Assembly: GCF_000419445.1 (NCBI RefSeq)
Contig: NZ_AULK01000001.1
Span: 744,001 to 808,000 of the forward strand
Length of the DNA stretch: 64,000 nucleotides
Direction of reading: 5' to 3'
Origin: Gryllotalpicola ginsengisoli DSM 22003
GTDB lineage: Bacteria > Actinomycetota > Actinomycetes > Actinomycetales > Microbacteriaceae
The notes under the pieces: model-generated
What the model saw: only the letters and a program-made list of their open reading frames with translations
Databases searched by the model: none
Told to the model about the DNA's origin: nothing
Program-made: the position numbers and the translations under genes
In this document: one piece after another, positions 1-64,000 of the stretch
Numbering within the stretch: the stretch's first letter is position 1
Layout: each line of letters starts with the position of its first letter

Positions 1-730
1 CGCGGGTGGTCAGCAGCGCGAGCACCACCCACGGTGCGGCGACGCCGAGCCTGGCCGCGTTGACGATCCACGACTGCCGGGCCTGCAGCTCGGCGCGCGC
101 CGCCGCATCCTCACGCAGTGCCGCCCCCAGCGTGCGCAGCACTCCGACCAGCTCGGTGCCGCCCACCTCGCGGGCCATCTTCAGCGTCTCGATGATCCGG
201 TCGCCGACCGGGTCGCCCAGCTCGTCCTTGAGCCGGTCGGCGCAGCGCGAGAACGACCCCGTCGCGCGGTACTCCCGGCCGAAGCGCTCGAACGCCGGCC
301 GGGTGGCCTCGGGCCCGGCGTGGGCGAGCGCCGCCACCGCGTCGGGCAGGGCGATGCCGGTGCGGGCTGCTGCGACGAGCTGGTCGACGACGTCGGGCCA
401 TGCGGCCCGCTGTGCGGACCGGCGCCGCCGCAGCCGCCACGAGACGACCGCCCACGGCGCCGCAGCTCCCGCGCATCCCGCGGCCAGCGCGATGCCCGGC
501 ACCGCGATCACCGCGGCGGCCAGCGAGGCGCAGAGCAGGAAGCCGAGGGCGGTCAGCGTCCAGAACGCGACGGGGCTCAGGTCGGCGAGCCCGGCCTGCA
601 GCAGCACGGTGCGCAGCCGATCCGCCCTGCTCGGGCGGGGCGCCCGCCGTCGCGGCGCGGGCAGCACGATGAGCAGCAGCCCGGTGCCGAGCACCGCCCC
701 GAGCAGCGCGCCCTGCGCGGCGGCGTTCAC
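1..730 (-). CDS. TadB-like type II/IV secretion F-family membrane protein (3' end outside window)
   Basis: Inner-membrane platform protein of a tad/flp pilus or secretion machine, partner of the ATPase encoded just upstream. The start is GTG at 730, whose GTGA overlaps the TGA stop of the ATPase gene, indicating translational coupling. The N-terminus is a hydrophobic stretch (VLGTGLLLIVLP), followed by a basic segment and two more membrane segments around residues 50-85. The T2SSF-type soluble domain follows, with words such as DQLVAAARTGIALPDAV and ETLKMAREVGG that are typical of TadB/TadC. The reading frame runs off the window start, so only about 243 residues are visible. Assignment as TadB rather than TadC rests on position directly after TadA. 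Confidence 0.8.
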   Translation of the reverse strand, partial: MNAAAQGALLGAVLGTGLLLIVLPAPRRRAPRPSRADRLRTVLLQAGLADLSPVAFWTLTALGFLLCASLAAAVIAVPGIALAAGCAGAAAPWAVVSWRLRRRRSAQRAAWPDVVDQLVAAARTGIALPDAVAALAHAGPEATRPAFERFGREYRATGSFSRCADRLKDELGDPVGDRIIETLKMAREVGGTELVGVLRTLGAALREDAAARAELQARQSWIVNAARLGVAAPWVVLALLTTR

Positions 731-1953
731 GCCGCACCGCCCAGCACGATCGCGGGGTCGAAACCGGCGGCCCGGTACTTCGCCAGCTTGGCCGGGTGAC
801 CGCCCGTGGCCACGAGCGAGCCGCCCTGCCGGCGGAAGATCGGGCTCGCCTCGATCACTCCCGCGTTCACGGCGCCGGTGAGCGCGAGGATCTCGGTCAC
901 GTGCCGCGCGCCCGACCGGTCGAGCTCGCAGAACACGACGAGGTCCAGGCAGTTCGCGACGGTCGGCACGATGAACCCCGCGTCGATGTTCCGCCCCGCC
1001 AGCAGCGGCAGGGTGCACAGCTTGACCAGGGCGTCGCGCGCGCTGTTGGCGTGGATGGAGCAGGCGCCCGGGATGCCGGCGTTCAGGGCCAGCAGCAGAT
1101 CGAGCGCCTCGGCCTCGCGCACCTCGCCGACGACGAGCCGGTCGGGGCGCATCCGCAGCGCCTCCTTGATCAGCCGGCGCAGCGTGATCTCGCCGGTTCC
1201 CTCCAAGGAGGGCTGCCGGCACTGCATCCCGACCACGTCGCGCACGGCGAGGTCGAGCTCGAAGGTCTCCTCGACCGTCACCACCCGGTCGGTGCGGCGC
1301 ACCGCCGACATCAGGGCGCCGAGCAGCGTCGTCTTGCCGCTCTGCGTCGCCCCGGCGACCAGCACGTTGCACCCGGCGAGCACCGACATGCGCAGGAACT
1401 CCGCCGCCTGCTGCGTCAGCGACCCGAGCGCGACCAGCTGCGGCAGCTCGCGGATCGCGGCATTGAACTTGCGGATATTGACCGACCATGAGCGCGTGAC
1501 GTCGGGGATGACCACGTGCAGGCGCGAGCCGTCGGCGAGCGACGCGTCGACGAACGGCTGGCTGAGGTCGACCCGGCGACCGGATGCTTGAAGCATCCGC
1601 TCGACCAGGTCGCGGACCTCAGCCTCCGTCAGCACCAGCGGAGTCAGTTCGGAGACGCCGCCGCGCGCGATGAACACGCGGTGCGGCTGGTTGATCCAGA
1701 TCTCCTCGACGGTGGGGTCGTCGAGGTAGGGCTGCAGGGGGCCCAGACCGCTGACGGCGGCCACCACCTGCGCCTCGGCCGCCCGCTCGTCCTCGAGCAG
1801 CGGCACCGTGCCGCCGAGCGCGAGCTCGGCGTAGCGCCGCACCTCGTCGCGCGCGTACTCGGCGGCTCGCTCGGGCCGCCCGGCCCCGTCGCCGCCCGCC
1901 TGCAGCACGCGCTCGCGAACGCGATCGGTGATGAGGCGCACGGCGTCGGTCAT
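727..1953 (-). CDS. tadA: TadA/CpaF family secretion ATPase
   Basis: Cytoplasmic hexameric ATPase that powers Flp/Tad pilus assembly or secretion. The 408-residue length fits the family. An N-terminal domain (to about residue 150) precedes the RecA-like core with Walker A GATQSGKTTLL near residue 205. It is followed by an acidic Asp-box region (VEETFELDL), a Walker B-like LVVGEVREAEALD near 270 and the His-box CSIHANSARDAL near 297. It heads the visible tad genes and overlaps tadB by 4 nt. A CATCAT hexamer 6 nt before the ATG is a possible leaderless -10 box. The rest of the tad locus should lie beyond the left edge. Confidence 0.92.
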   Translation of the reverse strand: MTDAVRLITDRVRERVLQAGGDGAGRPERAAEYARDEVRRYAELALGGTVPLLEDERAAEAQVVAAVSGLGPLQPYLDDPTVEEIWINQPHRVFIARGGVSELTPLVLTEAEVRDLVERMLQASGRRVDLSQPFVDASLADGSRLHVVIPDVTRSWSVNIRKFNAAIRELPQLVALGSLTQQAAEFLRMSVLAGCNVLVAGATQSGKTTLLGALMSAVRRTDRVVTVEETFELDLAVRDVVGMQCRQPSLEGTGEITLRRLIKEALRMRPDRLVVGEVREAEALDLLLALNAGIPGACSIHANSARDALVKLCTLPLLAGRNIDAGFIVPTVANCLDLVVFCELDRSGARHVTEILALTGAVNAGVIEASPIFRRQGGSLVATGGHPAKLAKYRAAGFDPAIVLGGAA

Positions 1954-1992
1954 GCGAGCATGATGCCGACCGGGGCGGATCAGCCGCGGGAA

Positions 1993-4008
1993 TTATCCAC
2001 AGCGCACGACGGCGACGCCGAGAGGCTCCAGTTCGAGCGTGCCCGACACGGCGGCGCCGGTGAGCAGGTCCACGCCGGCGCGCGGCAGGCGGACGGCCGC
2101 GGCATCCGTCTCAGAATGGTTGATCAGGAACAGGTAGTCGGCGCCGCCCTTGGACCGCATCGTCGCCTCGACCTGCGCGGGTGCGTCGGCGACCACGGAG
2201 GCGACGCCGGCCGCGTGCGCCGTGTCGAGCAGCAGCGTCGCCAGAGCGGATGCCTCGAGCCGCGTGCCGACGTACACCACCCGCCCCTCGCCCACCCGGT
2301 TCTCCACCACGGCGGGCCGGCCGGCGAGCAGTCCGTTCCGGAATTCGGCAAGCGCGGCGCCCGTCTCGAGCTCGATGCTCTCCTGCCACCAGTCGGCCAC
2401 AGCCTCCTCGCCGGACGCGAAGCGCACGCCGAAGCTCTCGCCGGCCCGCGCCGGCCAGTACTCGTCGATGTAGGCGCCGATCAACTGCCGGAACGCGCCG
2501 GGATAGGCGGGCTGGAGCACCTGGTTGCGCTCGTCGACCACGCCCGAGAAGAACCCGATGACCACCGTGCCGCCGGCCTCGGCGAAGCGGGCGAGCCGCT
2601 GCGCGAACGCATCCGTGACCAGGTAGGCGTTCGGCACAAGCACGCAGCGGTAGCCGTCGAGGGCGCTCTCGAACGAGGCCAGGTCGACGGCGAGGTGCGC
2701 CTCGAGCAGCGGGCGGTACCACGAGGTCTCGAGCTCGGCGTAGTCGAAGTCGTTGCGAGGCAGCCCGTGCGTCTCCATCAACCCCCACCACGCGTTCCAG
2801 TCGAAGACCAGGGCGACGTCGGCGCGCGAGGTCGCGCCCGTGACCTCCGCGATGCGGCCCAGCTCGCCGCCGAGCGCCTCGATCTCGCGCCACGTGCGCG
2901 ACCGCGTGCCCGAGTGCGGCAGCATCGCCGAGTGGAAGCGCTCGTGCCCGCCGCGCGAGGCCCGCCACTGGAAGAACAGCACGGTGTCCGCGCCGTGCGC
3001 GATCGCCTGGTAGGAGCCGGCGCGCATCATGCCGGGGCGCTTCACGTTGTTCACCGGCCACTGCGAGACGGCGCTCGCGGCCTGCTCCATGAGCACCCAC
3101 GGGCCGCCCTTCAGCGACCGCATCAGGTCGAAGTTCAGCGCCGCGGCCACCCGCGAGTCGGCCTCCCCCGGGTTCGGGTAGATGTCGAGCGCGACCACGT
3201 CCTCCTCCTGCGCCCACCGCCAGTAGTCGGCGCGACGGTAGAAGCGCATGAAGTTCGTCGTGATCGGCAGCTCGCTGTACCGGCGCACGATGTCGCGCTC
3301 CGTCGTGAAGCACTCGAGCAGCACGTCGGAGGCGAAGCGCAAGAAGTCGAGCCGGCGGGTCGGATTCGACCAGCTGCGCGGCACCTCGGGCGGCTCGACC
3401 TGCTCCCACGCCGTGTAGCGCTGCCCCCAGAACCGCGTGTACCAGGCGTCGTTGAGCGCCTCGAGGTCGCCGTAGCGCTCGCGCAGCCAGTCCCGGAACG
3501 CCGCCGCGCTGGCCCCGCCCCACGACACCGGCCCGTACTCGTTGCTGAGGTGCCACATGGCGACCGACGGATGCTGCGCGTACCGCGCCGCGATCGCGTC
3601 GGTGATCCGCGCCGCCGCCTCCCGGTACCGGGGCGACGCGGGGTCGTAGTGCAGCCGGTTGCCGAAGCCGAAGCGCTGGCCGTCCTCGCGCACCGGCAGC
3701 ACCTCGGGGTGGCCGTGGGAGAGCCACACGGGCGGCGCCATCGTCGGGGTGGCGAGGTCGACCGCGATGCCGCCCGAGTGCAGCAGGTCGAGCACCTCGT
3801 CGAGCCAGTCGAAGGTGAACACCCCGGGCTCAGCTTCGAGCGACGCCCACGCGAACACGCCGACAGTGACGAGGTTCACCCCCGCCCGCCGCATCAGCTC
3901 GACGTCCTCCCGCCACACCGCGGGATCCCACTGCTCGGGGTTGTAGTCCCCACCGAAGGCGACCCCGCCGAGGCGTTCCCGCAGCCGGGCCATCCGATCG
4001 TCCGCCAT
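1993..4008 (-). CDS. Beta-galactosidase, glycoside hydrolase family 42
   Basis: Hydrolyses terminal beta-D-galactosides. There is no signal peptide, so it probably acts on imported oligosaccharides in the cytoplasm. The 671-residue protein has the GH42 (beta/alpha)8 barrel start GGDYNPEQW at residues 19-27. The acid/base Glu157 lies in HLSNEYG and the likely nucleophile Glu308 in WVLMEQAAS. The trimerisation and C-terminal beta domains follow, with LFLINHS near the end, a typical GH42 C-terminal motif. It stands alone, without a sugar transporter or LacI regulator next to it. AGGTGGAG just before the ATG serves as ribosome-binding site. Substrate could be a plant galactan fragment or lactose; sequence alone does not decide. 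Confidence 0.9.
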   Translation of the reverse strand: MADDRMARLRERLGGVAFGGDYNPEQWDPAVWREDVELMRRAGVNLVTVGVFAWASLEAEPGVFTFDWLDEVLDLLHSGGIAVDLATPTMAPPVWLSHGHPEVLPVREDGQRFGFGNRLHYDPASPRYREAAARITDAIAARYAQHPSVAMWHLSNEYGPVSWGGASAAAFRDWLRERYGDLEALNDAWYTRFWGQRYTAWEQVEPPEVPRSWSNPTRRLDFLRFASDVLLECFTTERDIVRRYSELPITTNFMRFYRRADYWRWAQEEDVVALDIYPNPGEADSRVAAALNFDLMRSLKGGPWVLMEQAASAVSQWPVNNVKRPGMMRAGSYQAIAHGADTVLFFQWRASRGGHERFHSAMLPHSGTRSRTWREIEALGGELGRIAEVTGATSRADVALVFDWNAWWGLMETHGLPRNDFDYAELETSWYRPLLEAHLAVDLASFESALDGYRCVLVPNAYLVTDAFAQRLARFAEAGGTVVIGFFSGVVDERNQVLQPAYPGAFRQLIGAYIDEYWPARAGESFGVRFASGEEAVADWWQESIELETGAALAEFRNGLLAGRPAVVENRVGEGRVVYVGTRLEASALATLLLDTAHAAGVASVVADAPAQVEATMRSKGGADYLFLINHSETDAAAVRLPRAGVDLLTGAAVSGTLELEPLGVAVVRCG

Positions 4009-4067
4009 GACTCCACCTTGGCCGTTTCTCAGGGACGTCCCGGAAGACTCGCCACATCGCCGCCGGA

Positions 4068-4073
4068 TAGACT
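4068..4073 (+). promoter_or_regulatory. Putative -10 box of tRNA-Leu
   Basis: The hexamer TAGACT lies 10 nt ahead of the mature tRNA 5' end, the usual distance for a bacterial tRNA promoter. No convincing -35 hexamer was found. Confidence 0.5.
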
Positions 4074-4083
4074 CGCACCACCT

Positions 4084-4165
4084 GCGGGAGTGGTGGAACT
4101 GGTAGACACGCAGGATTTAGGTTCCTGTGCCGTAAGGCGTGAGGGTTCAAGCCCCTTCTCCCGTA
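4084..4165 (+). tRNA. tRNA-Leu (anticodon UAG)
   Basis: Class II tRNA of 82 nt. The acceptor GCGGGAG pairs with CTCCCGT (terminal G-U), with discriminator A at 4165 and no encoded CCA. The anticodon arm CAGGA-TTTAGGT-TCCTG carries anticodon TAG. A short variable arm (GCCGTAAGGC) and a T arm with GGTTCAAGC follow. It reads CUN leucine codons, chiefly CUA, which are rare in this GC-rich genome. It sits between the GH42 and DedA genes. Confidence 0.97.
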
Positions 4166-4206
4166 CGACCACCCGCTCAGGCATCACCCAAAGCACGAGG
4201 AATCCG

Positions 4207-4911
4207 TTGCACCAGGCCTCACTCTTCTCGTTCCTCGACCCGCAGACGATCATCCACTCCGCGGGTCCCTGGGCCCTCCTCGTCGTGTGCGGCATCATCT
4301 TCGCCGAGACCGGTCTGCTCGTCGGGTTCGTGCTGCCGGGCGACACGCTGCTGCTGATCAGCGGCGTGCTGTCCGCGCCCGCCGTGCTCGCCTTCCACTG
4401 GCACGTGTACTGGGTGGCCCTGTTCATCTGCATCGCCGCGTTCCTCGGCGGCGAGCTCGGCTACTTCATCGGCCGGAAGGTGGGTCCGCCGATCTTCGAG
4501 CGGCGGGAGTCCGGCCTCTTCTCGAGGGAGAACGTGGATCGGACGAACGCGTTCTTCAGCCGCTTCGGGGCGCCCGCGGTGATCATCGCGCGGTTCGTGC
4601 CGGTCGTGCGCACCTTCGCCCCGGTCGCCGCCGGCGTCGGCAAGATGGACTACCGCAAGTACACGCTGTACAACGCGATCGGCGCGCTGCTGTGGGGCGC
4701 GGGCATCGTCTACCTCGGCTATGTGCTGCACTTCATCCCGCCGGTGCAGCACTTCGTGGAGGACTACATCGACGTGATCCTGATCGGCGCGGTCGTGGTC
4801 AGCGTCGTGCCGACCGGGCTGCACCTGCTGAACGCGCAGCGCAAGGCCAAGCGCGCGCAGAGCGGCGGCGGCGTCAGCTCGCCGAAGCCGAAGCCGTCAG
4901 CGACGGAATGA
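4207..4911 (+). CDS. DedA family membrane protein (SNARE-associated/VTT domain)
   Basis: Integral membrane protein of the DedA family, whose members have been linked to lipid-carrier (undecaprenyl phosphate) recycling and membrane homeostasis. It is 234 residues if started at TTG 4207, which has a good GAGGAA ribosome-binding site 4-5 nt upstream; no ATG fits as well. Family signatures are visible: FAETGLLVGFVLPGDTLL near residue 33, GELGYFIGRKVG near 83, and FSRFGAPAVIIARFVPVVRT near 115, which holds the conserved FxRF and R residues. Four to five hydrophobic segments are present. The 3' end overlaps rdgB on the other strand by 38 nt. A basic, Lys/Pro-rich tail ends the protein. Confidence 0.88.
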   Translation: MHQASLFSFLDPQTIIHSAGPWALLVVCGIIFAETGLLVGFVLPGDTLLLISGVLSAPAVLAFHWHVYWVALFICIAAFLGGELGYFIGRKVGPPIFERRESGLFSRENVDRTNAFFSRFGAPAVIIARFVPVVRTFAPVAAGVGKMDYRKYTLYNAIGALLWGAGIVYLGYVLHFIPPVQHFVEDYIDVILIGAVVVSVVPTGLHLLNAQRKAKRAQSGGGVSSPKPKPSATE

Positions 4912-5467
4912 TCGCCGCGAACGCGCGGGCCCGGTGGCTCACCGCGTTCTTGCGCTCCGGGTCGAGCTCTGCGGCCGACCGCCCGCCCTCGCCGTCGGGC
5001 AGGAAGATCGGGTCGTAGCCGAACCCGTTCTCGCCGCGCGGCTCGCGGGCGATCGTGCCCGGCCACACCCCCTCCACGGCGTGCTCGGTGCCGCGCGAGA
5101 CCAGCGCGATGGTGCACGAGAAGTGGCCGGTGCGCAGCCGGTCCGGCACGTCGGCGAGCTGCGCGAGCAGCAGCTCGAGGTTCTCCCGGTCGGCGCCGTG
5201 CCGCCCCGACCACCGCGCGGAGAAGATGCCGGGTGCCCCGCCCATGACGTCCACGCAGATGCCCGAGTCGTCGGCCATCGCCGGCAGCCCGGTGTGCCGG
5301 GCCGCCGCCCGCGCCTTGATCAGCGCGTTCTCCGCGAAGCTCGCGCCGTCCTCGACGGGCTCCGGCCCGTCGTAGGCGACGATCTCGAGCCCTGGCACCG
5401 CAGCGGCGAGGATGCGCTGGAACTCGGCCGCCTTGTGCGCGTTGTGGGTGGCGAGCACGACGCGCAC
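4874..5467 (-). CDS. rdgB: Non-canonical purine NTP pyrophosphatase (RdgB/HAM1)
   Basis: Hydrolyses dITP, ITP and XTP to the monophosphates, keeping deaminated purines out of nucleic acids. The 197 residues match the family. The N-terminal ATHNAHKAAEF corresponds to the HAM1 (S/T)xNxxK substrate loop. DGASFAENALIKARAA and ADDSGICVD (metal-binding Asp residues) follow, and GFGYDPIF plus a C-terminal SHRARA complete the fold. GTG 5467 starts 2 nt after the rph stop, giving the operon murI-rph-rdgB, an order common in actinobacteria. It overlaps the DedA gene end convergently. Confidence 0.95.
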   Translation of the reverse strand: MRVVLATHNAHKAAEFQRILAAAVPGLEIVAYDGPEPVEDGASFAENALIKARAAARHTGLPAMADDSGICVDVMGGAPGIFSARWSGRHGADRENLELLLAQLADVPDRLRTGHFSCTIALVSRGTEHAVEGVWPGTIAREPRGENGFGYDPIFLPDGEGGRSAAELDPERKNAVSHRARAFAAIIPSLTASASAS

Positions 5468-5469
5468 GC

Positions 5470-6204
5470 TCAGCCCTCCAGCGCCTGGCGCTGCAGCTGC
5501 GCGAGCTCGGCGTTGCCGGCGAGCGCGAGGTCGAGCAGGCTGTCCAGCTCCGCCCGGTCGAACGGCGCGCCCTCGGCCGTGCCCTGCACCTCCACGAAAG
5601 CGCCGGAGCCGGTGACGACCACGTTCATGTCGGTCTCGGCGCGCACGTCCTCGACATATGCCAGATCGAGCATGGGAACGCCGTCGATGATGCCGACCGA
5701 GACGGCCGACACGGAGTCCTTGAGCGGCTGCGCCTTCTTGGCGAGGAAGCCCTGCTCTTTGCCCCACGCGAGCGCGTCTGCGAGGGCGACGTAGGCGCCG
5801 GTGATCGCGGCGGTGCGGGTTCCGCCGTCGGCCTGCAGCACGTCGCAGTCGAGCACGACCGTGTTCTCGCCGAGGGCGTTGATGTCGACGATGGCGCGAA
5901 GCGATCGGCCGATCAGGCGGCTGATCTCGTGCGTGCGCCCGCCGATGCGGCCCTTGACCGACTCCCGGTCGCTGCGCGAGTTGGTGGCCCGCGGCAGCAT
6001 CGCGTACTCGGCCGTCACCCAGCCCTTGCCCTGCCCGGTCAGCCAGCGCGGCACGCCGTTCGTGAACGAGGCGGTGCACAGCACCCGCGTCTCGCCGAAG
6101 GAGATCAGCGCGCTGCCCTCCGCCTGGCGGCTCCAGCCGCGCTCGATCACGACCGGTCGCAACTGGTCGGGGGTGCGCCCGTCGGCGCGGGTCGTCTCTG
6201 CCAC
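5470..6204 (-). CDS. rph: Ribonuclease PH
   Basis: Phosphorolytic 3'-5' exoribonuclease that trims tRNA 3' ends. From GTG 6204 the protein is 244 residues and begins with the family's R-x-D-G-R phosphate-site motif ([12 protein letters not shown]). [11 protein letters not shown], the conserved [11 protein letters not shown] loop (RNase PH rather than PNPase) and the core [19 protein letters not shown] are all present. The GTG is preferred because AAAGG lies 8 nt upstream; an in-frame TTG two codons earlier is too close to it. The gene follows murI with a 2-nt gap and precedes rdgB with a 2-nt gap. Confidence 0.95.
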
Positions 6205-6206
6205 GG

Positions 6207-7037
6207 TCAATGCCTTTCGATCGGGGGAAGGTCGATGACGCCGGTGCTCACCAGGTCGACGCGGGAGACGTCGAGCCCGAGCATCCGATGAGCCAGTCTC
6301 TGGAACGCGAGCGTGTCCTCGCCCGTCGCCTCGTAGCGGATCACGGGGTCGCCCGCCGCGCGGCGCTCGAGCCCGCTCCCGACGAGCACGCGGTAGACGT
6401 CGGCCGCCGTCTCGGCGTCGCTGGAGACGAGCGAAACGTCGTCGCCCATGACGTACGAGATCGCTCCCTTGAGGAACGGGTAGTGGGTGCAGCCGAGCAC
6501 GAGCGTGTCGATGCCGGCCCGCCCCAGCGGGGCGAGGTAATCGGATGCCACGGCCAGCAGCTCCGGCCCGCTGGTGACCCCGCGCTCGACGTAGTCGACG
6601 AACAGCGGGCACGCCGCGGTGAACAGCCGCAGGTCGGGGGCCGCGGCGAAGGCGTCCTCGTAGGCGCGGGACGCGATCGTGCCCACCGTGCCGATCACGC
6701 CGATGCGCCGGTTGCGGGTGGTCGCGACGGCGCGGCGCACGGCCGGCTGGATGACCTCGACGACCGGAACGTCGTAGCGCTCGCGCGCGTCGCGCAGCAG
6801 CGCCGAGCTCGCGGTGTTGCAGGCGATCACGAGCATCTTCACGCCCTGCTCGACCATGAAGTCGAGCACCTCGAGGCCGTATCGGCGCACCTCGGCGATG
6901 GGCTTCGGACCGTAGGGCGAGTGCAGCGTGTCGCCCACGTAGAGGATGGACTCGTTGGGCAGCTGATCGCGCACCGCGCGCGCCACCGTGAGGCCGCCGA
7001 CGCCGGAATCGAAGATGCCGATCGGCGCGTCGCTCAT
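6207..7037 (-). CDS. murI: Glutamate racemase
   Basis: Converts L- to D-glutamate for peptidoglycan. The 276-residue protein has the N-terminal phosphate/substrate loop [13 protein letters not shown]. It carries the two catalytic cysteines, Cys73 in ACNTASS and Cys183 in GCTHYPFL. The family motif [13 protein letters not shown] is also clear. It is first in the operon with rph and rdgB. Its ATG lies 6 nt after a TAGAAT hexamer, so the mRNA is probably leaderless. The promoter is back-to-back with that of the nicotinate phosphoribosyltransferase gene. Confidence 0.97.
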
Positions 7038-7043
7038 GAATCG

Positions 7044-7049
7044 ATTCTA
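7044..7049 (-). promoter_or_regulatory. -10 box (TAGAAT) of murI, leaderless
   Basis: Read on the minus strand, TAGAAT is followed by 6 nt and then the murI ATG. This is the spacing expected when transcription starts at the start codon. Confidence 0.65.
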
Positions 7050-7051
7050 TG

Positions 7052-7057
7052 TAGGTT
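7052..7057 (+). promoter_or_regulatory. -10 box (TAGGTT) of nicotinate phosphoribosyltransferase gene, leaderless
   Basis: TAGGTT is followed by 7 nt and GTG 7065. Only 27 bp separate the two divergent start codons, so the -10 boxes are almost adjacent and the -35 regions lie inside the opposite genes. Confidence 0.55.
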
Positions 7058-7064
7058 GAGAAAC

Positions 7065-8366
7065 GTGACCTCCTCGACCGCGCTGCTCACCGACCGCTAC
7101 GAGTTGACCATGTTGGACGCGGCGCTGGCCGACGGCACCGCGCAGCGGGAGTGCGTGTTCGAGGTGTTCGCGCGCCGGCTGCCGCTCGGCCGCCGCTACG
7201 GGGTGCTGGCCGGCACCGGCCGCCTGCTGGAGCTGATCGAGCGGTTCCGCTTCGGCGACGCGGAGCTCGAGTGGCTGCGCGAGGAGAAGGTGGTCTCCGA
7301 TGCCACGCTCGACTGGCTCGCCGACTACCGCTTCACCGGCACGATCACCGGCTATCGCGAAGGCGAGGTCTACTTCCCCGGCTCCCCCGTGCTGTCGGTC
7401 GAGGCGCCCTTCGGCGAGGGCGTGCTGCTCGAGACGCTCGTGCTCTCGGTGCTGAACTTCGACTCGGCCGTCGCGACGGCCGCGAGCCGCATGGTGCACG
7501 CCGCGCTCGGGAGGCCGATCGCCGAGATGGGCTCTCGGCGCGCCAACGAGGACGCGGCCGTCGCGGCCACGCGGGCGGCCTACATCGCGGGCTTCGAGGC
7601 CTCGTCGAACCTCGAGGCGGGGCGCCGGTGGGGCCTCCCGACGATGGGAACGGCGGCCCACGCCTTCACGCTGCTGCACGAGAGCGAAGAGGAGGCGTTC
7701 CGCTCCCAAGTGGCCGCCATGGGCACCGGCACCACGCTGCTCGTGGACACCTTCGACGTCGAGAAGGGCATCGAGACCGCCATCGCGGTGGCGGGAACCG
7801 GGCTCGGCGGCATCCGTCTCGACTCGGGCGATCTGCCCCGGCTGGTCGCCAAGGCCCGCGCCCAGCTCGACCGGCTCGGCGCGACAGACACGAAGATCAC
7901 CGTCACCAACGACCTCGACGAGTTCACCATCGCGGCCCTGTCGGCGAGCCCCGTCGACGCATTCGGGGTCGGAACCTCGGTCGTCACCGGCTCGGGCGCG
8001 CCGGCGGCCGGCATGGTGTACAAGCTCGTGGCGCACAAGGACGACGCGGGCGAGTGGGTCTCGGTCGCGAAGAAGTCGGACGGCAAGGCGACCGTCGGCG
8101 GCCGCAAGGCCCCCATCCGCCACCTCGACGCGGCCGGAATCGCAACGGCGGAGGTGGTGCACGTGCTCACCCAGCGCCCGCCGCGCGAGGAGGGGCGCGA
8201 ACTGCTCGTCACGCTCATGCAGGACGGCGAAGCGGATGCCTCGTACCTCGGCCACTCCGGCGTGGCCGCCGCGCGGGCCCACCGTGCGAAGGCCATCGAG
8301 GAGCTGCCCGAGGAGGCGTTCAAGCTGGGCGCCGACGAGCCGGTCCTGCCGACGATCTACGTCTGA
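7065..8366 (+). CDS. pncB: Nicotinate phosphoribosyltransferase
   Basis: Makes nicotinate mononucleotide from nicotinate and PRPP (Preiss-Handler NAD salvage). It has 433 residues from GTG 7065. It opens with the family motif [18 protein letters not shown]; further on come [13 protein letters not shown], the region around [12 protein letters not shown] holding the phosphorylated-His motif of this enzyme class, and [12 protein letters not shown] for PRPP binding. The C-terminal part contains the cysteine-poor, actinobacterial form of the fold. The start is set by a leaderless -10 box 7 nt upstream; there is no Shine-Dalgarno. It is divergent from murI. Confidence 0.94.
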
Positions 8367-8389
8367 CGACAGCAGTCCCGAAGCCGGCC

Positions 8390-8665
8390 CTACTCCAAGG
8401 CCAGCGACTCGTAGATCTCCTTGCACGTCGGGCAGACCGGGAACTTCTCCGGGTCTCGGCCCGGCGTCCAGACCTTGCCGCACAGCGCCTTGACCGGCTT
8501 GCCGGTCACCGCCGACTCGAGGATCGCCTCTTTGCGCACGTAGTGCGCGAAGCGGTCGTGGTCGCCGTCTTCGATCTGCTCGGAGTTCAGCAGCTCCTCG
8601 AGCTCGCGGTCGAGTGTCGCGGTGCCGCCGCCCTCGGCGGGCCCGCCCGGTTCGGAGATGCTCAT
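8390..8665 (-). CDS. DUF3039 family small protein
   Basis: Conserved actinobacterial protein of unknown function, 91 residues. An acidic N-terminal half with ELEELLNSEQ leads into a domain that contains HYVRKEAILES and KALCGKVWTP. A terminal CPTCKEIYE supplies, with the upstream Cys and a His, a likely zinc site. TAAACT followed by 6 nt sits directly before the ATG, so the transcript is probably leaderless. It is convergent with pncB and divergent from nothing nearby. The family is usually a single-copy housekeeping gene in this order; no role should be assumed. Confidence 0.85.
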   Translation of the reverse strand: MSISEPGGPAEGGGTATLDRELEELLNSEQIEDGDHDRFAHYVRKEAILESAVTGKPVKALCGKVWTPGRDPEKFPVCPTCKEIYESLALE

Positions 8666-8671
8666 GCCGCC

Positions 8672-8677
8672 AGTTTA
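8672..8677 (-). promoter_or_regulatory. -10 box (TAAACT) of the DUF3039 gene
   Basis: On the minus strand TAAACT is followed by 6 nt and the ATG, the leaderless arrangement seen repeatedly in this window. Confidence 0.6.
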
Positions 8678-8685
8678 CGAGCGGG

Positions 8686-10311
8686 TCACGCGGCGCGCAC
8701 GGCCGCGTCGAGGATCTGCGGGCCACGTCGATTGAAGATCGCCGCGCCTGCGAAGACGCCGCCGGCGAGCGCCAGCACGCCGACCGCGAGGCCGGCGGCG
8801 AGCGACAGCCCGAGCCACGACGGGTCCTGGAACACGCCCAGCACCGCGAACACGATCGCCGGAGCCGACAGCATCAGGATCACGACCAGGCTGAACGACT
8901 GCACGAAGGCCGCTGCGGCGCCCACGCTCTGCGGCTGCTGGAAGGGGCTGTCGCCGGGCTTCGGGACCGGGTACGGCACGAGCGCCGAGGTGATGCTCGA
9001 CAGCCCGAGCCCGGCCAGCAGCTCGGCGGCGCACACCCCGATCAGGGCCGGCAGCACGCGCCAGTCGCCGTAGTAGGCAGCCGACACGATCGAGCCGACC
9101 ACGACGACGGGCACGCCGATCAGCAGCACGGGGAACAGCCGGCCGACCCGGTCGGCGAGGCCCGCCGTTCCCGACACGACGTGCAGCCAGATCGCCGTGC
9201 CGTCGTACGCCACGTCGTTGTGCGCGCTCCAGCCGAGGAACACCATCATGATCGGCAGCGGCAACAGCGCGAGGTACGGCGTCGGAACCGCGTGCACGAC
9301 CGCGAGGGCCCCGAGGATCAGCACCGGGATGATGGGGATCATCACGAGCGACGCCCAGTACCGCGGGTCGCGCATCCAGTAGCTCAGGCTGCGTGCCGCG
9401 ACCGCCCCCCAGGGCCTGGCGGGCAGCACGCCGAACCAGCCGAGTCCCGGGTACACCTTCACCTCGGCGGAGCGGCCCGGGGTCACCATGATGTGGGCGA
9501 CGAGCGCCCGCCAGGCGAGCCACAGCGCGGCCGGGGTGGCGAGGGCGATGAGCAGCTCCACGGCCGCCGCTCCCCCGTGCCCCGCCGCGGTGTCGGCAGG
9601 CACCGCCCACGCCGCGCCCATGGGCGACCAGCGCAGGATGTCCGCGAGCACGCCGACGGCCGAGAGCCCGTCGCGGCTCCAGTCGACGTTCACGAGGGAG
9701 AGCACGAGCGGAGAGATCAGCACCACGAGCAGCACGCCGATCACGCCGGTGAGATCCCGCGCGCGGCGCGTGTCGAGCACGAACCCGGCGACCGCCGTGG
9801 CGACGCGGGCGGCGAGCACGCAGGTCGCGAACCCGAGTGCGGCGCAGATCAGCGCGAGCACCGCGAGCCAGAACCCGCGCGACCAGGTGATGACCGTGGC
9901 GAGCGAGCACACGGCGGTCACGGCCGCCGGCACCGAGACGACGGATGCCGCGGCGAGTCCCGCCGCGAGGCGATCCGTCGGTATCCCGAACGGCGCGAAG
10001 CGGCGCGGGTCGAGGGTGTCGTCGACGCCGAAGACGAGCGGCAGCAGCAGGAAGCCGGTCGTGACCGCAGTGCCGGCGACGATGATCACGTTGCGCACCG
10101 GGTCGGCGTCGAACAGGCGCGCCGCGATCAGCCCCGCCACCAGCAGCACCGTCGCGAACGCGCCGTACAGGCAGGCGATGACGAGCCCCACCACCTGCCA
10201 GGGGCTGCGCCGGAACGCGCCGCCGAGCAGCGCGAGCTTGAGCCGCATCAGCAGCGGCGCGTCCTGCAGCAGTTCGCGGGCCCCCCGGGCGGACGGGCGG
10301 GGAAGCGTCAC
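8686..10311 (-). CDS. ABC-2 type exporter permease
   Basis: Membrane subunit of the ABC exporter whose ATPase is encoded directly upstream; GTG 10311 overlaps the ATPase stop (GTGA). The 541-residue protein has about ten to twelve hydrophobic segments, e.g. VVGLVIACLYGAFATVLLV, FLLLPLVFGVD, VIGVLLVVLISPLVLSLV and a last one near the C-terminus. Two halves separated by a loop containing ARSLSYWMRDPRYWASL suggest a fused pair of six-helix units. The substrate is not evident. In relatives such pairs are annotated only as ABC transporter permeases; drug, lipid or polysaccharide export are all possible. Confidence 0.85.
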   Translation of the reverse strand: MTLPRPSARGARELLQDAPLLMRLKLALLGGAFRRSPWQVVGLVIACLYGAFATVLLVAGLIAARLFDADPVRNVIIVAGTAVTTGFLLLPLVFGVDDTLDPRRFAPFGIPTDRLAAGLAAASVVSVPAAVTAVCSLATVITWSRGFWLAVLALICAALGFATCVLAARVATAVAGFVLDTRRARDLTGVIGVLLVVLISPLVLSLVNVDWSRDGLSAVGVLADILRWSPMGAAWAVPADTAAGHGGAAAVELLIALATPAALWLAWRALVAHIMVTPGRSAEVKVYPGLGWFGVLPARPWGAVAARSLSYWMRDPRYWASLVMIPIIPVLILGALAVVHAVPTPYLALLPLPIMMVFLGWSAHNDVAYDGTAIWLHVVSGTAGLADRVGRLFPVLLIGVPVVVVGSIVSAAYYGDWRVLPALIGVCAAELLAGLGLSSITSALVPYPVPKPGDSPFQQPQSVGAAAAFVQSFSLVVILMLSAPAIVFAVLGVFQDPSWLGLSLAAGLAVGVLALAGGVFAGAAIFNRRGPQILDAAVRAA

Positions 10312-11501
10312 TCGGAGAAACTGTGCAGCCATTCGAGCCCCTCCGCCGCCCTGCGCCCCCCTGCCAGCTCGACGAAGCGCTCCTCGAGCGTCTTCTCGCC
10401 GCGCACCTCGTCGGCAGTGCCCGCGTCGAGCACCACGCCGGAGACGATGATTGCGACGCGGTCGCAGACCCGCTGGATCAGATCCATGCTGTGGCTGGAC
10501 ATCACGACCGTGCCGCCCGCGGCGACGTACTTCTGCAGGATCTCGATGAGGTTGGCCGCCGACACCGGGTCGACCGACTCGAACGGCTCGTCGAGCACGA
10601 GCAGCCTGGGCGAATGGATGAGCGCGGCCGCCAGCGCGATCTTCTTCGTCATGCCCGCGGAGTAGTCGGCGACCAGCCGGCCGACCGCGGCCTCGAGACC
10701 GAACGCCTCGATCAGGTCGGCGGTGCGCGTGCGCACCGCCTGGGAGTCGAGCCCGCGCAGCGCCCCGGCGTAGTGCAGGAACTGCGCGCCGGTGAGGCGG
10801 TCGAACAGACGCAGCCGGTCGGGCAGCACCCCGATCATCCGTTTGGCGCGGTTCGGTTCCTTCCACACGTCGACGTCGTGCACCACCACCTGCCCGGAGT
10901 CGGGCCTCAGCAGCCCGGTGGCGATCGACAGCATCGTCGTCTTGCCGGCGCCGTTGGGGCCCACGATGCCGTAGAACGATCCCTCGGGCACCTCGAGCGT
11001 GACCCCGTCGAGCGCGACCGTCGTGCCGAACCTCTTATAGAGCTGACGGATGCCGAGCACCGTCGGCTTCGGCGGCGGAGGCGGAGGCGGGGGCGGGGGC
11101 GGGGCCGCTGCCTTGGACTTGGTCTGCCGCGGCGCGCGCGGCTTCGCCGGAGCGCGGCCGGCCGCTGCCTGTTTGGCCGCTGCCTGTTTGGCCGCCGTCT
11201 GTTTGTCCGTCGTCTGCTTGGTCGCCGCCTGTTCGGCCGCCCCCTCTTTCGCCGCAGGCTGCTTGGACGCCGGTCGGCGCGTGGTCGCGGACGAGTCCGC
11301 GGCCCGGGTGCGGGAGGTACCGCCACGAGCCGTCGTGCTGCGCGCGGAGGCGCTGCGCGTGGTCGCCGGCTTGCGGGCGGTGGAGCTGCTGCGCGCCGGC
11401 TTTTTCGTATCTGACGCGGGCTTTTCCTCCCCGCCGGCAGCCTCGGCCGACCGACCTTCCCGCGCGGCGTCGTCGTCGGGCGGCTGTGGGAGGGAGGTCA
11501 T
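10308..11501 (-). CDS. ABC exporter ATP-binding protein with long low-complexity N-terminus
   Basis: ATPase of the exporter encoded with the downstream permease. Residues 1 to about 145 are disordered: Ser/Thr/Ala/Arg-rich, then a KQ-A/T-rich five-residue repeat, then eleven consecutive prolines. The nucleotide-binding domain follows (about 150-370) with Walker A GPNGAGKTTML, a degenerate signature DYSAGMTKKIALA in place of LSGGQ, Walker B LLVLDEPFES and the H-loop MSSHSMD. The usual length is about 250 residues, so the extension is the unusual part. TAGCGT plus 6 nt precedes the ATG. The basic/proline extension may bind the cell envelope, nucleic acid or another protein; this is conjecture. 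Confidence 0.88.
   Translation of the reverse strand: MTSLPQPPDDDAAREGRSAEAAGGEEKPASDTKKPARSSSTARKPATTRSASARSTTARGGTSRTRAADSSATTRRPASKQPAAKEGAAEQAATKQTTDKQTAAKQAAAKQAAAGRAPAKPRAPRQTKSKAAAPPPPPPPPPPPKPTVLGIRQLYKRFGTTVALDGVTLEVPEGSFYGIVGPNGAGKTTMLSIATGLLRPDSGQVVVHDVDVWKEPNRAKRMIGVLPDRLRLFDRLTGAQFLHYAGALRGLDSQAVRTRTADLIEAFGLEAAVGRLVADYSAGMTKKIALAAALIHSPRLLVLDEPFESVDPVSAANLIEILQKYVAAGGTVVMSSHSMDLIQRVCDRVAIIVSGVVLDAGTADEVRGEKTLEERFVELAGGRRAAEGLEWLHSFSE
11161..11265 (-). repeat. Imperfect 15-bp tandem repeat inside the ABC ATPase gene
   Basis: Seven consecutive 15-bp units, the first two (11161 and 11176) identical, encode a five-residue KQ/Ala/Thr repeat in the disordered N-terminus. Such slippage-prone units could vary in number between strains. 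Confidence 0.75.
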
Positions 11502-11507
11502 GCGGCC

Positions 11508-11513
11508 ACGCTA
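11508..11513 (-). promoter_or_regulatory. -10 box (TAGCGT) of the ABC exporter operon
   Basis: On the minus strand TAGCGT, 6 nt, then the ATG at 11501. A leaderless start is inferred. Confidence 0.55.
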
Positions 11514-11651
11514 GCAAGGACCTCCGGCATCCGCCCGCCCCGTACGTGCCCGCTGTGACGAAGCACGCGCCCCGCGCGGCGTAGGCGACTTCTTTCAGGC
11601 GAAGTGCGTAAACTGCGGGTGAACTGTTGCCTACTGACTGGAGGAGACGAC

Positions 11652-12356
11652 ATGACGACTCAGGTAGTGATTCTGGCTGCCGGAATGGGCAGCCGACTGG
11701 GCCGGGCGCTCCCGAAGTCGCTGACCGAGCTGGTCGACGGGCGCACCATCATGCGCCAGCAGTTCGACAACATCGAGACCGCGTTCGGCAAGGATGCCAA
11801 GGTCACGATCGTCGTCGGCTACCGGGCGGAGGACATCGTGGAGCGCTTCGGCGACCGCGCGCAGTTCGTCTACAACGAGAAGTACGACCAGACCAACACG
11901 AGCAAGAGCCTGCTGCGCGCGCTGCGCGCCAGCAATAAGGGCGGCGTGCTGTGGATGAACGGCGACGTCGTCTTCGACCCGCAGGCGCTCGTGCGGGCCA
12001 AGGAATTCGTCGCCCGCGACCAGAGCTTCGTGACCGTGAACACCTCGAAGGTGAGCGACGAGGAGGTCAAGTACACGGTCGGCGCCGAGGGATACATCGA
12101 TCAGCTCTCGAAGCAGGTCGACACGGCGGTCGCCCTGGGCGAGGCCGTCGGCATCAACTACATCTCGAGCCGCGACAAGGCCAGCTTCATCCGCAGCCTC
12201 GACAAGGTCGACGCGCAGGACTACTTCGAGGCCGGGCTCGAGCTCTCCATCGCCAAGGACCGCATCCTTGTCGAGCCGATGGACATCTCCGACCTGTACG
12301 CGGTCGAGGTGGACTTCGCCGAGGACCTCGAGCGGGCCAACGGCCTCTTCGCTTGA
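11652..12356 (+). CDS. NTP transferase, LicC-like (phosphocholine/sugar-phosphate cytidylyltransferase family)
   Basis: Nucleotidyltransferase with a single GT-A-like domain, 234 residues. Nucleotide loop VVILAAGMGSRLG followed by LPKSLTEL is at the N-terminus. VYNEKYDQTNTSKSLLRAL near residue 75 resembles the choline-phosphate cytidylyltransferase LicC more than sugar-1-phosphate enzymes. MNGDVVFD supplies the metal-binding Asp. ATG 11652 has a strong GGAGGA site 6-7 nt upstream, and TAAACT at 11608-11613 is a candidate -10. The likely product is a CDP-activated alcohol or sugar phosphate for cell-surface polymer decoration, in keeping with glycerophosphotransferase genes further along. Substrate is unproven. 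Confidence 0.75.
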   Translation: MTTQVVILAAGMGSRLGRALPKSLTELVDGRTIMRQQFDNIETAFGKDAKVTIVVGYRAEDIVERFGDRAQFVYNEKYDQTNTSKSLLRALRASNKGGVLWMNGDVVFDPQALVRAKEFVARDQSFVTVNTSKVSDEEVKYTVGAEGYIDQLSKQVDTAVALGEAVGINYISSRDKASFIRSLDKVDAQDYFEAGLELSIAKDRILVEPMDISDLYAVEVDFAEDLERANGLFA

Positions 12357-12401
12357 ACCACCCCGTCGGTCGACTGGCGCCGCAGACCGCCGTCGGTCGA
12401 C

Positions 12402-12418
12402 TCACGTCGCAGACGTGA
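12402..12418. terminator. Hairpin between convergent genes
   Basis: TCACGTC-GCA-GACGTGA forms a perfect 7-bp stem with a 3-nt loop between the nucleotidyltransferase gene and the phosphonate ATPase gene. There is no T tract. Just before it the word CCGTCGGTCGACT occurs twice (from 12363 and 12390), a degenerate relative of the GGTCGAGTAG-type repeats seen near 62.9 kb. Confidence 0.45.
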
Positions 12419-12438
12419 ATGGAGACCTACGGCGCCGA

Positions 12439-13515
12439 CTACCCCTGCCGCGTGACCGCGACCGGCCGCCCCTTGAAGCGCAGCGCCACCTGCTGCCCCG
12501 GCTCGGGGCGGTCGCTCACGTCGTGCTGCACGGCGACGACCGTGTCGTCCGCGAGGCGCACGAAGGTGCGGCGCAGTGAGCCGAGGAAACTGGTCGACAC
12601 GACGGTCGCCGGCAGCCCGGCATCCGTCGTGATGATGACGTCCTCGGGGCGCACGTACGCCGTCACCGGACCGTCTTCGGGCGCCTCGCCCAGCACGTTC
12701 AGCGGCTGACCGTACACGGTCACCACTCCCCCGACCAGCGTGCCGCCCAGCTTGTTCGACAGCCCCACGAAGTCGGCGACGAACGGCGTGCGCGGTGCCA
12801 GGTAGAGCTCCTCCGGCGTGCCGATCTGCTCGATGTCTCCCGCATTCATCACCGCGACCCGGTCGGCGACGGCGAGCGCCTCCTCCTGGTCGTGGGTGAC
12901 GAAGATCGTGGTGATGCCGAGCTCCTGCTGCAGGCGCCGGATCTCCTCGCGCAGCTGCACCCGGACCTTCGCGTCGAGGGCTGAGAGCGGTTCGTCGAGC
13001 AGCAGCACGCGCGGCCGGGTGACGAGCGCGCGGGCGAGTGCGACGCGCTGCTGCTGACCGCCGGAGAGCTCGTGCGCGTACCGGCCCGAGAGGTGCCCGA
13101 GCCCGACCAGCTCGAGGGCCTCGCTCGCGCGGGCGCGCCGCTGCTGGGCCGGTACCTTGCGCATGCGCAGCCCGAACTCGACGTTCTGCTGCGCGGTCAT
13201 GTGCGGGAACAGCGAGTACGACTGGAACACCATTCCGATGTCGCGCCGGTTCACCGGGACGTCCACGACGTCGACGCCGCCGATCCGGATGCTTCCGCTG
13301 TCGATCCCCTCGAGACCCGACAGGGCGCGCAGCGCGGTCGTCTTGCCGCAGCCCGACGGGCCGAGCAGCGCCACGAACTCGCCCGGCTCGACCTTCAGAT
13401 CCAGGCCCGAGAGGGCGGCATGGCCCGAATACGTCTTCACCACGTCGACGAGCTCGACGCTCGTGCCCGTGACGGTCAGCGAACCGGCGGAAGCGTTGCT
13501 GTCGATGGCGACCAT
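12439..13515 (-). CDS. phnT: Phosphonate (2-aminoethylphosphonate-type) ABC transporter ATP-binding protein
   Basis: Energises the importer formed with the two permeases and binding protein upstream. The 358-residue protein carries Walker A LGPSGCGKTTALRAL (about residue 50), Q-loop GMVFQSYSLFPHM, signature LSGGQQQRVALARAL, Walker B LLLDEPLSALD and H-loop FVTHDQEEA. A C-terminal TOBE domain (about 280-358) contains AYVRPED. The architecture is of the PotA/FbpC/PhnT group. ATG 13515 has GAAAGG upstream and lies 40 nt inside the preceding permease gene. Assignment to phosphonate rather than iron or polyamine rests on the neighbouring FAD enzyme, GntR regulator and phosphonatase-like hydrolase. 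Confidence 0.82.
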   Translation of the reverse strand: MVAIDSNASAGSLTVTGTSVELVDVVKTYSGHAALSGLDLKVEPGEFVALLGPSGCGKTTALRALSGLEGIDSGSIRIGGVDVVDVPVNRRDIGMVFQSYSLFPHMTAQQNVEFGLRMRKVPAQQRRARASEALELVGLGHLSGRYAHELSGGQQQRVALARALVTRPRVLLLDEPLSALDAKVRVQLREEIRRLQQELGITTIFVTHDQEEALAVADRVAVMNAGDIEQIGTPEELYLAPRTPFVADFVGLSNKLGGTLVGGVVTVYGQPLNVLGEAPEDGPVTAYVRPEDVIITTDAGLPATVVSTSFLGSLRRTFVRLADDTVVAVQHDVSDRPEPGQQVALRFKGRPVAVTRQG

Positions 13516-14339
13516 GTCGAAACCTTTCGATTGCGGCGGATCGTGCCCGCGGCGCCGATCAGCACGAGGATGATGAAGACGAACAGCAGCGCGGCCAGCG
13601 CGAACGTCGAGGCGACGTACGGGTCGGCGTGCTCGAGCAGCGCGAGGCCGGTCTGGAAGGTGTTCTGCTGCAGGAACGAGGCGATGGTGTACTCGCCGAG
13701 CACCACCGAGACCGTGAGCAGGGCGGACGAGAGGATCCCGCGGCGCAGGTTGGGCAGGATCACGGACCACACCGTCTGGAACCACCCGGCGCCGAGGGAG
13801 CGCGCGGCCTCTTGGAGGGTGACCATGTCGACGCCCGCCATGTTGGACTGGATGGGGCGGAACGCGTACGGCAGCGAGATGATGCCGATCGCGAAGGCGA
13901 GGATCCAGGCGACCGAGCCGGTCGCCTGCCACATGACCTGGTAGACGGGGATGAATCCCACCGCGAGCACGACGGTGGGGATCGAGATCGGCAGCAGGCA
14001 CACGAATTCGATCGCCTGTCGCACCCGGCGGTAGCGCAGCTCGGCGAGGATCATCGCCGGAAGCAGGAAGACCAGCATCAGCAGCACCGTCACGAGAGCG
14101 ATCACCAGGGAGTTCTGGATGCCCTCCCACAACTGGTCGTACTGGTAGGCGCGCACAGGGTCGGTGAGCGCCTTCAGATGCTGGAGCGTGAAGCCGGAGT
14201 GCTGCCCGACGGGCTGGAACGCGAACGCCGCGAGCGCGTAGAGCGGGTACAGGAACGCGAGCCCGGCGATCACGAGCACGACCGTGGCCGTCGCGCGGCC
14301 CGGCGCGGCGCCGACGCGGGCGCTGCCGCGGCGGCTCAT
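13476..14339 (-). CDS. phnV: Phosphonate ABC transporter permease 2 (PhnV-like)
   Basis: Inner-membrane component, 287 residues, six hydrophobic segments of the MetI/BPD type. The EAA loop that contacts the ATPase reads LQEAARSLGAGWFQTVWSVILP (near residue 175). Periplasmic loop FQPVGQHSGFTLQHL follows the first helix. ATG 14339 overlaps the stop of permease 1 (ATGA), and its own 3' end overlaps the ATPase gene by 40 nt, so the three are translationally coupled. In a 2-aminoethylphosphonate system this would be the second of the two permease subunits. Confidence 0.82.
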   Translation of the reverse strand: MSRRGSARVGAAPGRATATVVLVIAGLAFLYPLYALAAFAFQPVGQHSGFTLQHLKALTDPVRAYQYDQLWEGIQNSLVIALVTVLLMLVFLLPAMILAELRYRRVRQAIEFVCLLPISIPTVVLAVGFIPVYQVMWQATGSVAWILAFAIGIISLPYAFRPIQSNMAGVDMVTLQEAARSLGAGWFQTVWSVILPNLRRGILSSALLTVSVVLGEYTIASFLQQNTFQTGLALLEHADPYVASTFALAALLFVFIILVLIGAAGTIRRNRKVSTWSPSTATLPPVR

Positions 14340-15259
14340 CGCTGCCACCTCGCGGCGCGGCGCTGCAGCACCGAGTACGCCCACATCACGATCGCCATGA
14401 TGACGATCATGCCGATGGCGAGCACGCCCGGGATGTTGGTCACGCCCGAGGCCGTCTCGCTCGACAGGTCCTGCTGCATGACGACCGGGATCAGGATGCC
14501 CGAGTTGGTGAGCGCGGCGGCGGTCGCGAACGAGGAGAACGCGCTCGCGAAGATCAGGATCATGGCGCCGAAGAACGATGGGGCGAGCACCGGCGCACCC
14601 ACGTGGCGCCAGTAGCTGAACCGGCCGCCGCCGAGCGTGGCGACCGCCTCGCCCCACTGCGGACGCAGCCCCTCGACGGCCGGCATGAAGGCGATGATCA
14701 TCAGCGGGATGGAGAAGTAGAGGTAGGGGAAAAACATGCCGGCGGGCTGGTAGAGCAGCGGGCCGGCCGTCTTGTCGGGCGCCAGCGAGTTCAGGTCGAC
14801 GTGGAAGGTCGACTGCAGCCACAGGGTGAACATGCCCGAGCTGCCCATCGTGGCGATGAAGGCGAAGGCCAGCATCACGCCGCCGAACTGGGCGAGCACC
14901 GAGCTCGCCGCGTCGACCACGACCCGCAGGATGCCGTTCGGCTTCGCGGCGAGAAGCATCACGCACAGGATCGCGCCGAGGATCGCGGAGGCGACCGCGA
15001 CCGCGAGCGACAGCACGATCGAATTCTCGAACGCCTTCAGGATCGACCGGTCGCCGAACGCGGAGAAGTTCGCGAGGGTGAACGAGCCGTCCTCCGCGGT
15101 GACGCCGCCCCAGACCGCGAGCACGGTCGGCACGGCCATGAAGACGAGGGTGTATGCGGCGAAGGGGGTGAACCCGAGCCAGCCGGCCCCCCGGCGCCGA
15201 GGCTTACGCGCCCCGGCGCCGGCGGACCGGCCTGCTACCGCTGCGGATGCGGCGGACAC
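14336..15259 (-). CDS. phnU: Phosphonate ABC transporter permease 1 (PhnU-like)
   Basis: Inner-membrane component, 307 residues. A basic N-terminal tail is followed by the first helix (FAAYTLVFMAVPTVLAVW), an extracytoplasmic loop (DGSFTLANFSAFGD) and five further helices. The EAA loop is degenerate: GEAVATLGGGRFSYWRHVGAPVL. Start GTG 15259 lies 10 nt after the binding-protein stop. Long hydrophilic loop LNSLAPDKTAGPLLYQP between helices 3 and 4 is a feature of the PhnU/ThiP-type permeases. Function as aminoethylphosphonate importer is inferred from context. Confidence 0.82.
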   Translation of the reverse strand: MSAASAAVAGRSAGAGARKPRRRGAGWLGFTPFAAYTLVFMAVPTVLAVWGGVTAEDGSFTLANFSAFGDRSILKAFENSIVLSLAVAVASAILGAILCVMLLAAKPNGILRVVVDAASSVLAQFGGVMLAFAFIATMGSSGMFTLWLQSTFHVDLNSLAPDKTAGPLLYQPAGMFFPYLYFSIPLMIIAFMPAVEGLRPQWGEAVATLGGGRFSYWRHVGAPVLAPSFFGAMILIFASAFSSFATAAALTNSGILIPVVMQQDLSSETASGVTNIPGVLAIGMIVIMAIVMWAYSVLQRRAARWQR

Positions 15260-15269
15260 GCGCTGACCG

Positions 15270-16445
15270 TTACTGGCCCATCGCGGCCGGCCAGGCCTTC
15301 GCGATGAAGGTTCCGGCCTTGGTCGCCTGGTCGTCGCTGAGCAGCGTGATCGAGCTCGGCTGGCCGCCGGCCGACTTGAGGGCGTCCTCGTCGACCTTGC
15401 CCGCCTTGGTCATGGCGTCGAGCGTCGCGGGGAAGGCGCCGGCCGCAAGGTACAGGTTCTGCACCTCAGGCGTGTAGAGGTACTCCTCCCACAGGCGGGC
15501 GGCCGCCGGGTTGGGGCCCCACGCGGCGACGGCCTGGTTGTAGTACGAGCCGACGGCAGGGCCGGAGGGGATCACCGTCTTGAAGTTCGGGTTGCCGCCC
15601 TGGGATTCGTCGCCCCAGCCGACGTTGTTGAACGACCACTGGATGACGACCGGGGTCTCACCGTTGTTGACGGTCGCCTGCGAGGCGACGGTCGGGATGT
15701 AGTTGCCGGCGTCCTTGAGCTTCTTGAACCAGTCGACGCCCGGCTGCAGGTTGTCGGCCGAACCGCCGTTGTCGAGCGCCGCGAGCACGACCGACATCAG
15801 GGCCTCATTGGCCTTGACCGGGGACATCTTGATCGCGACCGAGTTCTTGTACTCCGAGCCGAGCAGGTCGTTCAGGGACTTCGGCGCCGTCTTGATCTTC
15901 GACGAGTCGTAGCCGATCGACATCACGCCGGTGTAGTCGTAGTACCACTTGCCGTCGGGGTCCTTGAAGTCGGTGGGGATGTCATCCCAGTTCTGCACCT
16001 TGTAGGGCGTGACGATGTCCATGTTCTGCTCGAGCACGGTGGTGCCGATGTCGAACACGTCGGGGGCGGTGGACTGGCCCTTGTCGTTGTTGGCCGCGTC
16101 GACCTCGTCCTGCGACGAGCCGTCCGGGTTCTCGGAGTTGATCTTGATCCCCGGGTACTTCTTCTCGAAGCCGGCGATGATCTTGCCGTAGTTGGCCCAC
16201 GACGGGGGCAGGGTGATGACGTTGAGGTGGCCCTCCTTCTCGGCGGCGGCGACGAGGCAGTCGAAACCGCCGAAGTCGTCGGCGCTGGTCGCCTTCTGAG
16301 CCTGGGCGGTGGTGAGGGTCTTGCAGTTCTTCGCCTTGGCGCCGGCATCACTGCCGCCGGAGTTGCTCGCGCAACCCGTGAGCGCGATCGCCGCGGCGGC
16401 GACGAGCGCGAGCGCGGTGCTGACGCGCCGCATCTTGGACTTCAT
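15270..16445 (-). CDS. phnS: Phosphonate ABC transporter substrate-binding lipoprotein (PhnS-like)
   Basis: Extracellular binding protein of the importer, 391 residues. Signal peptide with lipobox LTGCAS (Cys25) marks a membrane-anchored lipoprotein. The mature part begins with a Gly/Ser linker and is a type II periplasmic-binding fold of the FbpA/PotD kind: GHLNVITLPPSWANYGKII, APDVFDIGTTVLEQ, YYDYTGVMSIGYDSSKI and the hinge word VVIQWSFNNVGWGDE. AGGAGA upstream of the ATG is a strong ribosome site. It lies between the FAD enzyme gene (49 nt gap) and the permeases. Confidence 0.85.
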   Translation of the reverse strand: MKSKMRRVSTALALVAAAAIALTGCASNSGGSDAGAKAKNCKTLTTAQAQKATSADDFGGFDCLVAAAEKEGHLNVITLPPSWANYGKIIAGFEKKYPGIKINSENPDGSSQDEVDAANNDKGQSTAPDVFDIGTTVLEQNMDIVTPYKVQNWDDIPTDFKDPDGKWYYDYTGVMSIGYDSSKIKTAPKSLNDLLGSEYKNSVAIKMSPVKANEALMSVVLAALDNGGSADNLQPGVDWFKKLKDAGNYIPTVASQATVNNGETPVVIQWSFNNVGWGDESQGGNPNFKTVIPSGPAVGSYYNQAVAAWGPNPAAARLWEEYLYTPEVQNLYLAAGAFPATLDAMTKAGKVDEDALKSAGGQPSSITLLSDDQATKAGTFIAKAWPAAMGQ

Positions 16446-16494
16446 CAGGGAGTCTCCTCTTGGTTGGGGGATTCTTCGGGGGTGGGGATCTGGG

Positions 16495-17607
16495 TCAGGG
16501 AAGAACGGATGCCGCGAGCCCGAGCGCGGTCGTCATGCCGATGCCGCTCGTGACCGAGACGGCGGTGACGCCGGGCAGGGGGTCTGCGACGAGGTACGGG
16601 CCCTGTGGGCTCGAGGCGTAGACGCCGCGCCAGCGGCGGCGCACCCGCAGCTCGTCGGCGCCCAGCAGGCGACGGAACTCCTCGAGCAGCAGCTGGTCCG
16701 ACTCCTCGTCTTCGAACGGGCTCTCGGTGTCCTCGTAGTGGTGGGTGTCGCCGAGCACCAAGCGGCCGGCCGCCTCGGAGTGCGGCAGCCGCTGGGTGAA
16801 CATCAGGTTTACCCCCCGCGCCACGAGTTCGGGGGCGTCGGCCGCGATCGCCGCGCGCAGCTCCGCGGCGGCCGCGGTCCGGGCGAACCCGTCATAACGC
16901 AGCAGCGACAGCCCGGTGAGCACGCCGGGGGCGACGTCGACGCCGCGGGGTGCGTCGGCCTCGAGCATCCGTAGCCGGCACCGCGTCACGCCGTGCTCGG
17001 CGGCGAGGTCGGGGAAGAACCGGTCCACGTCGTGGCCGACCGCGACGATCACGCGCTCGGCACGCACCTCGCCGCGGGTCGTGTGCACGAGGCCGCTCTC
17101 GACACCCGTGACGTTGACGCCGAAGCGAACGTCGACGCCGAGTGCGGCCAGGTGGGCGGCGAGAGCGGGCACGGCGGTCGGCGAGTCGACGCGCAGGTCG
17201 AGCGGCAGGTGGGCGGCGCCGAGCAGACCGGGCGGCGTGAAGCCGAGGCGATCGGATGCCCCGGCCGGATCGAGCATCGTCACCTGGTCTGCGCCGCGCG
17301 CGGCGGCGAACTGCTCGAGCACGGCGAGCTCCTCGGCGCGCCGCGCGACGACGACGGTGCCTTCGGCGCGCACCGGGATGCCCGCTTCGCGGGCCAGGGT
17401 GAGCCACTCCTGACGGGCGCGCAGCGCGTACTCGAGTGCGATGTCGTCCTGCGCGGTCGTGCAGATGTGGCCGAAGTTTCGGATGCTCGCACCGACGGCG
17501 TACCCGTCGCGCTCGAGGACGACGACCCGCAGCCCGGCGCGCGAGGCGTGCCATGCATGCGCGAGGCCGACGATGCCGGCGCCCACGATCGCGAGGTCGA
17601 AATCCAC
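16495..17607 (-). CDS. FAD-dependent amine oxidoreductase of phosphonate catabolism (TIGR03364-like)
   Basis: DAO-superfamily flavoenzyme, 370 residues. The N-terminal Rossmann fold starts at residue 5 (LAIVGAGIVGLAHAW) and a second FAD motif VVVLERDGYAVGASIRNFGH follows. C-terminal TSGIGMTTALGLA closes the FAD site. The run ASIRNFGHICTTAQDD is characteristic of the family found in aminoethylphosphonate gene clusters, whose members are thought to oxidise AEP or N-methyl-AEP to phosphonoacetaldehyde. GTG 17607 was chosen because CACAGT lies 7 nt upstream; an in-frame GTG three codons earlier is possible. It heads the transport operon, divergent from gntR. Confidence 0.82.
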   Translation of the reverse strand: MDFDLAIVGAGIVGLAHAWHASRAGLRVVVLERDGYAVGASIRNFGHICTTAQDDIALEYALRARQEWLTLAREAGIPVRAEGTVVVARRAEELAVLEQFAAARGADQVTMLDPAGASDRLGFTPPGLLGAAHLPLDLRVDSPTAVPALAAHLAALGVDVRFGVNVTGVESGLVHTTRGEVRAERVIVAVGHDVDRFFPDLAAEHGVTRCRLRMLEADAPRGVDVAPGVLTGLSLLRYDGFARTAAAAELRAAIAADAPELVARGVNLMFTQRLPHSEAAGRLVLGDTHHYEDTESPFEDEESDQLLLEEFRRLLGADELRVRRRWRGVYASSPQGPYLVADPLPGVTAVSVTSGIGMTTALGLAASVLP

Positions 17608-17760
17608 GCTTGACACTGTGGCGGCGGCACGGGGTCGGAAGCGAGCCGGCAGAGCACTTGTCAACAGATGTTCAACCGCACGAAACCGGCGGACAACACT
17701 GGGTGAACAAGCGTGGACACCCTTCGCGTGAGTGCGAGGAGCACCGCTTGTATAGTCAGG
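17608..17760. promoter_or_regulatory. Divergent promoter/operator region of the phosphonate locus
   Basis: Between the divergent FAD-enzyme and GntR genes. Rightward, TATAGT (17751-17756) stands 4 nt before GTG 17761. Leftward, CACAGT lies 7 nt before GTG 17607, and TTGACA occurs on the minus strand about 50 nt further upstream. An imperfect inverted repeat, TTGTCAACA-GA-TGTTCAACC, begins at 17659, with a related GTGAACAAG at 17703. These are plausible GntR operator half-sites. Confidence 0.45.
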
Positions 17761-18531
17761 GTGCGCGTTCCTCTCCACACGGTGATCGGCGATTGGATCC
17801 GGGACCAGATCTCGTCGGGGGCGCTGCCCGTCGGCGCCCCGCTCCCCTCGGAGGCGGAGTTGTGCGCGCGGTTCGGCTCGTCGCGCGGTCCGGTGCGGCA
17901 GGCGCTCGCGCAGCTGCGCAGCGAGGGGCTGATCGCCACCAGTCAGGGCCGGGTGCCCGCCGTGCAGGCGAGGCCGCTGGCCCAGTCGATCGACGACTTC
18001 TTCTCGTTCACGGCGTGGGTGCAGTCGTCGAGGCGCACGCCCGGGCAGAAGACCATCGAGATCGCGAGGCGGGTGCCGGAACCCGCCATCGCCGAGCGGC
18101 TGGGGCTCGAGGCATCCGATGAAGCCGTCGTGGTCGTGCGCCGTCGCACGATCGACGGCGAGCCCGTCATGCTGGAGCGCAGCTGGTACGTCGAGCAGGT
18201 GGGCCGGGAGATCTTCGCCTTCGACCCCGACGCCGGCTCGATCTTCGCCGAGCTCATCGCCCGCGGGGTGCCGCTCGATCACGGCACCCACACGATCGCC
18301 GCGATCGCCGCCGACGAACTCGACGCCGAACAGCTGGACGTGCCGATCGGCACACCGCTGCTGCGGGTCGAGCGCATCACCAGTTCGAGCGACGGAGTCG
18401 TGCTCGAGTACGCTGACGACCGCTATCGCACCGACCGGGCGCGGCTCGCGATCCGCAACTCCCGTTCGCGCTCCGCCGTCGCCGCGCCGAGCGAGGTACG
18501 CCGGCTCACACCAGAAGGGACCACGGCATGA
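17761..18531 (+). CDS. GntR family regulator with UTRA ligand domain (phosphonate locus)
   Basis: HutC-subfamily regulator. The N-terminal winged helix (residues 1-70) reads HTVIGDWIRDQI, LPSEAELCARFGSSRGPVRQAL and LRSEGLI. The C-terminal UTRA domain binds an effector (VVVVRRRTIDGEPVMLERS, TPLLRVERIT). From GTG 17761 it is 256 residues; starting further upstream would place the TATAGT box inside the coding sequence. It overlaps the phosphonatase-like gene (ATGA) and is divergent from the uptake operon. It probably represses the locus until an organophosphonate or its metabolite binds. A ligand cannot be named from sequence. Confidence 0.85.
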   Translation: MRVPLHTVIGDWIRDQISSGALPVGAPLPSEAELCARFGSSRGPVRQALAQLRSEGLIATSQGRVPAVQARPLAQSIDDFFSFTAWVQSSRRTPGQKTIEIARRVPEPAIAERLGLEASDEAVVVVRRRTIDGEPVMLERSWYVEQVGREIFAFDPDAGSIFAELIARGVPLDHGTHTIAAIAADELDAEQLDVPIGTPLLRVERITSSSDGVVLEYADDRYRTDRARLAIRNSRSRSAVAAPSEVRRLTPEGTTA

Positions 18532-19217
18532 CCATCCGTCTCGCCTCGCTGGACATGGCGGGCACGACCATCGCCGAGCAGGGCACGGTCTACGCCGTGC
18601 TGCGACGCACCGTGGAGGAGAGCACCGGCCGCCAGATCAGCGACGAGCTGCTCTCGAGGTGGGGCGGCACGGGCAAGCACGCCGCCATCGGCGGGCTGCT
18701 CAGCGAACTCGGCGAAGACGTGTCGCGCCAGGACGCGCTGTTCGAGGTGTTCAAGCAGACGCTCGCGGCCGAATACGCCGCCGATCCGCCCACTCTGATC
18801 CCGGGGGTGCGCGCGGCGGTCGGCGAGCTGCGCGCGGCCGGCGTCAAGGTCGCCCTGCAGACCGGCTACTCGCGCGACGTCGCCGAGCCGCTGCTCGAGA
18901 CCGTCGGCTGGGCGGTCGGCGACGACATCGACGCCCTGGTCACCTCCGACGAGGTGCCCGCCTCGCGGCCGGCTCCGTTCCTGATCTTCCGCACCATGGA
19001 GGCCACCGGCGTCACCGACGTCGCGCAGGTGCTCACCGCGGGCGACACCGCCAACGACCTCGGCGCCGGCGTCGCGGCCGGGGCGCGCTTCGTGGTCGGC
19101 GTGACGACCGGCGCGTACACGGCCGAGCAGCTCGGGACGCACCGCCACACGCATCTGCTGGCGTCGGCGGCGCAGCTGCCGGCGCTGCTGCGCAGCGAGG
19201 GCGAGCTGCCCTCCTAG
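18528..19217 (+). CDS. Phosphonatase-like HAD hydrolase (TIGR03351-like)
   Basis: Candidate phosphonoacetaldehyde hydrolase, releasing acetaldehyde and phosphate. It has 229 residues. HAD motif I DMAGTT holds the nucleophile Asp9 with the family's Ala-Gly-Thr. The cap contains GGTGKHAAIGGLL with Lys50, at the position of the Schiff-base lysine of PhnX. Motif II is QTGYSR, motif III SRPAPF (Arg where many HADs have Lys), motif IV AGDTANDLGAG. Coupling to gntR by ATGA and its place opposite the FAD enzyme support a two-step oxidation/cleavage pathway. The last base pairs, CTAG, are shared with the convergent LLM gene's stop. Confidence 0.83.
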   Translation: MTIRLASLDMAGTTIAEQGTVYAVLRRTVEESTGRQISDELLSRWGGTGKHAAIGGLLSELGEDVSRQDALFEVFKQTLAAEYAADPPTLIPGVRAAVGELRAAGVKVALQTGYSRDVAEPLLETVGWAVGDDIDALVTSDEVPASRPAPFLIFRTMEATGVTDVAQVLTAGDTANDLGAGVAAGARFVVGVTTGAYTAEQLGTHRHTHLLASAAQLPALLRSEGELPS

Positions 19218-20011
19218 AGCCGGTCGCGCCAGGCCAGCAGCCGCTTCACGCGCTCGATGCCGCCCGCGAGGTCGGGGGCGGAGATGCCGTGCGTGAACAG
19301 GGTGACGCCCTCGTCGACCAGTTGCGCGAGCTCGGCCTCCGGCAGCGTGTCGCGCATGCGCACCTCCGTCGACAGGGAGATCTCGGAGAGGTCGCGGCCG
19401 ACCGCGGCGGCGTGCTCGGCGAGGATGCCCTTCTTGCGGCGCAGAGTCTCGATGTCGCTGAAGCTGTGCCAGATGTCGGCGTGCTGGGCGACGATGCGCA
19501 GCGTCTTGCGCTCTCGCCCGCCGCCGATCATCACGGGGATGTCGCGGGTGGGCGGCGGATTCAGCTTCGCCCAGCGCGCCTCGATGCGCGGCATCGCCTC
19601 GGCGAGCGCGGCGAGCCGGGTGCCCGGGGTGCCGAACTCGAAGCCGTACTCGTCGTAGTCGCGCTGGAACCAGCCCGCGCCGATGCCGAAGATCAGCCGG
19701 CCCCGGCCGCCGTCGTGCGCCGAGATGTGGTCGACGGTGCGCGCCATGTCGGCCAGCACGTCCGGATTGCGGTACGAGTTGCAGGTCACCAGCGGCCCGA
19801 ACTCGACCCGCGTGGTCTGTTCCGCCCACGCGCCGAGCATCGTCCAGCCCTCGAAGTGCAGCCCGTCGGGCTCGCCGGAGAGCGGGAAGAAGTGGTCCCA
19901 GTTGAACAACACGTCGACGCCGAGCTGCTCGAGCTCGACGACCGTGTCGCGGATCTGCTGATAGCCGGCGTGCTGCGGAGCGATCTGAACGCCGATTCTG
20001 ATGGAGGTCAC
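19214..20011 (-). CDS. LLM-class F420/FMN-dependent oxidoreductase
   Basis: Luciferase-like (beta/alpha)8 enzyme of the actinobacterial F420 group (TIGR03560-like), 265 residues from GTG 20011. IRIGVQIAPQHAGYQQI starts the barrel, FNWDHFFPL follows, then EFGPLVTCNSYRNP and FGIGAGWFQRDYDEYG, the family's most recognisable stretch, and PVMIGGGRERKTLRIVAQHAD near residue 165. GTG 20011 follows TAAGTT by 7 nt; an in-frame TTG at 20020 would lie inside that box. Physiological substrate unknown. It is divergent from the glycopolymer exporter and convergent with the phosphonatase-like gene. Confidence 0.85.
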   Translation of the reverse strand: MTSIRIGVQIAPQHAGYQQIRDTVVELEQLGVDVLFNWDHFFPLSGEPDGLHFEGWTMLGAWAEQTTRVEFGPLVTCNSYRNPDVLADMARTVDHISAHDGGRGRLIFGIGAGWFQRDYDEYGFEFGTPGTRLAALAEAMPRIEARWAKLNPPPTRDIPVMIGGGRERKTLRIVAQHADIWHSFSDIETLRRKKGILAEHAAAVGRDLSEISLSTEVRMRDTLPEAELAQLVDEGVTLFTHGISAPDLAGGIERVKRLLAWRDRL

Positions 20012-20052
20012 GCCTCCCAACTTATCCAGACTGCACCCCTAGCATTGAGGCC
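20012..20052. promoter_or_regulatory. Back-to-back leaderless promoters
   Basis: Minus strand: TAAGTT (20024-20019), 7 nt, GTG 20011. Plus strand: TAGCAT (20040-20045), 7 nt, GTG 20053. Only 41 bp lie between the two starts. Confidence 0.6.
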
Positions 20053-20871
20053 GTGACCAGCTCCACGGCCGTGCGCCCCGCGCAGCGCACGCCCTTCGCC
20101 AGATACCGCCATTCGCTGTGGCTGCTGACGAAGCGCGACCTGTCGGTGCGGTACACCACGAACGCGCTCGGCTACGTGTGGTCGATCCTCGACCCGCTGC
20201 TCATGTCGCTGATCTACTTCTTCGTGTTCGTGCTGGTCATGCACCGCGGCGGCACGGGCGACCAGCCGTACATCGTGTACCTGATGGCGGGTCTGCTGCC
20301 GTGGACCTGGTTCAACAGCACGATCACGGATGCCTCGCGCGTGTTCTCGAAGGAGTCGAAGCTCGTGCGCTCGGTGAAGCTGCCGCAGTCGCTGTGGGTG
20401 GCGCGCATCGTGCTGTCCAAGGGCATCGAGTACATCGCCTCGCTCGCCGTGCTCGTCATCTTCGCCGTCCTCAACCACGCGCCCGTGACCGCCTACGTCG
20501 TGTGGTTCCCGCTCGGCATCGTGCTGCAGGCGATCCTCGTCTACGGACTGGGGCTGATCGTCGCGCCGCTCACCGTCTTCTACAAGGACCTCGAGCGGGC
20601 CATCCGTCTCATCCTCCGCGTGCTGTTCTACGCCTCGGCCGTGCTGTACTCGCCGGATGAGTGGCCGCAGGACTTCCACGGCTTCCCCGTCGGCCGCATT
20701 CTCGAGCTCAACCCGCTCACCGGCATCATGGGCCTCTACCGCTGCGCCTTCTGGCCGAAGGAGCTGGAGATGGGCCACGTGATCGTCTCGGCGGTCGGCT
20801 CGCTCGTGATTCTCGGCGTCGGCACCCTCGTCTTCCGCCGGTCGGTGCCCGCCGTGCTGAAGGAGATGTGA
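20053..20871 (+). CDS. Polysaccharide/teichoic acid ABC exporter permease (TagG/Wzm family)
   Basis: ABC-2 membrane subunit for export of an undecaprenyl-linked glycopolymer. It has 272 residues and six helices. Cytoplasmic word LTKRDLSVRYTTNALGYVWSI precedes helix 1, as in TagG and Wzm. GLLPWTWFNSTITDASRVF and VRSVKLPQSLWVAR are family-typical, as is LNPLTGIMGLYRCAFWP near the C-terminus. It overlaps the ATPase gene (TGATG). The start GTG is preceded by TAGCAT at leaderless spacing. Together with the two glycerophosphotransferase genes at 29.5-33.7 kb it suggests a teichoic-acid-like wall polymer. Confidence 0.88.
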   Translation: MTSSTAVRPAQRTPFARYRHSLWLLTKRDLSVRYTTNALGYVWSILDPLLMSLIYFFVFVLVMHRGGTGDQPYIVYLMAGLLPWTWFNSTITDASRVFSKESKLVRSVKLPQSLWVARIVLSKGIEYIASLAVLVIFAVLNHAPVTAYVVWFPLGIVLQAILVYGLGLIVAPLTVFYKDLERAIRLILRVLFYASAVLYSPDEWPQDFHGFPVGRILELNPLTGIMGLYRCAFWPKELEMGHVIVSAVGSLVILGVGTLVFRRSVPAVLKEM

Positions 20872-21668
20872 TGGTCGCGGTCGACTCCACCCCCGTCACC
20901 GGCACCGGCGGCAGCGGCTACGTCATCGAGGTCTCCGGCCTCGGCATCCGTTTCAAACGCAACAAGCGCGCCAAGCGGTCGTTCAAGGACCTGTTCGCCG
21001 GCCGTCGGCGGCGTGCGCGGCCGGACGAGTTCTGGGCGCTGCGCGACGTGACGTTCGGCATCCGCCAGGGCGAGGCGATCGGGGTCGTGGGCCGCAACGG
21101 GCAGGGCAAGTCGACCCTGCTGAAGCTGATCGCCGGCGTGCTCATCCCCGACGAGGGCTCGGTGCGCGTGCACCAGGGCGTCGCGCCGCTGATCGAGATC
21201 ACCGGCGGCTTCGTCGACGACCTCTCGGTGCGCGACAACGTGTACCTCACCGCGGGCCTGCACGGCATGACGAAGAAGCAGGTCGACGCGAAGTTCGACG
21301 AGATCGTCGAGTTCGCCGAGATCCCCGGGTTCCTCGACACGCCGTACAAGCACCTGTCCTCCGGCATGAAGGTGCGCATCGCGTTCAGCGTGATCACGCA
21401 GCTGGAGGAGCCGATCCTGATCGTGGACGAGGTGCTCGCAGTCGGCGACAAGGCGTTCCGCGAGAAGTGCTACGCCCGCATCGACCAGCTGCTCTCCGAG
21501 GGCCGCACGCTGTTCTTCGTCTCGCACTCCGAGCGCGACCTGAAGCGCTTCTGCACGCGCGGGCTGTACCTGAAGAAGGGGGAGCTGGTGATGGACGGGC
21601 CCATCGACGAGGTCATCGACCGCTACAACGCCGACTACAACACGCCGTCGCGGCCGGCGGCGGAGTAG
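20871..21668 (+). CDS. Polysaccharide/teichoic acid ABC exporter ATPase (TagH/Wzt family)
   Basis: ATP-binding partner of the permease, 265 residues. Walker A VVGRNGQGKSTLLKLIAG near residue 78; the TagH/Wzt-typical VAPLIEITGGFVDDLSVRDNVYL; signature HLSSGMKVRIAFSV; Walker B EPILIVDEVLAVGD; H-loop FVSHSERDL. It ends soon after the nucleotide domain, so it lacks the carbohydrate-binding C-terminal domain of Wzt. It also lacks the extracellular domain of Bacillus TagH. An N-terminal basic stretch RFKRNKRAKRSFKDLFAG precedes the core. AAGGAG is located 6 nt before ATG 20871. Confidence 0.9.
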   Translation: MVAVDSTPVTGTGGSGYVIEVSGLGIRFKRNKRAKRSFKDLFAGRRRRARPDEFWALRDVTFGIRQGEAIGVVGRNGQGKSTLLKLIAGVLIPDEGSVRVHQGVAPLIEITGGFVDDLSVRDNVYLTAGLHGMTKKQVDAKFDEIVEFAEIPGFLDTPYKHLSSGMKVRIAFSVITQLEEPILIVDEVLAVGDKAFREKCYARIDQLLSEGRTLFFVSHSERDLKRFCTRGLYLKKGELVMDGPIDEVIDRYNADYNTPSRPAAE

Positions 21669-21747
21669 CGAGGCGCGACTTCCCCCGCACAGGTAGGGTG
21701 CGGGTCGGGTTATCCCCCGTTTTCGCGAGGGCGTCGGATGCCGGTTC

Positions 21748-21753
21748 TACCGT
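21748..21753 (+). promoter_or_regulatory. -10 box (TACCGT) of the small gene at 21761
   Basis: TACCGT, 7 nt, then ATG 21761: the leaderless arrangement. It supports the small gene as real. Confidence 0.5.
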
Positions 21754-21760
21754 TCCCCGC

Positions 21761-22039
21761 ATGCCTGACCTGCCTCTCGCCTACCCCGTGCCCTGGTTGT
21801 TCATCCGCGACTATGCGCCGCGGTATGGGTTGAAGAACGCATCGCTCGAGACGCTGCGGAACGTGTGGTGTTCGCTTCTCGGCCCGGGCGCATTGCCGCT
21901 ACAGCTTCCGGTGAACGTGGAGCCGGGCCAGACGCTCTGGGTTCCCGTGCATGGAGCCGATCTGGCGCGAGACACGCTTCTCGTCGTGCGGTGGCGGCGC
22001 GAGAACGGCGAGGAATACCTGTGGCGTGCGGCGTTCTGA
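21761..22039 (+). CDS. Hypothetical 92-residue protein at the edge of the restriction island
   Basis: I do not recognise a family. The protein is soluble-looking, with an N-terminal LAYPVPWLFIRDYAPRYGL, a middle segment rich in Leu/Pro (GALPLQLPVNVEPGQTLW) and a C-terminal VVRWRRENGEEYLW. The last two segments suggest a small beta fold. The start is supported by a TACCGT box at leaderless distance. Its TGA abuts the TGA of the convergent Xre gene (TGATCA at 22037-22042). It could be an accessory gene of the restriction-modification system or an unrelated leftover; nothing decides. Confidence 0.6.
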   Translation: MPDLPLAYPVPWLFIRDYAPRYGLKNASLETLRNVWCSLLGPGALPLQLPVNVEPGQTLWVPVHGADLARDTLLVVRWRRENGEEYLWRAAF

Positions 22040-22363
22040 TCAGGCGCGGGCGCGCCGTTTGGCGTCACGTTTACGCTTCAACTCTTCAAGCGGTTCGCGC
22101 GGGGAAGTGCGCTCTCGCGGCGGCGGGACCATGTCGGCGTTCAGCCCCTCCGTCAACACGGCCAGGTCCACTCCGAGGGCATCGGCGATGCGGATCATGT
22201 TGTGCAGGTTCGGGTTGCGCTGACCGAGTTCGATCTTGCGGTAGGTGGACTCGTCGATCTCTGCCGCCTCAGACACCTGACGTTGTGTCGCACACAGCTC
22301 TTCACGTTCCGCTCGCAGTCGACGGCCGAATTCCTTCGTGGCAGAAGAGAGCGAATCCGGCAT
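22040..22363 (-). CDS. Xre-family helix-turn-helix regulator beside the restriction gene
   Basis: DNA-binding protein of 107 residues starting at ATG 22363 (GGAG just upstream). The HTH occupies residues 10-70: FGRRLRAEREELCATQRQVSEAAEIDESTY, RKIELGQRNPNLHNMIRIADALG. A basic tail follows (ELKRKRDAKRRARA). Being divergent from the restriction endonuclease gene across 111 bp, it is a good candidate for a controller (C) protein that delays restriction. The palindrome AACGCGCGCGTT (22381-22392) lies 17 nt upstream of its start and may be its own operator. An upstream ATG would add 22 residues of non-protein-like sequence. Confidence 0.8.
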   Translation of the reverse strand: MPDSLSSATKEFGRRLRAEREELCATQRQVSEAAEIDESTYRKIELGQRNPNLHNMIRIADALGVDLAVLTEGLNADMVPPPRERTSPREPLEELKRKRDAKRRARA

Positions 22364-22474
22364 ATCTCCAAACCTGGATGAACGCGCGCGTTTGGCCGAG
22401 GGCAGATGCACCCCTACTTTTAATGCCACGGGCGTTTTTGCCCGCTTATCTGTTCGTTCCGCCGGGGGTGCTTC
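22364..22474. promoter_or_regulatory. Divergent control region of the restriction-modification locus
   Basis: Holds a perfect 12-bp palindrome AACGCGCGCGTT (22381-22392). A second inverted repeat CGGGC-GTTTTT-GCCCG lies at 22429-22444, and TTATCT at 22446-22451 is a possible rightward -10 box. GGGGG ahead of ATG 22475 is the ribosome site. It is markedly richer in A/T than the genes around it. Confidence 0.5.
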
Positions 22475-25400
22475 ATGTCGTCAGATGCGGCTGCCGCACT
22501 TCAGAACCCGGTGATCAACTCCCCCTACGACCCGCCGACCCACTACTTCGTCGTCGGCCCGCACGGGCCGACGGGCGAGATCAAGGCGGGCCGTCGTCCG
22601 AGCGAGTCGTTCATTCCCATTCCGCAGTCGAAGAAGCGCGGCAAGAAGGCAGCGCATGACGACACCCTGGTCGAGATCGATTTCGACTTCACCGGCGAGC
22701 GCCGCCAGGCCAACTCGCTGATCAATCAGCTCCGGGACGATGTCGAGCTGTGGCGGGCCCGCGGCTACGAGCACGTCACGCACATCAGTCGCAAGCTGTT
22801 GCAGCACTGGGCCGACTCCACTCGCGAGAACCGGATCCTCTACGGTCAGCGCGAGGCCGCCGAGACGGCGATCTTCCTCACCGAGGCGGCAGGCAAGGGC
22901 ACCTATCGCGACTGGAGCCGCAGCCTCGACGAGGCCAATGCCGAATACAACTCCGGCCTTCCCCGGGTCGCGCTGAAGTTGGCGACCGGCTCGGGAAAGA
23001 CGGTAGTCATGGCGATGCTCATCGCATGGCAGACGCTGAACCGCCAGTACGCGTCAGGAAACGCTCAGAACCGGTGGGCGCAGAAGTTCCTGCTCGTCGC
23101 TCCCGGTATCACGATCCGCGACCGCCTTCAGGTGCTCAAGCCAACGCTGCAAGGCAACTACTACGACGAGCGCGAGATCGTGCCGCCCGATCTGCGTCAG
23201 CAGCTCAACTCCGCCCAGCTGGTGATCACGAACTACCACGCGTTCCTGCCGCGCGTGCGGCGCGAGTTCCAAGGGGTGAACGCGCTCACCAAGAACATCC
23301 TGAGCGAGAGTGACGACCCCGGCTTCTACAACGAGAGCGAGAGCGAGGTCGTGAGCCGGGTGCTGCGCGACTTCGGCAAGGTCGGCAAGAACGAGCCGAT
23401 CGTCGTCTTCAACGACGAGGCGCACCACTGCTACCAGGACAAGCCCCAGCACACCGCCGGAATCAAGCTGACCAAGGAGCAGGAAGCGGCGAATACCGAC
23501 GCCCGCGTCTGGTTCAAGGGCCTCCAGGCGGCGGCGAAGCTGCACCGCATCCCCCGCATCTTCGACCTCTCGGCGACGCCGTTCTACCTCTCCGGTTCCG
23601 GCTACACCGAGGGGTACCTGTTCCCCTGGGTGGTCAGCGACTACTCGCTGATGGACGCGATCGAGGCCGGCATCGTCAAGGTGCCGCGCGTTCCCGTGAA
23701 CGACGACTCGGCCGACGACACCCCCACCTACCTCGACTTGTGGCAGAAGATCGGCGACAAGCTGCCGAAACGGCAGAGCACGGTCATCACGGATGCGTCG
23801 GGGTGGAACCCTCCCGCCGAGCTGGAGGGCGCCCTCAACAACCTCTACGGAAGCTACGAGAAGTCGTTCGCGCGCTGGCAGGACGAGCTCGCGTCGCTCG
23901 GCGAGCCTCCTCCGGTGATGATCGTGGTCTGCCCCAACACGCTGGTCTCGAAGCTGGTCTACGAGTGGATCGCGGGACGAGAGATCACCGAAGGCGAGCA
24001 GACGATCCACACCGAGGGCAGGCTGCCGCTCTTCTCGAACGCCGAGCTGGGGCGGCGTCGCGCCCGGCCGCAGACGATCCTCGTCGACTCGGTTCAGCTC
24101 GAGTCTGGCGATGCGCTGAGCGCCGATTTCAAGTCCGCCGCCGCTGAGGAGATCGAAGCGTTCAAAGATGCATACCGCCGCAGCAGCCCGGGAGCGGACG
24201 CCGATCAGCTGAGCGACGCCGACATCCTTCGCGAGGTGCTCAACACCGTCGGCAAGAAGGGCAAGCTCGGCGAGCAGGTGCGCTGCATCGTCAGCGTCGC
24301 AATGCTCACCGAAGGATGGGACGCGAACACCGTCACCCACATCCTCGGCATCCGCGCCTTCGGCTCGCAGCTGCTCTGCGAGCAGGTTGTCGGGCGCGGA
24401 CTGCGGCGCCGCAGCTATGTGTTGAACGACGAGGGCAGGTTCGAGCCCGAGTACTCGAACGTGTACGGCATTCCGTTCGCGTTCATCCCGAGCGACGTGG
24501 TGCCGACCGAGAAGCCGCCCGCCCCGCCCGCGATCGAGGTCGGCACGGTCGAGGGCCGGGAGGAGTACCGCATATCCTTCCCGAAGCTCGACGGATACCG
24601 CCTCGAGATCCCCAGCGAGCACCTCTTCTTCGATCCGTCCGACGCCCGCCGCCTGCTCATCGGCCCGAGCACGGTGCCCGACGAAGTGACCGTCGAGGGC
24701 TATGTCGGCGAGTCCGAGGTCGTGAGAGACGACGTGCGCGACCCGCGGGAGCAGCGGGCCGCCTACCGCATCGCCGAATACGTCTACCGCCAGCACTTCA
24801 TGTCCGGCGACGAAGACATCCAGCCGTGGACCTTCCCGCGCTTGCGCGAGATCGCTTCGGAGTACCTGACGCAGTGCGTCGACTATGACGACGGCTTCGA
24901 CATCCGACACCTGCTGCGCACGACCGAGCGCCTTCACGAGGCGGCAGAGGCGATCTGGGACGGCATCACCCGGTACGGCGCGCGCGACGACGAGTCCCGG
25001 GTGCAACGCATCCGACCGCTGCTGCGCCGCTTCGATCCGATCGGCGACACGAGCGGCATCCGTTTTCTCACCCGCAAGGCGGTCTACGAGACGCGCAAGA
25101 GCGAGATCAGCCACGTCGTGCTCGACGGCCAGGGCGGCAACACGTGGGAGCAGCTGGTGGCGAGTCAGCTCGAGCTCATCGACGATGTCGCCGCCTACGT
25201 CAAGAACGACCACCTGGGTTTCACGATCCCGTACGTGCACAAGGGGCGCACGCACGCGTACGTGCCCGACTTCATCGTGCGGCTGCGGCGGCGCGACGGC
25301 GACGTGCAACGAATGCTCGTGATCGAGGTCTCCGGCGGTCAGAAGAGCCCGGGACCCACGATCGAGAAAGCCGACACCGCCCGCAACAGCTGGTGCGTCG

Positions 25401-25552
25401 CCGTGAACAACCACCGCGGATTCGGCCGCTGGGGCTACATCGAGCTGACCTCGATGGTCGGCGTCGAGGTGCAGCTGCGCGAAGCGATCGACAGTTTGTA
25501 CGCCGACAAGCCCATCGTCGGCGACCCCGATCTGCTGTCGGCGTTCCCGTGA
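22475..25552 (+). CDS. Type III-like restriction endonuclease subunit (SF2 helicase plus PD-D/ExK), BPTD_3080-like
   Basis: Restriction/translocation subunit of 1025 residues. After an N-terminal domain (to about 160) the helicase starts with motif I LATGSGKTVVMAML, Ia-like FLLVAPGITIRDRL, II FNDEAHHCYQD, III DLSATPFYLSG and VI QVVGRGLRRRSY. AMLTEGWDANTV sits before motif VI as in type III Res proteins. The C-terminal nuclease-like part has YVPDFIVRLRRR and, 13 residues later, MLVIEVSGGQK, in which the usual E-x-K lysine is Ser. It is followed by the methyltransferase gene (53 nt gap), i.e. res before mod, the reverse of classical type III order. Confidence 0.85.
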   Translation: MSSDAAAALQNPVINSPYDPPTHYFVVGPHGPTGEIKAGRRPSESFIPIPQSKKRGKKAAHDDTLVEIDFDFTGERRQANSLINQLRDDVELWRARGYEHVTHISRKLLQHWADSTRENRILYGQREAAETAIFLTEAAGKGTYRDWSRSLDEANAEYNSGLPRVALKLATGSGKTVVMAMLIAWQTLNRQYASGNAQNRWAQKFLLVAPGITIRDRLQVLKPTLQGNYYDEREIVPPDLRQQLNSAQLVITNYHAFLPRVRREFQGVNALTKNILSESDDPGFYNESESEVVSRVLRDFGKVGKNEPIVVFNDEAHHCYQDKPQHTAGIKLTKEQEAANTDARVWFKGLQAAAKLHRIPRIFDLSATPFYLSGSGYTEGYLFPWVVSDYSLMDAIEAGIVKVPRVPVNDDSADDTPTYLDLWQKIGDKLPKRQSTVITDASGWNPPAELEGALNNLYGSYEKSFARWQDELASLGEPPPVMIVVCPNTLVSKLVYEWIAGREITEGEQTIHTEGRLPLFSNAELGRRRARPQTILVDSVQLESGDALSADFKSAAAEEIEAFKDAYRRSSPGADADQLSDADILREVLNTVGKKGKLGEQVRCIVSVAMLTEGWDANTVTHILGIRAFGSQLLCEQVVGRGLRRRSYVLNDEGRFEPEYSNVYGIPFAFIPSDVVPTEKPPAPPAIEVGTVEGREEYRISFPKLDGYRLEIPSEHLFFDPSDARRLLIGPSTVPDEVTVEGYVGESEVVRDDVRDPREQRAAYRIAEYVYRQHFMSGDEDIQPWTFPRLREIASEYLTQCVDYDDGFDIRHLLRTTERLHEAAEAIWDGITRYGARDDESRVQRIRPLLRRFDPIGDTSGIRFLTRKAVYETRKSEISHVVLDGQGGNTWEQLVASQLELIDDVAAYVKNDHLGFTIPYVHKGRTHAYVPDFIVRLRRRDGDVQRMLVIEVSGGQKSPGPTIEKADTARNSWCVAVNNHRGFGRWGYIELTSMVGVEVQLREAIDSLYADKPIVGDPDLLSAFP

Positions 25553-25605
25553 CGCCGGCGCGAAGCATCCGTCACCCGTTCGCACAGCAGTAAGGCACAG
25601 CAGAC

Positions 25606-28251
25606 ATGGCACGCGCAGCACGGCCCAGCGGTCCGACCCCCGTCGAGGCGATCCGGCACGTCGAAGACGCCCGCACAAACATTCCGACCGCGGAAGGATC
25701 CGAGGTCTACTTCGACGAGAAGTCGAGCGCGCTGCCGCCGCTGCGCTACCCGCGCAACCCCGATCTCGACCCGCAGCTGGTCTGGCGCGGCAAGGATGCC
25801 GAGGACGGCGAGGACCTCGTCGTCGACGCTCCCCCGATCTACATCCAGGAGAAGATCGACCCGCGGGTGCTCATCGAGAACCTGCGCGAGACGGCGAAGG
25901 CGGGTGAGCCGGAACCCGAGCTGACGCTGTTCGACGACTTCGACGGGCTCGACGGTCTAGATGCGATCGAGTACTACCGGCACGACGCGCGCTGGACCAA
26001 CCGCATGATCCTGGGCGATTCACTGCAGGTCATGGGCTCCCTCGCGGAGCGGGAGGCGCTACGCGGCAAGGTGCAGATGATCTACATCGACCCGCCCTAC
26101 GGCATCAAGTTCGGCTCGAACTGGCAGGTGCGCACCTCACGGCGCGACGTGAAGGACGGCAAGCGTGAGGACTCGGCGCGCGAGGCGGAGCAGATCAAGG
26201 CCTTCCGGGACACCTGGAAGGACGGCATCCACACCTACCTGTCGTACCTGCGCGACCGGCTCGTCGTCGCGCGGGAACTGCTCACCGAGTCCGGCTCGGT
26301 CTTCGTGCAGATCGGCGACGAGAACGTGCACCTCGTGCGCAGCCTGCTCGACGAGGTGTTCGGGGCGGAGAACTTCGTGAGCCAGATTTCGTATCGGACA
26401 ACCACGGGCGCGACCTCCGAATTTCTCGCCGGCACGGTCGACTACATCCTGTGGTTCGGTCGGAATCGCGACGCAACCAAGTACCGAAGCCTCTATGTCG
26501 AGCGCTCTGTGGTTGATGACGCCAACTATCGATTGATCGAGATTGACGGGGTCGTTCGAGCCCTGACACGAAACGAGTTAGCAGAGAAGGACAAGCTGTA
26601 CGGGACTGGTGCGCGCCTTCTCCGCCAGAATCCCCTGACCTCACAGTCAGGCGGAGACACGACGCGCTTTGAGGTGGAGTTTGGCGGGCACCGCTTCACG
26701 CCGGCAAAGGGTGGCTGGAAGACCAACGCGGACGGTATGAAGCGCCTGCTGCTCGCCAATCGATTGATGTCCAGCGGCAAGACGTTGGGATTCAAGCGCT
26801 ACTTCGAAGACTTTCCGTACGAAGCATTTTCGAACGCCTGGGATGACACGCGCCAGAGTGGGTTCGGCGAGGCGAAGGTCTATGTCGTCCAAACGGCACC
26901 TCGGGTGATCGAGCGGTGCATGCTCATGTGCACCGATCCGGGCGACCTCGTGCTTGACCCGACCTGCGGCTCGGGCACGACGGCGTATGTCGCCGAGCAG
27001 TGGGGGCGGCGCTGGATCACGATCGACACCTCCCGCGTTGCATTGGCGCTCGCGCGGCAGCGGCTCATGGGCGGCCGGTTCCCGTACTACGTGCTGGCCG
27101 ACTCCGACGAAGGGCGCAAGCTCGAGGGGCTGCCGCCGGCGACCACGAAGGGCGACATCCACAAGGGCTTCGTGTACGAGCGGGTGCAGCACATCACGCT
27201 GAAGTCGATCGCGAACAATCCCGACATCCACGAGGGCATGAGCCGCGAGGAGATCGACGCGGCGATCAAGAGGCACGCCGAGTACGAGTTGCTCTATGAC
27301 AAGCCCAAGGTCGACAAGAACGTCGTGCGGGTGAGTGGACCGTTCACCATGGAGAGCCTCAGCCCGCACCGCTCGCTCACCTTTGACGAGGCGGACCCGA
27401 GCCGCGAGTCGATAGGCGAGCGCCACGCGGCCGAGGATCCGGAGGCTGTCACCTTCGAGCAGTCGATTCTCGAGAATCTGGCGAAGTCCGGCATCCAGAA
27501 CGGGTCGAAGTCGGGCCGCTTCACCTTCGCGAGCCTCGACCCGCACGCGGGCAGGCTCATCCAGGCGACGGGTGAGCGGCTGGCCGTCGACGATGACGAC
27601 TCGGCCGAGGCATCCGTCGACGCGCCCACCACTCGGGTCGCCATCGCCATCGGCCCCCAATACGGGACGGTGAGTTCCGGCTTTGTGAAAGAAGCGCTCA
27701 AGGAAGCCAACGCGCTCGACCCGGCCGTCGACGTGCTGTACGTGCTCGGCTTCGCATTCGACCCCAACGTCGAGGGCGAGCGTCAGCTCGGCCGCATCCG
27801 TGTCGAAGCGGTGCGCATGAACGTGGACCTGCTCATGATCGATGCCCTGAAGAAGACCGGAGCCGGCAACCTGTTCACCGTCTTCGGCGAGCCCGACATC
27901 GAGGTGCGCGAGCTGCCCGACGGCAAGCTCGAAGTCGAACTGCGCGGGGTCGACGTGTTCAACCCGAACACCGGCGAGGTGCGCTCCAGCGCGCCGACTC
28001 AGATCGCGCTCTGGATGGTCGACACCCGGTATGACGAGGAGTCGTTCTTCGTGCGGCACGCGTACTTCACCGGCGAGAACGACCCGTACAAGAACCTCAA
28101 GACGGCACTCAAAGCCGACATCGACCCGGACGCGTGGAGCGCGCTGTATCGCACCATCTCGATGCCGTTCGACCGACCTGATACGGGGAAGATCGCGGTC
28201 AAGGTCATCAACGACTACGGCGATGAGGTCATGAAGGTGTTCTCGGTGTAG
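25606..28251 (+). CDS. Site-specific DNA methyltransferase (type III Mod-like, beta class)
   Basis: Modification and specificity subunit, 881 residues. Motif IV MIYIDPPYGIKFGSNW (about 160) comes before motif I LVLDPTCGSGTTAYVAEQWGRRW (about 448): the beta-class order, typical of N6-adenine methyltransferases. The target-recognition region lies between them, roughly residues 265-425. Its DNA (26401-26880) averages about 59% GC by hand count against about 67% in the preceding conserved part, suggesting domain exchange. A long C-terminal region (about 480-881) is Asp/Glu-rich, with WMVDTRYDEESFFVRHAYF, and probably contacts the Res subunit. Confidence 0.88.
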   Translation: MARAARPSGPTPVEAIRHVEDARTNIPTAEGSEVYFDEKSSALPPLRYPRNPDLDPQLVWRGKDAEDGEDLVVDAPPIYIQEKIDPRVLIENLRETAKAGEPEPELTLFDDFDGLDGLDAIEYYRHDARWTNRMILGDSLQVMGSLAEREALRGKVQMIYIDPPYGIKFGSNWQVRTSRRDVKDGKREDSAREAEQIKAFRDTWKDGIHTYLSYLRDRLVVARELLTESGSVFVQIGDENVHLVRSLLDEVFGAENFVSQISYRTTTGATSEFLAGTVDYILWFGRNRDATKYRSLYVERSVVDDANYRLIEIDGVVRALTRNELAEKDKLYGTGARLLRQNPLTSQSGGDTTRFEVEFGGHRFTPAKGGWKTNADGMKRLLLANRLMSSGKTLGFKRYFEDFPYEAFSNAWDDTRQSGFGEAKVYVVQTAPRVIERCMLMCTDPGDLVLDPTCGSGTTAYVAEQWGRRWITIDTSRVALALARQRLMGGRFPYYVLADSDEGRKLEGLPPATTKGDIHKGFVYERVQHITLKSIANNPDIHEGMSREEIDAAIKRHAEYELLYDKPKVDKNVVRVSGPFTMESLSPHRSLTFDEADPSRESIGERHAAEDPEAVTFEQSILENLAKSGIQNGSKSGRFTFASLDPHAGRLIQATGERLAVDDDDSAEASVDAPTTRVAIAIGPQYGTVSSGFVKEALKEANALDPAVDVLYVLGFAFDPNVEGERQLGRIRVEAVRMNVDLLMIDALKKTGAGNLFTVFGEPDIEVRELPDGKLEVELRGVDVFNPNTGEVRSSAPTQIALWMVDTRYDEESFFVRHAYFTGENDPYKNLKTALKADIDPDAWSALYRTISMPFDRPDTGKIAVKVINDYGDEVMKVFSV

Positions 28252-28272
28252 GTCGCGTGCGCGGGTCTCCAT

Positions 28273-28287
28273 TCGCCCTTCGGGCGA
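28273..28287 (+). terminator. Hairpin after the methyltransferase gene
   Basis: TCGCCC-TTC-GGGCGA is a perfect 6-bp stem 22 nt after the mod stop and ahead of a convergent Xre gene. There is no U tract. GAGTCGACCAGCG and GAGTCGACCGGCG directly downstream are degenerate copies of the GGTCGAGTAG-type repeat. Confidence 0.45.
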
Positions 28288-28346
28288 GTCGACCAGCGAG
28301 GGGACGCGTGCGAGTCGACCGGCGGGGGCGCGGCTGAGGGGCGCGG

Positions 28347-28616
28347 TCAGTCGGCGGCGTCGGGCTCGGGCAGGGGCGGCACGCCGCTCAGCAGCGTGCC
28401 GAGGTCGACGCCGAGCGCGACGGCGATGCGGGTCATCGTGGCGAGGCTGGGGTTGGCCGTGCCGCGCTCGATCTTGCCGAGGTTCGACGGATTGATTCCG
28501 GTGAGCAGGGCGAGCTGCTCCTGAGTCAGGCCCAGCGACGACCGCAGCCGGCGCAGCCGCACCCCGAACAGCGCCGCCGGCTCCACGCCGTCGTGTCCCC
28601 CGACCACCATCGCCAT
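28347..28616 (-). CDS. Small Xre-family regulator downstream of the methyltransferase
   Basis: An 89-residue one-domain repressor: RLRRLRSSLGLTQEQLALLTGI, NPSNLGKIERGTANPSLATM, TRIAVALGVDLGTLL. The HTH covers residues 19-75. It is convergent with the methyltransferase gene and close in size to restriction-system C proteins. A CTATG-AG-CATAG inverted repeat overlapping its probable -10 box (28650-28661) suggests autoregulation. GGGGGAAG 6-7 nt upstream is its ribosome site. Whether it or the 22040-22363 protein controls the restriction genes cannot be told from sequence. Confidence 0.82.
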   Translation of the reverse strand: MAMVVGGHDGVEPAALFGVRLRRLRSSLGLTQEQLALLTGINPSNLGKIERGTANPSLATMTRIAVALGVDLGTLLSGVPPLPEPDAAD

Positions 28617-28638
28617 CGCTCTTCCCCCGAAGACGCCC

Positions 28639-28661
28639 CTATGAAGGCGCTATGAGCATAG
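28639..28661 (-). promoter_or_regulatory. Candidate operator/promoter of the small Xre gene
   Basis: CTATG (28639-28643) and CTATG-AG-CATAG (28650-28661): one half-site plus an inverted pair. On the minus strand the centre reads TATGCT, a plausible -10 hexamer about 36 nt before the start codon. Confidence 0.45.
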
Positions 28662-28724
28662 GGCACGGATGGCGGCATCGCGCAACCCCTTCGAGATCAT
28701 CCGGCGGCGCAGCGGCGCCCGACT

Positions 28725-28730
28725 TACACT
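28725..28730 (+). promoter_or_regulatory. -10 box (TACACT) of the gene at 28737
   Basis: TACACT, 6 nt, ATG 28737. No Shine-Dalgarno sequence is possible in this spacing, so the message is probably leaderless. Confidence 0.6.
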
Positions 28731-28736
28731 GACGCA

Positions 28737-29519
28737 ATGGCGCGCAAGTCGAAGATCGACAAGACGAAGACGATCGTGACGACCGACAAGGGCAAGGTCG
28801 TGAAGGGCAAACTGGTGCCCAACACCATCGAGCGGGCGGTCGACTCGCTGATGGGCTTCCACCGCCCCGCGGTCGTGGCCCACATCGAGCGCATCCGCCG
28901 CAAGTACCCCGACGCGACGGTCGAGCAGCTGCAGTACGTGCTCGAGCGCCGCTACCTCGCCGCGGTGACGACGAGCGGGGCCGCGACGGGGGCGACCGCG
29001 GTCGTACCCGCGATCGGCACCGTGACCGCGCTGGCGCTGTCCGCGGCCGAGACCGTCGCATTCCTCGAGGCGACCGCGCTGTTCGCCCAGTCGGTCGCGG
29101 AGCTGCACGGCATCACCGTGGAGGATCCCGAGCGCACCCGTGGCCTCGTGCTCGCCCTCATGCTGGGCAAGGAGGGCAGCGACATCATCCGCCAGTGGGG
29201 CCTCGAGGCGCTCAACGAAGACGCCACGCGCGCCGGCTACTGGGGCACGATCATCAGCGAGCAGATGCCGAACGCCATCGTCACGCCGATGCTGAACCGG
29301 CTGAAGAACGCGTTCCTCAAGCGGGTCGCGACGCACCAGGCCGGCAGCATCCTCGGGCGCGCGCTGCCCTACGGCATCGGCGCGGTCGTGGGCGGCGTCG
29401 GCAACAATGTGCTCGGCCGCCGCATCACCAAGGCGGCGCGCTCGGCCTTCCCGCCCGCCAAGGGCGACGTCGTCGTTCTCGACGAGGAGCGGCTGCGGAA
29501 GCGCGAGGTGCGGGGGTAG
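28737..29519 (+). CDS. Conserved hypothetical protein, possibly EcsC-like
   Basis: 260 residues with a Lys-rich start (MARKSKIDKTKTIV). A central Ala/Gly/Thr-rich hydrophobic segment (about 83-120, SGAATGATAVVPAIGTVTAL) is followed by GITVEDPERTRGLVLALMLG, a combination reminiscent of EcsC-family proteins. A second glycine-rich stretch near residue 210 (GIGAVVGGVGNNVLG) is also hydrophobic. It may associate with the membrane. The family resemblance is weak and unverified. It has its own leaderless-type promoter and ends just before a repeat/terminator element shared with the convergent glycerophosphotransferase gene. Confidence 0.7.
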   Translation: MARKSKIDKTKTIVTTDKGKVVKGKLVPNTIERAVDSLMGFHRPAVVAHIERIRRKYPDATVEQLQYVLERRYLAAVTTSGAATGATAVVPAIGTVTALALSAAETVAFLEATALFAQSVAELHGITVEDPERTRGLVLALMLGKEGSDIIRQWGLEALNEDATRAGYWGTIISEQMPNAIVTPMLNRLKNAFLKRVATHQAGSILGRALPYGIGAVVGGVGNNVLGRRITKAARSAFPPAKGDVVVLDEERLRKREVRG

Positions 29520-29541
29520 CGAGGCTTCGAGGCTTCGAGAC

Positions 29542-29556
29542 GGCGCCTTTGGCGCC
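29542..29556. terminator. Hairpin and degenerate intergenic repeat
   Basis: GGCGCC-TTT-GGCGCC lies between convergent genes. The surroundings (GGCTTCGAG occurring twice from 29523, CTCCTCAGCC at 29555) show that it is a copy of the palindromic repeat family better preserved at 48.8 kb. Confidence 0.55.
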
Positions 29557-29559
29557 TCC

Positions 29560-30813
29560 TCAGCCGGCGGAAGGGGTGGACGACGACGCAGCGGTGCGCG
29601 CGTTCCACTCCTCCCACTCATCCATGAGCCGCGCGATCGCCTGGTGGAAGCGGCGGGTCGTCGCCCCCGGCGTCGTGTCGCCGAAGTAGTGCTCCACCCA
29701 CTTGGCGAGGCGCACCGCCGCCTGCTCGTCGTGGCTCAACTCCTCGAGGCGCCGCGTGATCGCGGGGGCATCGGATGCCTCCAGCCACTCCGCATCCGAC
29801 AGATACCCGCCCTCGTCGAGCTCCGCGTCGGGGTGGACCGGCCGGGTGACGAGCAGCGGCTTGCCGGCGGCCAGCCGGTCGTAGACCATCGCCGAGACGT
29901 CGACGATCGCCACGTCGGCGGCGGAGAGCTGCCAGCCGAGCTCCGCCCCGTGGTCGTACACGTGGTGTGCGGAAGGATCCGCGCGGTTCGCGGCGGCGAT
30001 CGCGTGGATGATGCGCCGGTTCGCCTCTCCGTAGGCGTGGTCGACCACTCCGCTGCGGGGGTGCGGCCGGTAGATCAGCCGGTAGCGCCGGTCGGCAAGC
30101 AGCGCCTCGGCCAGCGCGACGCCGTGGGTGACCACCGAGCCGTAGGCGGCCGCGGGCCGGTCGCCCTCCCAGGTGGGCGCGTACAGCACGACAGTGCGCT
30201 CATCGGGGGTGTACGGCAGCGTTCCCGAGTAGTGGTCGGCCTGCGGGCGTCCGATCTTGATGGCGCGCTTGTCGAGGTCGTAGTCCCACAGCACGCGCGA
30301 CAGGCGGTTCAGGGCGGCGTCGCCGGCGACCAGAGCGTAGTCGTACGCCTTGAACTGGTTCGTCGTCATGTACATCTTGTCGCTCTCGCCGTGGTTGATG
30401 AACACGTGCCAGCGGCGCCCGTAGCGCATCATCTGGAAGTTGCGCGCGTTCTGGTTGACGTAGAGGACGATGCGGATGTCCTGCCGGTCGAGGAACTCCT
30501 CGACGTCGAGGATCGTCTTCACGTACGCTACGGGCACCGGGCTCTCCCTGAGCAGCGCCGCGGCCCCGGTGGCCGCGCGCGACATGATGACCACCGGCCA
30601 CAGCTTCGCGAGCTCGGCGAGGGGCTTGTACCACTGCCGCAGCTGGTACAGGTTGACCTCGCCGTCGGCGAAGTAGACGGCGATGCGGAAGCGCCCGGCA
30701 GGGAGCGGTTCCGCCCGGCCCAGAATCTCCCGCAGCTCCGCGCGTGCTTTGCGCTGCTGCAATGCATTGCGCACCAAACGCGCCGCTGCCGTCACATCGC
30801 GTGCGATACCCAT
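29560..30813 (-). CDS. CDP-glycerol:poly(glycerophosphate) glycerophosphotransferase family protein
   Basis: Single-domain TagB/TagF-type enzyme, 417 residues. Recognisable blocks are VFINHGESDKMYMTTNQFKAYD (catalytic-His region, about 138), VVLYAPTWEGDRP (about 215), YRLIYRPHPRSGVVD (second His) and ADVAIVDVSAMVYDRLAAGKP (counterpart of the TDYSS motif). It should transfer glycerol phosphate or a related alditol phosphate onto a wall-polymer primer. It is divergent from the two-domain paralogue (68 bp apart). No signal peptide; it acts on the cytoplasmic membrane face before export. C-terminal EEWNARTAASSSTPSAG is a disordered tail. Confidence 0.85.
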   Translation of the reverse strand: MGIARDVTAAARLVRNALQQRKARAELREILGRAEPLPAGRFRIAVYFADGEVNLYQLRQWYKPLAELAKLWPVVIMSRAATGAAALLRESPVPVAYVKTILDVEEFLDRQDIRIVLYVNQNARNFQMMRYGRRWHVFINHGESDKMYMTTNQFKAYDYALVAGDAALNRLSRVLWDYDLDKRAIKIGRPQADHYSGTLPYTPDERTVVLYAPTWEGDRPAAAYGSVVTHGVALAEALLADRRYRLIYRPHPRSGVVDHAYGEANRRIIHAIAAANRADPSAHHVYDHGAELGWQLSAADVAIVDVSAMVYDRLAAGKPLLVTRPVHPDAELDEGGYLSDAEWLEASDAPAITRRLEELSHDEQAAVRLAKWVEHYFGDTTPGATTRRFHQAIARLMDEWEEWNARTAASSSTPSAG

Positions 30814-30881
30814 GGTCCGTCCAGGCTAGCGAACCGGGCTGGGCGGGCCCGCCTCGCGCCCGCTGCTACCTTGGGAGCACT

Positions 30882-33656
30882 ATGGGCCGATTCACCTTCG
30901 CCTCAGGCAATCTGCGCAAGATTGCGGCCCTTCCCCTCTACGGTCTCGGCGCCCTCGCCTCCGCCGTCACGCCGCGTCGGCCCGGGCTGTGGGCGTTCGG
31001 CTCGGGAACCGGGGTCGGCGAGGGCGCGCTCCCCCTGCTGCAGGAGGTGCGCCGCGCGGACCCGCGGGCGCGGGTGGTGTGGCTGGCCCGCGACGAGCAC
31101 GATGTGGCGGATGCCCGCCGCCTCGGCATCCCCGCCGCCCAGAAGCACTCCTGGCGCGGCTTCCGGCTCACCTTGCGTGCGCAGGTCGTCGTCGTCACGC
31201 ACGGATTCGGCGACGTGAACCGCTTCGCCGTGCGAGGCGCCTTCGTGGTGAACCTCTGGCACGGCATCCCGTTCAAGCGCATCCGCATCGACTCGCCCGA
31301 GGCGATGCGCGTGCCGCTCGTCGGCCGGGTGCCCGGGGTGCGCGCCCTGGTGAAGCGCGCGTACGCGCGCGCCGGCCGGGGCATCGCGCTCTTCCCGACC
31401 GCCTCCGAGGCCGCGGCTGCGCGCATCCGCACCGCCTTCGCCCTCACGAAGCGGCAGGCGGTCATCACCGGCGACCCGCGAGACGACGTGCTGCTGCGCG
31501 GCGCGGCGGAGGACCGCGAGCGCGCCGCGCGCGAGCAGATCGCGCTGCGCCTCAACGACCCGCGCGCCCTGACCGAGCGCATCGTGATGTACGCCCCCAC
31601 CTGGCGCGACGGTCAACGGCACCCGGCCGTGCCGTCCGTCGAGGAGTGGCTCGCCCTCGACGCCCTGCTCGAGCGTGCCGGGGCGCTGCTGCTGGTGCGC
31701 GCCCACCCGCTCGGGCGCGGCGACTTCGCCGCCGGCGCCGCCGCGAGCGACCGGATCGCGCTGCTCGGCTCCGACCTCCTTCCGGACGTCACCCCGGTGC
31801 TTCCCGCCGTCGACACGCTGATCACCGACTACTCGTCGATCGCGTTCGACTTCGCGCTCGTCGGCGGCCCCATCCTGTTCCTCGCCCCCGACGTGGCCGA
31901 CTACGCCGGCCGCCGCGGCGTCTACGAGCCGTACGACGGCTTCTCCGGCGGCCGCGAGGTGTCGAGTTGGGCGGCGCTCGTGCCGCGACTCGACGCCGTG
32001 TTGACGGATGCCGAGGCGCGGGCTCCGCTCGTCGCGCATTCCGCCTGGCTCGCCTCCCGCTTCCACGCCTTCCGCGACGGCCGCAACACGCAGCGGGTGC
32101 ACGAGCTGATCCGGCGCCGCCTCGCCGGCGAGGCCGACGCCATGCCACCCGCTCCCCCGGCGCAGCCCGACGCCCTCACCGTGGACGGCCTGGCCGTGGA
32201 GCACGACGACGGCTTCGTCTTCACCGCGGTCGGCCCCGGCCCGGCGCCGGCCGGCGCCGCCCTCTCCGGCGCGCGCGCCGTGCTGCCCGGCAGCGTCGAC
32301 GAGGCGGGCGGCCGCTGGCGGGCCCGCATTCCCCTCGTCGTGCCGGGGTGGAGCGGCCCGGGGCTGCCGCCGCGGTCGGGCGACTACGCCCTGCGGCTGA
32401 CCGGCGCCGACGGGCATCCGCTCGCCCTCGACGTGATCGCGGCCGCCCTGCCCGACCGGCGCTACGGGGACGCGTTCCGGCTCGCCGCGCACGCGGAGCG
32501 CGGGGTCGTGCAGGTCACGCTCGCAGCCCCCCTCTCCGACGACGAGGTGGGCGCCGCGAACCAGCGCCGGCTGCTCGGCGAGTACCGCGCCGAGTTCGCG
32601 CCGCTCGAGGACGCGGTGTTCTTCGAGAGCTACTTCGGCCGCAACGTCTCCTGCAACCCGCTCGGCATCGACCGCGCTCTGGCCGAGCTGCACCCCGAGG
32701 TCACCCGGTACTGGAGCGTCGCCGACGCCTCCGTCGAGGTGCCGCCCGGCGCCGTGCGCGTCATCGAGGGCAGCGAGGAGTGGTGGCACGCGCGCGCGGC
32801 CAGCCGCCTGCTCGTCGTCAACGACTGGCTGCGCAAGCGCTGGCACCCGCGGCCCGGCCAGCACGTGCTGCAGACCTGGCACGGCACGCCGCTCAAGCGG
32901 CTCGCGCTCGACAAGCCCGGCTTCCGGCCCCGGGCACGCCTGGCGGTGCTGCGGGAGAGCCGCAGGTGGGATCTGATGCTCGCGCAGAACCCGTTCAGCG
33001 CCGACGTGTTCCGCTCCGCCTACGCCTTCCGCGGCCCGATCTGGCAGGAGGGCTACCCCCGCAACGACGTGGTCGTCACCGGCGACCGCGACGCGGTGCG
33101 TGCCCGGCTCGGCATCGCGCCCGAGCAGACCGCGGTGCTGTACGCGCCCACCTGGCGCGACGACCGGCCCGGCGTCGTCGACCACCTCGACGTGGCGCAG
33201 TTCCAGCGCGAACTGGGCGACGGGTATGTCACGCTGATCCGCGGCCACTCGCGCACCCTCGGGCCCGGCGCCGCCGTGGTCGGCGAGGGCGTCATCGACC
33301 TCACCTCCTATCCCGACATCAGCGAGCTGTACCTCGCCGCCGACATGCTGGTGACGGATTACTCGTCGGTGATGTTCGACTTCACGGTGACGGCCAAGCC
33401 GATCTTCTTCCACATGCCGGACCTCGAGCGGTACCGCGACCAGACCCGAGGCTTCAACTTCGACCCGTTCCCGGTGGTGCCGGGGCCGATCACGACCACC
33501 ATGCCCGAGCTGGTGGCGGCGGTGCGTGGGGCGGCAGCCGGCGCATCCGATCACGCGCAGCGTTACGACGAGTGGCGGCGCCGATTCAACCCGAAGGACG
33601 ACGGGCAGGCGGGCCGCCGGGTGGTCGAGCGGCTCTACGCCGAGGGGTACCTCTAG
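30882..33656 (+). CDS. Tandem two-domain glycerophosphotransferase (teichoic-acid polymerase-like)
   Basis: 924 residues containing two complete TagF-like domains. Domain 1 (about 100-420): NLWHGIPFKRIRID, MYAPTWRDG, VRAHPLGRGD, LITDYSSIAFD. Domain 2 (about 580-915): QTWHGTPLKRLALD, LYAPTWRDD, IRGHSRTLG, LVTDYSSVMFD. The linker (430-570) has a beta-sandwich look. Both domains keep the His and Ser/Asp signatures, so both may be active, as in bifunctional primase-polymerases or enzymes that add alternating units. ATG 30882 has GGGAG upstream and TACCTT 9 nt away. Its stop shares CTAG with the convergent GT2 gene. Confidence 0.88.
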   Translation: MGRFTFASGNLRKIAALPLYGLGALASAVTPRRPGLWAFGSGTGVGEGALPLLQEVRRADPRARVVWLARDEHDVADARRLGIPAAQKHSWRGFRLTLRAQVVVVTHGFGDVNRFAVRGAFVVNLWHGIPFKRIRIDSPEAMRVPLVGRVPGVRALVKRAYARAGRGIALFPTASEAAAARIRTAFALTKRQAVITGDPRDDVLLRGAAEDRERAAREQIALRLNDPRALTERIVMYAPTWRDGQRHPAVPSVEEWLALDALLERAGALLLVRAHPLGRGDFAAGAAASDRIALLGSDLLPDVTPVLPAVDTLITDYSSIAFDFALVGGPILFLAPDVADYAGRRGVYEPYDGFSGGREVSSWAALVPRLDAVLTDAEARAPLVAHSAWLASRFHAFRDGRNTQRVHELIRRRLAGEADAMPPAPPAQPDALTVDGLAVEHDDGFVFTAVGPGPAPAGAALSGARAVLPGSVDEAGGRWRARIPLVVPGWSGPGLPPRSGDYALRLTGADGHPLALDVIAAALPDRRYGDAFRLAAHAERGVVQVTLAAPLSDDEVGAANQRRLLGEYRAEFAPLEDAVFFESYFGRNVSCNPLGIDRALAELHPEVTRYWSVADASVEVPPGAVRVIEGSEEWWHARAASRLLVVNDWLRKRWHPRPGQHVLQTWHGTPLKRLALDKPGFRPRARLAVLRESRRWDLMLAQNPFSADVFRSAYAFRGPIWQEGYPRNDVVVTGDRDAVRARLGIAPEQTAVLYAPTWRDDRPGVVDHLDVAQFQRELGDGYVTLIRGHSRTLGPGAAVVGEGVIDLTSYPDISELYLAADMLVTDYSSVMFDFTVTAKPIFFHMPDLERYRDQTRGFNFDPFPVVPGPITTTMPELVAAVRGAAAGASDHAQRYDEWRRRFNPKDDGQAGRRVVERLYAEGYL

Positions 33657-34681
33657 CGGCCGGTGAACTCGGCCAGGTTCCGGGTGAGCTTGAGGAAGCC
33701 GAGGATGAAGCCGGTGCCCCAGCAGAAGTGGATCACCGGCAGCACGACCACGAGCCACGCCATGGTGCGCAGACCGCGGTCGCGGGCGAGCAGCGTCGAG
33801 GCGAGCACGACCAGCAGATACCCGGCCGGCACGATGAGGCCCAGCAGCAGCCAGGGGCTCAGCCCGGCGAGCGCGCCGGCGACGAGGCCGAGCACGACCA
33901 GCACGACCACGACCGGCGGCACCCAGTAGCGCACGCCGTTGTTGGCGGGGAAGCGCCTCGCGAGCTCGCCGCGCCACACGCCGGTGGAGAAGAACTGCCG
34001 CGCCAGGTCGACCACGCTCGCGCGAGGCCGGTAGCCCACGCGCAGTTGTGGGGTGAACCAGACGGTGCCGCCGCGGGTGCGCAGCCGGCGGTTCAGCTCC
34101 CAGTCCTGCCCGCGCTTGAAACCCTCGTCGAACAGGCCCGCCGCCTCGAGGCTGTCACGCCGGAACACGCCCAAGTAGACGGTCTCGGCCGGGCCCTCCT
34201 TGCCGCCGGTGTGGTGGCGGGTGCCGCCGAGGCCGACCCGGCTGCCGTAGGCGAACGCGACGGCCCGCTCGAACGGCGTCTCGCCTCGCGCGTCCATCAC
34301 GCCGCCGACGTTGTCGGCGCCGGTGCGACGCAGGGTCTCGACCGCGAGGCGGGTGTAGTCGGGCGGCAGGATCGAGTGCGCGTCCACGCGCACGACGACG
34401 GGGTTGCTCGAGGCGCGAATGGCCCGGTTCAGCCCGGCTGGCGTGGACCCGTCAGGGTTGCGCACGCTGACGATGCGGGCATCGGATGCCGCGAGCCGGG
34501 CCACCACCTCGTCGGTGTCGTCCGTGCTGGGCCCGAGCGCCAGGACCACCTCGGCGGGCCCCCGATAGTCCTGCGCCAGAAGGCTCGCCACCGCGGCTTC
34601 CACGTGAGCGGCTTCATTGAGGACGGGCATCACGTACGAGACGCCGGGCAGCTCGCCCAGATCGCGGAGGTCGTGCGGCAT
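33653..34681 (-). CDS. Family 2 glycosyltransferase, membrane-anchored
   Basis: 342 residues. The GT-A domain (1-240) starts SYVMPVLNEAAHVEAAVASLLAQ; VVRVDAHSIL carries the DxD-like metal site; FKRGQDWELNRRL is the acceptor/base motif (ED/QDW). Three to four C-terminal helices (VVVVLVVLGLVAGALAGL, LLLGLIVPAGYLLVVLAS, WLVVVLPVIHFCWGTGFIL) anchor it in the membrane. Such enzymes often add a sugar to a polyprenyl-linked glycopolymer, fitting the adjacent wall-polymer genes. It ends convergently on the polymerase gene, the two stop codons sharing CTAG at 33653-33656. Confidence 0.87.
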   Translation of the reverse strand: MPHDLRDLGELPGVSYVMPVLNEAAHVEAAVASLLAQDYRGPAEVVLALGPSTDDTDEVVARLAASDARIVSVRNPDGSTPAGLNRAIRASSNPVVVRVDAHSILPPDYTRLAVETLRRTGADNVGGVMDARGETPFERAVAFAYGSRVGLGGTRHHTGGKEGPAETVYLGVFRRDSLEAAGLFDEGFKRGQDWELNRRLRTRGGTVWFTPQLRVGYRPRASVVDLARQFFSTGVWRGELARRFPANNGVRYWVPPVVVVLVVLGLVAGALAGLSPWLLLGLIVPAGYLLVVLASTLLARDRGLRTMAWLVVVLPVIHFCWGTGFILGFLKLTRNLAEFTGR

Positions 34682-34755
34682 GTGGTCCAGTCGTTCGGCG
34701 GACCTCCAGCATACCGAGGGGGATGCCGGGGCCCGCCGAACGACGGGGCCGCCCG

Positions 34756-36285
34756 CTACTGCGAGTCGGGGTTGTACGTGCCGAGGGTGGCCTCGGTCTG
34801 ATACGTCTTGCCGTCGCGCACGTAGGTGAGCTTGACCTTCGAACCGGCCGCGTCGGCGCGCACCTGCGCGGTCAGGTCGGTCGAGCTGGTCACCGGCACT
34901 CCGTCGATGTTGGTGATGATGTCACCGGCCTTGAGGCCCGCCTTCGCGGCGGCCCCGCCGCTGGTGACCTGCTCGATGCGGGCACCGACCGTGGTGGCGT
35001 TCTCCTGCGCGGCCGCGTTGCTGACCGTCGCGCCGAGCAGACCGTGGGTGGCCTTGCCCTTGTCGCGCAGCTCGTCGCCGATGCGCTTGGCGACGTTCGA
35101 GGGGATGGCGAAGCCGACGCCGATGTTGCCGCTCTGGGTCGAGCCATCCGACGACCCCGTGCTCGCGATCGCGACGTTGATGCCGACGAGCTCGCCGCTG
35201 TCGTTGAGCAGCGCACCGCCCGAGTTGCCGGGGTTGATCGCCGCGTCGGTCTGGATCGCGGGAACGGAGATCGTATCGGTCTCCTCCTGCTGCTCGGAGA
35301 AGGGGTTGGTCGGGTCGAGGTTGCCCCAGTCGCCGAACGGGTTCTCGTCGCTGTCGCTGCCGCTGCTGTCCTGCGGGGCGCTCGACTCGAGCGAGACGCT
35401 GCGGTTCAGGGCGCTGACGATGCCGTCGGTGACGGTGCCGTTGAGGCCCAGCGGGGAGCCGATCGCGATGACCTGGTCGCCGACGTTGAGCTTCGAGGAG
35501 TCGGCGAACGTGATCGGCTCGAGGCCGGAGGCGCCCTCGAGCTTGATCACCGCGAGGTCGTCCGTCGGGTCGGTGCCGACGACCTTCGCCGAGTACAGCT
35601 TGCCGTCGTTGGTCTGCACCTGGATGGTGCCGTTCGAGACCTCGCCGTCGAGGGTCACCACGTGGGTGTTGGTGAGCACGTAGCCGTCGTCGCTGAGGAT
35701 CACGCCCGAACCGGTGCCGGACTCCGAGCTGGAGGTGACGCTGATCGTGACGACGCTCTGCGACGCCTTCGCCGCCACCGCCGTGATCTGAGAGGCCGTC
35801 TTCGGGTCGTTGACGGTGATGTTCGACGCGCCGGAGCCGCCGCCGGAGACCGACACCGGTGTGCTGTCGTTGTGCGCCACAGCGGCGCCGATGCCGCCGC
35901 CGACGCCGCCGCCGACCAGGCCGCCGACGACGAGCCCGGCGACGATGAGGACGATCGTCTTGCGGCTGAGGGTCGACTCCTTTTCCCTACGGGGCTTCGC
36001 GGTGTCGCCCGGCGGCGTCGCTGCCGCGCCGGGCGCGTAGTAGGGGTGGCCGCCGACGGGCTGCGTCGGCTGGGTCTGCTGGGGGTGGCCGTAGCCGACA
36101 CCCTGCTGGTAGGGCTGATTGGGGTGGGTGGGGGTCGCGCCGTCCTGCTGGGGCGTGTGGTACACCGGGCGCGGGGGCTGGCCGAACGCGCCTCCCGCCG
36201 GCGCCTGCCAACCCTGGTCAGGGGTGTGGGCTTCCTGTCGCGGCTGCTCGCCCTGGGGATTCGTGGGCCCGTTCGTGTCGCTCAT
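34756..36285 (-). CDS. HtrA/DegP-like membrane-anchored serine protease with PDZ domain
   Basis: Envelope quality-control protease, 509 residues. Cytoplasmic N-terminus (1-107) is Pro/Gln/Gly-rich. One helix spans residues 110-136. The trypsin-like domain carries catalytic His208 (TNTHVV), Asp243 (TDDLAV) and Ser355 (NPGNSGG). The PDZ domain occupies roughly 410-500 (GLKAGDIITNIDGVPV). Between His/Asp and Ser an acidic Ser/Asp/Glu-rich insert of about 40 residues (299-340) replaces the usual short activation loop, which may gate activity. AAAGGAG precedes ATG 36285. Similar proteins in actinobacteria are called PepD/HtrA. Confidence 0.93.
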   Translation of the reverse strand: MSDTNGPTNPQGEQPRQEAHTPDQGWQAPAGGAFGQPPRPVYHTPQQDGATPTHPNQPYQQGVGYGHPQQTQPTQPVGGHPYYAPGAAATPPGDTAKPRREKESTLSRKTIVLIVAGLVVGGLVGGGVGGGIGAAVAHNDSTPVSVSGGGSGASNITVNDPKTASQITAVAAKASQSVVTISVTSSSESGTGSGVILSDDGYVLTNTHVVTLDGEVSNGTIQVQTNDGKLYSAKVVGTDPTDDLAVIKLEGASGLEPITFADSSKLNVGDQVIAIGSPLGLNGTVTDGIVSALNRSVSLESSAPQDSSGSDSDENPFGDWGNLDPTNPFSEQQEETDTISVPAIQTDAAINPGNSGGALLNDSGELVGINVAIASTGSSDGSTQSGNIGVGFAIPSNVAKRIGDELRDKGKATHGLLGATVSNAAAQENATTVGARIEQVTSGGAAAKAGLKAGDIITNIDGVPVTSSTDLTAQVRADAAGSKVKLTYVRDGKTYQTEATLGTYNPDSQ

Positions 36286-36432
36286 GGGTCTGCTCCTTTT
36301 CCAAGCGCATCCAGCATCCGACGCGAAGCTGTGCGGAACTTATGACTGCCCTCAGAGCCCCCTCGAACGCAGTTGAGGACGCCGCCGAGGGCTCGGGCCA
36401 GCCTATCCGAGCGACGCACCGGCGCCGGCGCG

Positions 36433-36438
36433 TAGCGT
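36433..36438 (+). promoter_or_regulatory. -10 box (TAGCGT) of the aminotransferase gene
   Basis: TAGCGT, 7 nt, ATG 36446. The upstream in-frame GTG at 36437 falls within this hexamer, which argues against its use as start. Confidence 0.6.
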
Positions 36439-36445
36439 GAAGGCC

Positions 36446-37648
36446 ATGCACATTCGAGGACCCTGGCAACGTGCCGCAGCCGGCGCCGGCCTGCTCGCCC
36501 CTGACGGATCGATCGCGTCGACGATCTTCGCCGAGATGAGCGCCCTCGCGGTGAAGACCGGAGCGATCAACCTGGGTCAGGGCTTCCCCGACGAAGACGG
36601 ACCCGCCGAGGTGCTCGAGGCCGCCGCCCGGGCCATCCGCGAGGGCGTCAACCAGTACCCGCCCGGTATCGGCACCGCGCAGCTCAGGCAGGCGATCGCC
36701 GCGCACCAGCGCCGGTTCTACGGCCTCGAGGTCGACCCCGACCGGGAGGTGCTCGTCACGGCCGGCGCGACGGAAGCCCTCGCGGCGAGCCTGCTCGCGC
36801 TCGTCGACGAGGGCGACGAGGTGCTGACCTTCGAGCCGTTCTACGACGCCTACGGGGCACTCATCGCGCTGGCCGGCGGCCGGCACGTCACGGTTCCGCT
36901 GCGCGCGCCCGACTTCCGCCCCGACCTCGACGAACTGCGCGCGGCGGTCACCGACCGCACCCGCGTCATCCTCGTCAACAACCCGCACAACCCGACCGGC
37001 GCGGTGTTCGACCGCGAGGTGCTCGAGACGATCGTCGAGCTCGCCGAGCGGCACGACGCGCTCATCCTCACCGACGAGGTGTACGAGCACCTCACCTTCG
37101 ACCGGCCGCACACGCCGGTCGCGACGCTGCCCGGCGCATCCGATCGCACGATCACCGTCTCGAGCGGCGGCAAGACGTTCTCGACGACCGGATGGAAGAT
37201 CGGATGGCTCACCGCCCGGCACGAGCTGGTGACCGCGGTGCTCGCGGTCAAGCAGTTCCTGACCTACGTGAACGGGGCGCCGTTCCAGCCGGCGATCGCG
37301 GCCGGGCTCGCGCTGCCGGACGCGTTCTTCGCGGATGCTGCGGCGGCGCTCCGGGACAAGCGAGACCTGCTCTCGGACGGTCTGCGCCAGGCCGGATTCG
37401 ACGTGTTCGAATCGCACGGCTCTTACTTCGTGGTCGCGGACGCCGCGCCGCTCGGCTACCCGGACGCGGTCGAGTTCTGCCGCGAGCTGCCGGCCCGGGC
37501 GGGCGTGGTCGCGATCCCGCTGTCGGCGTTCTACCGCGAGGAGCATCGCGGCGACGCGCGCTCGCTGGTGCGCTTCGCGTTCTGCAAGAGGGCCGCAGTG
37601 CTGGAGGCCGCCGCGGTTCAGCTCGCGGCTTTGGGCACCACCGTGTAG
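36446..37648 (+). CDS. PLP-dependent aminotransferase, class I/II (methionine/kynurenine aminotransferase-like)
   Basis: Fold-type I aminotransferase of 400 residues from ATG 36446. INLGQGFPDEDGP is near residue 32, NQYPPGIGTAQLR follows, and VNNPHNPTGAVFDREVL contains the cofactor-contacting Asn-Pro. LTDEVYEHL gives the PLP-binding Asp/Tyr, and SGGKTFSTTGWKIGW holds the Schiff-base Lys and the second phosphate contact. RFAFCK near the C-terminus has the substrate-carboxylate Arg. This is the YbdL/KAT group, with methionine, glutamine or kynurenine as donors. It overlaps the convergent amidase gene by 31 nt. Confidence 0.88.
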   Translation: MHIRGPWQRAAAGAGLLAPDGSIASTIFAEMSALAVKTGAINLGQGFPDEDGPAEVLEAAARAIREGVNQYPPGIGTAQLRQAIAAHQRRFYGLEVDPDREVLVTAGATEALAASLLALVDEGDEVLTFEPFYDAYGALIALAGGRHVTVPLRAPDFRPDLDELRAAVTDRTRVILVNNPHNPTGAVFDREVLETIVELAERHDALILTDEVYEHLTFDRPHTPVATLPGASDRTITVSSGGKTFSTTGWKIGWLTARHELVTAVLAVKQFLTYVNGAPFQPAIAAGLALPDAFFADAAAALRDKRDLLSDGLRQAGFDVFESHGSYFVVADAAPLGYPDAVEFCRELPARAGVVAIPLSAFYREEHRGDARSLVRFAFCKRAAVLEAAAVQLAALGTTV

Positions 37649-38430
37649 CGGCGCAGCTCGAGGGCGGGGTTCATCTGCCGCACCTCGTGCAGCCGCTGCG
37701 TGGAGAGGCTTGCGAGGGCCGCATCCGTCTCATCGCCGAGCTCGGCGAGCGTCACGCCCACCGGGTCGACGATGAGCGACGCGCCCACGCCGACCGGCGG
37801 CACGTGGTCGGCGGCGGCGACGTACACGGTGTTCTCGATGGCGCGCGCCGTGATCAGGGTGCGCCAGTGGTGCTCTTTGAGGGTGCCGCGCACCCATTCG
37901 CTCGGCACCAGCACGAGTTCGGCGCCGGCGTCGACGATGCGGCGGGTGACCTCGGGGAAGCGCAGGTCGTAGCAGGTCTGTAGGCCGATCCGCACGCCGT
38001 CGACGTCGAACAGCTGGGGCTCCTCGAGCCCGCCGGGCGCGACCCACTCGGATTCCCGTGCGCCGAACGCGTCGTAGAGGTGCTGCTTGCGGTAGCTCGC
38101 CACGAGGCCCGAGCCGGGTGCGAGGGCGACGACGGTGTTCGAGAACCGGCCCGGCTGCTCGCTCCGCTCCGCCATGCCCGCCACGATGGTCGCATCGAGC
38201 TCGTCGGCGAGCGCCCCGAGGGCCGTGACGAAGGTGCCGTCGAGCGTCTCGGCGGCGTCGAGGAACGGCGCGCCGACCGGATTGACGAAGAACGACGAGT
38301 ACTCGGGGAAGACGACCAGACGCGCACCGCGCGCGACCGCGGCGCGGGCCAGAGAGCGGATGGCCGCGAGGTTCGCCTCGGTGTCGGAGCCGGGGGCGAA
38401 TTGCGCGACGGCGAGCTGCAGTTCGGCCAT
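37618..38430 (-). CDS. Carbon-nitrogen hydrolase (nitrilase superfamily)
   Basis: 270-residue amidase with the Glu-Lys-Cys triad: Glu43 in VFPEYSSFF, Lys in SYRKQHLYDAFG and Cys in LQTCYDLRFPEVTR. Next to an YbdL/KAT-type aminotransferase, omega-amidase (hydrolysis of 2-oxoglutaramate or the methionine-salvage by-product) is an attractive idea, but the two genes are convergent rather than co-transcribed. TAGGGT (38443-38438) stands 7 nt before the ATG. Simple alternative: another small-amide hydrolase. Confidence 0.85.
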   Translation of the reverse strand: MAELQLAVAQFAPGSDTEANLAAIRSLARAAVARGARLVVFPEYSSFFVNPVGAPFLDAAETLDGTFVTALGALADELDATIVAGMAERSEQPGRFSNTVVALAPGSGLVASYRKQHLYDAFGARESEWVAPGGLEEPQLFDVDGVRIGLQTCYDLRFPEVTRRIVDAGAELVLVPSEWVRGTLKEHHWRTLITARAIENTVYVAAADHVPPVGVGASLIVDPVGVTLAELGDETDAALASLSTQRLHEVRQMNPALELRRYTVVPKAAS

Positions 38431-38437
38431 ATCCCCG

Positions 38438-38443
38438 ACCCTA
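38438..38443 (-). promoter_or_regulatory. -10 box (TAGGGT) of the amidase gene
   Basis: Minus-strand TAGGGT, 7 nt, ATG at 38430; leaderless arrangement. Confidence 0.5.
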
Positions 38444-38518
38444 TAGAGGCAGAGCGCGCGACGGCCGGACGGAGCTCGCGATCGGGGCCCTCGATTTCAG
38501 TCATGTCGTATCGCGTGC

Positions 38519-38524
38519 TAGTCT
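38519..38524 (+). promoter_or_regulatory. Putative -10 box of initiator tRNA
   Basis: TAGTCT ends 12 nt before the tRNA. TTTCAG about 18 nt further upstream is a weak -35 candidate. Confidence 0.4.
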
Positions 38525-38536
38525 CTTTACTTGTGC

Positions 38537-38610
38537 CGCGGGGTGGAGCAGTTCGGTAGCTCGCTGGGCTCATAACCCAGAGGTCGTAGGTTCAAATCCT
38601 GCCCCCGCAA
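38537..38610 (+). tRNA. tRNA-fMet (initiator, anticodon CAU)
   Basis: 74 nt. Acceptor CGCGGGG/CCCCGCA leaves the C1-A72 mismatch that marks initiators. The anticodon stem ends in three G-C pairs (GGG-CTCATAA-CCC), also diagnostic. T arm GTAGG-TTCAAAT-CCTGC. Discriminator A at 38610, no encoded CCA. Confidence 0.97.
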
Positions 38611-38614
38611 CGAA

Positions 38615-38648
38615 AAAGGCCCGGAAAACCACGGTTTTCCGGGCCTTT
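38615..38648. terminator. Strong, symmetric intrinsic terminator
   Basis: Sixteen complementary bases on each arm (AAAGGCCCGG... and ...CCGGGCCTTT) around a 2-4 nt turn. A runs on one side and T runs on the other let it stop transcription from both directions: the tRNA gene and the convergent CHAP gene. Confidence 0.9.
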
Positions 38649-38667
38649 CCCTTTGCCTGGCGGCGGG

Positions 38668-40245
38668 TCAGCCGGTGATCGACGGGCTGGTTCCCGCGCC
38701 GAGCTTGGCCGCCCAGGTCACCGTGCGGGTGGCGCCCGCCGCGGTCGCCGTGGCGGTGACGAGGTTGCCGCTGGTGGCGCGCACGGCGGCGGTGAAGCCG
38801 GTGCCGTCGCCCGCGGCGAGCGACGGCGACGAGCCCGCCATCATCGCGACCCCCCACTTCACCGTCGTGCGGGTGGCACCCGAGGTGGAGAACACGACGG
38901 TCGACGTCATCAGCGTGCCGCCGGACGCGCGCACCGCGACCACGTATCCGCCGGTGACCGCAGTGACCGCCGTGCTGCTTCCGGCCGCGACGCCGACGGG
39001 CCAGTTCTGGGTGCCCAGCGCCCCGACGGTGGAGACCGTGCCGCTCGAGGTCACGTAGGTCACCTCATATCCCGTCGGCGTTGCGGTGATCGCCGGATTC
39101 GTGCCGCTGCGCACCGCGCGGTTCCAGTCCTTGATCGAGCCGTCGCGGGAGAGAACGACCCGCAGGTCGCCGCCCTTGGTGACGTAGGCGATCGCGTATC
39201 CGCCGGAGACCGCGGCGATGGCCGGGCTGGTGCCGGCGCGCACCGCGACGCCCCATTTGCGCGTGCCCGCCGCACCGACCGAGATGAGGGTGCCGTCCTT
39301 GCCGACGAAGGCGATCTGGTATCCGGACCCGTACGCGGTCAGCGACGGCGAGGTGTTCGGCGCGACCGTCATCTCCCAGTCGTAGCTGCCCGCGTCGCCG
39401 AGGCTCCACAGGTCGTCGGTGTTCGTGGCGAAGGCGGTCTCGTGGCCCGAGCTGACGGCGGCGATCGAGGGGCTCGAACCGGGGCGCACCCGGGCGCGCC
39501 AGTCCTTGCGGCTCGAGCCGACGGTCCAGAAGTCGGACGCGCTCGAGGTCAGCGCGACCTCGTGCGAGGACATCGTCGTGGTCACCTGGGCGATCGCTGT
39601 CCCGGTCGAGCCGGTCGAGGAGAGGGAGTCGTAGGCGCCGTACCGTGGGTACGCGTATCCGTAGACCGTGTCGTGCGGCCCCATGAAGGTGTTCACCTTG
39701 CTGTTCGCATACGAGGTGCTGTCGCCGTAATAGCCGACATGGCTGGCGGAGAAGCCGGTGTTGCCCTCGACGGTGCGGGGCAGGCCCGACTTGGAGACGC
39801 CGACCACGAGGCCGACGTGGGTCAGGCTCTGCGCATTCCCGGTGCCGTAGAAGACGAGCGCGCCGACGGTGGGCTTCGCGCCGTAGGGCAGCGAGTGGGC
39901 CCGCCCCGCCTTCACGTAGGTGTTCCACAGGTCGGACACGAAGAAGTCCTTCGCGGTGAACGCGACGCCGTTGTTGCGCAGCAGGTACGTGACGTACCAG
40001 GCGCACCAGTCCGCGCTGAAGTTCGCCCAAGATCCCGTCGGGTTCCACTGCTTCTCGAGCTCGCCGAGGGTCTCGCCCTGGGTCGACTCGGCGAGCGAGA
40101 CCACGTGATCCAGGGTGTCCGCGCTCGCGGCTTCCGCGCGCTGCGGCTGCAGCATGGGCGCGGCCGCCAGCAGGGCGCAGACCACGAGACCGGCGAGAAG
40201 GGCACGGATGCGTCGAGCGGCAGCCGCGGATGCGTTGGTAGTCAC
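38668..40245 (-). CDS. Secreted CHAP-domain protein with C-terminal repeat (propeller-like) domain
   Basis: 525 residues from GTG 40245. Sec signal peptide (RRIRALLAGLVVCALLAAAP, cleavage near AEAAS). The CHAP amidase/endopeptidase domain (about 45-190) has Cys81 in SADWCAWYV and His143 in SLTHVGLVVG. From about residue 195 to the end come six to seven repeats of about 45-48 residues. Their consensus is Gly-Thr-Ser-Pro-x-Ile-x-Ala, then Gly-Tyr-x-x-Ala, then Gly-x-Leu, then Lys-Trp-x-Val, resembling tectonin or sialidase-like blades. The protein probably cuts its own peptidoglycan or that of competitors while the repeats bind glycan. Start uncertain; no ribosome site is visible. Confidence 0.82.
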   Translation of the reverse strand: MTTNASAAAARRIRALLAGLVVCALLAAAPMLQPQRAEAASADTLDHVVSLAESTQGETLGELEKQWNPTGSWANFSADWCAWYVTYLLRNNGVAFTAKDFFVSDLWNTYVKAGRAHSLPYGAKPTVGALVFYGTGNAQSLTHVGLVVGVSKSGLPRTVEGNTGFSASHVGYYGDSTSYANSKVNTFMGPHDTVYGYAYPRYGAYDSLSSTGSTGTAIAQVTTTMSSHEVALTSSASDFWTVGSSRKDWRARVRPGSSPSIAAVSSGHETAFATNTDDLWSLGDAGSYDWEMTVAPNTSPSLTAYGSGYQIAFVGKDGTLISVGAAGTRKWGVAVRAGTSPAIAAVSGGYAIAYVTKGGDLRVVLSRDGSIKDWNRAVRSGTNPAITATPTGYEVTYVTSSGTVSTVGALGTQNWPVGVAAGSSTAVTAVTGGYVVAVRASGGTLMTSTVVFSTSGATRTTVKWGVAMMAGSSPSLAAGDGTGFTAAVRATSGNLVTATATAAGATRTVTWAAKLGAGTSPSITG

Positions 40246-40317
40246 AACACGCAAGCATGCGGCATCGGCCCCGGTCAGCGATAGTTCCCGCCCCCGAAGT
40301 GGCGGCAGACTGGTGCC

Positions 40318-40638
40318 ATGGCCGAACCCCGCGGCGTGGCGCACGTCTCACGCGATCTGGTGAACAAGCTCGTCGGAATCATCACCGACCCGGCGCTCGC
40401 GCCGCAGCGCAAACTCGACCAGGCGACGGCCACGCTCGACCGGCTCATCGACGAGGCGGACTCGCCCGCGGCATCCGTGCGCCACGCCGTCGTCGGCGTG
40501 CTCGACGACGCGCTCAGCGCCGCGACCGAGCAGGCGCGAGCGGGCACTCCGCGGCACGACGTCGAGCGGATGGTGCGCGCCAAGGTGCTCGACGGGCTGC
40601 GGGAGCTGCCCGGCGTCAGCGTGGAAGGGCTCCGGTAA
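40318..40638 (+). CDS. Hypothetical 106-residue helical protein
   Basis: No family recognised. Predominantly helical, charged (VSRDLVNKLVGIITDPAL, KLDQATATLDRLIDEAD, VRHAVVGVLDDALSAA), with no signal peptide or metal motif. CAGACT plus 6 nt precedes ATG 40318, weak support for leaderless expression. The codon usage matches the neighbours, so it is probably a genuine gene. It is followed by the agmatine pathway genes but has its own gap of 36 nt. Confidence 0.55.
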   Translation: MAEPRGVAHVSRDLVNKLVGIITDPALAPQRKLDQATATLDRLIDEADSPAASVRHAVVGVLDDALSAATEQARAGTPRHDVERMVRAKVLDGLRELPGVSVEGLR

Positions 40639-40674
40639 CACCGCCGTCACCGCCGCCCTGGCATGATCGCTGCC

Positions 40675-41610
40675 ATGCACGTGATCACCGCCGGGCCCGT
40701 CGAGGCGCCCCTGAAGACCGACGACGCGCCCCGGCCAGTGGTGCGCGTCGCCCTGGTGCAGCACCGCTGGCGGCCGGACCGCGAGGCGCTCGAGGCCGAA
40801 CTCGCCGAGGGCATCGCCGCGGCCGCCCAGGCAGGAGCCAGGGCGGTGTTCCTCCCGGAGTTGACCCTGTCGAAGTACCCGGCGAACGTGCGCGCGAGCG
40901 GCACCCCCAAAGACGCCGCCGAGGACCTGACCGGCGGACCGACCTTCGCCTTCGCGTCCCGACAGGCGCGAGACCACGACGTCGTCGTGCACGCGAGCCT
41001 GTACGAGCGGCCGGCCGAGGACGACCGGCCCGACGACCCCCGCGGCTACAACACCGCCATCCTCCTCGGACCGGACGGGCGGCTCATCGGCCGCACCCGC
41101 AAGACGCACATCCCCGTCACGGCGGGGTACTACGAAGACACCTACTTCCGCCCCGGGCCCGCCGACGACCCGTATCCCGTCTATCCGGTCGAGGCGCTCG
41201 GCGGGGCCACGCTCGGGCTGCCGACGTGCTGGGACGAGTGGTTCCCCGAGGTTTCGCGCGCCTACGGCCTGGCGGGCGCGGACATCCTCGCCTACCCCAC
41301 CGCGATCGGCTCCGAGCCCGACTTCCCGCACTTCGACACCGCCCCGCTGTGGCAGAAGGTGATCGTGGCGAACGGCATCACCTCGGGGCTGTTCATGGTC
41401 GTGCCCAACCGCTGGGGCGACGAGGGCGACCTCACTTTCTACGGAACGAGCTTCATCTCCGACCCGTTCGGCCGCGTGCTCGTCCAGGCGCCGCGCGACG
41501 CGTCGGCCGTGCTCGTGGCGGACCTCGACCTGAAGAGCCGCGGCGAATGGCTCGAGCTGTTCCCGTTCTTCGCCACCCGCCGCCCCGACACCTACGCGAG
41601 CCTCACGTGA
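40675..41610 (+). CDS. aguB: N-carbamoylputrescine amidase
   Basis: Nitrilase-superfamily amidase, 311 residues, that hydrolyses N-carbamoylputrescine to putrescine, CO2 and ammonia. Triad: Glu in VFLPELTLSKYP, Lys in GRTRKTHIPVTAGYYEDTYF, Cys in LPTCWDEWFPEVSR. The words following the Lys and Cys are typical of the AguB subgroup rather than general nitrilases. It overlaps agmatine deiminase (GTGA), the second half of the pathway. ATG 40675 follows CATGAT by 7 nt; the upstream ATG at 40663 lies inside that box. Length compares well with known AguB (about 290-300). Confidence 0.9.
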   Translation: MHVITAGPVEAPLKTDDAPRPVVRVALVQHRWRPDREALEAELAEGIAAAAQAGARAVFLPELTLSKYPANVRASGTPKDAAEDLTGGPTFAFASRQARDHDVVVHASLYERPAEDDRPDDPRGYNTAILLGPDGRLIGRTRKTHIPVTAGYYEDTYFRPGPADDPYPVYPVEALGGATLGLPTCWDEWFPEVSRAYGLAGADILAYPTAIGSEPDFPHFDTAPLWQKVIVANGITSGLFMVVPNRWGDEGDLTFYGTSFISDPFGRVLVQAPRDASAVLVADLDLKSRGEWLELFPFFATRRPDTYASLT

Positions 41611-42632
41611 GCCGCCTGATGCCGGCCGAGACGGCCCCGCACGAGCGGCTGTGGCTGGCCTTCCCGACCGGTGGCTACACGCTCGGCGAGACCGCGGCCG
41701 ACGCGCACGAGGCGCGCTCCACGTGGGCGGCCGTCGCGGCGGCAGCCGCCGACTTCGAACCCGTCACGGTGGTCGTCGACCCGAGCCAGGTCGAGGTGGC
41801 CCACCGCTACCTGCGCAGCGACATCGAGACGGTGGTCGCCCCGCTCGACGACGCCTGGATGCGCGACATCGGGCCGACCTGGGTGCACGCCGACGACGGC
41901 TCGCTCGCCGCCGTCGACTGGATCTTCAACGGGTGGGGTGCCCCGGCCTGGGCGACGTGGGGCAAGGATGCGCTGATCGCGCAGACCGTCGCCGCCGACG
42001 CCGGCACGCCCGTCGTCTCCTCGCTGCTGGTCAACGAGGGCGGCGCGATCCACGTCGACGGCGAGGGCACGGTGCTCGTCACCGAGACGGTGCAGCTCGA
42101 CCCCGGGCGCAATCCGTATGCGACGAAGGAGCGCGTCGAGGCGGAACTCGCCCGCACCCTCGGCGCCCGCAAGGTGATCTGGCTGCCGCGCGGCCTCACC
42201 CGCGACTACGAGGAGTTCGGCACCCGCGGCCACGTCGACATGGTCGCCGCGATCCCCTCCGCCGGCACGCTGCTCGTGCACCACCAGCCGGACCCGGCGC
42301 ACCCCGATTTCGAGGTGACGCGTGCACTGCGCGCGTTCCTCTCCGAGCAGACGGATGCCGCGGGCCGCCGGTTCGACGTCGTCGAACTGCCCGCGCCATC
42401 CGTGCTCGACGACGGCGACGGGCCCGTCGACTACAACTACGTGAACCACGCCGTCGTGAACGGAGGGGTGATCGCCTGCGCGTTCGGCGACCGCGAGGCC
42501 GACGAACGGGCCGCCGCGATTCTCGCCGAGGCGTACCCGGGGCGCCGGGTCGTCTCGGTCGAGGCGCGGCCGCTGTTCGCGCGCGGCGGCGGGATCCACT
42601 GCATCACGCAGCAGCAGCCGAGCCGGCGCTAA
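41607..42632 (+). CDS. aguA: Agmatine deiminase
   Basis: Converts agmatine to N-carbamoylputrescine and ammonia. 341 residues of the guanidino-group-modifying (pentein) fold. Family signatures: WMRDIGPTWV near residue 88, NGWGAPAW, LLVNEGGAIHVDGEGT, TRGHVDMVAAI and the C-terminal nucleophile Cys332 in GGGIHCITQQ. GTG 41607 overlaps the aguB stop, so the two proteins are made together. With no arginine decarboxylase in sight, agmatine is presumably taken up or made elsewhere. A palindromic repeat cluster begins at the base after its stop. Confidence 0.95.
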   Translation: MSRLMPAETAPHERLWLAFPTGGYTLGETAADAHEARSTWAAVAAAAADFEPVTVVVDPSQVEVAHRYLRSDIETVVAPLDDAWMRDIGPTWVHADDGSLAAVDWIFNGWGAPAWATWGKDALIAQTVAADAGTPVVSSLLVNEGGAIHVDGEGTVLVTETVQLDPGRNPYATKERVEAELARTLGARKVIWLPRGLTRDYEEFGTRGHVDMVAAIPSAGTLLVHHQPDPAHPDFEVTRALRAFLSEQTDAAGRRFDVVELPAPSVLDDGDGPVDYNYVNHAVVNGGVIACAFGDREADERAAAILAEAYPGRRVVSVEARPLFARGGGIHCITQQQPSRR

Positions 42633-42756
42633 GGCTTCGAGACGCGCCTGCGGCGCTCCTCAGCCACCGGTCCCTGAGGAGGCCCGCAGGGCGGTCTCGA
42701 AGGGCGGTCCCTGAGGAGGGGCTTCGAGACGCGCCTGCGGCGCTCCTCAGCCACCG
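42633..42756. repeat. Cluster of palindromic intergenic repeats
   Basis: Three or four copies of the GGCTTCGAGAC...CTCCTCAGCC element: forward at 42633-42668, reverse at 42670-42702, a truncated reverse piece at 42707-42720 and forward again at 42720-42756. Each can form a hairpin around GCGCCTGCGGCGC-type centres. Lies between convergent genes and may terminate both. Confidence 0.8.
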
Positions 42757-42766
42757 AAAGCGCGGG

Positions 42767-45721
42767 CTACTTCTCCGCGGCGGCGGCGCGCTCCAGCGCC
42801 TCCTCGAGTCGCTGCTGCGCCTCGCCGTACGCCGTCCAGTCGCCGTCCTTCATGGCCTGCTGCTCGTCGTCGTAGGCCTGCTGCGCGTCCTTGATCGCCT
42901 GTTTGACGGTCGAGTCCGTGCCGGACGAGGACGTCGCGCTGGGCGTCGGCGTGGGCGTAGGCGTCGGTGTCGCCGTGGACGTCGAGCCGCCACCGCTGCC
43001 GCCGGTCGTGGCCGGCGTCGTCGGCTGCGTACCGGCATCGCCCGCATCGGCGCCGGAATTGCCGCCGAAGATCACGTCGAGCGCCTTGTCCAGGGTCGGC
43101 TGCATCGTGATCCGCGTGCCGAACGACACGACGACCTCCTGCAGCAGCGGATAGCTCGTGGACCCGGTCGATTTCACGTACACCGGTTCGACGTACAGCA
43201 TGCCGCCGCCGACGGGGATGGTGAGCAGGTTGCCGTAGGTCACCTGCGTGGATCCGCCGATGCGCAACTGATTCAGGCTCTGAGAGATGGTGGGATCGGC
43301 CTCGACCGTCGCCTGCACCTGGCCGGGGCCCCACACATTGTCGTCGGATGGGATGGTCAGCAGCGTGAGTTTGCCGTAGCCGCTGGCCACCTTGCCCTTC
43401 TGATCACCGGCATCCGAGTCGACGGCGAGGTAGCCCTTGAGGATGTTGCGACTGGTGGTCGACGACGACGCCGGTATGTACGTGGAGTACAGCGTGTACG
43501 CCGGCGAGGTCTCCCCCGGCAGCTTCATCGTCAGGTAGTACGGGGGCTGCACCGTCGTGTTGTCCTTCGACGGGTCCGGCGGCGCCTTCCACACGTCTTC
43601 GTTGGAGAAGAACGCTCCCGCGTCCTGCACGTGGAACGAGCCGAGGATCGAGCGCTGCACCTTGAACAGGTCCTCCGGGTAGCGCACGTGGCTCATCAGG
43701 GCCCCGCTCATGTCGGAGATCGGCTTGACCGTGCCCGGGAAGATCTTCTCCCACGTCTTGAGGATCGGGTCGGAGGCATCCCACGCGTACAGCGTCACCT
43801 TGCCCGTGTAGGCGTCGACAGTCGCCTTGACCGAGTTGCGGATGTAGTTGATGTCGTCCATCGGGTACGGCTGCTTCTCGGTCTGCGAGTCGGCGATGGA
43901 GTCGCTGAACGACTGCGACTTCGAGTACGGGTAGTCGTCGCTCGTGGTGTAGCCGTCGATGATCCACACGATGCGCCCGTTGACCACCGAGGCGTACGGG
44001 TCGGAGTCGAGGGTCAGGTACGGGGCGACCTTCTCGACCCGCTCGACCGGGTCTCGGTCGTAGAGGATCTGCGAGTCGGAGTTGACCTGGTCGGAGAGCA
44101 CGATCTGCTCGTCCTGGAACTTCAGCGCGTAGAGCAGGCGCACGAACCAGTTGCCGATCTTCGGGCCGCCGTCGCCGGTGTACGTGTTGTACGTCGCCTG
44201 GCTGCCGTTCTCGCCGGCCGGGTAGTCGAGCTCGACGGGCTTGCTGCCCTTCGGCGCGCCGACGATGGAGTACGTCGGCGAGTCCTCGCCGAAGTAGATG
44301 CGCGGCTCGTAGTCGCCCAGGTTCTGCGAGGTCGGCAGACCCGACTCGAGGAACTCCGGAGCGCCGTCGTCGGAGCGCTTGTTCCCGTACGCCGCCACCA
44401 GGCCGTATCCGTGCGTGTACACGAAGGTGTCGTTGTACCAGTTCTTCGACGACGAGCCGAGGCCGTCCTGGTCGAGCTCGCGCACGGAGACCACCGTGTC
44501 CTGCACCTTGCCGTCGACGGTGTAGCGGTCGACGTCGAGGTCGGTCTGGAACTGGTAGTACTGCCGGTACTGCTGCAGCTGGCTGAAGGCCGGGCTCACG
44601 ACCGTCGGGTCGAGGATGCGGATGTTGGCCGTCGTGTCGGCGTCCTCCCGCAGGCCCCCCTGCTCGGCGGTGGCCGACGCGTCGTAGCTCTCCACGTCGA
44701 CGTCGTCGACGCCGTACGCGGTGCGGGTCGCCTTGATCGCCCGCTCCACATACGTCGACTCGAGCGTCTTCTCGCTCGGCTTCACCTGGAGGTTCTGCAC
44801 GCCCCACGGATAGAGCGTGCCGATCACGAGCGCGCTCACGATGAGCAGGCCGAGGCCGACGAGCGGGTAGCGCCAGCGGCCGATCACGGCGGTGACGACG
44901 AACAGCAGGGCGACGATCACGGCGATGCCCGACAGGATCGCCCGCGCCGGGATCGTGGCGTGCACGTCGGTGTACGCGGCGCCGTTGATCGTGTCGTTGA
45001 CGTTCGAGTCGGTCAGGGTGTCGTACCGGTCCAGCCAGATGCTCAGCGCCTGCGCCGCCATGTAGACCGCGGCGATGACGGCGAGCTGCACCCGGGCCGA
45101 CTTCGACACCCGCACTTCGCGCCCCGCCACCCGGATGGACCCGTACAGGTAGGCGGTCGCCACCGTGGCGAGGAAGGCGATGATCAGCACCGCCGAGGCG
45201 AAGGCGACGACCGAGTGCAGGAACGGCAGCTGGAAGAGGTAGAACGAGGTGTCGAGGTGGAACTGCGGATCCTTCGTTCCAGCCGGGGTCGAGTGCAGCC
45301 ACTCGGCCGCGAGCTGCCACCTGCTGGCCGCGGCGACGCCGGCGAACAGGCCGAACACGATGGGGATGCCCCACACCGCGAGCCGCCGCAGCGGCTCCAC
45401 CACCTGCTGGTAGCGGTCGAGCTGGGTGTTGAGCTTCGCGTACACCGGACGCAGCCGGTAGGCGAGCTGGATCGACACCCACAGCGGAGCGCCCATGCCG
45501 AGGAATCCTACCGCGAACATGCCGAGGCCCCAGCGCCACTGGGTGGTGAGCACGCCCAGGTAGCCGAGCTGCCGGTACCAGAGCACGTCGGTGAAGACGC
45601 CGGCGAAGATGAAGAAGAGCACGACGAGCAGCACGATCGCGCCGATGGTGATCCAGACCGCGGCACGGCGGCGGCGATCTACACCTCGGGCAGGGCGGGA
45701 TTCTGCAGCGGCGGAGCTCAC
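42767..45721 (-). CDS. UPF0182 family membrane protein
   Basis: Large integral membrane protein, 984 residues, orthologous by position and sequence type to M. tuberculosis Rv3193c; function unknown. Seven hydrophobic segments in the first 310 residues, including IGAIVLLVVLFFIFAGVFTD and LGMFAVGFLGMGAPLWVSI. The large extracytoplasmic region has the family words SFYLFQLPFLHSVV, YVERAIKATRTAYGVDDV, QDTVVSVRELDQDGLG and FNDT-like NWYNDTFVYTHGYG. C-terminal 90 residues are a Thr/Pro-rich linker followed by a charged helix (DAQQAYDDEQQAMKDGDW). The GTG start is 6 nt after TAGGCT, which overlaps the stop of the preceding gene. Confidence 0.93.
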   Translation of the reverse strand: MSSAAAESRPARGVDRRRRAAVWITIGAIVLLVVLFFIFAGVFTDVLWYRQLGYLGVLTTQWRWGLGMFAVGFLGMGAPLWVSIQLAYRLRPVYAKLNTQLDRYQQVVEPLRRLAVWGIPIVFGLFAGVAAASRWQLAAEWLHSTPAGTKDPQFHLDTSFYLFQLPFLHSVVAFASAVLIIAFLATVATAYLYGSIRVAGREVRVSKSARVQLAVIAAVYMAAQALSIWLDRYDTLTDSNVNDTINGAAYTDVHATIPARAILSGIAVIVALLFVVTAVIGRWRYPLVGLGLLIVSALVIGTLYPWGVQNLQVKPSEKTLESTYVERAIKATRTAYGVDDVDVESYDASATAEQGGLREDADTTANIRILDPTVVSPAFSQLQQYRQYYQFQTDLDVDRYTVDGKVQDTVVSVRELDQDGLGSSSKNWYNDTFVYTHGYGLVAAYGNKRSDDGAPEFLESGLPTSQNLGDYEPRIYFGEDSPTYSIVGAPKGSKPVELDYPAGENGSQATYNTYTGDGGPKIGNWFVRLLYALKFQDEQIVLSDQVNSDSQILYDRDPVERVEKVAPYLTLDSDPYASVVNGRIVWIIDGYTTSDDYPYSKSQSFSDSIADSQTEKQPYPMDDINYIRNSVKATVDAYTGKVTLYAWDASDPILKTWEKIFPGTVKPISDMSGALMSHVRYPEDLFKVQRSILGSFHVQDAGAFFSNEDVWKAPPDPSKDNTTVQPPYYLTMKLPGETSPAYTLYSTYIPASSSTTSRNILKGYLAVDSDAGDQKGKVASGYGKLTLLTIPSDDNVWGPGQVQATVEADPTISQSLNQLRIGGSTQVTYGNLLTIPVGGGMLYVEPVYVKSTGSTSYPLLQEVVVSFGTRITMQPTLDKALDVIFGGNSGADAGDAGTQPTTPATTGGSGGGSTSTATPTPTPTPTPSATSSSGTDSTVKQAIKDAQQAYDDEQQAMKDGDWTAYGEAQQRLEEALERAAAAEK

Positions 45722-45727
45722 GGCTTC

Positions 45728-45733
45728 AGCCTA
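45728..45733 (-). promoter_or_regulatory. -10 box (TAGGCT) of the UPF0182 gene, overlapping the upstream stop codon
   Basis: The TAG at 45733-45731 is both the stop of the PDZ/Lon gene and the first half of TAGGCT. It is followed by 6 nt and GTG 45721. Confidence 0.5.
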
Positions 45734-46858
45734 TCGATGGCAGGTCGGCAGGGATTCCGTCCCGGTTCCCGCCGAGACGGCTTTCAGCACTTTCAGGGAG
45801 TCGTCGAGCGTGGAGACCGCGTACACGTGCAATCCGTCGGGGATATGGCCGACCACCTCGTCGCAGTTCGACTCGGGCGCGAGGAACACGGTGGCCCCGG
45901 CCGCGCGGGCCCCGTACATCTTCTGACGGATGCCTCCGATGGCGCCCACGTCGCCCTCGTTGTCGATCGTGCCGGTGCCCGCGACCTTCTTGCCGCCGTT
46001 CAGGTAGCCGGGCGTGAGCTTGTCGATGATCCCCAGCGCGAACATCTGGCCGGCGCTGGGGCCGCCGATGTCGGCCAGCTGGAAGTCGACCTTCACGGGC
46101 ATCGTGCCGTACTGCATGCCCGCGTACACGCCGAGCGTCCAGGCGCCGTCGGATTTGAAGGGAGTGATGGTGACGTGCCGGGTGGTGCCCGAGCGGACGA
46201 TCTCCAGGTCGACCGGCTTGCCGCCGGACTTCTGCACGGCATCGCGCAGCGCCTGCACCCCGTGCACGGCCGTGCCGTCGACCGATTTCAGCTGGTCGTT
46301 GGCCTTCAGCTTGCCGTCGGCCGGGGTGCCCGACTCGACGCCGGCGATGACGACCGTCTGCGTGAAGTCGTAGCCCAGCTCGTTGAGCGCCGCCGCCGTC
46401 GCGTCCTGCTGCGAGCTCGACATCTCCTGCGCGTTCTCCTGGTCGGCCTCCTGCGAGGTCTGGCCCGCCGGGAACTCCACCTCGACGGGGACGATCGCCT
46501 TCGACTTCTCGAACCACGCCTCGGCGACCTGGAACCAGCTCGGCAGCTGCTGCGGGTTGCCGACCACGTTCACGGTGAGCAGGTCGAGGGCGCCCTTGGT
46601 CGCGTAGGTCTTCGCGCCCGAGATGGTCAGCACGGGCTTGGTCGCCCCCTCGCCCGAGGCGCCGATCGCCGTGTCGACGCCGAGCGTGTTGAACACCGGC
46701 CCGGGCTGCTCGATCACGTACGGCGAGGGCGCGAAGCCGAGGATCAGCAGGGCGACGACGGATGCGGTGAGCAGCCACCATCCCACGCGCTTGCCGCGAG
46801 GCATCCGCTCGTCACGTTCGCGCAGAGAGTAGTCGTCGGGCTGCTGGAACAAGGTCAT
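45731..46858 (-). CDS. PDZ and Lon-type membrane protease (YlbL/Rv3194c-like)
   Basis: Membrane-anchored serine protease, 375 residues. One helix near the N-terminus (WWLLTASVVALLILGF), then extracytoplasmic PYVIEQPGPVFNTLG, family-typical. The PDZ domain (about 165-235) contains GTPADGKLKANDQLKSVDG. The C-terminal Lon-like domain has a Ser-Lys dyad, Ser in IGGPSAGQMFALGII and Lys in GGIRQKMYGARAAGA. GGAAAG lies 7 nt before ATG 46858. In Bacillus, YlbL helps degrade the SOS division inhibitor; a similar envelope role is possible here. Confidence 0.92.
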   Translation of the reverse strand: MTLFQQPDDYSLRERDERMPRGKRVGWWLLTASVVALLILGFAPSPYVIEQPGPVFNTLGVDTAIGASGEGATKPVLTISGAKTYATKGALDLLTVNVVGNPQQLPSWFQVAEAWFEKSKAIVPVEVEFPAGQTSQEADQENAQEMSSSQQDATAAALNELGYDFTQTVVIAGVESGTPADGKLKANDQLKSVDGTAVHGVQALRDAVQKSGGKPVDLEIVRSGTTRHVTITPFKSDGAWTLGVYAGMQYGTMPVKVDFQLADIGGPSAGQMFALGIIDKLTPGYLNGGKKVAGTGTIDNEGDVGAIGGIRQKMYGARAAGATVFLAPESNCDEVVGHIPDGLHVYAVSTLDDSLKVLKAVSAGTGTESLPTCHR

Positions 46859-46934
46859 CGCGATTCTTTCCGGGTTAGCGTGGGAGCAGGCCCGATGCTA
46901 CCGGGGCCGCTGACGAGGAAAGGCCGAGAGAGCA

Positions 46935-48281
46935 ATGGCGGACGAGGACGACAAGAGCCCCGAGGACGCCCTGCGCGACATGCTGCGGGACATGCTCTCG
47001 GGCACGGGCGGGATCGACCCGCAGAAGCTCGCCGGGGCCGCGGGGCTGCCGAGCGACCCGGCCGCACTGCAGCAGCTGATCATGCAACTGCAGGGAGCCC
47101 TGCGCGGCAACGCCGACGGCTCCATCAACTGGGATCTCGCCCTGCAGCAGGGCCGCCAGCTCGCGATGCAGACCTCGGTGGAGACCGCGCCAGGCCGGCT
47201 GTCGGCGCTCGGCCAGGCGTTCCACGTCGCCGATCTCTGGCTGGACGAGGCCACCGGCATGGGTCCGCTGCCCTCCGAGCCCGCACTGCTGACGCGCGCC
47301 GAGTGGGTGAAGCGCACCATGCCGCTGTGGACGCAGCTGGCCGAGCCGGTCGCCAACTCGATCGCCGACGCGCTCACCGGGGTGCTGCGCGACCAGGCGC
47401 CGGAAGAGCTGCAGGGCATGGTGCAGAACGCCGGCCAGATGGTGCGCGCGGTGGGCGGCACGCTGTTCGCCATGCAACTGGGGCAGGTCGTGGGCCAGCT
47501 GTCGCAGGAGGTCGTCTCGGGCGGTGACATCGGCATCCCGCTGCTGGAGGACGGGCAGGCGGCGCTGCTGCCGCAGAACGTCGCCGCCTTCGGCGAGGGG
47601 CTCGACATCCCGGACGACCAGGTGGCGCTGTACCTCGCCGTGCGCGAACTCGCGCATGCGCGCCTGTTCCGGCACGCGAAGTGGCTGCGGCTGCAGGTCA
47701 TCACGGCCATCACGGAGTTCGCCCGCGGCATCCGTATCGACACCGATCGCCTGGAAGAGGTGGCCGCGTCCTTCGACCCGTCCAACCCCGACGAGCTGCG
47801 CGACGCGCTCGCCTCGGGCGCGCTGATCCCGCCGAAGACCGAGGCGCAGCAGGCCGCGCTCGCCCGGCTCGAGAACCAGCTGGCGCTGATCGAGGGCTGG
47901 GTCGACGTGGTGACCGCCCAGGCCACGGGCCGGCTGCCGAAGGCCGACAGCATCGCCGAGATGGTGCGCCGCCGCCGGGCCGCCGGCGGACCGGCCGAGA
48001 GCGCGTTCGCGACGCTCGTCGGGCTCGAGCTGCGGCCGCGCAGGCTGCGCGAGGCGGCCGCCATGTGGCAAGCCGTATCGGATGCGGTGGGGCCGGCCGC
48101 CCGCGACGAGCTGTGGTCGCACCCCGACATCCAGCCGACCGGCGAGGACATCGACGACCCGCAGCGGCTGATCGCGCGGCTCAAGGGCGACGCCCCCGCC
48201 GATCCCGAGATGGACGCGATCGACCAGGCGATCGAGGACCTCCTGGCCGACGACACCACCGACCGCCCCCACGAGGAGTAG
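46935..48281 (+). CDS. Zinc-dependent metalloprotease-like protein (DUF2342/TIGR03624 family)
   Basis: Actinobacterial protein related to a family found with F420 genes, and positional counterpart of Rv3195. 448 residues, soluble. DIGIPLLEDGQAALLPQNV and LYLAVRELAHARLFRHAKWLR are the diagnostic blocks; the second gives a metal-binding-like E-L-A-H-A-R in place of a perfect HExxH, the usual state in this family. N-terminal Asp/Leu-rich helices (SPEDALRDMLRDMLSG) and an acidic C-terminus flank it. It is divergent from the PDZ/Lon gene (76 bp gap). Proteolytic activity is unproven. Confidence 0.85.
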   Translation: MADEDDKSPEDALRDMLRDMLSGTGGIDPQKLAGAAGLPSDPAALQQLIMQLQGALRGNADGSINWDLALQQGRQLAMQTSVETAPGRLSALGQAFHVADLWLDEATGMGPLPSEPALLTRAEWVKRTMPLWTQLAEPVANSIADALTGVLRDQAPEELQGMVQNAGQMVRAVGGTLFAMQLGQVVGQLSQEVVSGGDIGIPLLEDGQAALLPQNVAAFGEGLDIPDDQVALYLAVRELAHARLFRHAKWLRLQVITAITEFARGIRIDTDRLEEVAASFDPSNPDELRDALASGALIPPKTEAQQAALARLENQLALIEGWVDVVTAQATGRLPKADSIAEMVRRRRAAGGPAESAFATLVGLELRPRRLREAAAMWQAVSDAVGPAARDELWSHPDIQPTGEDIDDPQRLIARLKGDAPADPEMDAIDQAIEDLLADDTTDRPHEE

Positions 48282-48300
48282 CGCGCCCGCCGCTGCAGGT

Positions 48301-48448
48301 GGCCGAGGAGACCCCAGGGCCCTCGACTCCCGCTGGCTGAGGAGGCCCGAAGCGCCCTCGACTCCCGCTGGCTGAGGAGGCCCGAAGGGCCGTCTCGAAG
48401 CCACGCGCCCCCGCCGGCTGAGGAGGCCCGAAGGGCCGTCTCGAAGCC
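48301..48448 (-). repeat. Four-copy palindromic repeat array upstream of the GIY-YIG gene
   Basis: Units beginning GGCTGAGGAGGCCC and, in the last two, ending GTCTCGAAGCC start at 48301 and 48335 (partial, both ending CTCGACTCCCGCT), 48370 and 48416 (full 33 bp). Orientation is opposite to the array after the GIY-YIG gene. Stem GGCCC-GAA-GGGCC. The 221 bp between the stop at 48281 and the next start hold nothing else that I can see. Confidence 0.9.
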
Positions 48449-48502
48449 CGCCCTGTGGAGACCGCGCTTCGCCCCGTCCCTGCCTCCGTCACACTCGTCG
48501 CC

Positions 48503-48802
48503 ATGAGCGGCTACACCTATATGCTCCGCTGCGCGGACGGAAGCTACTACGTCGGCAGTACGAGCAACCTCGACGCGCGAATGGACCAGCACGGAGCAGG
48601 CAAGGGGTCCGCCTACACAAGCAAGCGGATGCCCGTCGAGTTGGTGTTCGTCGCCGAATTCGACAGCGTGGCCGATGCGTGGGCCATGGAGCGGCGTATT
48701 CACGGCTGGAGCCGGGCGAAGAAGGAAGCGCTGATCAGAGGCGACTGGAATCAGTTGCAGAAGCTGGCCAGACGGGGCGGGGGTCAGGCGACGCCGGACT
48801 GA
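48503..48802 (+). CDS. Small GIY-YIG nuclease-domain protein
   Basis: 99 residues, essentially a lone GIY-YIG domain of the UPF0213/YhbQ-like type. YTYMLRCADGSYYVGST gives the two strands with the Tyr and Tyr-Val-Gly core; Arg27 in NLDARMDQH, HGAGKGSAYTSKRMP and the metal-site Glu in AMERRIHGWSR follow. The catalytic residues seem intact. The start ATG follows CACACT by 7 nt. The gene stands between two arrays of the same palindromic repeat in opposite orientation, an arrangement that suggests the nuclease and repeat are functionally linked. Cellular substrate unknown. Confidence 0.88.
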   Translation: MSGYTYMLRCADGSYYVGSTSNLDARMDQHGAGKGSAYTSKRMPVELVFVAEFDSVADAWAMERRIHGWSRAKKEALIRGDWNQLQKLARRGGGQATPD

Positions 48803-48813
48803 CGCGTCGCCCG

Positions 48814-48952
48814 GGCTTCGAGACGGCCCTGCGGGCCTCCTCAGCCAACGAGAAGGGGGATGCGCGGGCTTCGAGACGGCCCTGCGGGCCTCCTCAGCCG
48901 GCGGGACAGGGGGTGCGGCGGCTTCGAGACGGCCCTGCGGGCCTCCTCAGCC
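48814..48952 (+). repeat. Three-copy palindromic repeat array downstream of the GIY-YIG gene
   Basis: Three identical 33-bp copies at 48814-48846, 48867-48899 and 48920-48952, each beginning GGCTTCGAGACGGCCC and ending CTCCTCAGCC, with a stem GGCCC-TGC-GGGCC. The spacers (20 bp each) are unrelated or only partly similar. This fills most of the 223 bp before the next start. Confidence 0.95.
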
Positions 48953-49025
48953 GGCGGGACGCGCGCGCGAACCGGCTGTGGAGAGTCGGCGGCGGGGTGG
49001 GGCGGAGCGGGGCACACTGGCGGGC

Positions 49026-49916
49026 ATGATCCTGCGACTCGACCCGGCGGTGCCGGTGGTGTGGCGCTCCCCGACGACGGTGCAGCTCGGGGCGGAGCAT
49101 CCGATCGCCGTGATCGACGACCCCACGCCCGCGACCGAGCGGATGCTCGCCGCGCTCGCCGTCGGAACACCGCAGTCCGCCCTCGCCGTGCTCGCCTCGA
49201 ACGCCGGCGCCGACCCGGGCGCGGCAGAGCGCCTCGTGGACGCGGTGCGGCCGGCGCTGCTCGACCTGAGCACTCCCCCGTCGCCGCCGGCGCGCGGCCC
49301 CGAGTCGCTGCGGCTCGCGGTCGACGGCAACGGGCCCACCTCCCGCGCGATCGCCGCCGTGCTGCGCGGCCTCGGCGCCGCGCTCGCCTCCGAGCCGCCG
49401 TCGCCGGGCGGAGCGCCGATCGACGCGGTCGTGCTGGTCGGCTCCTACGCCGTCGCCCCCGCCCGGTACGGGCGCTGGCAGCTGCGCGAGGTGCCGCAGC
49501 TGGCGGTCGTGTTCGGCGAGCGCGAGGCCCGCATCGGCCCGTTCGTGCGCCCCGGCGAGGGCGCCTGCCTGCGCTGCCTCGACCTCGCCCGCGCCGACGA
49601 CGATCCGGCCTGGCCGCTGATCGGCACGCAGCTGGTCACGAAGCGGGCGGCGAGCGAGCGGCCGCCGTTCGCGGCATCCGTCGCCCTGCGCGCCGTCGAC
49701 GCGCTGCTGGCGCACCTGCTCGCCGGCAGCAGCGAGCTGGTCGGGGCGAGCAGGGTGCTCGACCGGTGCACCGGCGAGGTCAGCGTGCGGCGGCACCCGC
49801 CCCACGATCGATGCGGGTGCCGAGCTCTGCCAGGAACCGGGACGGCTGGCGTGGCGCGGCTCGAGGGCCGCCGGTCTCGGCCCAGCTCAGGTGCAGCCGC
49901 CGCCGGGCGCGGGTGA
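49026..49916 (+). CDS. Cyclodehydratase-like/ThiF-related protein (Rv3196-like)
   Basis: 296 residues related to the domain called bacteriocin-biosynthesis cyclodehydratase, but with no peptide-modification genes nearby; positional counterpart of Rv3196. Begins RLDPAVPVVWRSPTTVQLG, the family's usual opening. A Rossmann-like middle lacks an obvious ATP loop. Cysteine pairs CLRC (in PGEGACLRCLD) and CGC (in HDRCGCR) probably bind zinc. CACACT plus 7 nt precedes the ATG. The last 137 nt overlap the 3' end of uvrD2 on the opposite strand, and the residues after HDRCGCR look like low-complexity by-product of that overlap. Confidence 0.75.
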   Translation: MILRLDPAVPVVWRSPTTVQLGAEHPIAVIDDPTPATERMLAALAVGTPQSALAVLASNAGADPGAAERLVDAVRPALLDLSTPPSPPARGPESLRLAVDGNGPTSRAIAAVLRGLGAALASEPPSPGGAPIDAVVLVGSYAVAPARYGRWQLREVPQLAVVFGEREARIGPFVRPGEGACLRCLDLARADDDPAWPLIGTQLVTKRAASERPPFAASVALRAVDALLAHLLAGSSELVGASRVLDRCTGEVSVRRHPPHDRCGCRALPGTGTAGVARLEGRRSRPSSGAAAAGRG

Positions 49917-51483
49917 TGCCGACGTAGAGCAGGCGGCGCTCCTCGTCGGCCTGCTCGAAGGTGGTGGCGTAGCTGATCGGCACCAGGCCCTCGCTGAGGC
50001 CCACGATGTGCACCGTGTCCCACTCCAGGCCCTTGGCGCTGTGCAGCGTGGCGAGCGTCACCGCCTGCAGCGTCGGCTCGTGCTGGCCCGCCTGCCGCTC
50101 GAGCAGCTCGTCGGTGAAGCGGCGGAAGCTGGTGCCCGGCGGCGCCTGGTCGGCGAGCCGCATCAGGGCGTTCAGGCTCTCCCACCGCTCGCGCACGGCG
50201 CCGGCCGCCTCGGGCGGGTCCTGCGTCCAGCCGAGGCCGCGCAGCACGTCGCTGACCGACTTGAACAGCGGCTCGCCGCTGACCGTCACCGACGCGGCGC
50301 GCAGCGACATGACGGCCTGGCGCACCTCGGGCCGGTCGAAGAAGCGGGTCGCGCCGTGCACGCGGTAGCTGACGCCCGCCGCCTGCAGCGCGGACTCGAG
50401 CTGGGCCGCCTGCCCGTTGACCCGGTAGAGCACGGCGATCGACTCGGCCGGCTGCCCGGCGGCGATCGCGGCCGAGATCTGCCGCGCGACCGCCTCGGCC
50501 TCGGCCGCGTCGTCGGGATGCCGGGTGAGCGTGGGTACGGGCGCGGGCTCGCCGGCGACGGCGTGCAGGGTCAGCGAGCCCGCCCGGCCGCGCATCAGCT
50601 CGTTCGCCGCCGCCACCACGGGCGCGCTGGAGCGGTAGTTGCGCTCCAGCCGCACCACGGTCGCCTCCGGCCAGCGCCGCTCGAAGCCCAGCAGATAGGA
50701 GCTCGAGGCGCCCGCGAACGAGTAGATGGTCTGGCTGGCGTCGCCGACCACGCACACGTCGGAGCGGTCGCCGAGCCACAGCTCGAGCAGCTGCTGCTGC
50801 AGCGGCGAGACGTCCTGGTACTCGTCGACGACGAAGAAGCGGTACTGCTCGCGCACGTGCAGGGCGACGGATGCCTCGGACTCGATCATCCCCGCCGTGA
50901 CCAGCAGCACGTCCTCGAAGTCCAGCTGCCGGCGCTCGTCCTTGAGCCGCTCGTACGTCTGCATCAGGTCGAGCAGCTCCTCGGGCCGCAGCTTCCCCGG
51001 CACGGCGCGGCCCTGGCGCGCGTACGCCTCGATGCTGAGCGAGCTCACCTTGCGCCATTCGATCTCGGCCGCCACGTCGCGCAGCGCGGCGGTGTCGACC
51101 TTCAGCTTCAGCGCCTGCGCGGCCTGGCCGAGCAGGCGGGCCTTGCCGGGCAGCACCTCGGGCGACGGGCCGCCGACCACGAGCGGCCAGAAGTAGCCGA
51201 GCTGCGACAGCGCCGCCGAGTGGAAGGTGCGCGCCTGCACCCCCGCGGCGCCGAGCGCGCGCAGCCGGCCGCGCAGCTCTGCGGCGGCGCGGTTGGTGAA
51301 GGTGAGCGCCATGACCCGGCTCGGCGCATACGCGCCGGTCGCCACGCCGTAGGCGATGCGGTGGGTGATCGCGCGGGTCTTGCCGGTGCCGGCGCCGGCG
51401 AGGATGCACACGGGCCCGAGCAGCGCTTCCGCCGCCACCCGCTGCTCGGCGTCGAGACCCGCCAGCAGCTCGTCGGGGGTCAC
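49780..51483 (-). CDS. uvrD2: UvrD2-like SF1A DNA helicase
   Basis: 567-residue 3'-5' helicase. Walker A AGAGTGKTRAITHRIAYG (about 28-45), Ia TFTNRAAAELRGR, motif II FVVDEYQDVSPLQ, III VGDASQTIYSFAGAS, IV RLERNYRSS, V TLATLHSAKGLEWD, VI RLLYVGITRARRRLH. Mycobacterial UvrD2 carries a C-terminal HRDC domain and a tetracysteine module; this protein stops soon after motif VI and lacks both. GTG 51483 overlaps the nudC stop (GTGA). Likely role: DNA repair or replication-fork maintenance. Confidence 0.9.
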   Translation of the reverse strand: MTPDELLAGLDAEQRVAAEALLGPVCILAGAGTGKTRAITHRIAYGVATGAYAPSRVMALTFTNRAAAELRGRLRALGAAGVQARTFHSAALSQLGYFWPLVVGGPSPEVLPGKARLLGQAAQALKLKVDTAALRDVAAEIEWRKVSSLSIEAYARQGRAVPGKLRPEELLDLMQTYERLKDERRQLDFEDVLLVTAGMIESEASVALHVREQYRFFVVDEYQDVSPLQQQLLELWLGDRSDVCVVGDASQTIYSFAGASSSYLLGFERRWPEATVVRLERNYRSSAPVVAAANELMRGRAGSLTLHAVAGEPAPVPTLTRHPDDAAEAEAVARQISAAIAAGQPAESIAVLYRVNGQAAQLESALQAAGVSYRVHGATRFFDRPEVRQAVMSLRAASVTVSGEPLFKSVSDVLRGLGWTQDPPEAAGAVRERWESLNALMRLADQAPPGTSFRRFTDELLERQAGQHEPTLQAVTLATLHSAKGLEWDTVHIVGLSEGLVPISYATTFEQADEERRLLYVGITRARRRLHLSWAETGGPRAAPRQPSRFLAELGTRIDRGAGAAAR

Positions 51484-52433
51484 CGCGCGGCGCCTCCCGG
51501 TGGGCCGTCGAGCGGGCCGCCGTACCAGTCGGCGATGATGGCGTGCGCGATCGACGCGCCGCCCGGCAGCAGCAGGTCGCCGCGTTCAGCCCACAGCTCC
51601 TCCCGCGTGAACCAGCGCACCTCGAGGATCTCCTCGCCGTCGGGGGTGAGGGCGACGTCGCCGACGTCGACGGCGCGCGCCTCGTAGCCAACCATGATCG
51701 AGGCCGGGAACGGCCACGGCTGCGAGCCGAGGAAGCGCGGCTCGGTCACGAGCACGCCCGCCTCCTCCGCGACCTCGCGGATCACGGCCGCCTCGAACGA
51801 CTCCCCCGGCTCGACGAAGCCGGCGAGGATCGACCAGCGATTGTTCTCCCACATCGCGTTGCTGCCGAGCAGGATGCGGTCCCGGTCGTCGAGCACCCGC
51901 ACGATGATCGCCGGGTCGGTGCGCGGGAACACCTCGCGCCCGTCGACGAAGCAGCGCCGCACCCAGCCGCCCGCCTCCACCACGGTGGGGGTGCCGCAGC
52001 GCGGGCAGTGGGTGTGCGACTCGTGCCAGTTGGCGACGGCCACGGCCTCGCAGAACAGCGCGTAGTCCCGCTCGGACAGCCCCGTGCCGACGCGGCGCAG
52101 GTCGGCCCAGCGCGACTCGTCGGGTTCGAGCTCGGCCGCCGCCGCGTCGGTGAGGGTCACCGCGATCACGGGGGTTCCGACCGGTTCGAGGCCGGCCAGC
52201 AGCGTGCGCCCGAGGTAGACGCGCACCAGGGCCGCGGACTGGCGGTCGGGTGTCACGAGGTCGAGGGCGCCGGCCGAGGCATCCGTCATCAGAGCCTTGC
52301 CGTGCCAGAGCGGAAGCAGCCGCGTCGCAGGGTCGGAGAGCAGCTCGTCGAACAGCTCTGGGCGGGTGCGGCGCACGGCGTCGCGGTCGACGACGAGACC
52401 GGTGAGCGGCTCGAGCGCCGTGCGACGTGTCAT
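51480..52433 (-). CDS. nudC: NAD(+) diphosphatase NudC (mRNA de-NADding Nudix hydrolase)
   Basis: Hydrolyses NAD(H) and removes NAD caps from RNA. 317 residues from ATG 52433, with GGAGAGG upstream. An N-terminal domain (1-150) and a zinc-ribbon segment SHTHCPRCGTPTVV / WVRRCF lead to the Nudix box GFVEPGESFEAAVIREVAEEAGV. The SQPWPFP signature specific to NudC follows (GSQPWPFPASIMVGY). Only three of four ribbon cysteines are evident. It is upstream of uvrD2 in one operon, the same order as in mycobacteria. Confidence 0.93.
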   Translation of the reverse strand: MTRRTALEPLTGLVVDRDAVRRTRPELFDELLSDPATRLLPLWHGKALMTDASAGALDLVTPDRQSAALVRVYLGRTLLAGLEPVGTPVIAVTLTDAAAAELEPDESRWADLRRVGTGLSERDYALFCEAVAVANWHESHTHCPRCGTPTVVEAGGWVRRCFVDGREVFPRTDPAIIVRVLDDRDRILLGSNAMWENNRWSILAGFVEPGESFEAAVIREVAEEAGVLVTEPRFLGSQPWPFPASIMVGYEARAVDVGDVALTPDGEEILEVRWFTREELWAERGDLLLPGGASIAHAIIADWYGGPLDGPPGGAAR

Positions 52434-52470
52434 CCGTTCCTCTCCGCCAGGGGGCCCTACCCTGAGGGGC

Positions 52471-53565
52471 ATGGCCAGAACCCCATTCACTCTAGCCGCG
52501 GTCGCGACGGCGGCGGTTCCCGAGCTGGACGTGGTCGCCACGCGCGAGCACACGACCGGGGAGCATGGGGATTACGACGCGGCGGTGCTGACCGTGAGCG
52601 ACGGGCGCGAGCTGATCGTGCGCGTGCCGCGCACGCAGGCGGCGGAGACCGAGCAGGCGGCCGACCTCATCGCGCTGCAGGCCCTCAGCAGCGGCGTGCG
52701 CTCGAGGCTGCCGTTCGACGTGCCGCAGCCGGTCGGGCAGACGCCGTTCGACGGCACCCGCGCCGTCGTCTACGACTTCCTGCCGGGCCATCCGCTGCAG
52801 CTCGACGAGGTGCACGGCGACACGGCCGCCTCGGCGGGCGGCGCGATCGCGGCGATCCACGCGCTGCCGACGGGGTTCGTGCACGACGCCGGGCTGCCGC
52901 AGCAGGAGGCCGACGAGGCGCAGCGGACGGTGATGAGCGTGATCGACCGCGCCCAGCAGACCGGCTCACTGCCCGCCGCGCTGCGCAGCCGCTGGTTCAC
53001 TGCGGCGACCGACGAGGCGCTGTGGCGCTTCCAGCCCACGGTGATCAACGGAGCGCTCTCGGCCGATTCGCTGCTGGTCGATCAGGGCAGCGTCGTCGCC
53101 GTCATCGGCTGGTCGGCGCTGTCGGTCGGCGACCCGGCCCGCGACCTGGCGTGGGCGCTCGGCGCGCAGCCGGATGCGGCCGAGGCGGTGTTCGCGTGGT
53201 ACGAGTCGGCGCGGCAGATGGCGCCCGATCCCCGCCTGCGCCAGCGCGCCCTGCTGCACGCCGAACTCGACCTGGCCCGCTGGCTGCTGCACGGCCACGA
53301 GCTGCACGACCGGCAGATCATCGCCGACGCCGAGGGGATGCTGGACACCCTCGTCGACCGCGTGCACCAGAACGGCGTCGAGCCGCTCGAGGCCGAGACC
53401 GGCCCCGTGCTCGACGCCTCGCAGGTCGAGCAGCTGCTCGCCCAGACGCCCTATGAGAACCTGCCGCCGGGCGCCGAGTCGACCGGCGGTCACTCCCCCG
53501 GCTTCGAGCCCGTGGAGGACGAGAACGTCGAGAGCCAGAGGCCGGCGAGCTCGGACGACGAATAG
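52471..53565 (+). CDS. Phosphotransferase-fold protein with degenerate active site (probable pseudokinase)
   Basis: 364 residues of the aminoglycoside/macrolide phosphotransferase (APH) fold. Hinge-like AVVYDFLPGHPLQLDEV and AGGAIAAIHALPTG are clear. The catalytic loop that normally reads H-G-D-x-x-x-x-N is here INGALSADSLLVD. The metal-binding I-D-W is IGWSAL (VVAVIGWSALSVGDPARDLAWAL). So the base Asp, the Asn and the metal Asp all appear lost. TACCCT with 7 nt precedes the ATG. The C-terminal 75 residues are acidic and disordered, and the last 76 nt overlap the end of adnB. A regulatory or binding role seems more likely than catalysis. Confidence 0.8.
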   Translation: MARTPFTLAAVATAAVPELDVVATREHTTGEHGDYDAAVLTVSDGRELIVRVPRTQAAETEQAADLIALQALSSGVRSRLPFDVPQPVGQTPFDGTRAVVYDFLPGHPLQLDEVHGDTAASAGGAIAAIHALPTGFVHDAGLPQQEADEAQRTVMSVIDRAQQTGSLPAALRSRWFTAATDEALWRFQPTVINGALSADSLLVDQGSVVAVIGWSALSVGDPARDLAWALGAQPDAAEAVFAWYESARQMAPDPRLRQRALLHAELDLARWLLHGHELHDRQIIADAEGMLDTLVDRVHQNGVEPLEAETGPVLDASQVEQLLAQTPYENLPPGAESTGGHSPGFEPVEDENVESQRPASSDDE

Positions 53566-56500
53566 ATGCGCTCGGGCCGGATGACCCGGTCGTCGGCGAC
53601 GAAGTAGAACACCGCGTCGATCGACTCGGGGTCCACGCCCTTCCAGCTGGCGTATGCGTGCCGGTACAGGGCGAGCTGGAACTGCTTGCGCTCCAGGTCG
53701 TCGGCATCCGCGGGCGCCTTGCCCGTCTTCCAGTCGACGATCTGGTACCGCCCGTCGGGCAGCCGGTACACCGCGTCGAGCTTGCACACGAACACCTGCC
53801 CGGCCAGCGGCGCGTGGATCTCGACCTCGACGTCGACCGGCTTGCGCCCCGCCCACTCGCTGCGCTCGAAGGTGGCCTGCAGTTCGGCCAGCCGCGCCGC
53901 GTCGAGGCCGCCGGCCGCCTCGTCGTCGAGCTCCCACGCCGCCGCGTCGAGCGCCTCGACCGTTCCGGCGGCGGTGCCGCGCGCCTCGACCCAGGCATGG
54001 AAGAGGGTGCCGAGCCGGGTGGCCTGGTAGGGGCGCTCGGGCATGGGCCGGCGCAGCCCGGCCAGGGTGCCGGCCGGGTCTGTGACGAAGTCCTTGAATC
54101 GCGACGCCGAGATGCGCGGCGGCGGCGTGGCGGCCGCGACGGATGCCTCGCGCGCGGCCCGCTCGGCCAGCAGCAGCTCCACATCCTTCGCCCACGCGCT
54201 CGCCGCGCGCGCCGGGTCGCCCGGGCCGAGCTCGAGCCGGCGCCGCACCTCGTCGGCGGCGGCCCGCACGCCGGCGGCGCGCTGCCCCAGCGGGTCTTTC
54301 GGCCACTCGATCGCCTCGACGAGCAGCTCGCCGACCGGGTTGGCGTCGCTCTCGAGCTCGGGCACGACGTCGCCCGGAACGAGGCCGGCGTCGATCAGTT
54401 CGCGCAGGTAGGTGCTCGGCTGCCGCGGCTTGCTCTGCGTCGACCAGTACGAACCGGCCAGCAGCAGCCGCTCGCGGGCTCGGGTCAGGGCCACGTAGGC
54501 CAGGCGGCGCTGCTCGTCGAGGTGCCGGGCGATCAACTCGTCGCGGAAGGCGTCGAGCGCGGTGCAGAACTCCTTCTGCGTCTCGGCGGTGCGCCACTTC
54601 AGCACCGGCAGCTCGGCGGCGTCGCCGCGGAATTCGTTCGGCAGCTGGCCGAACCGCACCCAGCCGAGGCCGTCCTGGTAGCGGCTCGGCAGCTCGTCGT
54701 CGACCAGCCGCGGCACGGCGACGAGGTCCCACTCCAGCCCCTTCGCGCCGTGGATGGTCAGGATCTGCACGGTGCCCGGCTCGGGCGGGTCGGTGCGCGG
54801 GCTCAGCCGCTCGATCTTCTCGGCCTCGTAGAGCCAGCCGAGGAACGCCGACAGCCCGCCGCCGCTCTCGGCGGCGTCGCCCCGGTCGAAACCGCCGGTC
54901 ATGGAGTAGCCGGCGGCAAGCTCGAGGAACGCGTCGAGGCTCGCCCGGCCCGCGGTGGCGCTCTCGTTGGCGGCGACCTCGATGTCGAGGTTCAGCGCCT
55001 GCACCACGACCGTGACCAGGTCGAGTAGGTCGAGCCCGACCCGGCCGCGCAGGGAGGCGAGCTGGGCGCCGGCCGCCCGCAGCCGGGCGAGGCCCTCCGG
55101 CGTGAACTCGGCGAGGGCGCTGTGGTCGTCCTTCGCGGTGACGAGGAAGTCGAGGGCCTCGACGATCGAGGCGCCCTCGTCGTCGGCGATGGAGCCGCGC
55201 AGCGCCTCGGCCACGTCGCGGCCGAGCTGCTGCTGGCGGTAGTCGCGCTTCTCGAGCCAGCCGGCGAGCTTGCGCAGCGTCTGCAGGTCTTTCGGGCCGA
55301 TGCGCCAGCGGGCGCCTGCCAGCAGCCGCAGCAGCTCGCTGCCGGCATCCGGGTCGACCAGCACGCGCAGCGTGCAGACCAGGTCGACGACCGCCGGCTG
55401 CTCGAGCAGGCCGCCGATGCCGAGCACGTGGTAGCGCACCCCGTGCTCGCGCAGCGCCGCGGTGAACGCGTCGATGCGCTTGACCGAACGGCACAGCATG
55501 GCGGCGGTCTTCACCCCGCCGTCGGGGCCGGGCTCGGCCAGCCGGCGCGCGAACCAGCGCGCGACCGCATCCGCCTCCTCGAGCACGGTCTGGCCGAAGT
55601 ACGCGTCGACGTCGCCCGCGCCGGCGCCCGGGCGGGGGCGCAGCCGGTCGACCTCCACCGCCGACTGCGCGTTCAGCGGGGCGGCGATCACGTTCGCCGC
55701 ATCCAGCACCCGGGTCGGGTTGCGCCAGCTCGTGGACAGCGCGAACACCCGCGCGCCGCCCTCGGTGCCGGCCTCCGCGCCGGTGAAGTCGCGCGAGAAC
55801 CGCGCGAGGTTCGCCGCGCTCGCCCCGCGCCAGCCGTAGATGGACTGGTTCGGGTCGCCGACGGCCATCACCGGATGCCCGGCGAACAGCCGCGACAGCA
55901 GCCCGGTCTGCACCACCGAGGTGTCCTGGTACTCGTCGAGCAGTACCACCCGGTAGCGGCCGCGGTACTCGGCGGCGATGCGCGGCTGCCGGGCGATCGC
56001 CTGCAGCGCGAAGGCGACCTGGTCGCTGAACTCGATGAAGCCGCGCCGCTTCTTCTCCGCGGCGAACGCGTCGGCGAGGTCGAGCAGGGCGGGCAGCGCC
56101 GAGATGGCGCCGACCGCCTTCGCCGCGTCGGCGAGCGGCGTGACCCGGCTGCCCGACGGCAACTCGAGGATGCCCTCGAAGTCGTGCACCAGCCGGCGCA
56201 CCTCGTCGGTCGACTCGACCACGTTGTCGGAGAGCGCGTGCGCCAGGTCGACCACGGCGCTCGTGATGGTGTCGAGGCTCTTGTCGGTGGCGAGCAGGCG
56301 CGGGTCGTCGCTGTCGCGCACGAGCCGGCGGGCCAGCTGCCAGGCGGATGCCTCGGACAGCACGACCCCGTCGGGCTCGCGCCCGATCAGCAGCGCGTTC
56401 TCGCGGAAGATCGTGTTGGCGAAGGAGTTGTAGGTCGACACCGCGGGCGCCGCCAGCGGGTCGTCGCCGCCGTCGGCGGAGGCGAGGCCGGCCGCGGCGA

Positions 56501-56822
56501 GCTTGCCCAGCTGGCGGCGGATGCGCTCGGCCAGCTCCCCGGCAGCCTTGCGCGTGAAGGTCAGTCCGAGCACCTCGCCCGGCCGCACGATGCCGTTGGC
56601 GATCAGCCACACCACGCGCGCCGCCATCGTCTCGGTCTTGCCGCTGCCCGCGCCGGCGACGACGAGCGCCGGCTCGGACCCGGCCTCGATCACGGCGCGC
56701 TGTTGCGGCGTCGGCTCGTAGCCCTGGCCGAGCAGCCGGGCGACGTCGACCGCGCTGTGCGCCGCCTGCCCGAACGAGCTCATGCCCTGCTCGGACGCCG
56801 TCATGCCCTGCTCGAACGTCAT
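53490..56822 (-). CDS. adnB: AdnB helicase-nuclease subunit
   Basis: Motor/nuclease subunit of the AdnAB double-strand-break resection complex, 1110 residues. N-terminal UvrD-like motor: Walker A AGAGSGKTETMAARV (about 57), motif II VVLLDEYQDTSVVQ, III VGDPNQSIYGWRGA, V ILTIHGAKGLEWD, VI RRLAYVALTRARERL. C-terminal RecB-family nuclease: FVCKLDAVYRLPDGRYQIVDWKTGKAP with the DxK core, then QFQLALYRHAYAS. ATG 56822 overlaps the adnA stop (ATGA). The first residues repeat E-Q-G-M twice, so a start 7 or 14 codons later is possible. Confidence 0.93.
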   Translation of the reverse strand: MTFEQGMTASEQGMSSFGQAAHSAVDVARLLGQGYEPTPQQRAVIEAGSEPALVVAGAGSGKTETMAARVVWLIANGIVRPGEVLGLTFTRKAAGELAERIRRQLGKLAAAGLASADGGDDPLAAPAVSTYNSFANTIFRENALLIGREPDGVVLSEASAWQLARRLVRDSDDPRLLATDKSLDTITSAVVDLAHALSDNVVESTDEVRRLVHDFEGILELPSGSRVTPLADAAKAVGAISALPALLDLADAFAAEKKRRGFIEFSDQVAFALQAIARQPRIAAEYRGRYRVVLLDEYQDTSVVQTGLLSRLFAGHPVMAVGDPNQSIYGWRGASAANLARFSRDFTGAEAGTEGGARVFALSTSWRNPTRVLDAANVIAAPLNAQSAVEVDRLRPRPGAGAGDVDAYFGQTVLEEADAVARWFARRLAEPGPDGGVKTAAMLCRSVKRIDAFTAALREHGVRYHVLGIGGLLEQPAVVDLVCTLRVLVDPDAGSELLRLLAGARWRIGPKDLQTLRKLAGWLEKRDYRQQQLGRDVAEALRGSIADDEGASIVEALDFLVTAKDDHSALAEFTPEGLARLRAAGAQLASLRGRVGLDLLDLVTVVVQALNLDIEVAANESATAGRASLDAFLELAAGYSMTGGFDRGDAAESGGGLSAFLGWLYEAEKIERLSPRTDPPEPGTVQILTIHGAKGLEWDLVAVPRLVDDELPSRYQDGLGWVRFGQLPNEFRGDAAELPVLKWRTAETQKEFCTALDAFRDELIARHLDEQRRLAYVALTRARERLLLAGSYWSTQSKPRQPSTYLRELIDAGLVPGDVVPELESDANPVGELLVEAIEWPKDPLGQRAAGVRAAADEVRRRLELGPGDPARAASAWAKDVELLLAERAAREASVAAATPPPRISASRFKDFVTDPAGTLAGLRRPMPERPYQATRLGTLFHAWVEARGTAAGTVEALDAAAWELDDEAAGGLDAARLAELQATFERSEWAGRKPVDVEVEIHAPLAGQVFVCKLDAVYRLPDGRYQIVDWKTGKAPADADDLERKQFQLALYRHAYASWKGVDPESIDAVFYFVADDRVIRPERIYSSSELAGLWLSTFSSSTGSKPGE

Positions 56823-59800
56823 GCGGAAACCTCCGGCACGAGGTGGATGCGGTAGGTGTAGTCGCCGCCGCCCGAGCCATCCGTCACCCGGGTGCCGACG
56901 AAGACGGCACCTGCCATGCCGCGCCCGGCCGCCTCGACCCGCTCACGGAACGCCGCGGCCTGCTCGTCGTCGAGCGGGGCCTGTGGCACATCGCGGTAGC
57001 GCTTCCTGCTCGTCGTCGCCTCGGGCGCGACGAAGACGAGCTTCGCCCCGCCGAGCGCCTCGGGCGGCGCGTCGACGGAGATCGCACCCTCGCGGTAGGC
57101 GAGCTGGTAGGCGCTCAGCTGCGCATGTGTGGGGATCTCGGCGGCGGGCGGGTTGCGCCGGCCGGTCTTGAGGTCGACGATCACGATCGTGCCGTCGGGG
57201 TGCCGCTCGACGCGGTCGATCTTGCCGCGCAGCTGCACCTGGCCGAGCCGCAGCGCGAAGCCGCCCTCGGCCTCGAGCAGCACGGACCCGGAGCGGCGGA
57301 AGTCGGCGAGGTACTCGTGCACGCCCTCGGCCATCTGCCGCACCCGGCGCTTCTCGCGCTCCGTCACCCAGCCCTCCTCGAGGTTCAGCTCGCCCCAGCG
57401 ACGCTCGACGTCGCCCCAGATGCGGGCGACGCTGATGTCGCCGTCGGGCTCGCTGCCCGCCGCTTCCATGACCGCGTGCAGCAGGGTGCCGACCCCGGTC
57501 GCCACGCCGCCCCCGCCGCCGGACATCACGTCGACGAACCACTGCAGCGGGCTCTTCTCGAACGCCTCGATCTTCGACGGCGACACCGCGACGACCGCGT
57601 CGGGGTCGTTCAGGTCGACGAGAGGCTCGCTCGTCGTCGGCTCGAGCAGCCCGTACCACTCGTCGGGGTGCGCGCCCGCGACGCCCGCCTCGGCCAGCTG
57701 CGCGAGCGAGGCGGCTGCACCCGAGGCGCGCGGGTCGCCCGACGCCAGGCGGCGGCGCAGCTCGCCGGTGAGACCGCGCAGCGTGTACGGATGCCGCGCC
57801 GGCGGCACCTCGTCGCCGCCGACGAGCCCCAGCAGCGCCGACGGCTGATCGTCCTCGCCCTCGGCGGCCGCGACGATCAGCGTGTCGCTCGCACGGGAGA
57901 CGGCCAGGGCGAACATGCGCAGCTCGTCGTGCAGCACCGCCTGCCGCTCGTCGACCTCGGCGTGCGGGCTGCCGGCCACGAGCTCGCCGACGAGCTGCGG
58001 CCGCAGCAGCGTGCCGCGCAGCCGGATGTTCGGCCAGGTCCCCTCCTGCAGCGCCGCCACGGCGACGACGCCGAACTCGAGGCCGACCGCGGCCGACGGC
58101 GTGCACACCAACACCGCGTCGGAGGCCGCCTGGGGCGCCAGCGTGTCGTCGGGCACGGCCGAGCCGAGCACCTCGGTGACGAAGTCGGCGGCCGGGCGCT
58201 CGGGGTCGCGCTCGACGAAGCGCTTGGCCGCGGTGAACAGGGCGACGACGCCGTCGAGGTCGCGGTTCGCCTCGTCGGCGAGGATGCCGCCGCGGCGGGT
58301 CTGCGCCAGCCACGCGTCGGCGAGGCGGCTGCGATCCCACACCGTCCACAGCAGCTCCTCGATCGTGGCCCGCTTCGCGGCCTGTTCGCGCGCGACCGCG
58401 AGCGTCTGGGCGAGCCGGCGCGCCCGATGCCCGGGCGGCATGTCGATCGTGGCGAGGGCGTTCGGGTCCGCGAGGGCCTCGGCCAGCAGCTCGTCGCCCG
58501 GGCGCGAGCCGCCGCCGGCGAGCTCCTCGTGCCGCAGCGCGAGCCGCAGCCGCCGCAGCGCGACGGCGTCGAGCCCGCCGAGCGGCCCGAGCAGCAGTTC
58601 GGCGGCCGTGGCCCCGTCGAGCGGCCGCAGGCCGAGCACGACCCCCACCGCCGCGATCAGGTGCCCCGCCGCATAGTCGTCGCGCAGCGCCCGCCCGGCC
58701 GCCGTCGTGCGGGTCGGCACCTCGCCGACGCCGAGCGCCCGCGCGACGGCCGGCACCTGCGCCCCGGATCGCACGATGACGGCCATGTCGCTCCACGGAC
58801 GGCCGGCGAACACGTGCTGCTCGCGCAGCTCGCGCGCCAGGGTGGCGTACTCGTCGGAGGCGCTGCCGGCCACCACCCGCAGCAGCCGCCCGCCCTCGCC
58901 GGGCGCCGCCGCCTGCCGCTGCTGCCCCGCGAGCGCGGCGCCGATGCGCGCCGTCACCGCCGCCGTGGCGCGGCGCAGCGCGGCGGGCTGCCGGTGCGCG
59001 ATGCGCAGCACCAGCGGCTCGAGCCGGCCGAGCCCGAGCCGCTCGCCGAGCCGCGCCACCGCCTCGGGGTCGGCCCCCCGGAACGTCGTCGTCGCCACGT
59101 CGGGGTCGCCGAAGGCCACCACGGTCACCCCGCGGCGGGCGAGCGCGGCCAGCAGGTCGAGCCCGGCGCGCGTGAACTCCTGCACGTCGTCGACGACGAG
59201 CAGACGGATGCCCGGGTCGACCTCGCCCGCCGCGATCAGCCGCGCCGCATCCGCCAGCAGCTCGGCGCTCGTCACATAGCCGTCGCGGAATGCATCCACG
59301 GCGTCCTGGTACTCGCGGATGAACGCGCCGGCCGCCACCCACTCGGGCAGATCGTGCTCGCGGCCCAGCTGCTGCAGCCGCTCCGGGGTGACGGCGTGCT
59401 CGACCATGCGCGCCATCAGCTCGCGCAGCTCGGCCCGGAAACCCGACAGGCGCCGCACGTCCGCCGGCAGCTGCTCGGGCCACGGGATCCGCCCCTCCTC
59501 CGCGTCGCCGTCGATCAGGTCGGCGATGATCTGATCCTGCTCGCCGCCGGTGAGCAGCCTCGGCTCGGGCGCGCCCGCGGCCGCGGCGCGGTCGGCCAGC
59601 ACGCCGAAGGCGAGCGAGTTGGCGGTGCGTGCCCGAGGCCCCTGCGTCGCGACGCCGAGCCGCAGCGACAGCCGGTCGCGCAGAGCCGTCGCCGCCGACC
59701 GCCCCGCGCACAGCACGAGCACCTCGTCGGGGTCGAAGCCGAGCCGGTGCACCCGGTCGGCGACGAGCTCGACGACGGTCGCCGTCTTGCCCGTCCCCGG

Positions 59801-59902
59801 CGCGCCGAGCACCGCCGCCGACGCGTCGGCGGGCAGGTCGAGGACGGCCTGCTGAGAAGGGTCGAGATCCACGGTGGCCACGGTAGTGCGTGCCGCCGAC
59901 AC
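56819..59902 (-). CDS. adnA: AdnA helicase-nuclease subunit
   Basis: Partner of AdnB, 1027 residues from GTG 59902, with AGGAGA 8 nt upstream. Walker A GAPGTGKTATV (Lys39), degenerate motif II LVVDDVQEFTRAG with Asp in place of the usual Glu in DExQ, and weakly conserved motifs III-VI. This fits the mycobacterial AdnA motor, known to contribute less to unwinding. C-terminal nuclease: LRGKIDRVERHPDGTIVIVDLKTGRRNP, then AQLSAYQLAYREG. It is co-translated with adnB. Together they take the place of RecBCD/AddAB in this lineage. Confidence 0.92.
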   Translation of the reverse strand: MSAARTTVATVDLDPSQQAVLDLPADASAAVLGAPGTGKTATVVELVADRVHRLGFDPDEVLVLCAGRSAATALRDRLSLRLGVATQGPRARTANSLAFGVLADRAAAAGAPEPRLLTGGEQDQIIADLIDGDAEEGRIPWPEQLPADVRRLSGFRAELRELMARMVEHAVTPERLQQLGREHDLPEWVAAGAFIREYQDAVDAFRDGYVTSAELLADAARLIAAGEVDPGIRLLVVDDVQEFTRAGLDLLAALARRGVTVVAFGDPDVATTTFRGADPEAVARLGERLGLGRLEPLVLRIAHRQPAALRRATAAVTARIGAALAGQQRQAAAPGEGGRLLRVVAGSASDEYATLARELREQHVFAGRPWSDMAVIVRSGAQVPAVARALGVGEVPTRTTAAGRALRDDYAAGHLIAAVGVVLGLRPLDGATAAELLLGPLGGLDAVALRRLRLALRHEELAGGGSRPGDELLAEALADPNALATIDMPPGHRARRLAQTLAVAREQAAKRATIEELLWTVWDRSRLADAWLAQTRRGGILADEANRDLDGVVALFTAAKRFVERDPERPAADFVTEVLGSAVPDDTLAPQAASDAVLVCTPSAAVGLEFGVVAVAALQEGTWPNIRLRGTLLRPQLVGELVAGSPHAEVDERQAVLHDELRMFALAVSRASDTLIVAAAEGEDDQPSALLGLVGGDEVPPARHPYTLRGLTGELRRRLASGDPRASGAAASLAQLAEAGVAGAHPDEWYGLLEPTTSEPLVDLNDPDAVVAVSPSKIEAFEKSPLQWFVDVMSGGGGGVATGVGTLLHAVMEAAGSEPDGDISVARIWGDVERRWGELNLEEGWVTEREKRRVRQMAEGVHEYLADFRRSGSVLLEAEGGFALRLGQVQLRGKIDRVERHPDGTIVIVDLKTGRRNPPAAEIPTHAQLSAYQLAYREGAISVDAPPEALGGAKLVFVAPEATTSRKRYRDVPQAPLDDEQAAAFRERVEAAGRGMAGAVFVGTRVTDGSGGGDYTYRIHLVPEVSA

Positions 59903-59990
59903 CGCCCGGTCTCCTCTGAGCGAACACGTCGAGCGGCCGCGCCGCACCCCACTAGGCTCGAAGCCAGCAACGACACGAAAGGCACCAACG

Positions 59991-60215
59991 GTGGAGATCC
60001 GCATCGGCATCCTCAACGCTCCCCGCGAGCTTAGCTTCGAGTCCGACGAGCCGGCCGCCGACATCAGCGGCAAGATCGGCGCCGCCATCTCCGAGGGCCA
60101 GCCGCTCGTCGAGCTCAAAGACCGGAACGGCGCCGTCTACGTCGTGCCCGTCGCCCACATCGGCTACGTGCAGATCGGCGCCGAGGAAGTGCGCCGCGTC
60201 GGCTTCGTCGCGTAG
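59991..60215 (+). CDS. DUF3107 family protein (Rv3208A-like)
   Basis: 74-residue conserved actinobacterial protein of unknown role. VEIRIGILNAPRELSFESD, an Asp/Ser-rich turn, then GAVYVVPVAHIGYVQIG: an all-beta plus helix mini-domain resembling an ATP-binding protein fold in annotation only. GTG 59991 has GAAAGG 8 nt upstream and TAGGCT at 59953-59958 is a likely -10. It is divergent from adnA and followed by a small membrane-protein gene, the neighbourhood seen in other actinobacteria. Confidence 0.85.
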   Translation: MEIRIGILNAPRELSFESDEPAADISGKIGAAISEGQPLVELKDRNGAVYVVPVAHIGYVQIGAEEVRRVGFVA

Positions 60216-60224
60216 GGCCGTGCC

Positions 60225-60530
60225 ATGGAGCTGATGTTCATCGGCCTCGCCGGGGTCATCATCGGCCTCGCCGGCCGGTACGTCCTGCCGAACCGGCTGC
60301 GCCACGGCGCCGCGCTCGTCCCGGGCGTGGGCGCGATGGCCGCGCTCGTGCTCTGGGTGGCGCTCACCTGGGCGGGCCTCAAGTGGGACGGCGGCTGGAT
60401 CTGGTGGATCGCCCTGATCGGCACCGGCGTGGTCGTCGCCGTCGTCGATCTTCTCGTGGGCGCGGTGCGCCGGCGATCGGATGCAGCGCTCGAGGCGCAC
60501 GTCATGAAGAACGGCCTGCCGGCGCAGTAG
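60225..60530 (+). CDS. Small membrane protein, unknown function
   Basis: 101 residues with three helices: FIGLAGVIIGLAGRYVLP, PGVGAMAALVLWVALTWAGL and WWIALIGTGVVVAVVDLLVG. A basic C-terminal tail follows (RRRSDAALEAHVMKNG). It begins 9 nt after the DUF3107 stop, so the two are probably co-transcribed. Similar small proteins sit beside DUF3107 genes in Microbacteriaceae; no function is known. Confidence 0.75.
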   Translation: MELMFIGLAGVIIGLAGRYVLPNRLRHGAALVPGVGAMAALVLWVALTWAGLKWDGGWIWWIALIGTGVVVAVVDLLVGAVRRRSDAALEAHVMKNGLPAQ

Positions 60531-60568
60531 CCCGACCCGCGGCATCCGATCTCTTCAGCCCGCTCTCG

Positions 60569-61294
60569 TCAGGCGGTGAGGCCCAGCTTGTCCATTCGGC
60601 GGGTGTGCGCGGCGATCACCTCGGTGAGGATCGGCTCGGTGCGATACTCGTCGGTCTCGGGGTCGCCGGTCAGCTTGATCCCCGCGCGCGCCACGAGCAG
60701 CACGTCGCCCACGAGGCGCCGCCCCCACAACGCGAGCCGCGAGCCGAGCTGCGGGTCGGCGGCGATCTGATCCAACAGCACCGCGTCGAGCGCGTCGCCC
60801 TCGTGCGGGTCGGCCTCGACGAGGGCCGCGAGCACCCGGGACCCGTCGTCGCGCACGCCGGGAGCGAGGGTGGCGAAGAAGTCGTCGAACAGCCCGCCGG
60901 CGATGCGGGCGCCGAGCAGCCGCTCGAGCCAGTCGGCGCCGCGGGTCGCCTCGCCGAAGCGGGCGACCAGCGGGGCGAACGGCTGCATGCACTCGCCGGG
61001 GTCCGCGTCACGGCGGCGGATCTCGGCGACCACGCGCTGGTGCCGCTCGAGCTCGCGGCCCGCGGCGGCGCTGACCGCCTCACGCGCCGACCAGTCCGGC
61101 ACCTCCGCGACGAGCGCCGAGAGGGTCTGGAACGCATGCAGCTTCACGCATGCGATGTGGCCGAGGAACGACAGTGGCTCGGGCGCGATCTCCGCGACGT
61201 CGACCCGCGGACCGGGCCGCCTGCGTTCCCGGCGCGGTCGCAGCGTCGGGGCGTCGGCCGTGCGACGCCGCCGCCGGAACCACGCGAAAGCCAC
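60569..61294 (-). CDS. Ferritin-like-fold protein (Rv3210c-like)
   Basis: 241 residues. Basic N-terminal segment (FRRRRRTADAP), then PLSFLGHIACVKLHAFQTLSALV, REAVSAAAGRELERHQRVVAEI and LLGARIAGGLFDDFFATLAPG, a four-helix-bundle pattern with Glu/His residues of ferritin-like type. Function unknown; the family lies next to rhlE in many actinobacteria. GTG 61294 follows TAGACT by 7 nt. It is divergent from rhlE and convergent with the small membrane protein gene. Confidence 0.8.
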   Translation of the reverse strand: MAFAWFRRRRRTADAPTLRPRRERRRPGPRVDVAEIAPEPLSFLGHIACVKLHAFQTLSALVAEVPDWSAREAVSAAAGRELERHQRVVAEIRRRDADPGECMQPFAPLVARFGEATRGADWLERLLGARIAGGLFDDFFATLAPGVRDDGSRVLAALVEADPHEGDALDAVLLDQIAADPQLGSRLALWGRRLVGDVLLVARAGIKLTGDPETDEYRTEPILTEVIAAHTRRMDKLGLTA

Positions 61295-61301
61295 GCGGCA
61301 A

Positions 61302-61328
61302 AGTCTATTGAGGTGCGGCCGGTAGAAT
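61302..61328. promoter_or_regulatory. Divergent promoters of the ferritin-like and rhlE genes
   Basis: Minus: TAGACT (61307-61302), 7 nt, GTG 61294, leaderless. Plus: TAGAAT (61323-61328), followed by about 60 nt before GTG 61389, i.e. a real 5' leader for the RNA helicase mRNA. Confidence 0.55.
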
Positions 61329-61388
61329 CACCTTCGGCGTGTCAGACGTTCATCTCGCGCCCCGACCACCGAACAGGTATCAGACTTC

Positions 61389-62816
61389 GTGACTTTCACA
61401 GACCTCGACATCGACCAGGACATCGTCGACGCGCTCGCCGAGAAGGGCATCATCGAGCCCTTCCCCATCCAGGAGCAGACGATCCCGCTGGCCCTCTCCG
61501 GGCAGGACATCATCGGCCAGGCCAAGACCGGCACCGGCAAGACGTTCGGCTTCGGCATCCCCGTCATCCAGCGCCTCGGCCTCCACCCCGAGCCGGGCGT
61601 GAAGGCGCTCATCGTCGCCCCCACCCGAGAACTGGCCGTGCAGGTCAGCGAAGACATGGAGCTCGCGACCTCGAAGCGCGACACCAAGGTCGTCGCCATC
61701 TACGGCGGCAAGGCCTATGAGGGGCAGATCGCGGCGATCAAGGACGGCGCGCAGATCGTCGTCGGCACCCCGGGCCGACTGCTCGACCTCGCCGGTCAGC
61801 GCCTGCTCAACCTCTCCAACGTGACCGAGGTCGTGCTCGACGAGGCCGACAAGATGCTCGACCTCGGCTTCCTTCCCGACATCGAGAAGATCTTCCAGCA
61901 GCTTCCGGCTGCCCGGCACACCATGCTGTTCTCGGCGACCATGCCGGGCCCGATCGTCGCGCTCGCGCGCCGCTTCATGTCAAAGCCGATCCACATCCGC
62001 GCGACCGACCCCGACGAGGGCCTCACGCAGGCGAACATCAAGCACCTCATCTACCGCGCGCACGCCCTCGACAAGGACGAGGTGATCGCGCGCATCCTGC
62101 AGGCCGAGGGCCGCGGCAAGACGATCATCTTCACCCGCACGAAGCGCGCCGCGGCGAAGCTGCAGGACGAGCTCACCGACCGCGGCTTCCCCGCCGTCAG
62201 CGTGCACGGCGACCTGAACCAGGAGCAGCGCGAGCGGCACATGGCGGCGTTCAAGTCGGGCAAGAAAGAGATCCTGATCGCGACGGACGTTGCCGCCCGC
62301 GGCATCGACGTCGACGACGTCACCCACGTGATCAACCACACGATCCCCGAGGACGAGAAGACCTACCTGCACCGCGCCGGCCGCACCGGCCGGGCCGGCA
62401 AGACCGGTATCGCGGTGACCTTCGTCGACTGGGAGGACCTGCACAAGTGGGCCCTCATCAACCGCGCCCTCGAGTTCGGGCAGCCCGAGCCGACCGAGAC
62501 CTACTCGTCGTCGCCGCACCTGTACTCGGATCTGAACATCCCCGAGGGCACGAAAGGCCGGCTGAAGCCGACCCCGAAGCCGAAGGTGGAGCGCGAGGCG
62601 GCCCGGCAGGGCGGCGAGCAGGGCGAGGGCGCACGTCGCCGCCGGCGCAGCCGCCCGGCTTCGGGCGGCACGGATGCCCAGGCCGCAGGCGCCTCGAAGG
62701 AGGCGGCCGGCACGCACGACGGTCACGGCTCGGAGCACCGCGACGGCAACGCCGCCCCGCAGCGCCGCCGGCGCCGCCGCCGCTCGGGCGGTCAGCCCGC
62801 CGCCCCCACCGCCTAG
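61389..62816 (+). CDS. DEAD-box RNA helicase (RhlE-type)
   Basis: 475-residue ATP-dependent RNA helicase. Q motif FPIQEQTIPLALSG, I GQAKTGTGKTFGFG, Ia APTRELAVQ, Ib GTPGRLLD, II VLDEADKM, III FSATMPG, V ATDVAARGIDVDDV, VI HRAGRTGRAGKTG. The C-terminal 80 residues are basic and low-complexity (RRRRRSGG), as in cold-shock or ribosome-assembly helicases. The position matches Rv3211. Its leader of about 60 nt, in contrast to the leaderless neighbours, could carry autoregulation or temperature control; this is conjecture. Confidence 0.93.
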   Translation: MTFTDLDIDQDIVDALAEKGIIEPFPIQEQTIPLALSGQDIIGQAKTGTGKTFGFGIPVIQRLGLHPEPGVKALIVAPTRELAVQVSEDMELATSKRDTKVVAIYGGKAYEGQIAAIKDGAQIVVGTPGRLLDLAGQRLLNLSNVTEVVLDEADKMLDLGFLPDIEKIFQQLPAARHTMLFSATMPGPIVALARRFMSKPIHIRATDPDEGLTQANIKHLIYRAHALDKDEVIARILQAEGRGKTIIFTRTKRAAAKLQDELTDRGFPAVSVHGDLNQEQRERHMAAFKSGKKEILIATDVAARGIDVDDVTHVINHTIPEDEKTYLHRAGRTGRAGKTGIAVTFVDWEDLHKWALINRALEFGQPEPTETYSSSPHLYSDLNIPEGTKGRLKPTPKPKVEREAARQGGEQGEGARRRRRSRPASGGTDAQAAGASKEAAGTHDGHGSEHRDGNAAPQRRRRRRRSGGQPAAPTA

Positions 62817-62828
62817 CCGCCGCCCTCC

Positions 62829-62978
62829 GCTGGTCGACTCGGCCGCGACGCACCCACCGCCCTCCGCTGGTCGAGTAGCGGCGCAGCCTCCGCCCCCGCT
62901 GGTCGAGTAGCGGCGCAGCCGCGTATCGAGACCCGCACCGTCGTCTGGTCTCGATACGGCGCTTCGCGCCTACTCGAC
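62829..62978. repeat. Second family of palindromic repeats, direct and inverted copies
   Basis: Core GCTGGTCGAGTAGCGGCGCA occurs at 62866 and 62898, with a degenerate copy at 62829. The 62898-62933 copy continues into GTATCGAGACC. An inverted copy beginning GGTCTCGATACGGCG lies at 62947-62978. The two facing full copies can pair over TATCGAGACC/GGTCTCGATA and may stop both convergent genes. Confidence 0.85.
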
Positions 62979-63821
62979 GGGCGAATGCGTCGACAGCGCG
63001 CAGATCCGCTCCAGCGCCTCGGGCGTCGTCGTGTTCTCGCCGAGCCGGTTCGGCTTGCCGGCGCCGTGGTAGTCGCTGGACCCGGTGACGATCAGGCCGT
63101 GGGCCGCCGCGAATTCGAGCAGGTACTGCTTGCCGTCATCCGTGTTCTCGCGATGCTCGACCTCGAGCCCGGCGAGCCCGGCGCCGACCAGCGCCTTCAG
63201 ATAGGCGGGGTCGAGCACGTTGTCGCGGCCGCGGGTGGCCGGGTGCGCGAGCACCGGCACTCCCCCGGCGGCGCGGATCAGCTTGACGCCCTCGAGCGGG
63301 CTCGGCGCGTACAGCGGCTCGAAGTAGCCGCCGCGCGGGTGCAGCAGCGTCGCGAAGGCATCCGATCTGCTGGTCACGTGCCCGCGCGTCACGAGCGCGT
63401 CGGCGATGTGCGGCCGCCCCACCGAAGCGCCCGGCGTGGTGTGGGCGAGCACGTCCTCCCAGGTGAGCTCATAGTCCTCGGCGAGCCGGGCGACCATCGC
63501 CTCGGCCCGGGTGCGCCGCGCGTCGCGGATGCGCTCGGTCTCGGCGGTCAGCGCCGGGTCGGCCGGGTCGAACAGGTAGGCGAGCATGTGCACGCTCTTC
63601 CACCCGTACCGGGTCGAGAGCTCCATGCCGGGCACCAGGTCGATGCCGAGATCGGATGCCGCGGCGCGGGCCTCCTGCCACCCGGCGGTCGAGTCGTGGT
63701 CGGTCAGCGCGACGGTGCCGAGCCCGGCGTCGGCCGCGGCGCGCATCAGCTCGGCCGGAGTCTGCGTGCCATCGGACACGCTGGAGTGCGTGTGCAGATC
63801 GATGGGCGTGCGAAAAGCCAC
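62970..63821 (-). CDS. PHP-domain metal-dependent phosphoesterase
   Basis: 283 residues of the PHP family (TrpH/YciV-like), acting on phosphorylated nucleotides or oligoribonucleotide 5' ends. Metal motifs IDLHTHSSVSDGT, ALTDHDST, PGMELST, GRPHIAD, PVLAHPATRG and GSSDYHG are all present. The start GTG lies 6 nt after TAAACT. The last codons and the stop (GTC GAG TAG) are part of an intergenic palindromic repeat, so the natural C-terminus may have been reshaped by the repeat. Confidence 0.88.
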   Translation of the reverse strand: MAFRTPIDLHTHSSVSDGTQTPAELMRAAADAGLGTVALTDHDSTAGWQEARAAASDLGIDLVPGMELSTRYGWKSVHMLAYLFDPADPALTAETERIRDARRTRAEAMVARLAEDYELTWEDVLAHTTPGASVGRPHIADALVTRGHVTSRSDAFATLLHPRGGYFEPLYAPSPLEGVKLIRAAGGVPVLAHPATRGRDNVLDPAYLKALVGAGLAGLEVEHRENTDDGKQYLLEFAAAHGLIVTGSSDYHGAGKPNRLGENTTTPEALERICALSTHSPVE

Positions 63822-63827
63822 AGCGGC

Positions 63828-63833
63828 AGTTTA
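63828..63833 (-). promoter_or_regulatory. -10 box (TAAACT) of the PHP gene
   Basis: Minus-strand TAAACT, 6 nt, GTG 63821; same layout and hexamer as the DUF3039 gene. Confidence 0.6.
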
Positions 63834-63885
63834 GTTTGGCGCGCGGGCGTCGGCGGTCGATGGAATGGCCGGGTCGATCCGCCGT

Positions 63886-63944
63886 GCCGGGCGGCGCCCG
63901 GCAATGGAGGGCCGGAGCCAATTTGCGCCGGGCAGCGCCCGGCG
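63886..63944. repeat. Two tandem hairpin repeats upstream of the last gene
   Basis: GCCGGGC-GGC-GCCCGGC (63886-63902) and GCCGGGC-AGC-GCCCGGC (63927-63943), each followed closely by ATGGA. A third, decayed copy seems to precede them near 63859 (CGATGGAATGGCCGGG). Confidence 0.7.
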
Positions 63945-63961
63945 ATGGAAGACTAGTCGCC

Positions 63962-64000
63962 ATGAGCAGCGACACGACGACGACCCCCGCGCCCCGCGCC
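63962..64000 (+). CDS. Start of an unidentified gene (cut by window end)
   Basis: ATG 63962 opens a frame MSSDTTTTPAPRA that runs off the window. Thr/Pro/Ala-rich beginnings like this are common for cytoplasmic tails and give no clue to function. AAGACT lies 7 nt before the ATG, a weak leaderless-type box. The hairpin pair just upstream belongs to its promoter side. Confidence 0.5.
   Translation, partial: MSSDTTTTPAPRA

Follow-up and report, generated by a model that had tools for sequence, protein, structure and literature searches.

A GIY-YIG nuclease gene between facing hairpin arrays and a putative residue-to-base code linking protein and repeat

Main finding

In the genome of Gryllotalpicola ginsengisoli DSM 22003 a gene for a small GIY-YIG protein lies between two arrays of hairpin repeats that face each other across the gene, and among related loci in many bacteria the sequence of such repeats changes together with single residues of the neighbouring protein. 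Judged from sequence comparison, the protein would be a site-specific nuclease recognising the hairpin repeat that flanks its own gene and is dispersed over the genome, with gene and repeats forming a cassette, a reading to which we assign a probability of about 0.77. The DNA analysed, referred to as the window, is a stretch of 64,000 nucleotides taken from contig C1 (bases 744001-808000) of a 23-contig assembly totalling 2.94 Mb; its features are listed in Table 1. What makes the hairpin repeats of families lacking a RAYT (Y1 tyrosine transposase) is an open question, raised for example by the CGTC REPs (PMC3733652), and the loci described here tie a GIY-YIG nuclease to such RAYT-less repeats across phyla.

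The gene and its hairpin arrays

The first-pass annotation, made from the letters of the window, had described a 99-residue GIY-YIG gene between oppositely oriented repeat arrays, and this layout was borne out by the strands of the copies, which run from minus-strand hairpins through the gene to plus-strand hairpins, and by a match of the protein to PF01541 in a profile search (E 1.1e-16; 61 bits vs a cut-off of 22.6). The three copies behind the gene (GGCTTCGAGACGGCCCTGCGGGCCTCCTCAGCC) are identical, as had been stated, over a length of 33 nt and follow each other at a spacing of 53 bp. The array in front of the gene consists of two intact and two decayed copies, and the original count of four holds only if the decayed ones are included. 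Intact upstream and downstream copies are a single loop base apart (TTCG vs TGCG). Allowing at most three mismatches, the 31-nt core of this repeat, hereafter family A, occurs six times in the window and was absent from 100 shuffles. An Rfam search gave no match, and an Rfam RNA element was thus set aside as an ordinary explanation.

The protein carries the domain and the catalytic Tyr, Arg and Glu that define the GIY-YIG superfamily. Its catalytic-type residues are Y6, Y16, G18, R26, H30 and E63, and Y6, Y16, G18, R26 and E63 were invariant in an alignment of 28 homologs. The protein has a confident AlphaFold model (mean pLDDT 90), in which the last predicted helix ends with residue 91, and the folds closest to this model are UPF0213 structures and Slx1. 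K74 and R91 are the residues of this protein that track repeat sequence (see below).

Table 1. Features of the window discussed in the text (positions are those of the window)
Feature	Position	Strand	Remarks
Inserted cassette region between the two neighbour genes	48282..49028	.	
Decayed repeat copy 1	48300..48329 (about)	-	sequence inspection
Decayed repeat copy 2	48335..48364 (about)	-	77% to reference copy
Intact family A hairpin GGCTTCGAGACGGCCCTTCGGGCCTCCTCAGCC	48370..48402	-	
Intact family A hairpin	48416..48448	-	
GIY-YIG nuclease gene	48503..48802	+	99 aa; ATG 48503, stop 48800-48802
Family A hairpin, TGCG loop	48814..48846	+	single-stranded DNA fold -8.2 kcal/mol
Family A hairpin	48867..48899	+	identical to 48814..48846 copy
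Family A hairpin	48920..48952	+	identical to 48814..48846 copy
Dispersed family A copy (TCGAGACGGCGCCTTTGGCGCCTCCTCAG)	29535..29563	+	C1:773535
Dispersed family A cluster	42637..42750		plus copies at 42637 and 42724; minus-strand variant 42672-42702
Family B copy (TCTCCATTC...GAGTCGACC)	12395-12425	-	partner: paralog on contig C8
Family B copy (TCTCCATTC...GAGTCGACC)	28266-28294	+	partner: paralog on contig C8

Two repeat families and two genes in one genome

Family A is not confined to the gene locus. The related copies that had been noticed near 29.5 and 42.7 kb are real (Table 1), and the pattern TCGAGACG-N8..20-TCCTCAG was found 123 times genome-wide vs 0 times when read backwards; among about 100 copies listed, the gene locus was the only place at which a minus-strand array and then a plus-strand array were seen with room for a gene between them. 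Family A copies keep constant ends around a middle that differs between copies and still pairs: among 47 distinct middles 40 form a complete stem, built from 16 different arms, and the mean inner stem measures 4.7 bp vs 0.7 bp in shuffled sequences. Since the folding energy of single hairpins shows no excess over shuffles (z about -1.2), it is the covarying stem and not the energy that constitutes evidence for the fold. The family A core is present 25, 10 and 7 times, respectively, in three relatives (G077, G003 and G071) that have no detectable GIY-YIG gene, which indicates that family A persists, or arose, without the gene; these copies are perhaps relics left after gene loss.

The same genome (G000) encodes a second GIY-YIG paralog (L056) on contig C8 (8379-8630, within the locus 6879-10130), which shares about 60% identity with the window protein along its full length and is flanked by a different repeat, family B (TCTCCATTC...TCGACC), with 120 copies in this genome. 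Among the 149 relatives examined, more than two family B copies were found only in this genome and in G002 (43 copies), whose sole GIY-YIG homolog (L035) is 78% identical to the second paralog and which contains zero family A copies. Because family B is abundant only in genomes with a gene of this second type, the repeat family follows the type of gene and not the genome.

Empty sites in relatives

The genes on either side of the cassette (46935-48281 and 49029-49913) are direct neighbours in relatives. Both could be seen in 26 relatives, three of which belong to the same genus, and in every one of them the space between the two genes lacks a GIY-YIG gene as well as repeats and measures 151 bp (median) vs 750 bp here. 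Some 0.6 kb of gene and arrays was therefore gained here, perhaps with the arrays growing later, unless all other relatives lost it, which appears the less likely course. The gene is thus not a fixed feature of a locus that relatives keep without repeats, an outcome that would have spoken against the link between gene and repeats.

Recurrence across bacteria

Homologs of the GIY-YIG gene were detected in 22 of the 149 relatives, and these together with 80 named loci from GTDB genomes were analyzed; going by record titles the named loci represent Actinomycetota, Bacteroidota, Chloroflexota, Pseudomonadota, Fibrobacterota and others, including many MAGs. Comparing 400 bp upstream with 400 bp downstream for an inverted match, with the same loci shifted by 1.7-1.9 kb as controls, we found a facing match with a score of at least 18 at 46 of 75 named loci vs 0 of 284 controls. 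The repeats usually follow the plan N4-TCGA...CTC-N4' with a variable stem or a short loop inside, and the outer four-base pairs include GGTT/AACC, GGTC/GACC, CCCT/AGGG, GGCT/AGCC and GATC/GATC. Hairpins of the TCGA..CTC type face the gene on both sides at 57 of 98 loci vs 1 of 253 controls, counts in which the controls carry the weight rather than the raw number because the motif was recognised on the same loci. At least one such hairpin in facing orientation is present at 84 of the 98 loci, and 14 homolog loci have no facing TCGA repeat. The enrichment of repeats near these genes, which had been proposed as a check on the first reading, is thus seen.

The 24 distant GIY-YIG homologs scored (within L183-L208, obtained by a phylum-wide search) have no facing TCGA..CTC hairpins except for one doubtful, chance-like case (L192), and the pairing therefore belongs to one clade and not to GIY-YIG proteins at large. 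The scope suggested at first, UPF0213-like genes in general, was thus too broad. Plasmids and phages also carry homologs, none of which reaches 60% identity.

Several loci illustrate how the repeats vary. In two Methylobacterium loci (L297, L298) the pairing is kept (TCCTTCGAGG...CACCTCAGGA) and the polarity relative to the gene is opposite. A repeat of the same TCGA...CTC plan, CCCTTCGACAAGCTCAGGG, flanks the homologs L047-L049, L051 and those of similar loci; we take this repeat to be widespread in bacterial genomes. At L099 the facing repeats have a long internal arm (GGTTTCGACCACGGGCAGCTCC...CCCGGCTCAACC), the variable stem being far longer in some lineages.

A code between residues and bases

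With residues numbered by the window protein, the base that follows TCGA can be predicted from residue 91: lysine goes with T, arginine with G and any other residue with C. In the discovery set of 84 loci with a readable repeat, Lys91 is found at 33 of 36 loci with T and at none of the remaining 48, Arg91 at 14 of 16 loci with G, and neither of the two at 28 of 32 loci with C; Lys74 is associated with 'CT' before TCGA (22/22 vs 3/62). These rules were fixed before fresh loci were fetched, and on the 44 new, non-redundant loci with repeats the three-way rule for residue 91 was correct in 39 cases. Taken separately, T and Lys91 coincide at 23/24 vs 0/20 held-out loci (p 1e-11), the sole miss being an alignment slip (tail ...LSRKRA), G and Arg91 at 7/8 vs 3/36 (p 2e-5), and CT and Lys74 at 7/8 vs 2/36 (p 7e-6).

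On the protein tree the repeat label changes about 35 times, which is about equal to shuffled labels, and ancestry therefore does not explain the residue 91 code. Among 26 path-disjoint tree pairs, T and Lys91 gave 23 agreements and 0 contradictions (p 2e-7), a test that uses the best tree with branch support disregarded, for short proteins whose tree is poorly resolved and holds three starred pairs only. For G and Arg91 the independent pairs stand at 11:0, and column 91 is by far the best in this test, with no other alignment column near it. Residue 74 has few independent changes (5:0, p 0.06) and appears, less firmly, to track the base two before TCGA. Residue 17 was considered as a specificity residue and rejected; it is associated, yet with just 3:0 independent pairs.

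The code also holds within a single genome, G039, which has three paralogs with three repeats, all of them fitting (L037 K/T, L057 S/C, L062 R/G), and the window protein (K74, R91) agrees with its own repeat GGCT-TCGA-GA. The first Methylobacterium protein mentioned above (L297) has R91 and K74 and by eye agrees with both residue rules. In records of the Bacteroidota type (L140, L148, L172, L177 and others) the protein ends in the tail AECKN, with Cys at position 91, and is paired with TCGACTxCGCTC repeats; this combination is possibly a further letter of the code. Of all observations made here, the code is the strongest evidence that protein and repeat touch, a contact that would be direct. 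The connection between repeat and gene, at first drawn from the layout of one locus, is now strongly supported by enrichment, paralog-specific repeat families, held-out covariation and empty sites.

Proposed function and alternative explanations

These comparisons strongly suggest that the flanking hairpin is the site which the enzyme reads and on which it acts. We envisage a small, structure-dependent nuclease with site specificity that would recognise the hairpin beside its own gene and across the genome by the outer stem of 4 bp, the TCGA...CTC core and the adjoining bases; one position beside TCGA would be read by residue 91, with which the C-terminal helix ends, and another probably by residue 74. 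The enzyme, whose catalytic residues are intact, would nick the folded repeat on one strand, most likely while the repeat is single-stranded, as might be the case at replication forks, in incoming DNA or in extruded hairpins. As a cassette, gene and facing repeats would have entered new intergenic sites, and the enzyme plausibly also made and maintains the genome-wide copies; the host may draw some benefit.

Alternatively, the repeats might be host elements, such as terminators or nucleoid/REP-type elements, and the protein might edit, resolve or police hairpins or marked incoming DNA, with no mobility involved. The hairpins are GC-rich and able to fold, and the Ssn protein of Neisseria with its NTS repeat reportedly modulates natural transformation, both of which would suit such a role. 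We nevertheless consider it unlikely, as the patchy distribution of the gene (22/149 relatives), the empty sites and the gene-specific repeats resemble a selfish or mobile pair, and as two orthogonal gene-repeat pairs coexist within one genome.

GIY-YIG homing endonucleases are well known, and the gene might be a passenger or homing-type nuclease that landed in pre-existing hairpins made otherwise, the repeats being its targets and not its products. A gene inserted into such a target would end up with repeat sequence at either end, and the gene-less repeats of G003, G071 and G077 fit this explanation as well. However, in many lineages the type of repeat changes closely in step with the type of protein, a match that a passing visitor would not sustain, and the 99-aa protein has neither an intron or intein context nor the larger size with a DNA-binding extension typical of homing endonucleases; its gene is intergenic, and its score against TIGR01453 (grpIintron_endo) is 16 bits, far under the cut-off of 56. 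In addition, the empty sites of relatives hold no repeat at all, so that no repeat seen today can have been the landing site of the cassette. Such a passenger origin is thus quite improbable.

Chance or composition, under which palindromic repeats would be common enough to turn up at any small gene, can be given next to no weight: hairpins of this kind do abound in the genome, but the shifted same-locus controls (0/284 and 1/253), the neighbour gene pair lacking repeats in 26 relatives, the near absence of hairpins at distant GIY-YIG genes and the covariation of protein and repeat all stand against it. Mobilisation by a RAYT with the GIY-YIG gene incidental, conceivable because RAYTs are the partners of REP elements elsewhere (PMC2817692, PMC6006769), deserves equally little credence and is refuted for this assembly, barring a RAYT in an unassembled gap, as a profile search found PF01797 nowhere in the assembly and in just 5 of 149 relatives, and the window copies read have no GTAG tetranucleotide beside the palindrome. 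The absence of a RAYT agrees with the first-pass annotation, which had proposed a different enzyme class.

The rule of one residue for one base allows a repeat to be predicted from its protein and makes the question of the repeats' maker accessible to tests with small oligonucleotides and single point mutants, and the loci yield candidate sequence-specific hairpin nucleases whose targets are readable from the flanks. A wider proposal, for which we claim clearly less than even odds, is that GIY-YIG proteins represent a second, RAYT-independent repeat-making class in many phyla, each making, spreading and keeping up its own family of REP-like hairpins as a selfish pair, with a readable and re-programmable code in residues 91 and 74; if this were true, targets could be predicted and re-programmed.

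Comparison with known systems

The nearest solved folds are those of UPF0213/YhbQ-like GIY-YIG proteins (1zg2, 1ywl), which differ in that the distant homologs in the phylum set are essentially without facing TCGA hairpins. Slx1 is alike in its fold and in a GIY-YIG domain acting on branched DNA, whereas the 99-aa protein lacks an accessory domain and an Slx4-type partner; we know of no repeats associated with Slx1.

In its arrangement the locus recalls the REPtron, a RAYT/TnpA-REP gene flanked by REP elements (PMC6006769, PMC8266576). Both consist of a single nuclease gene between hairpin repeats with further copies throughout the genome, and in both each enzyme has its own co-evolving repeat family. 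In contrast to REPtrons, the enzyme here has a GIY-YIG and not an HuH/Y1 fold, the repeats carry no GTAG tag, and the genome is without a Y1 transposase. CGTC-tagged REPs, including dRS3 of Neisseria, are palindromic and 'apparently lack a dedicated transposase' (PMC3733652). Family A is like them in the latter respect and differs in tag and core. The dRS3 repeat of Neisseria is presumably the target of Ssn, which would make both cases GIY-YIG partners.

Our literature search found no paper on GIY-YIG proteins and REP elements. Ssn proteins are site-specific single-stranded GIY-YIG nucleases, for example SsnA of Neisseria meningitidis with the NTS repeat, which reportedly cut single-stranded genome-wide repeats and modulate transformation. 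The present system shares with that family a small stand-alone GIY-YIG protein, a cognate repeat with some 100 or more copies per genome, and a target that differs between homologs, the repeat type here appearing to track residues and paralogs. Apparent differences are its actinobacterial members, the TCGA...CTC core, the arrays facing across the gene, the two orthogonal pairs in one genome, the residue-to-base rule and the empty sites. A GIY-YIG class acting on genome-wide repeats is thus probably not unprecedented, and the system is best read as closest to the Ssn family, with the layout of a REPtron.
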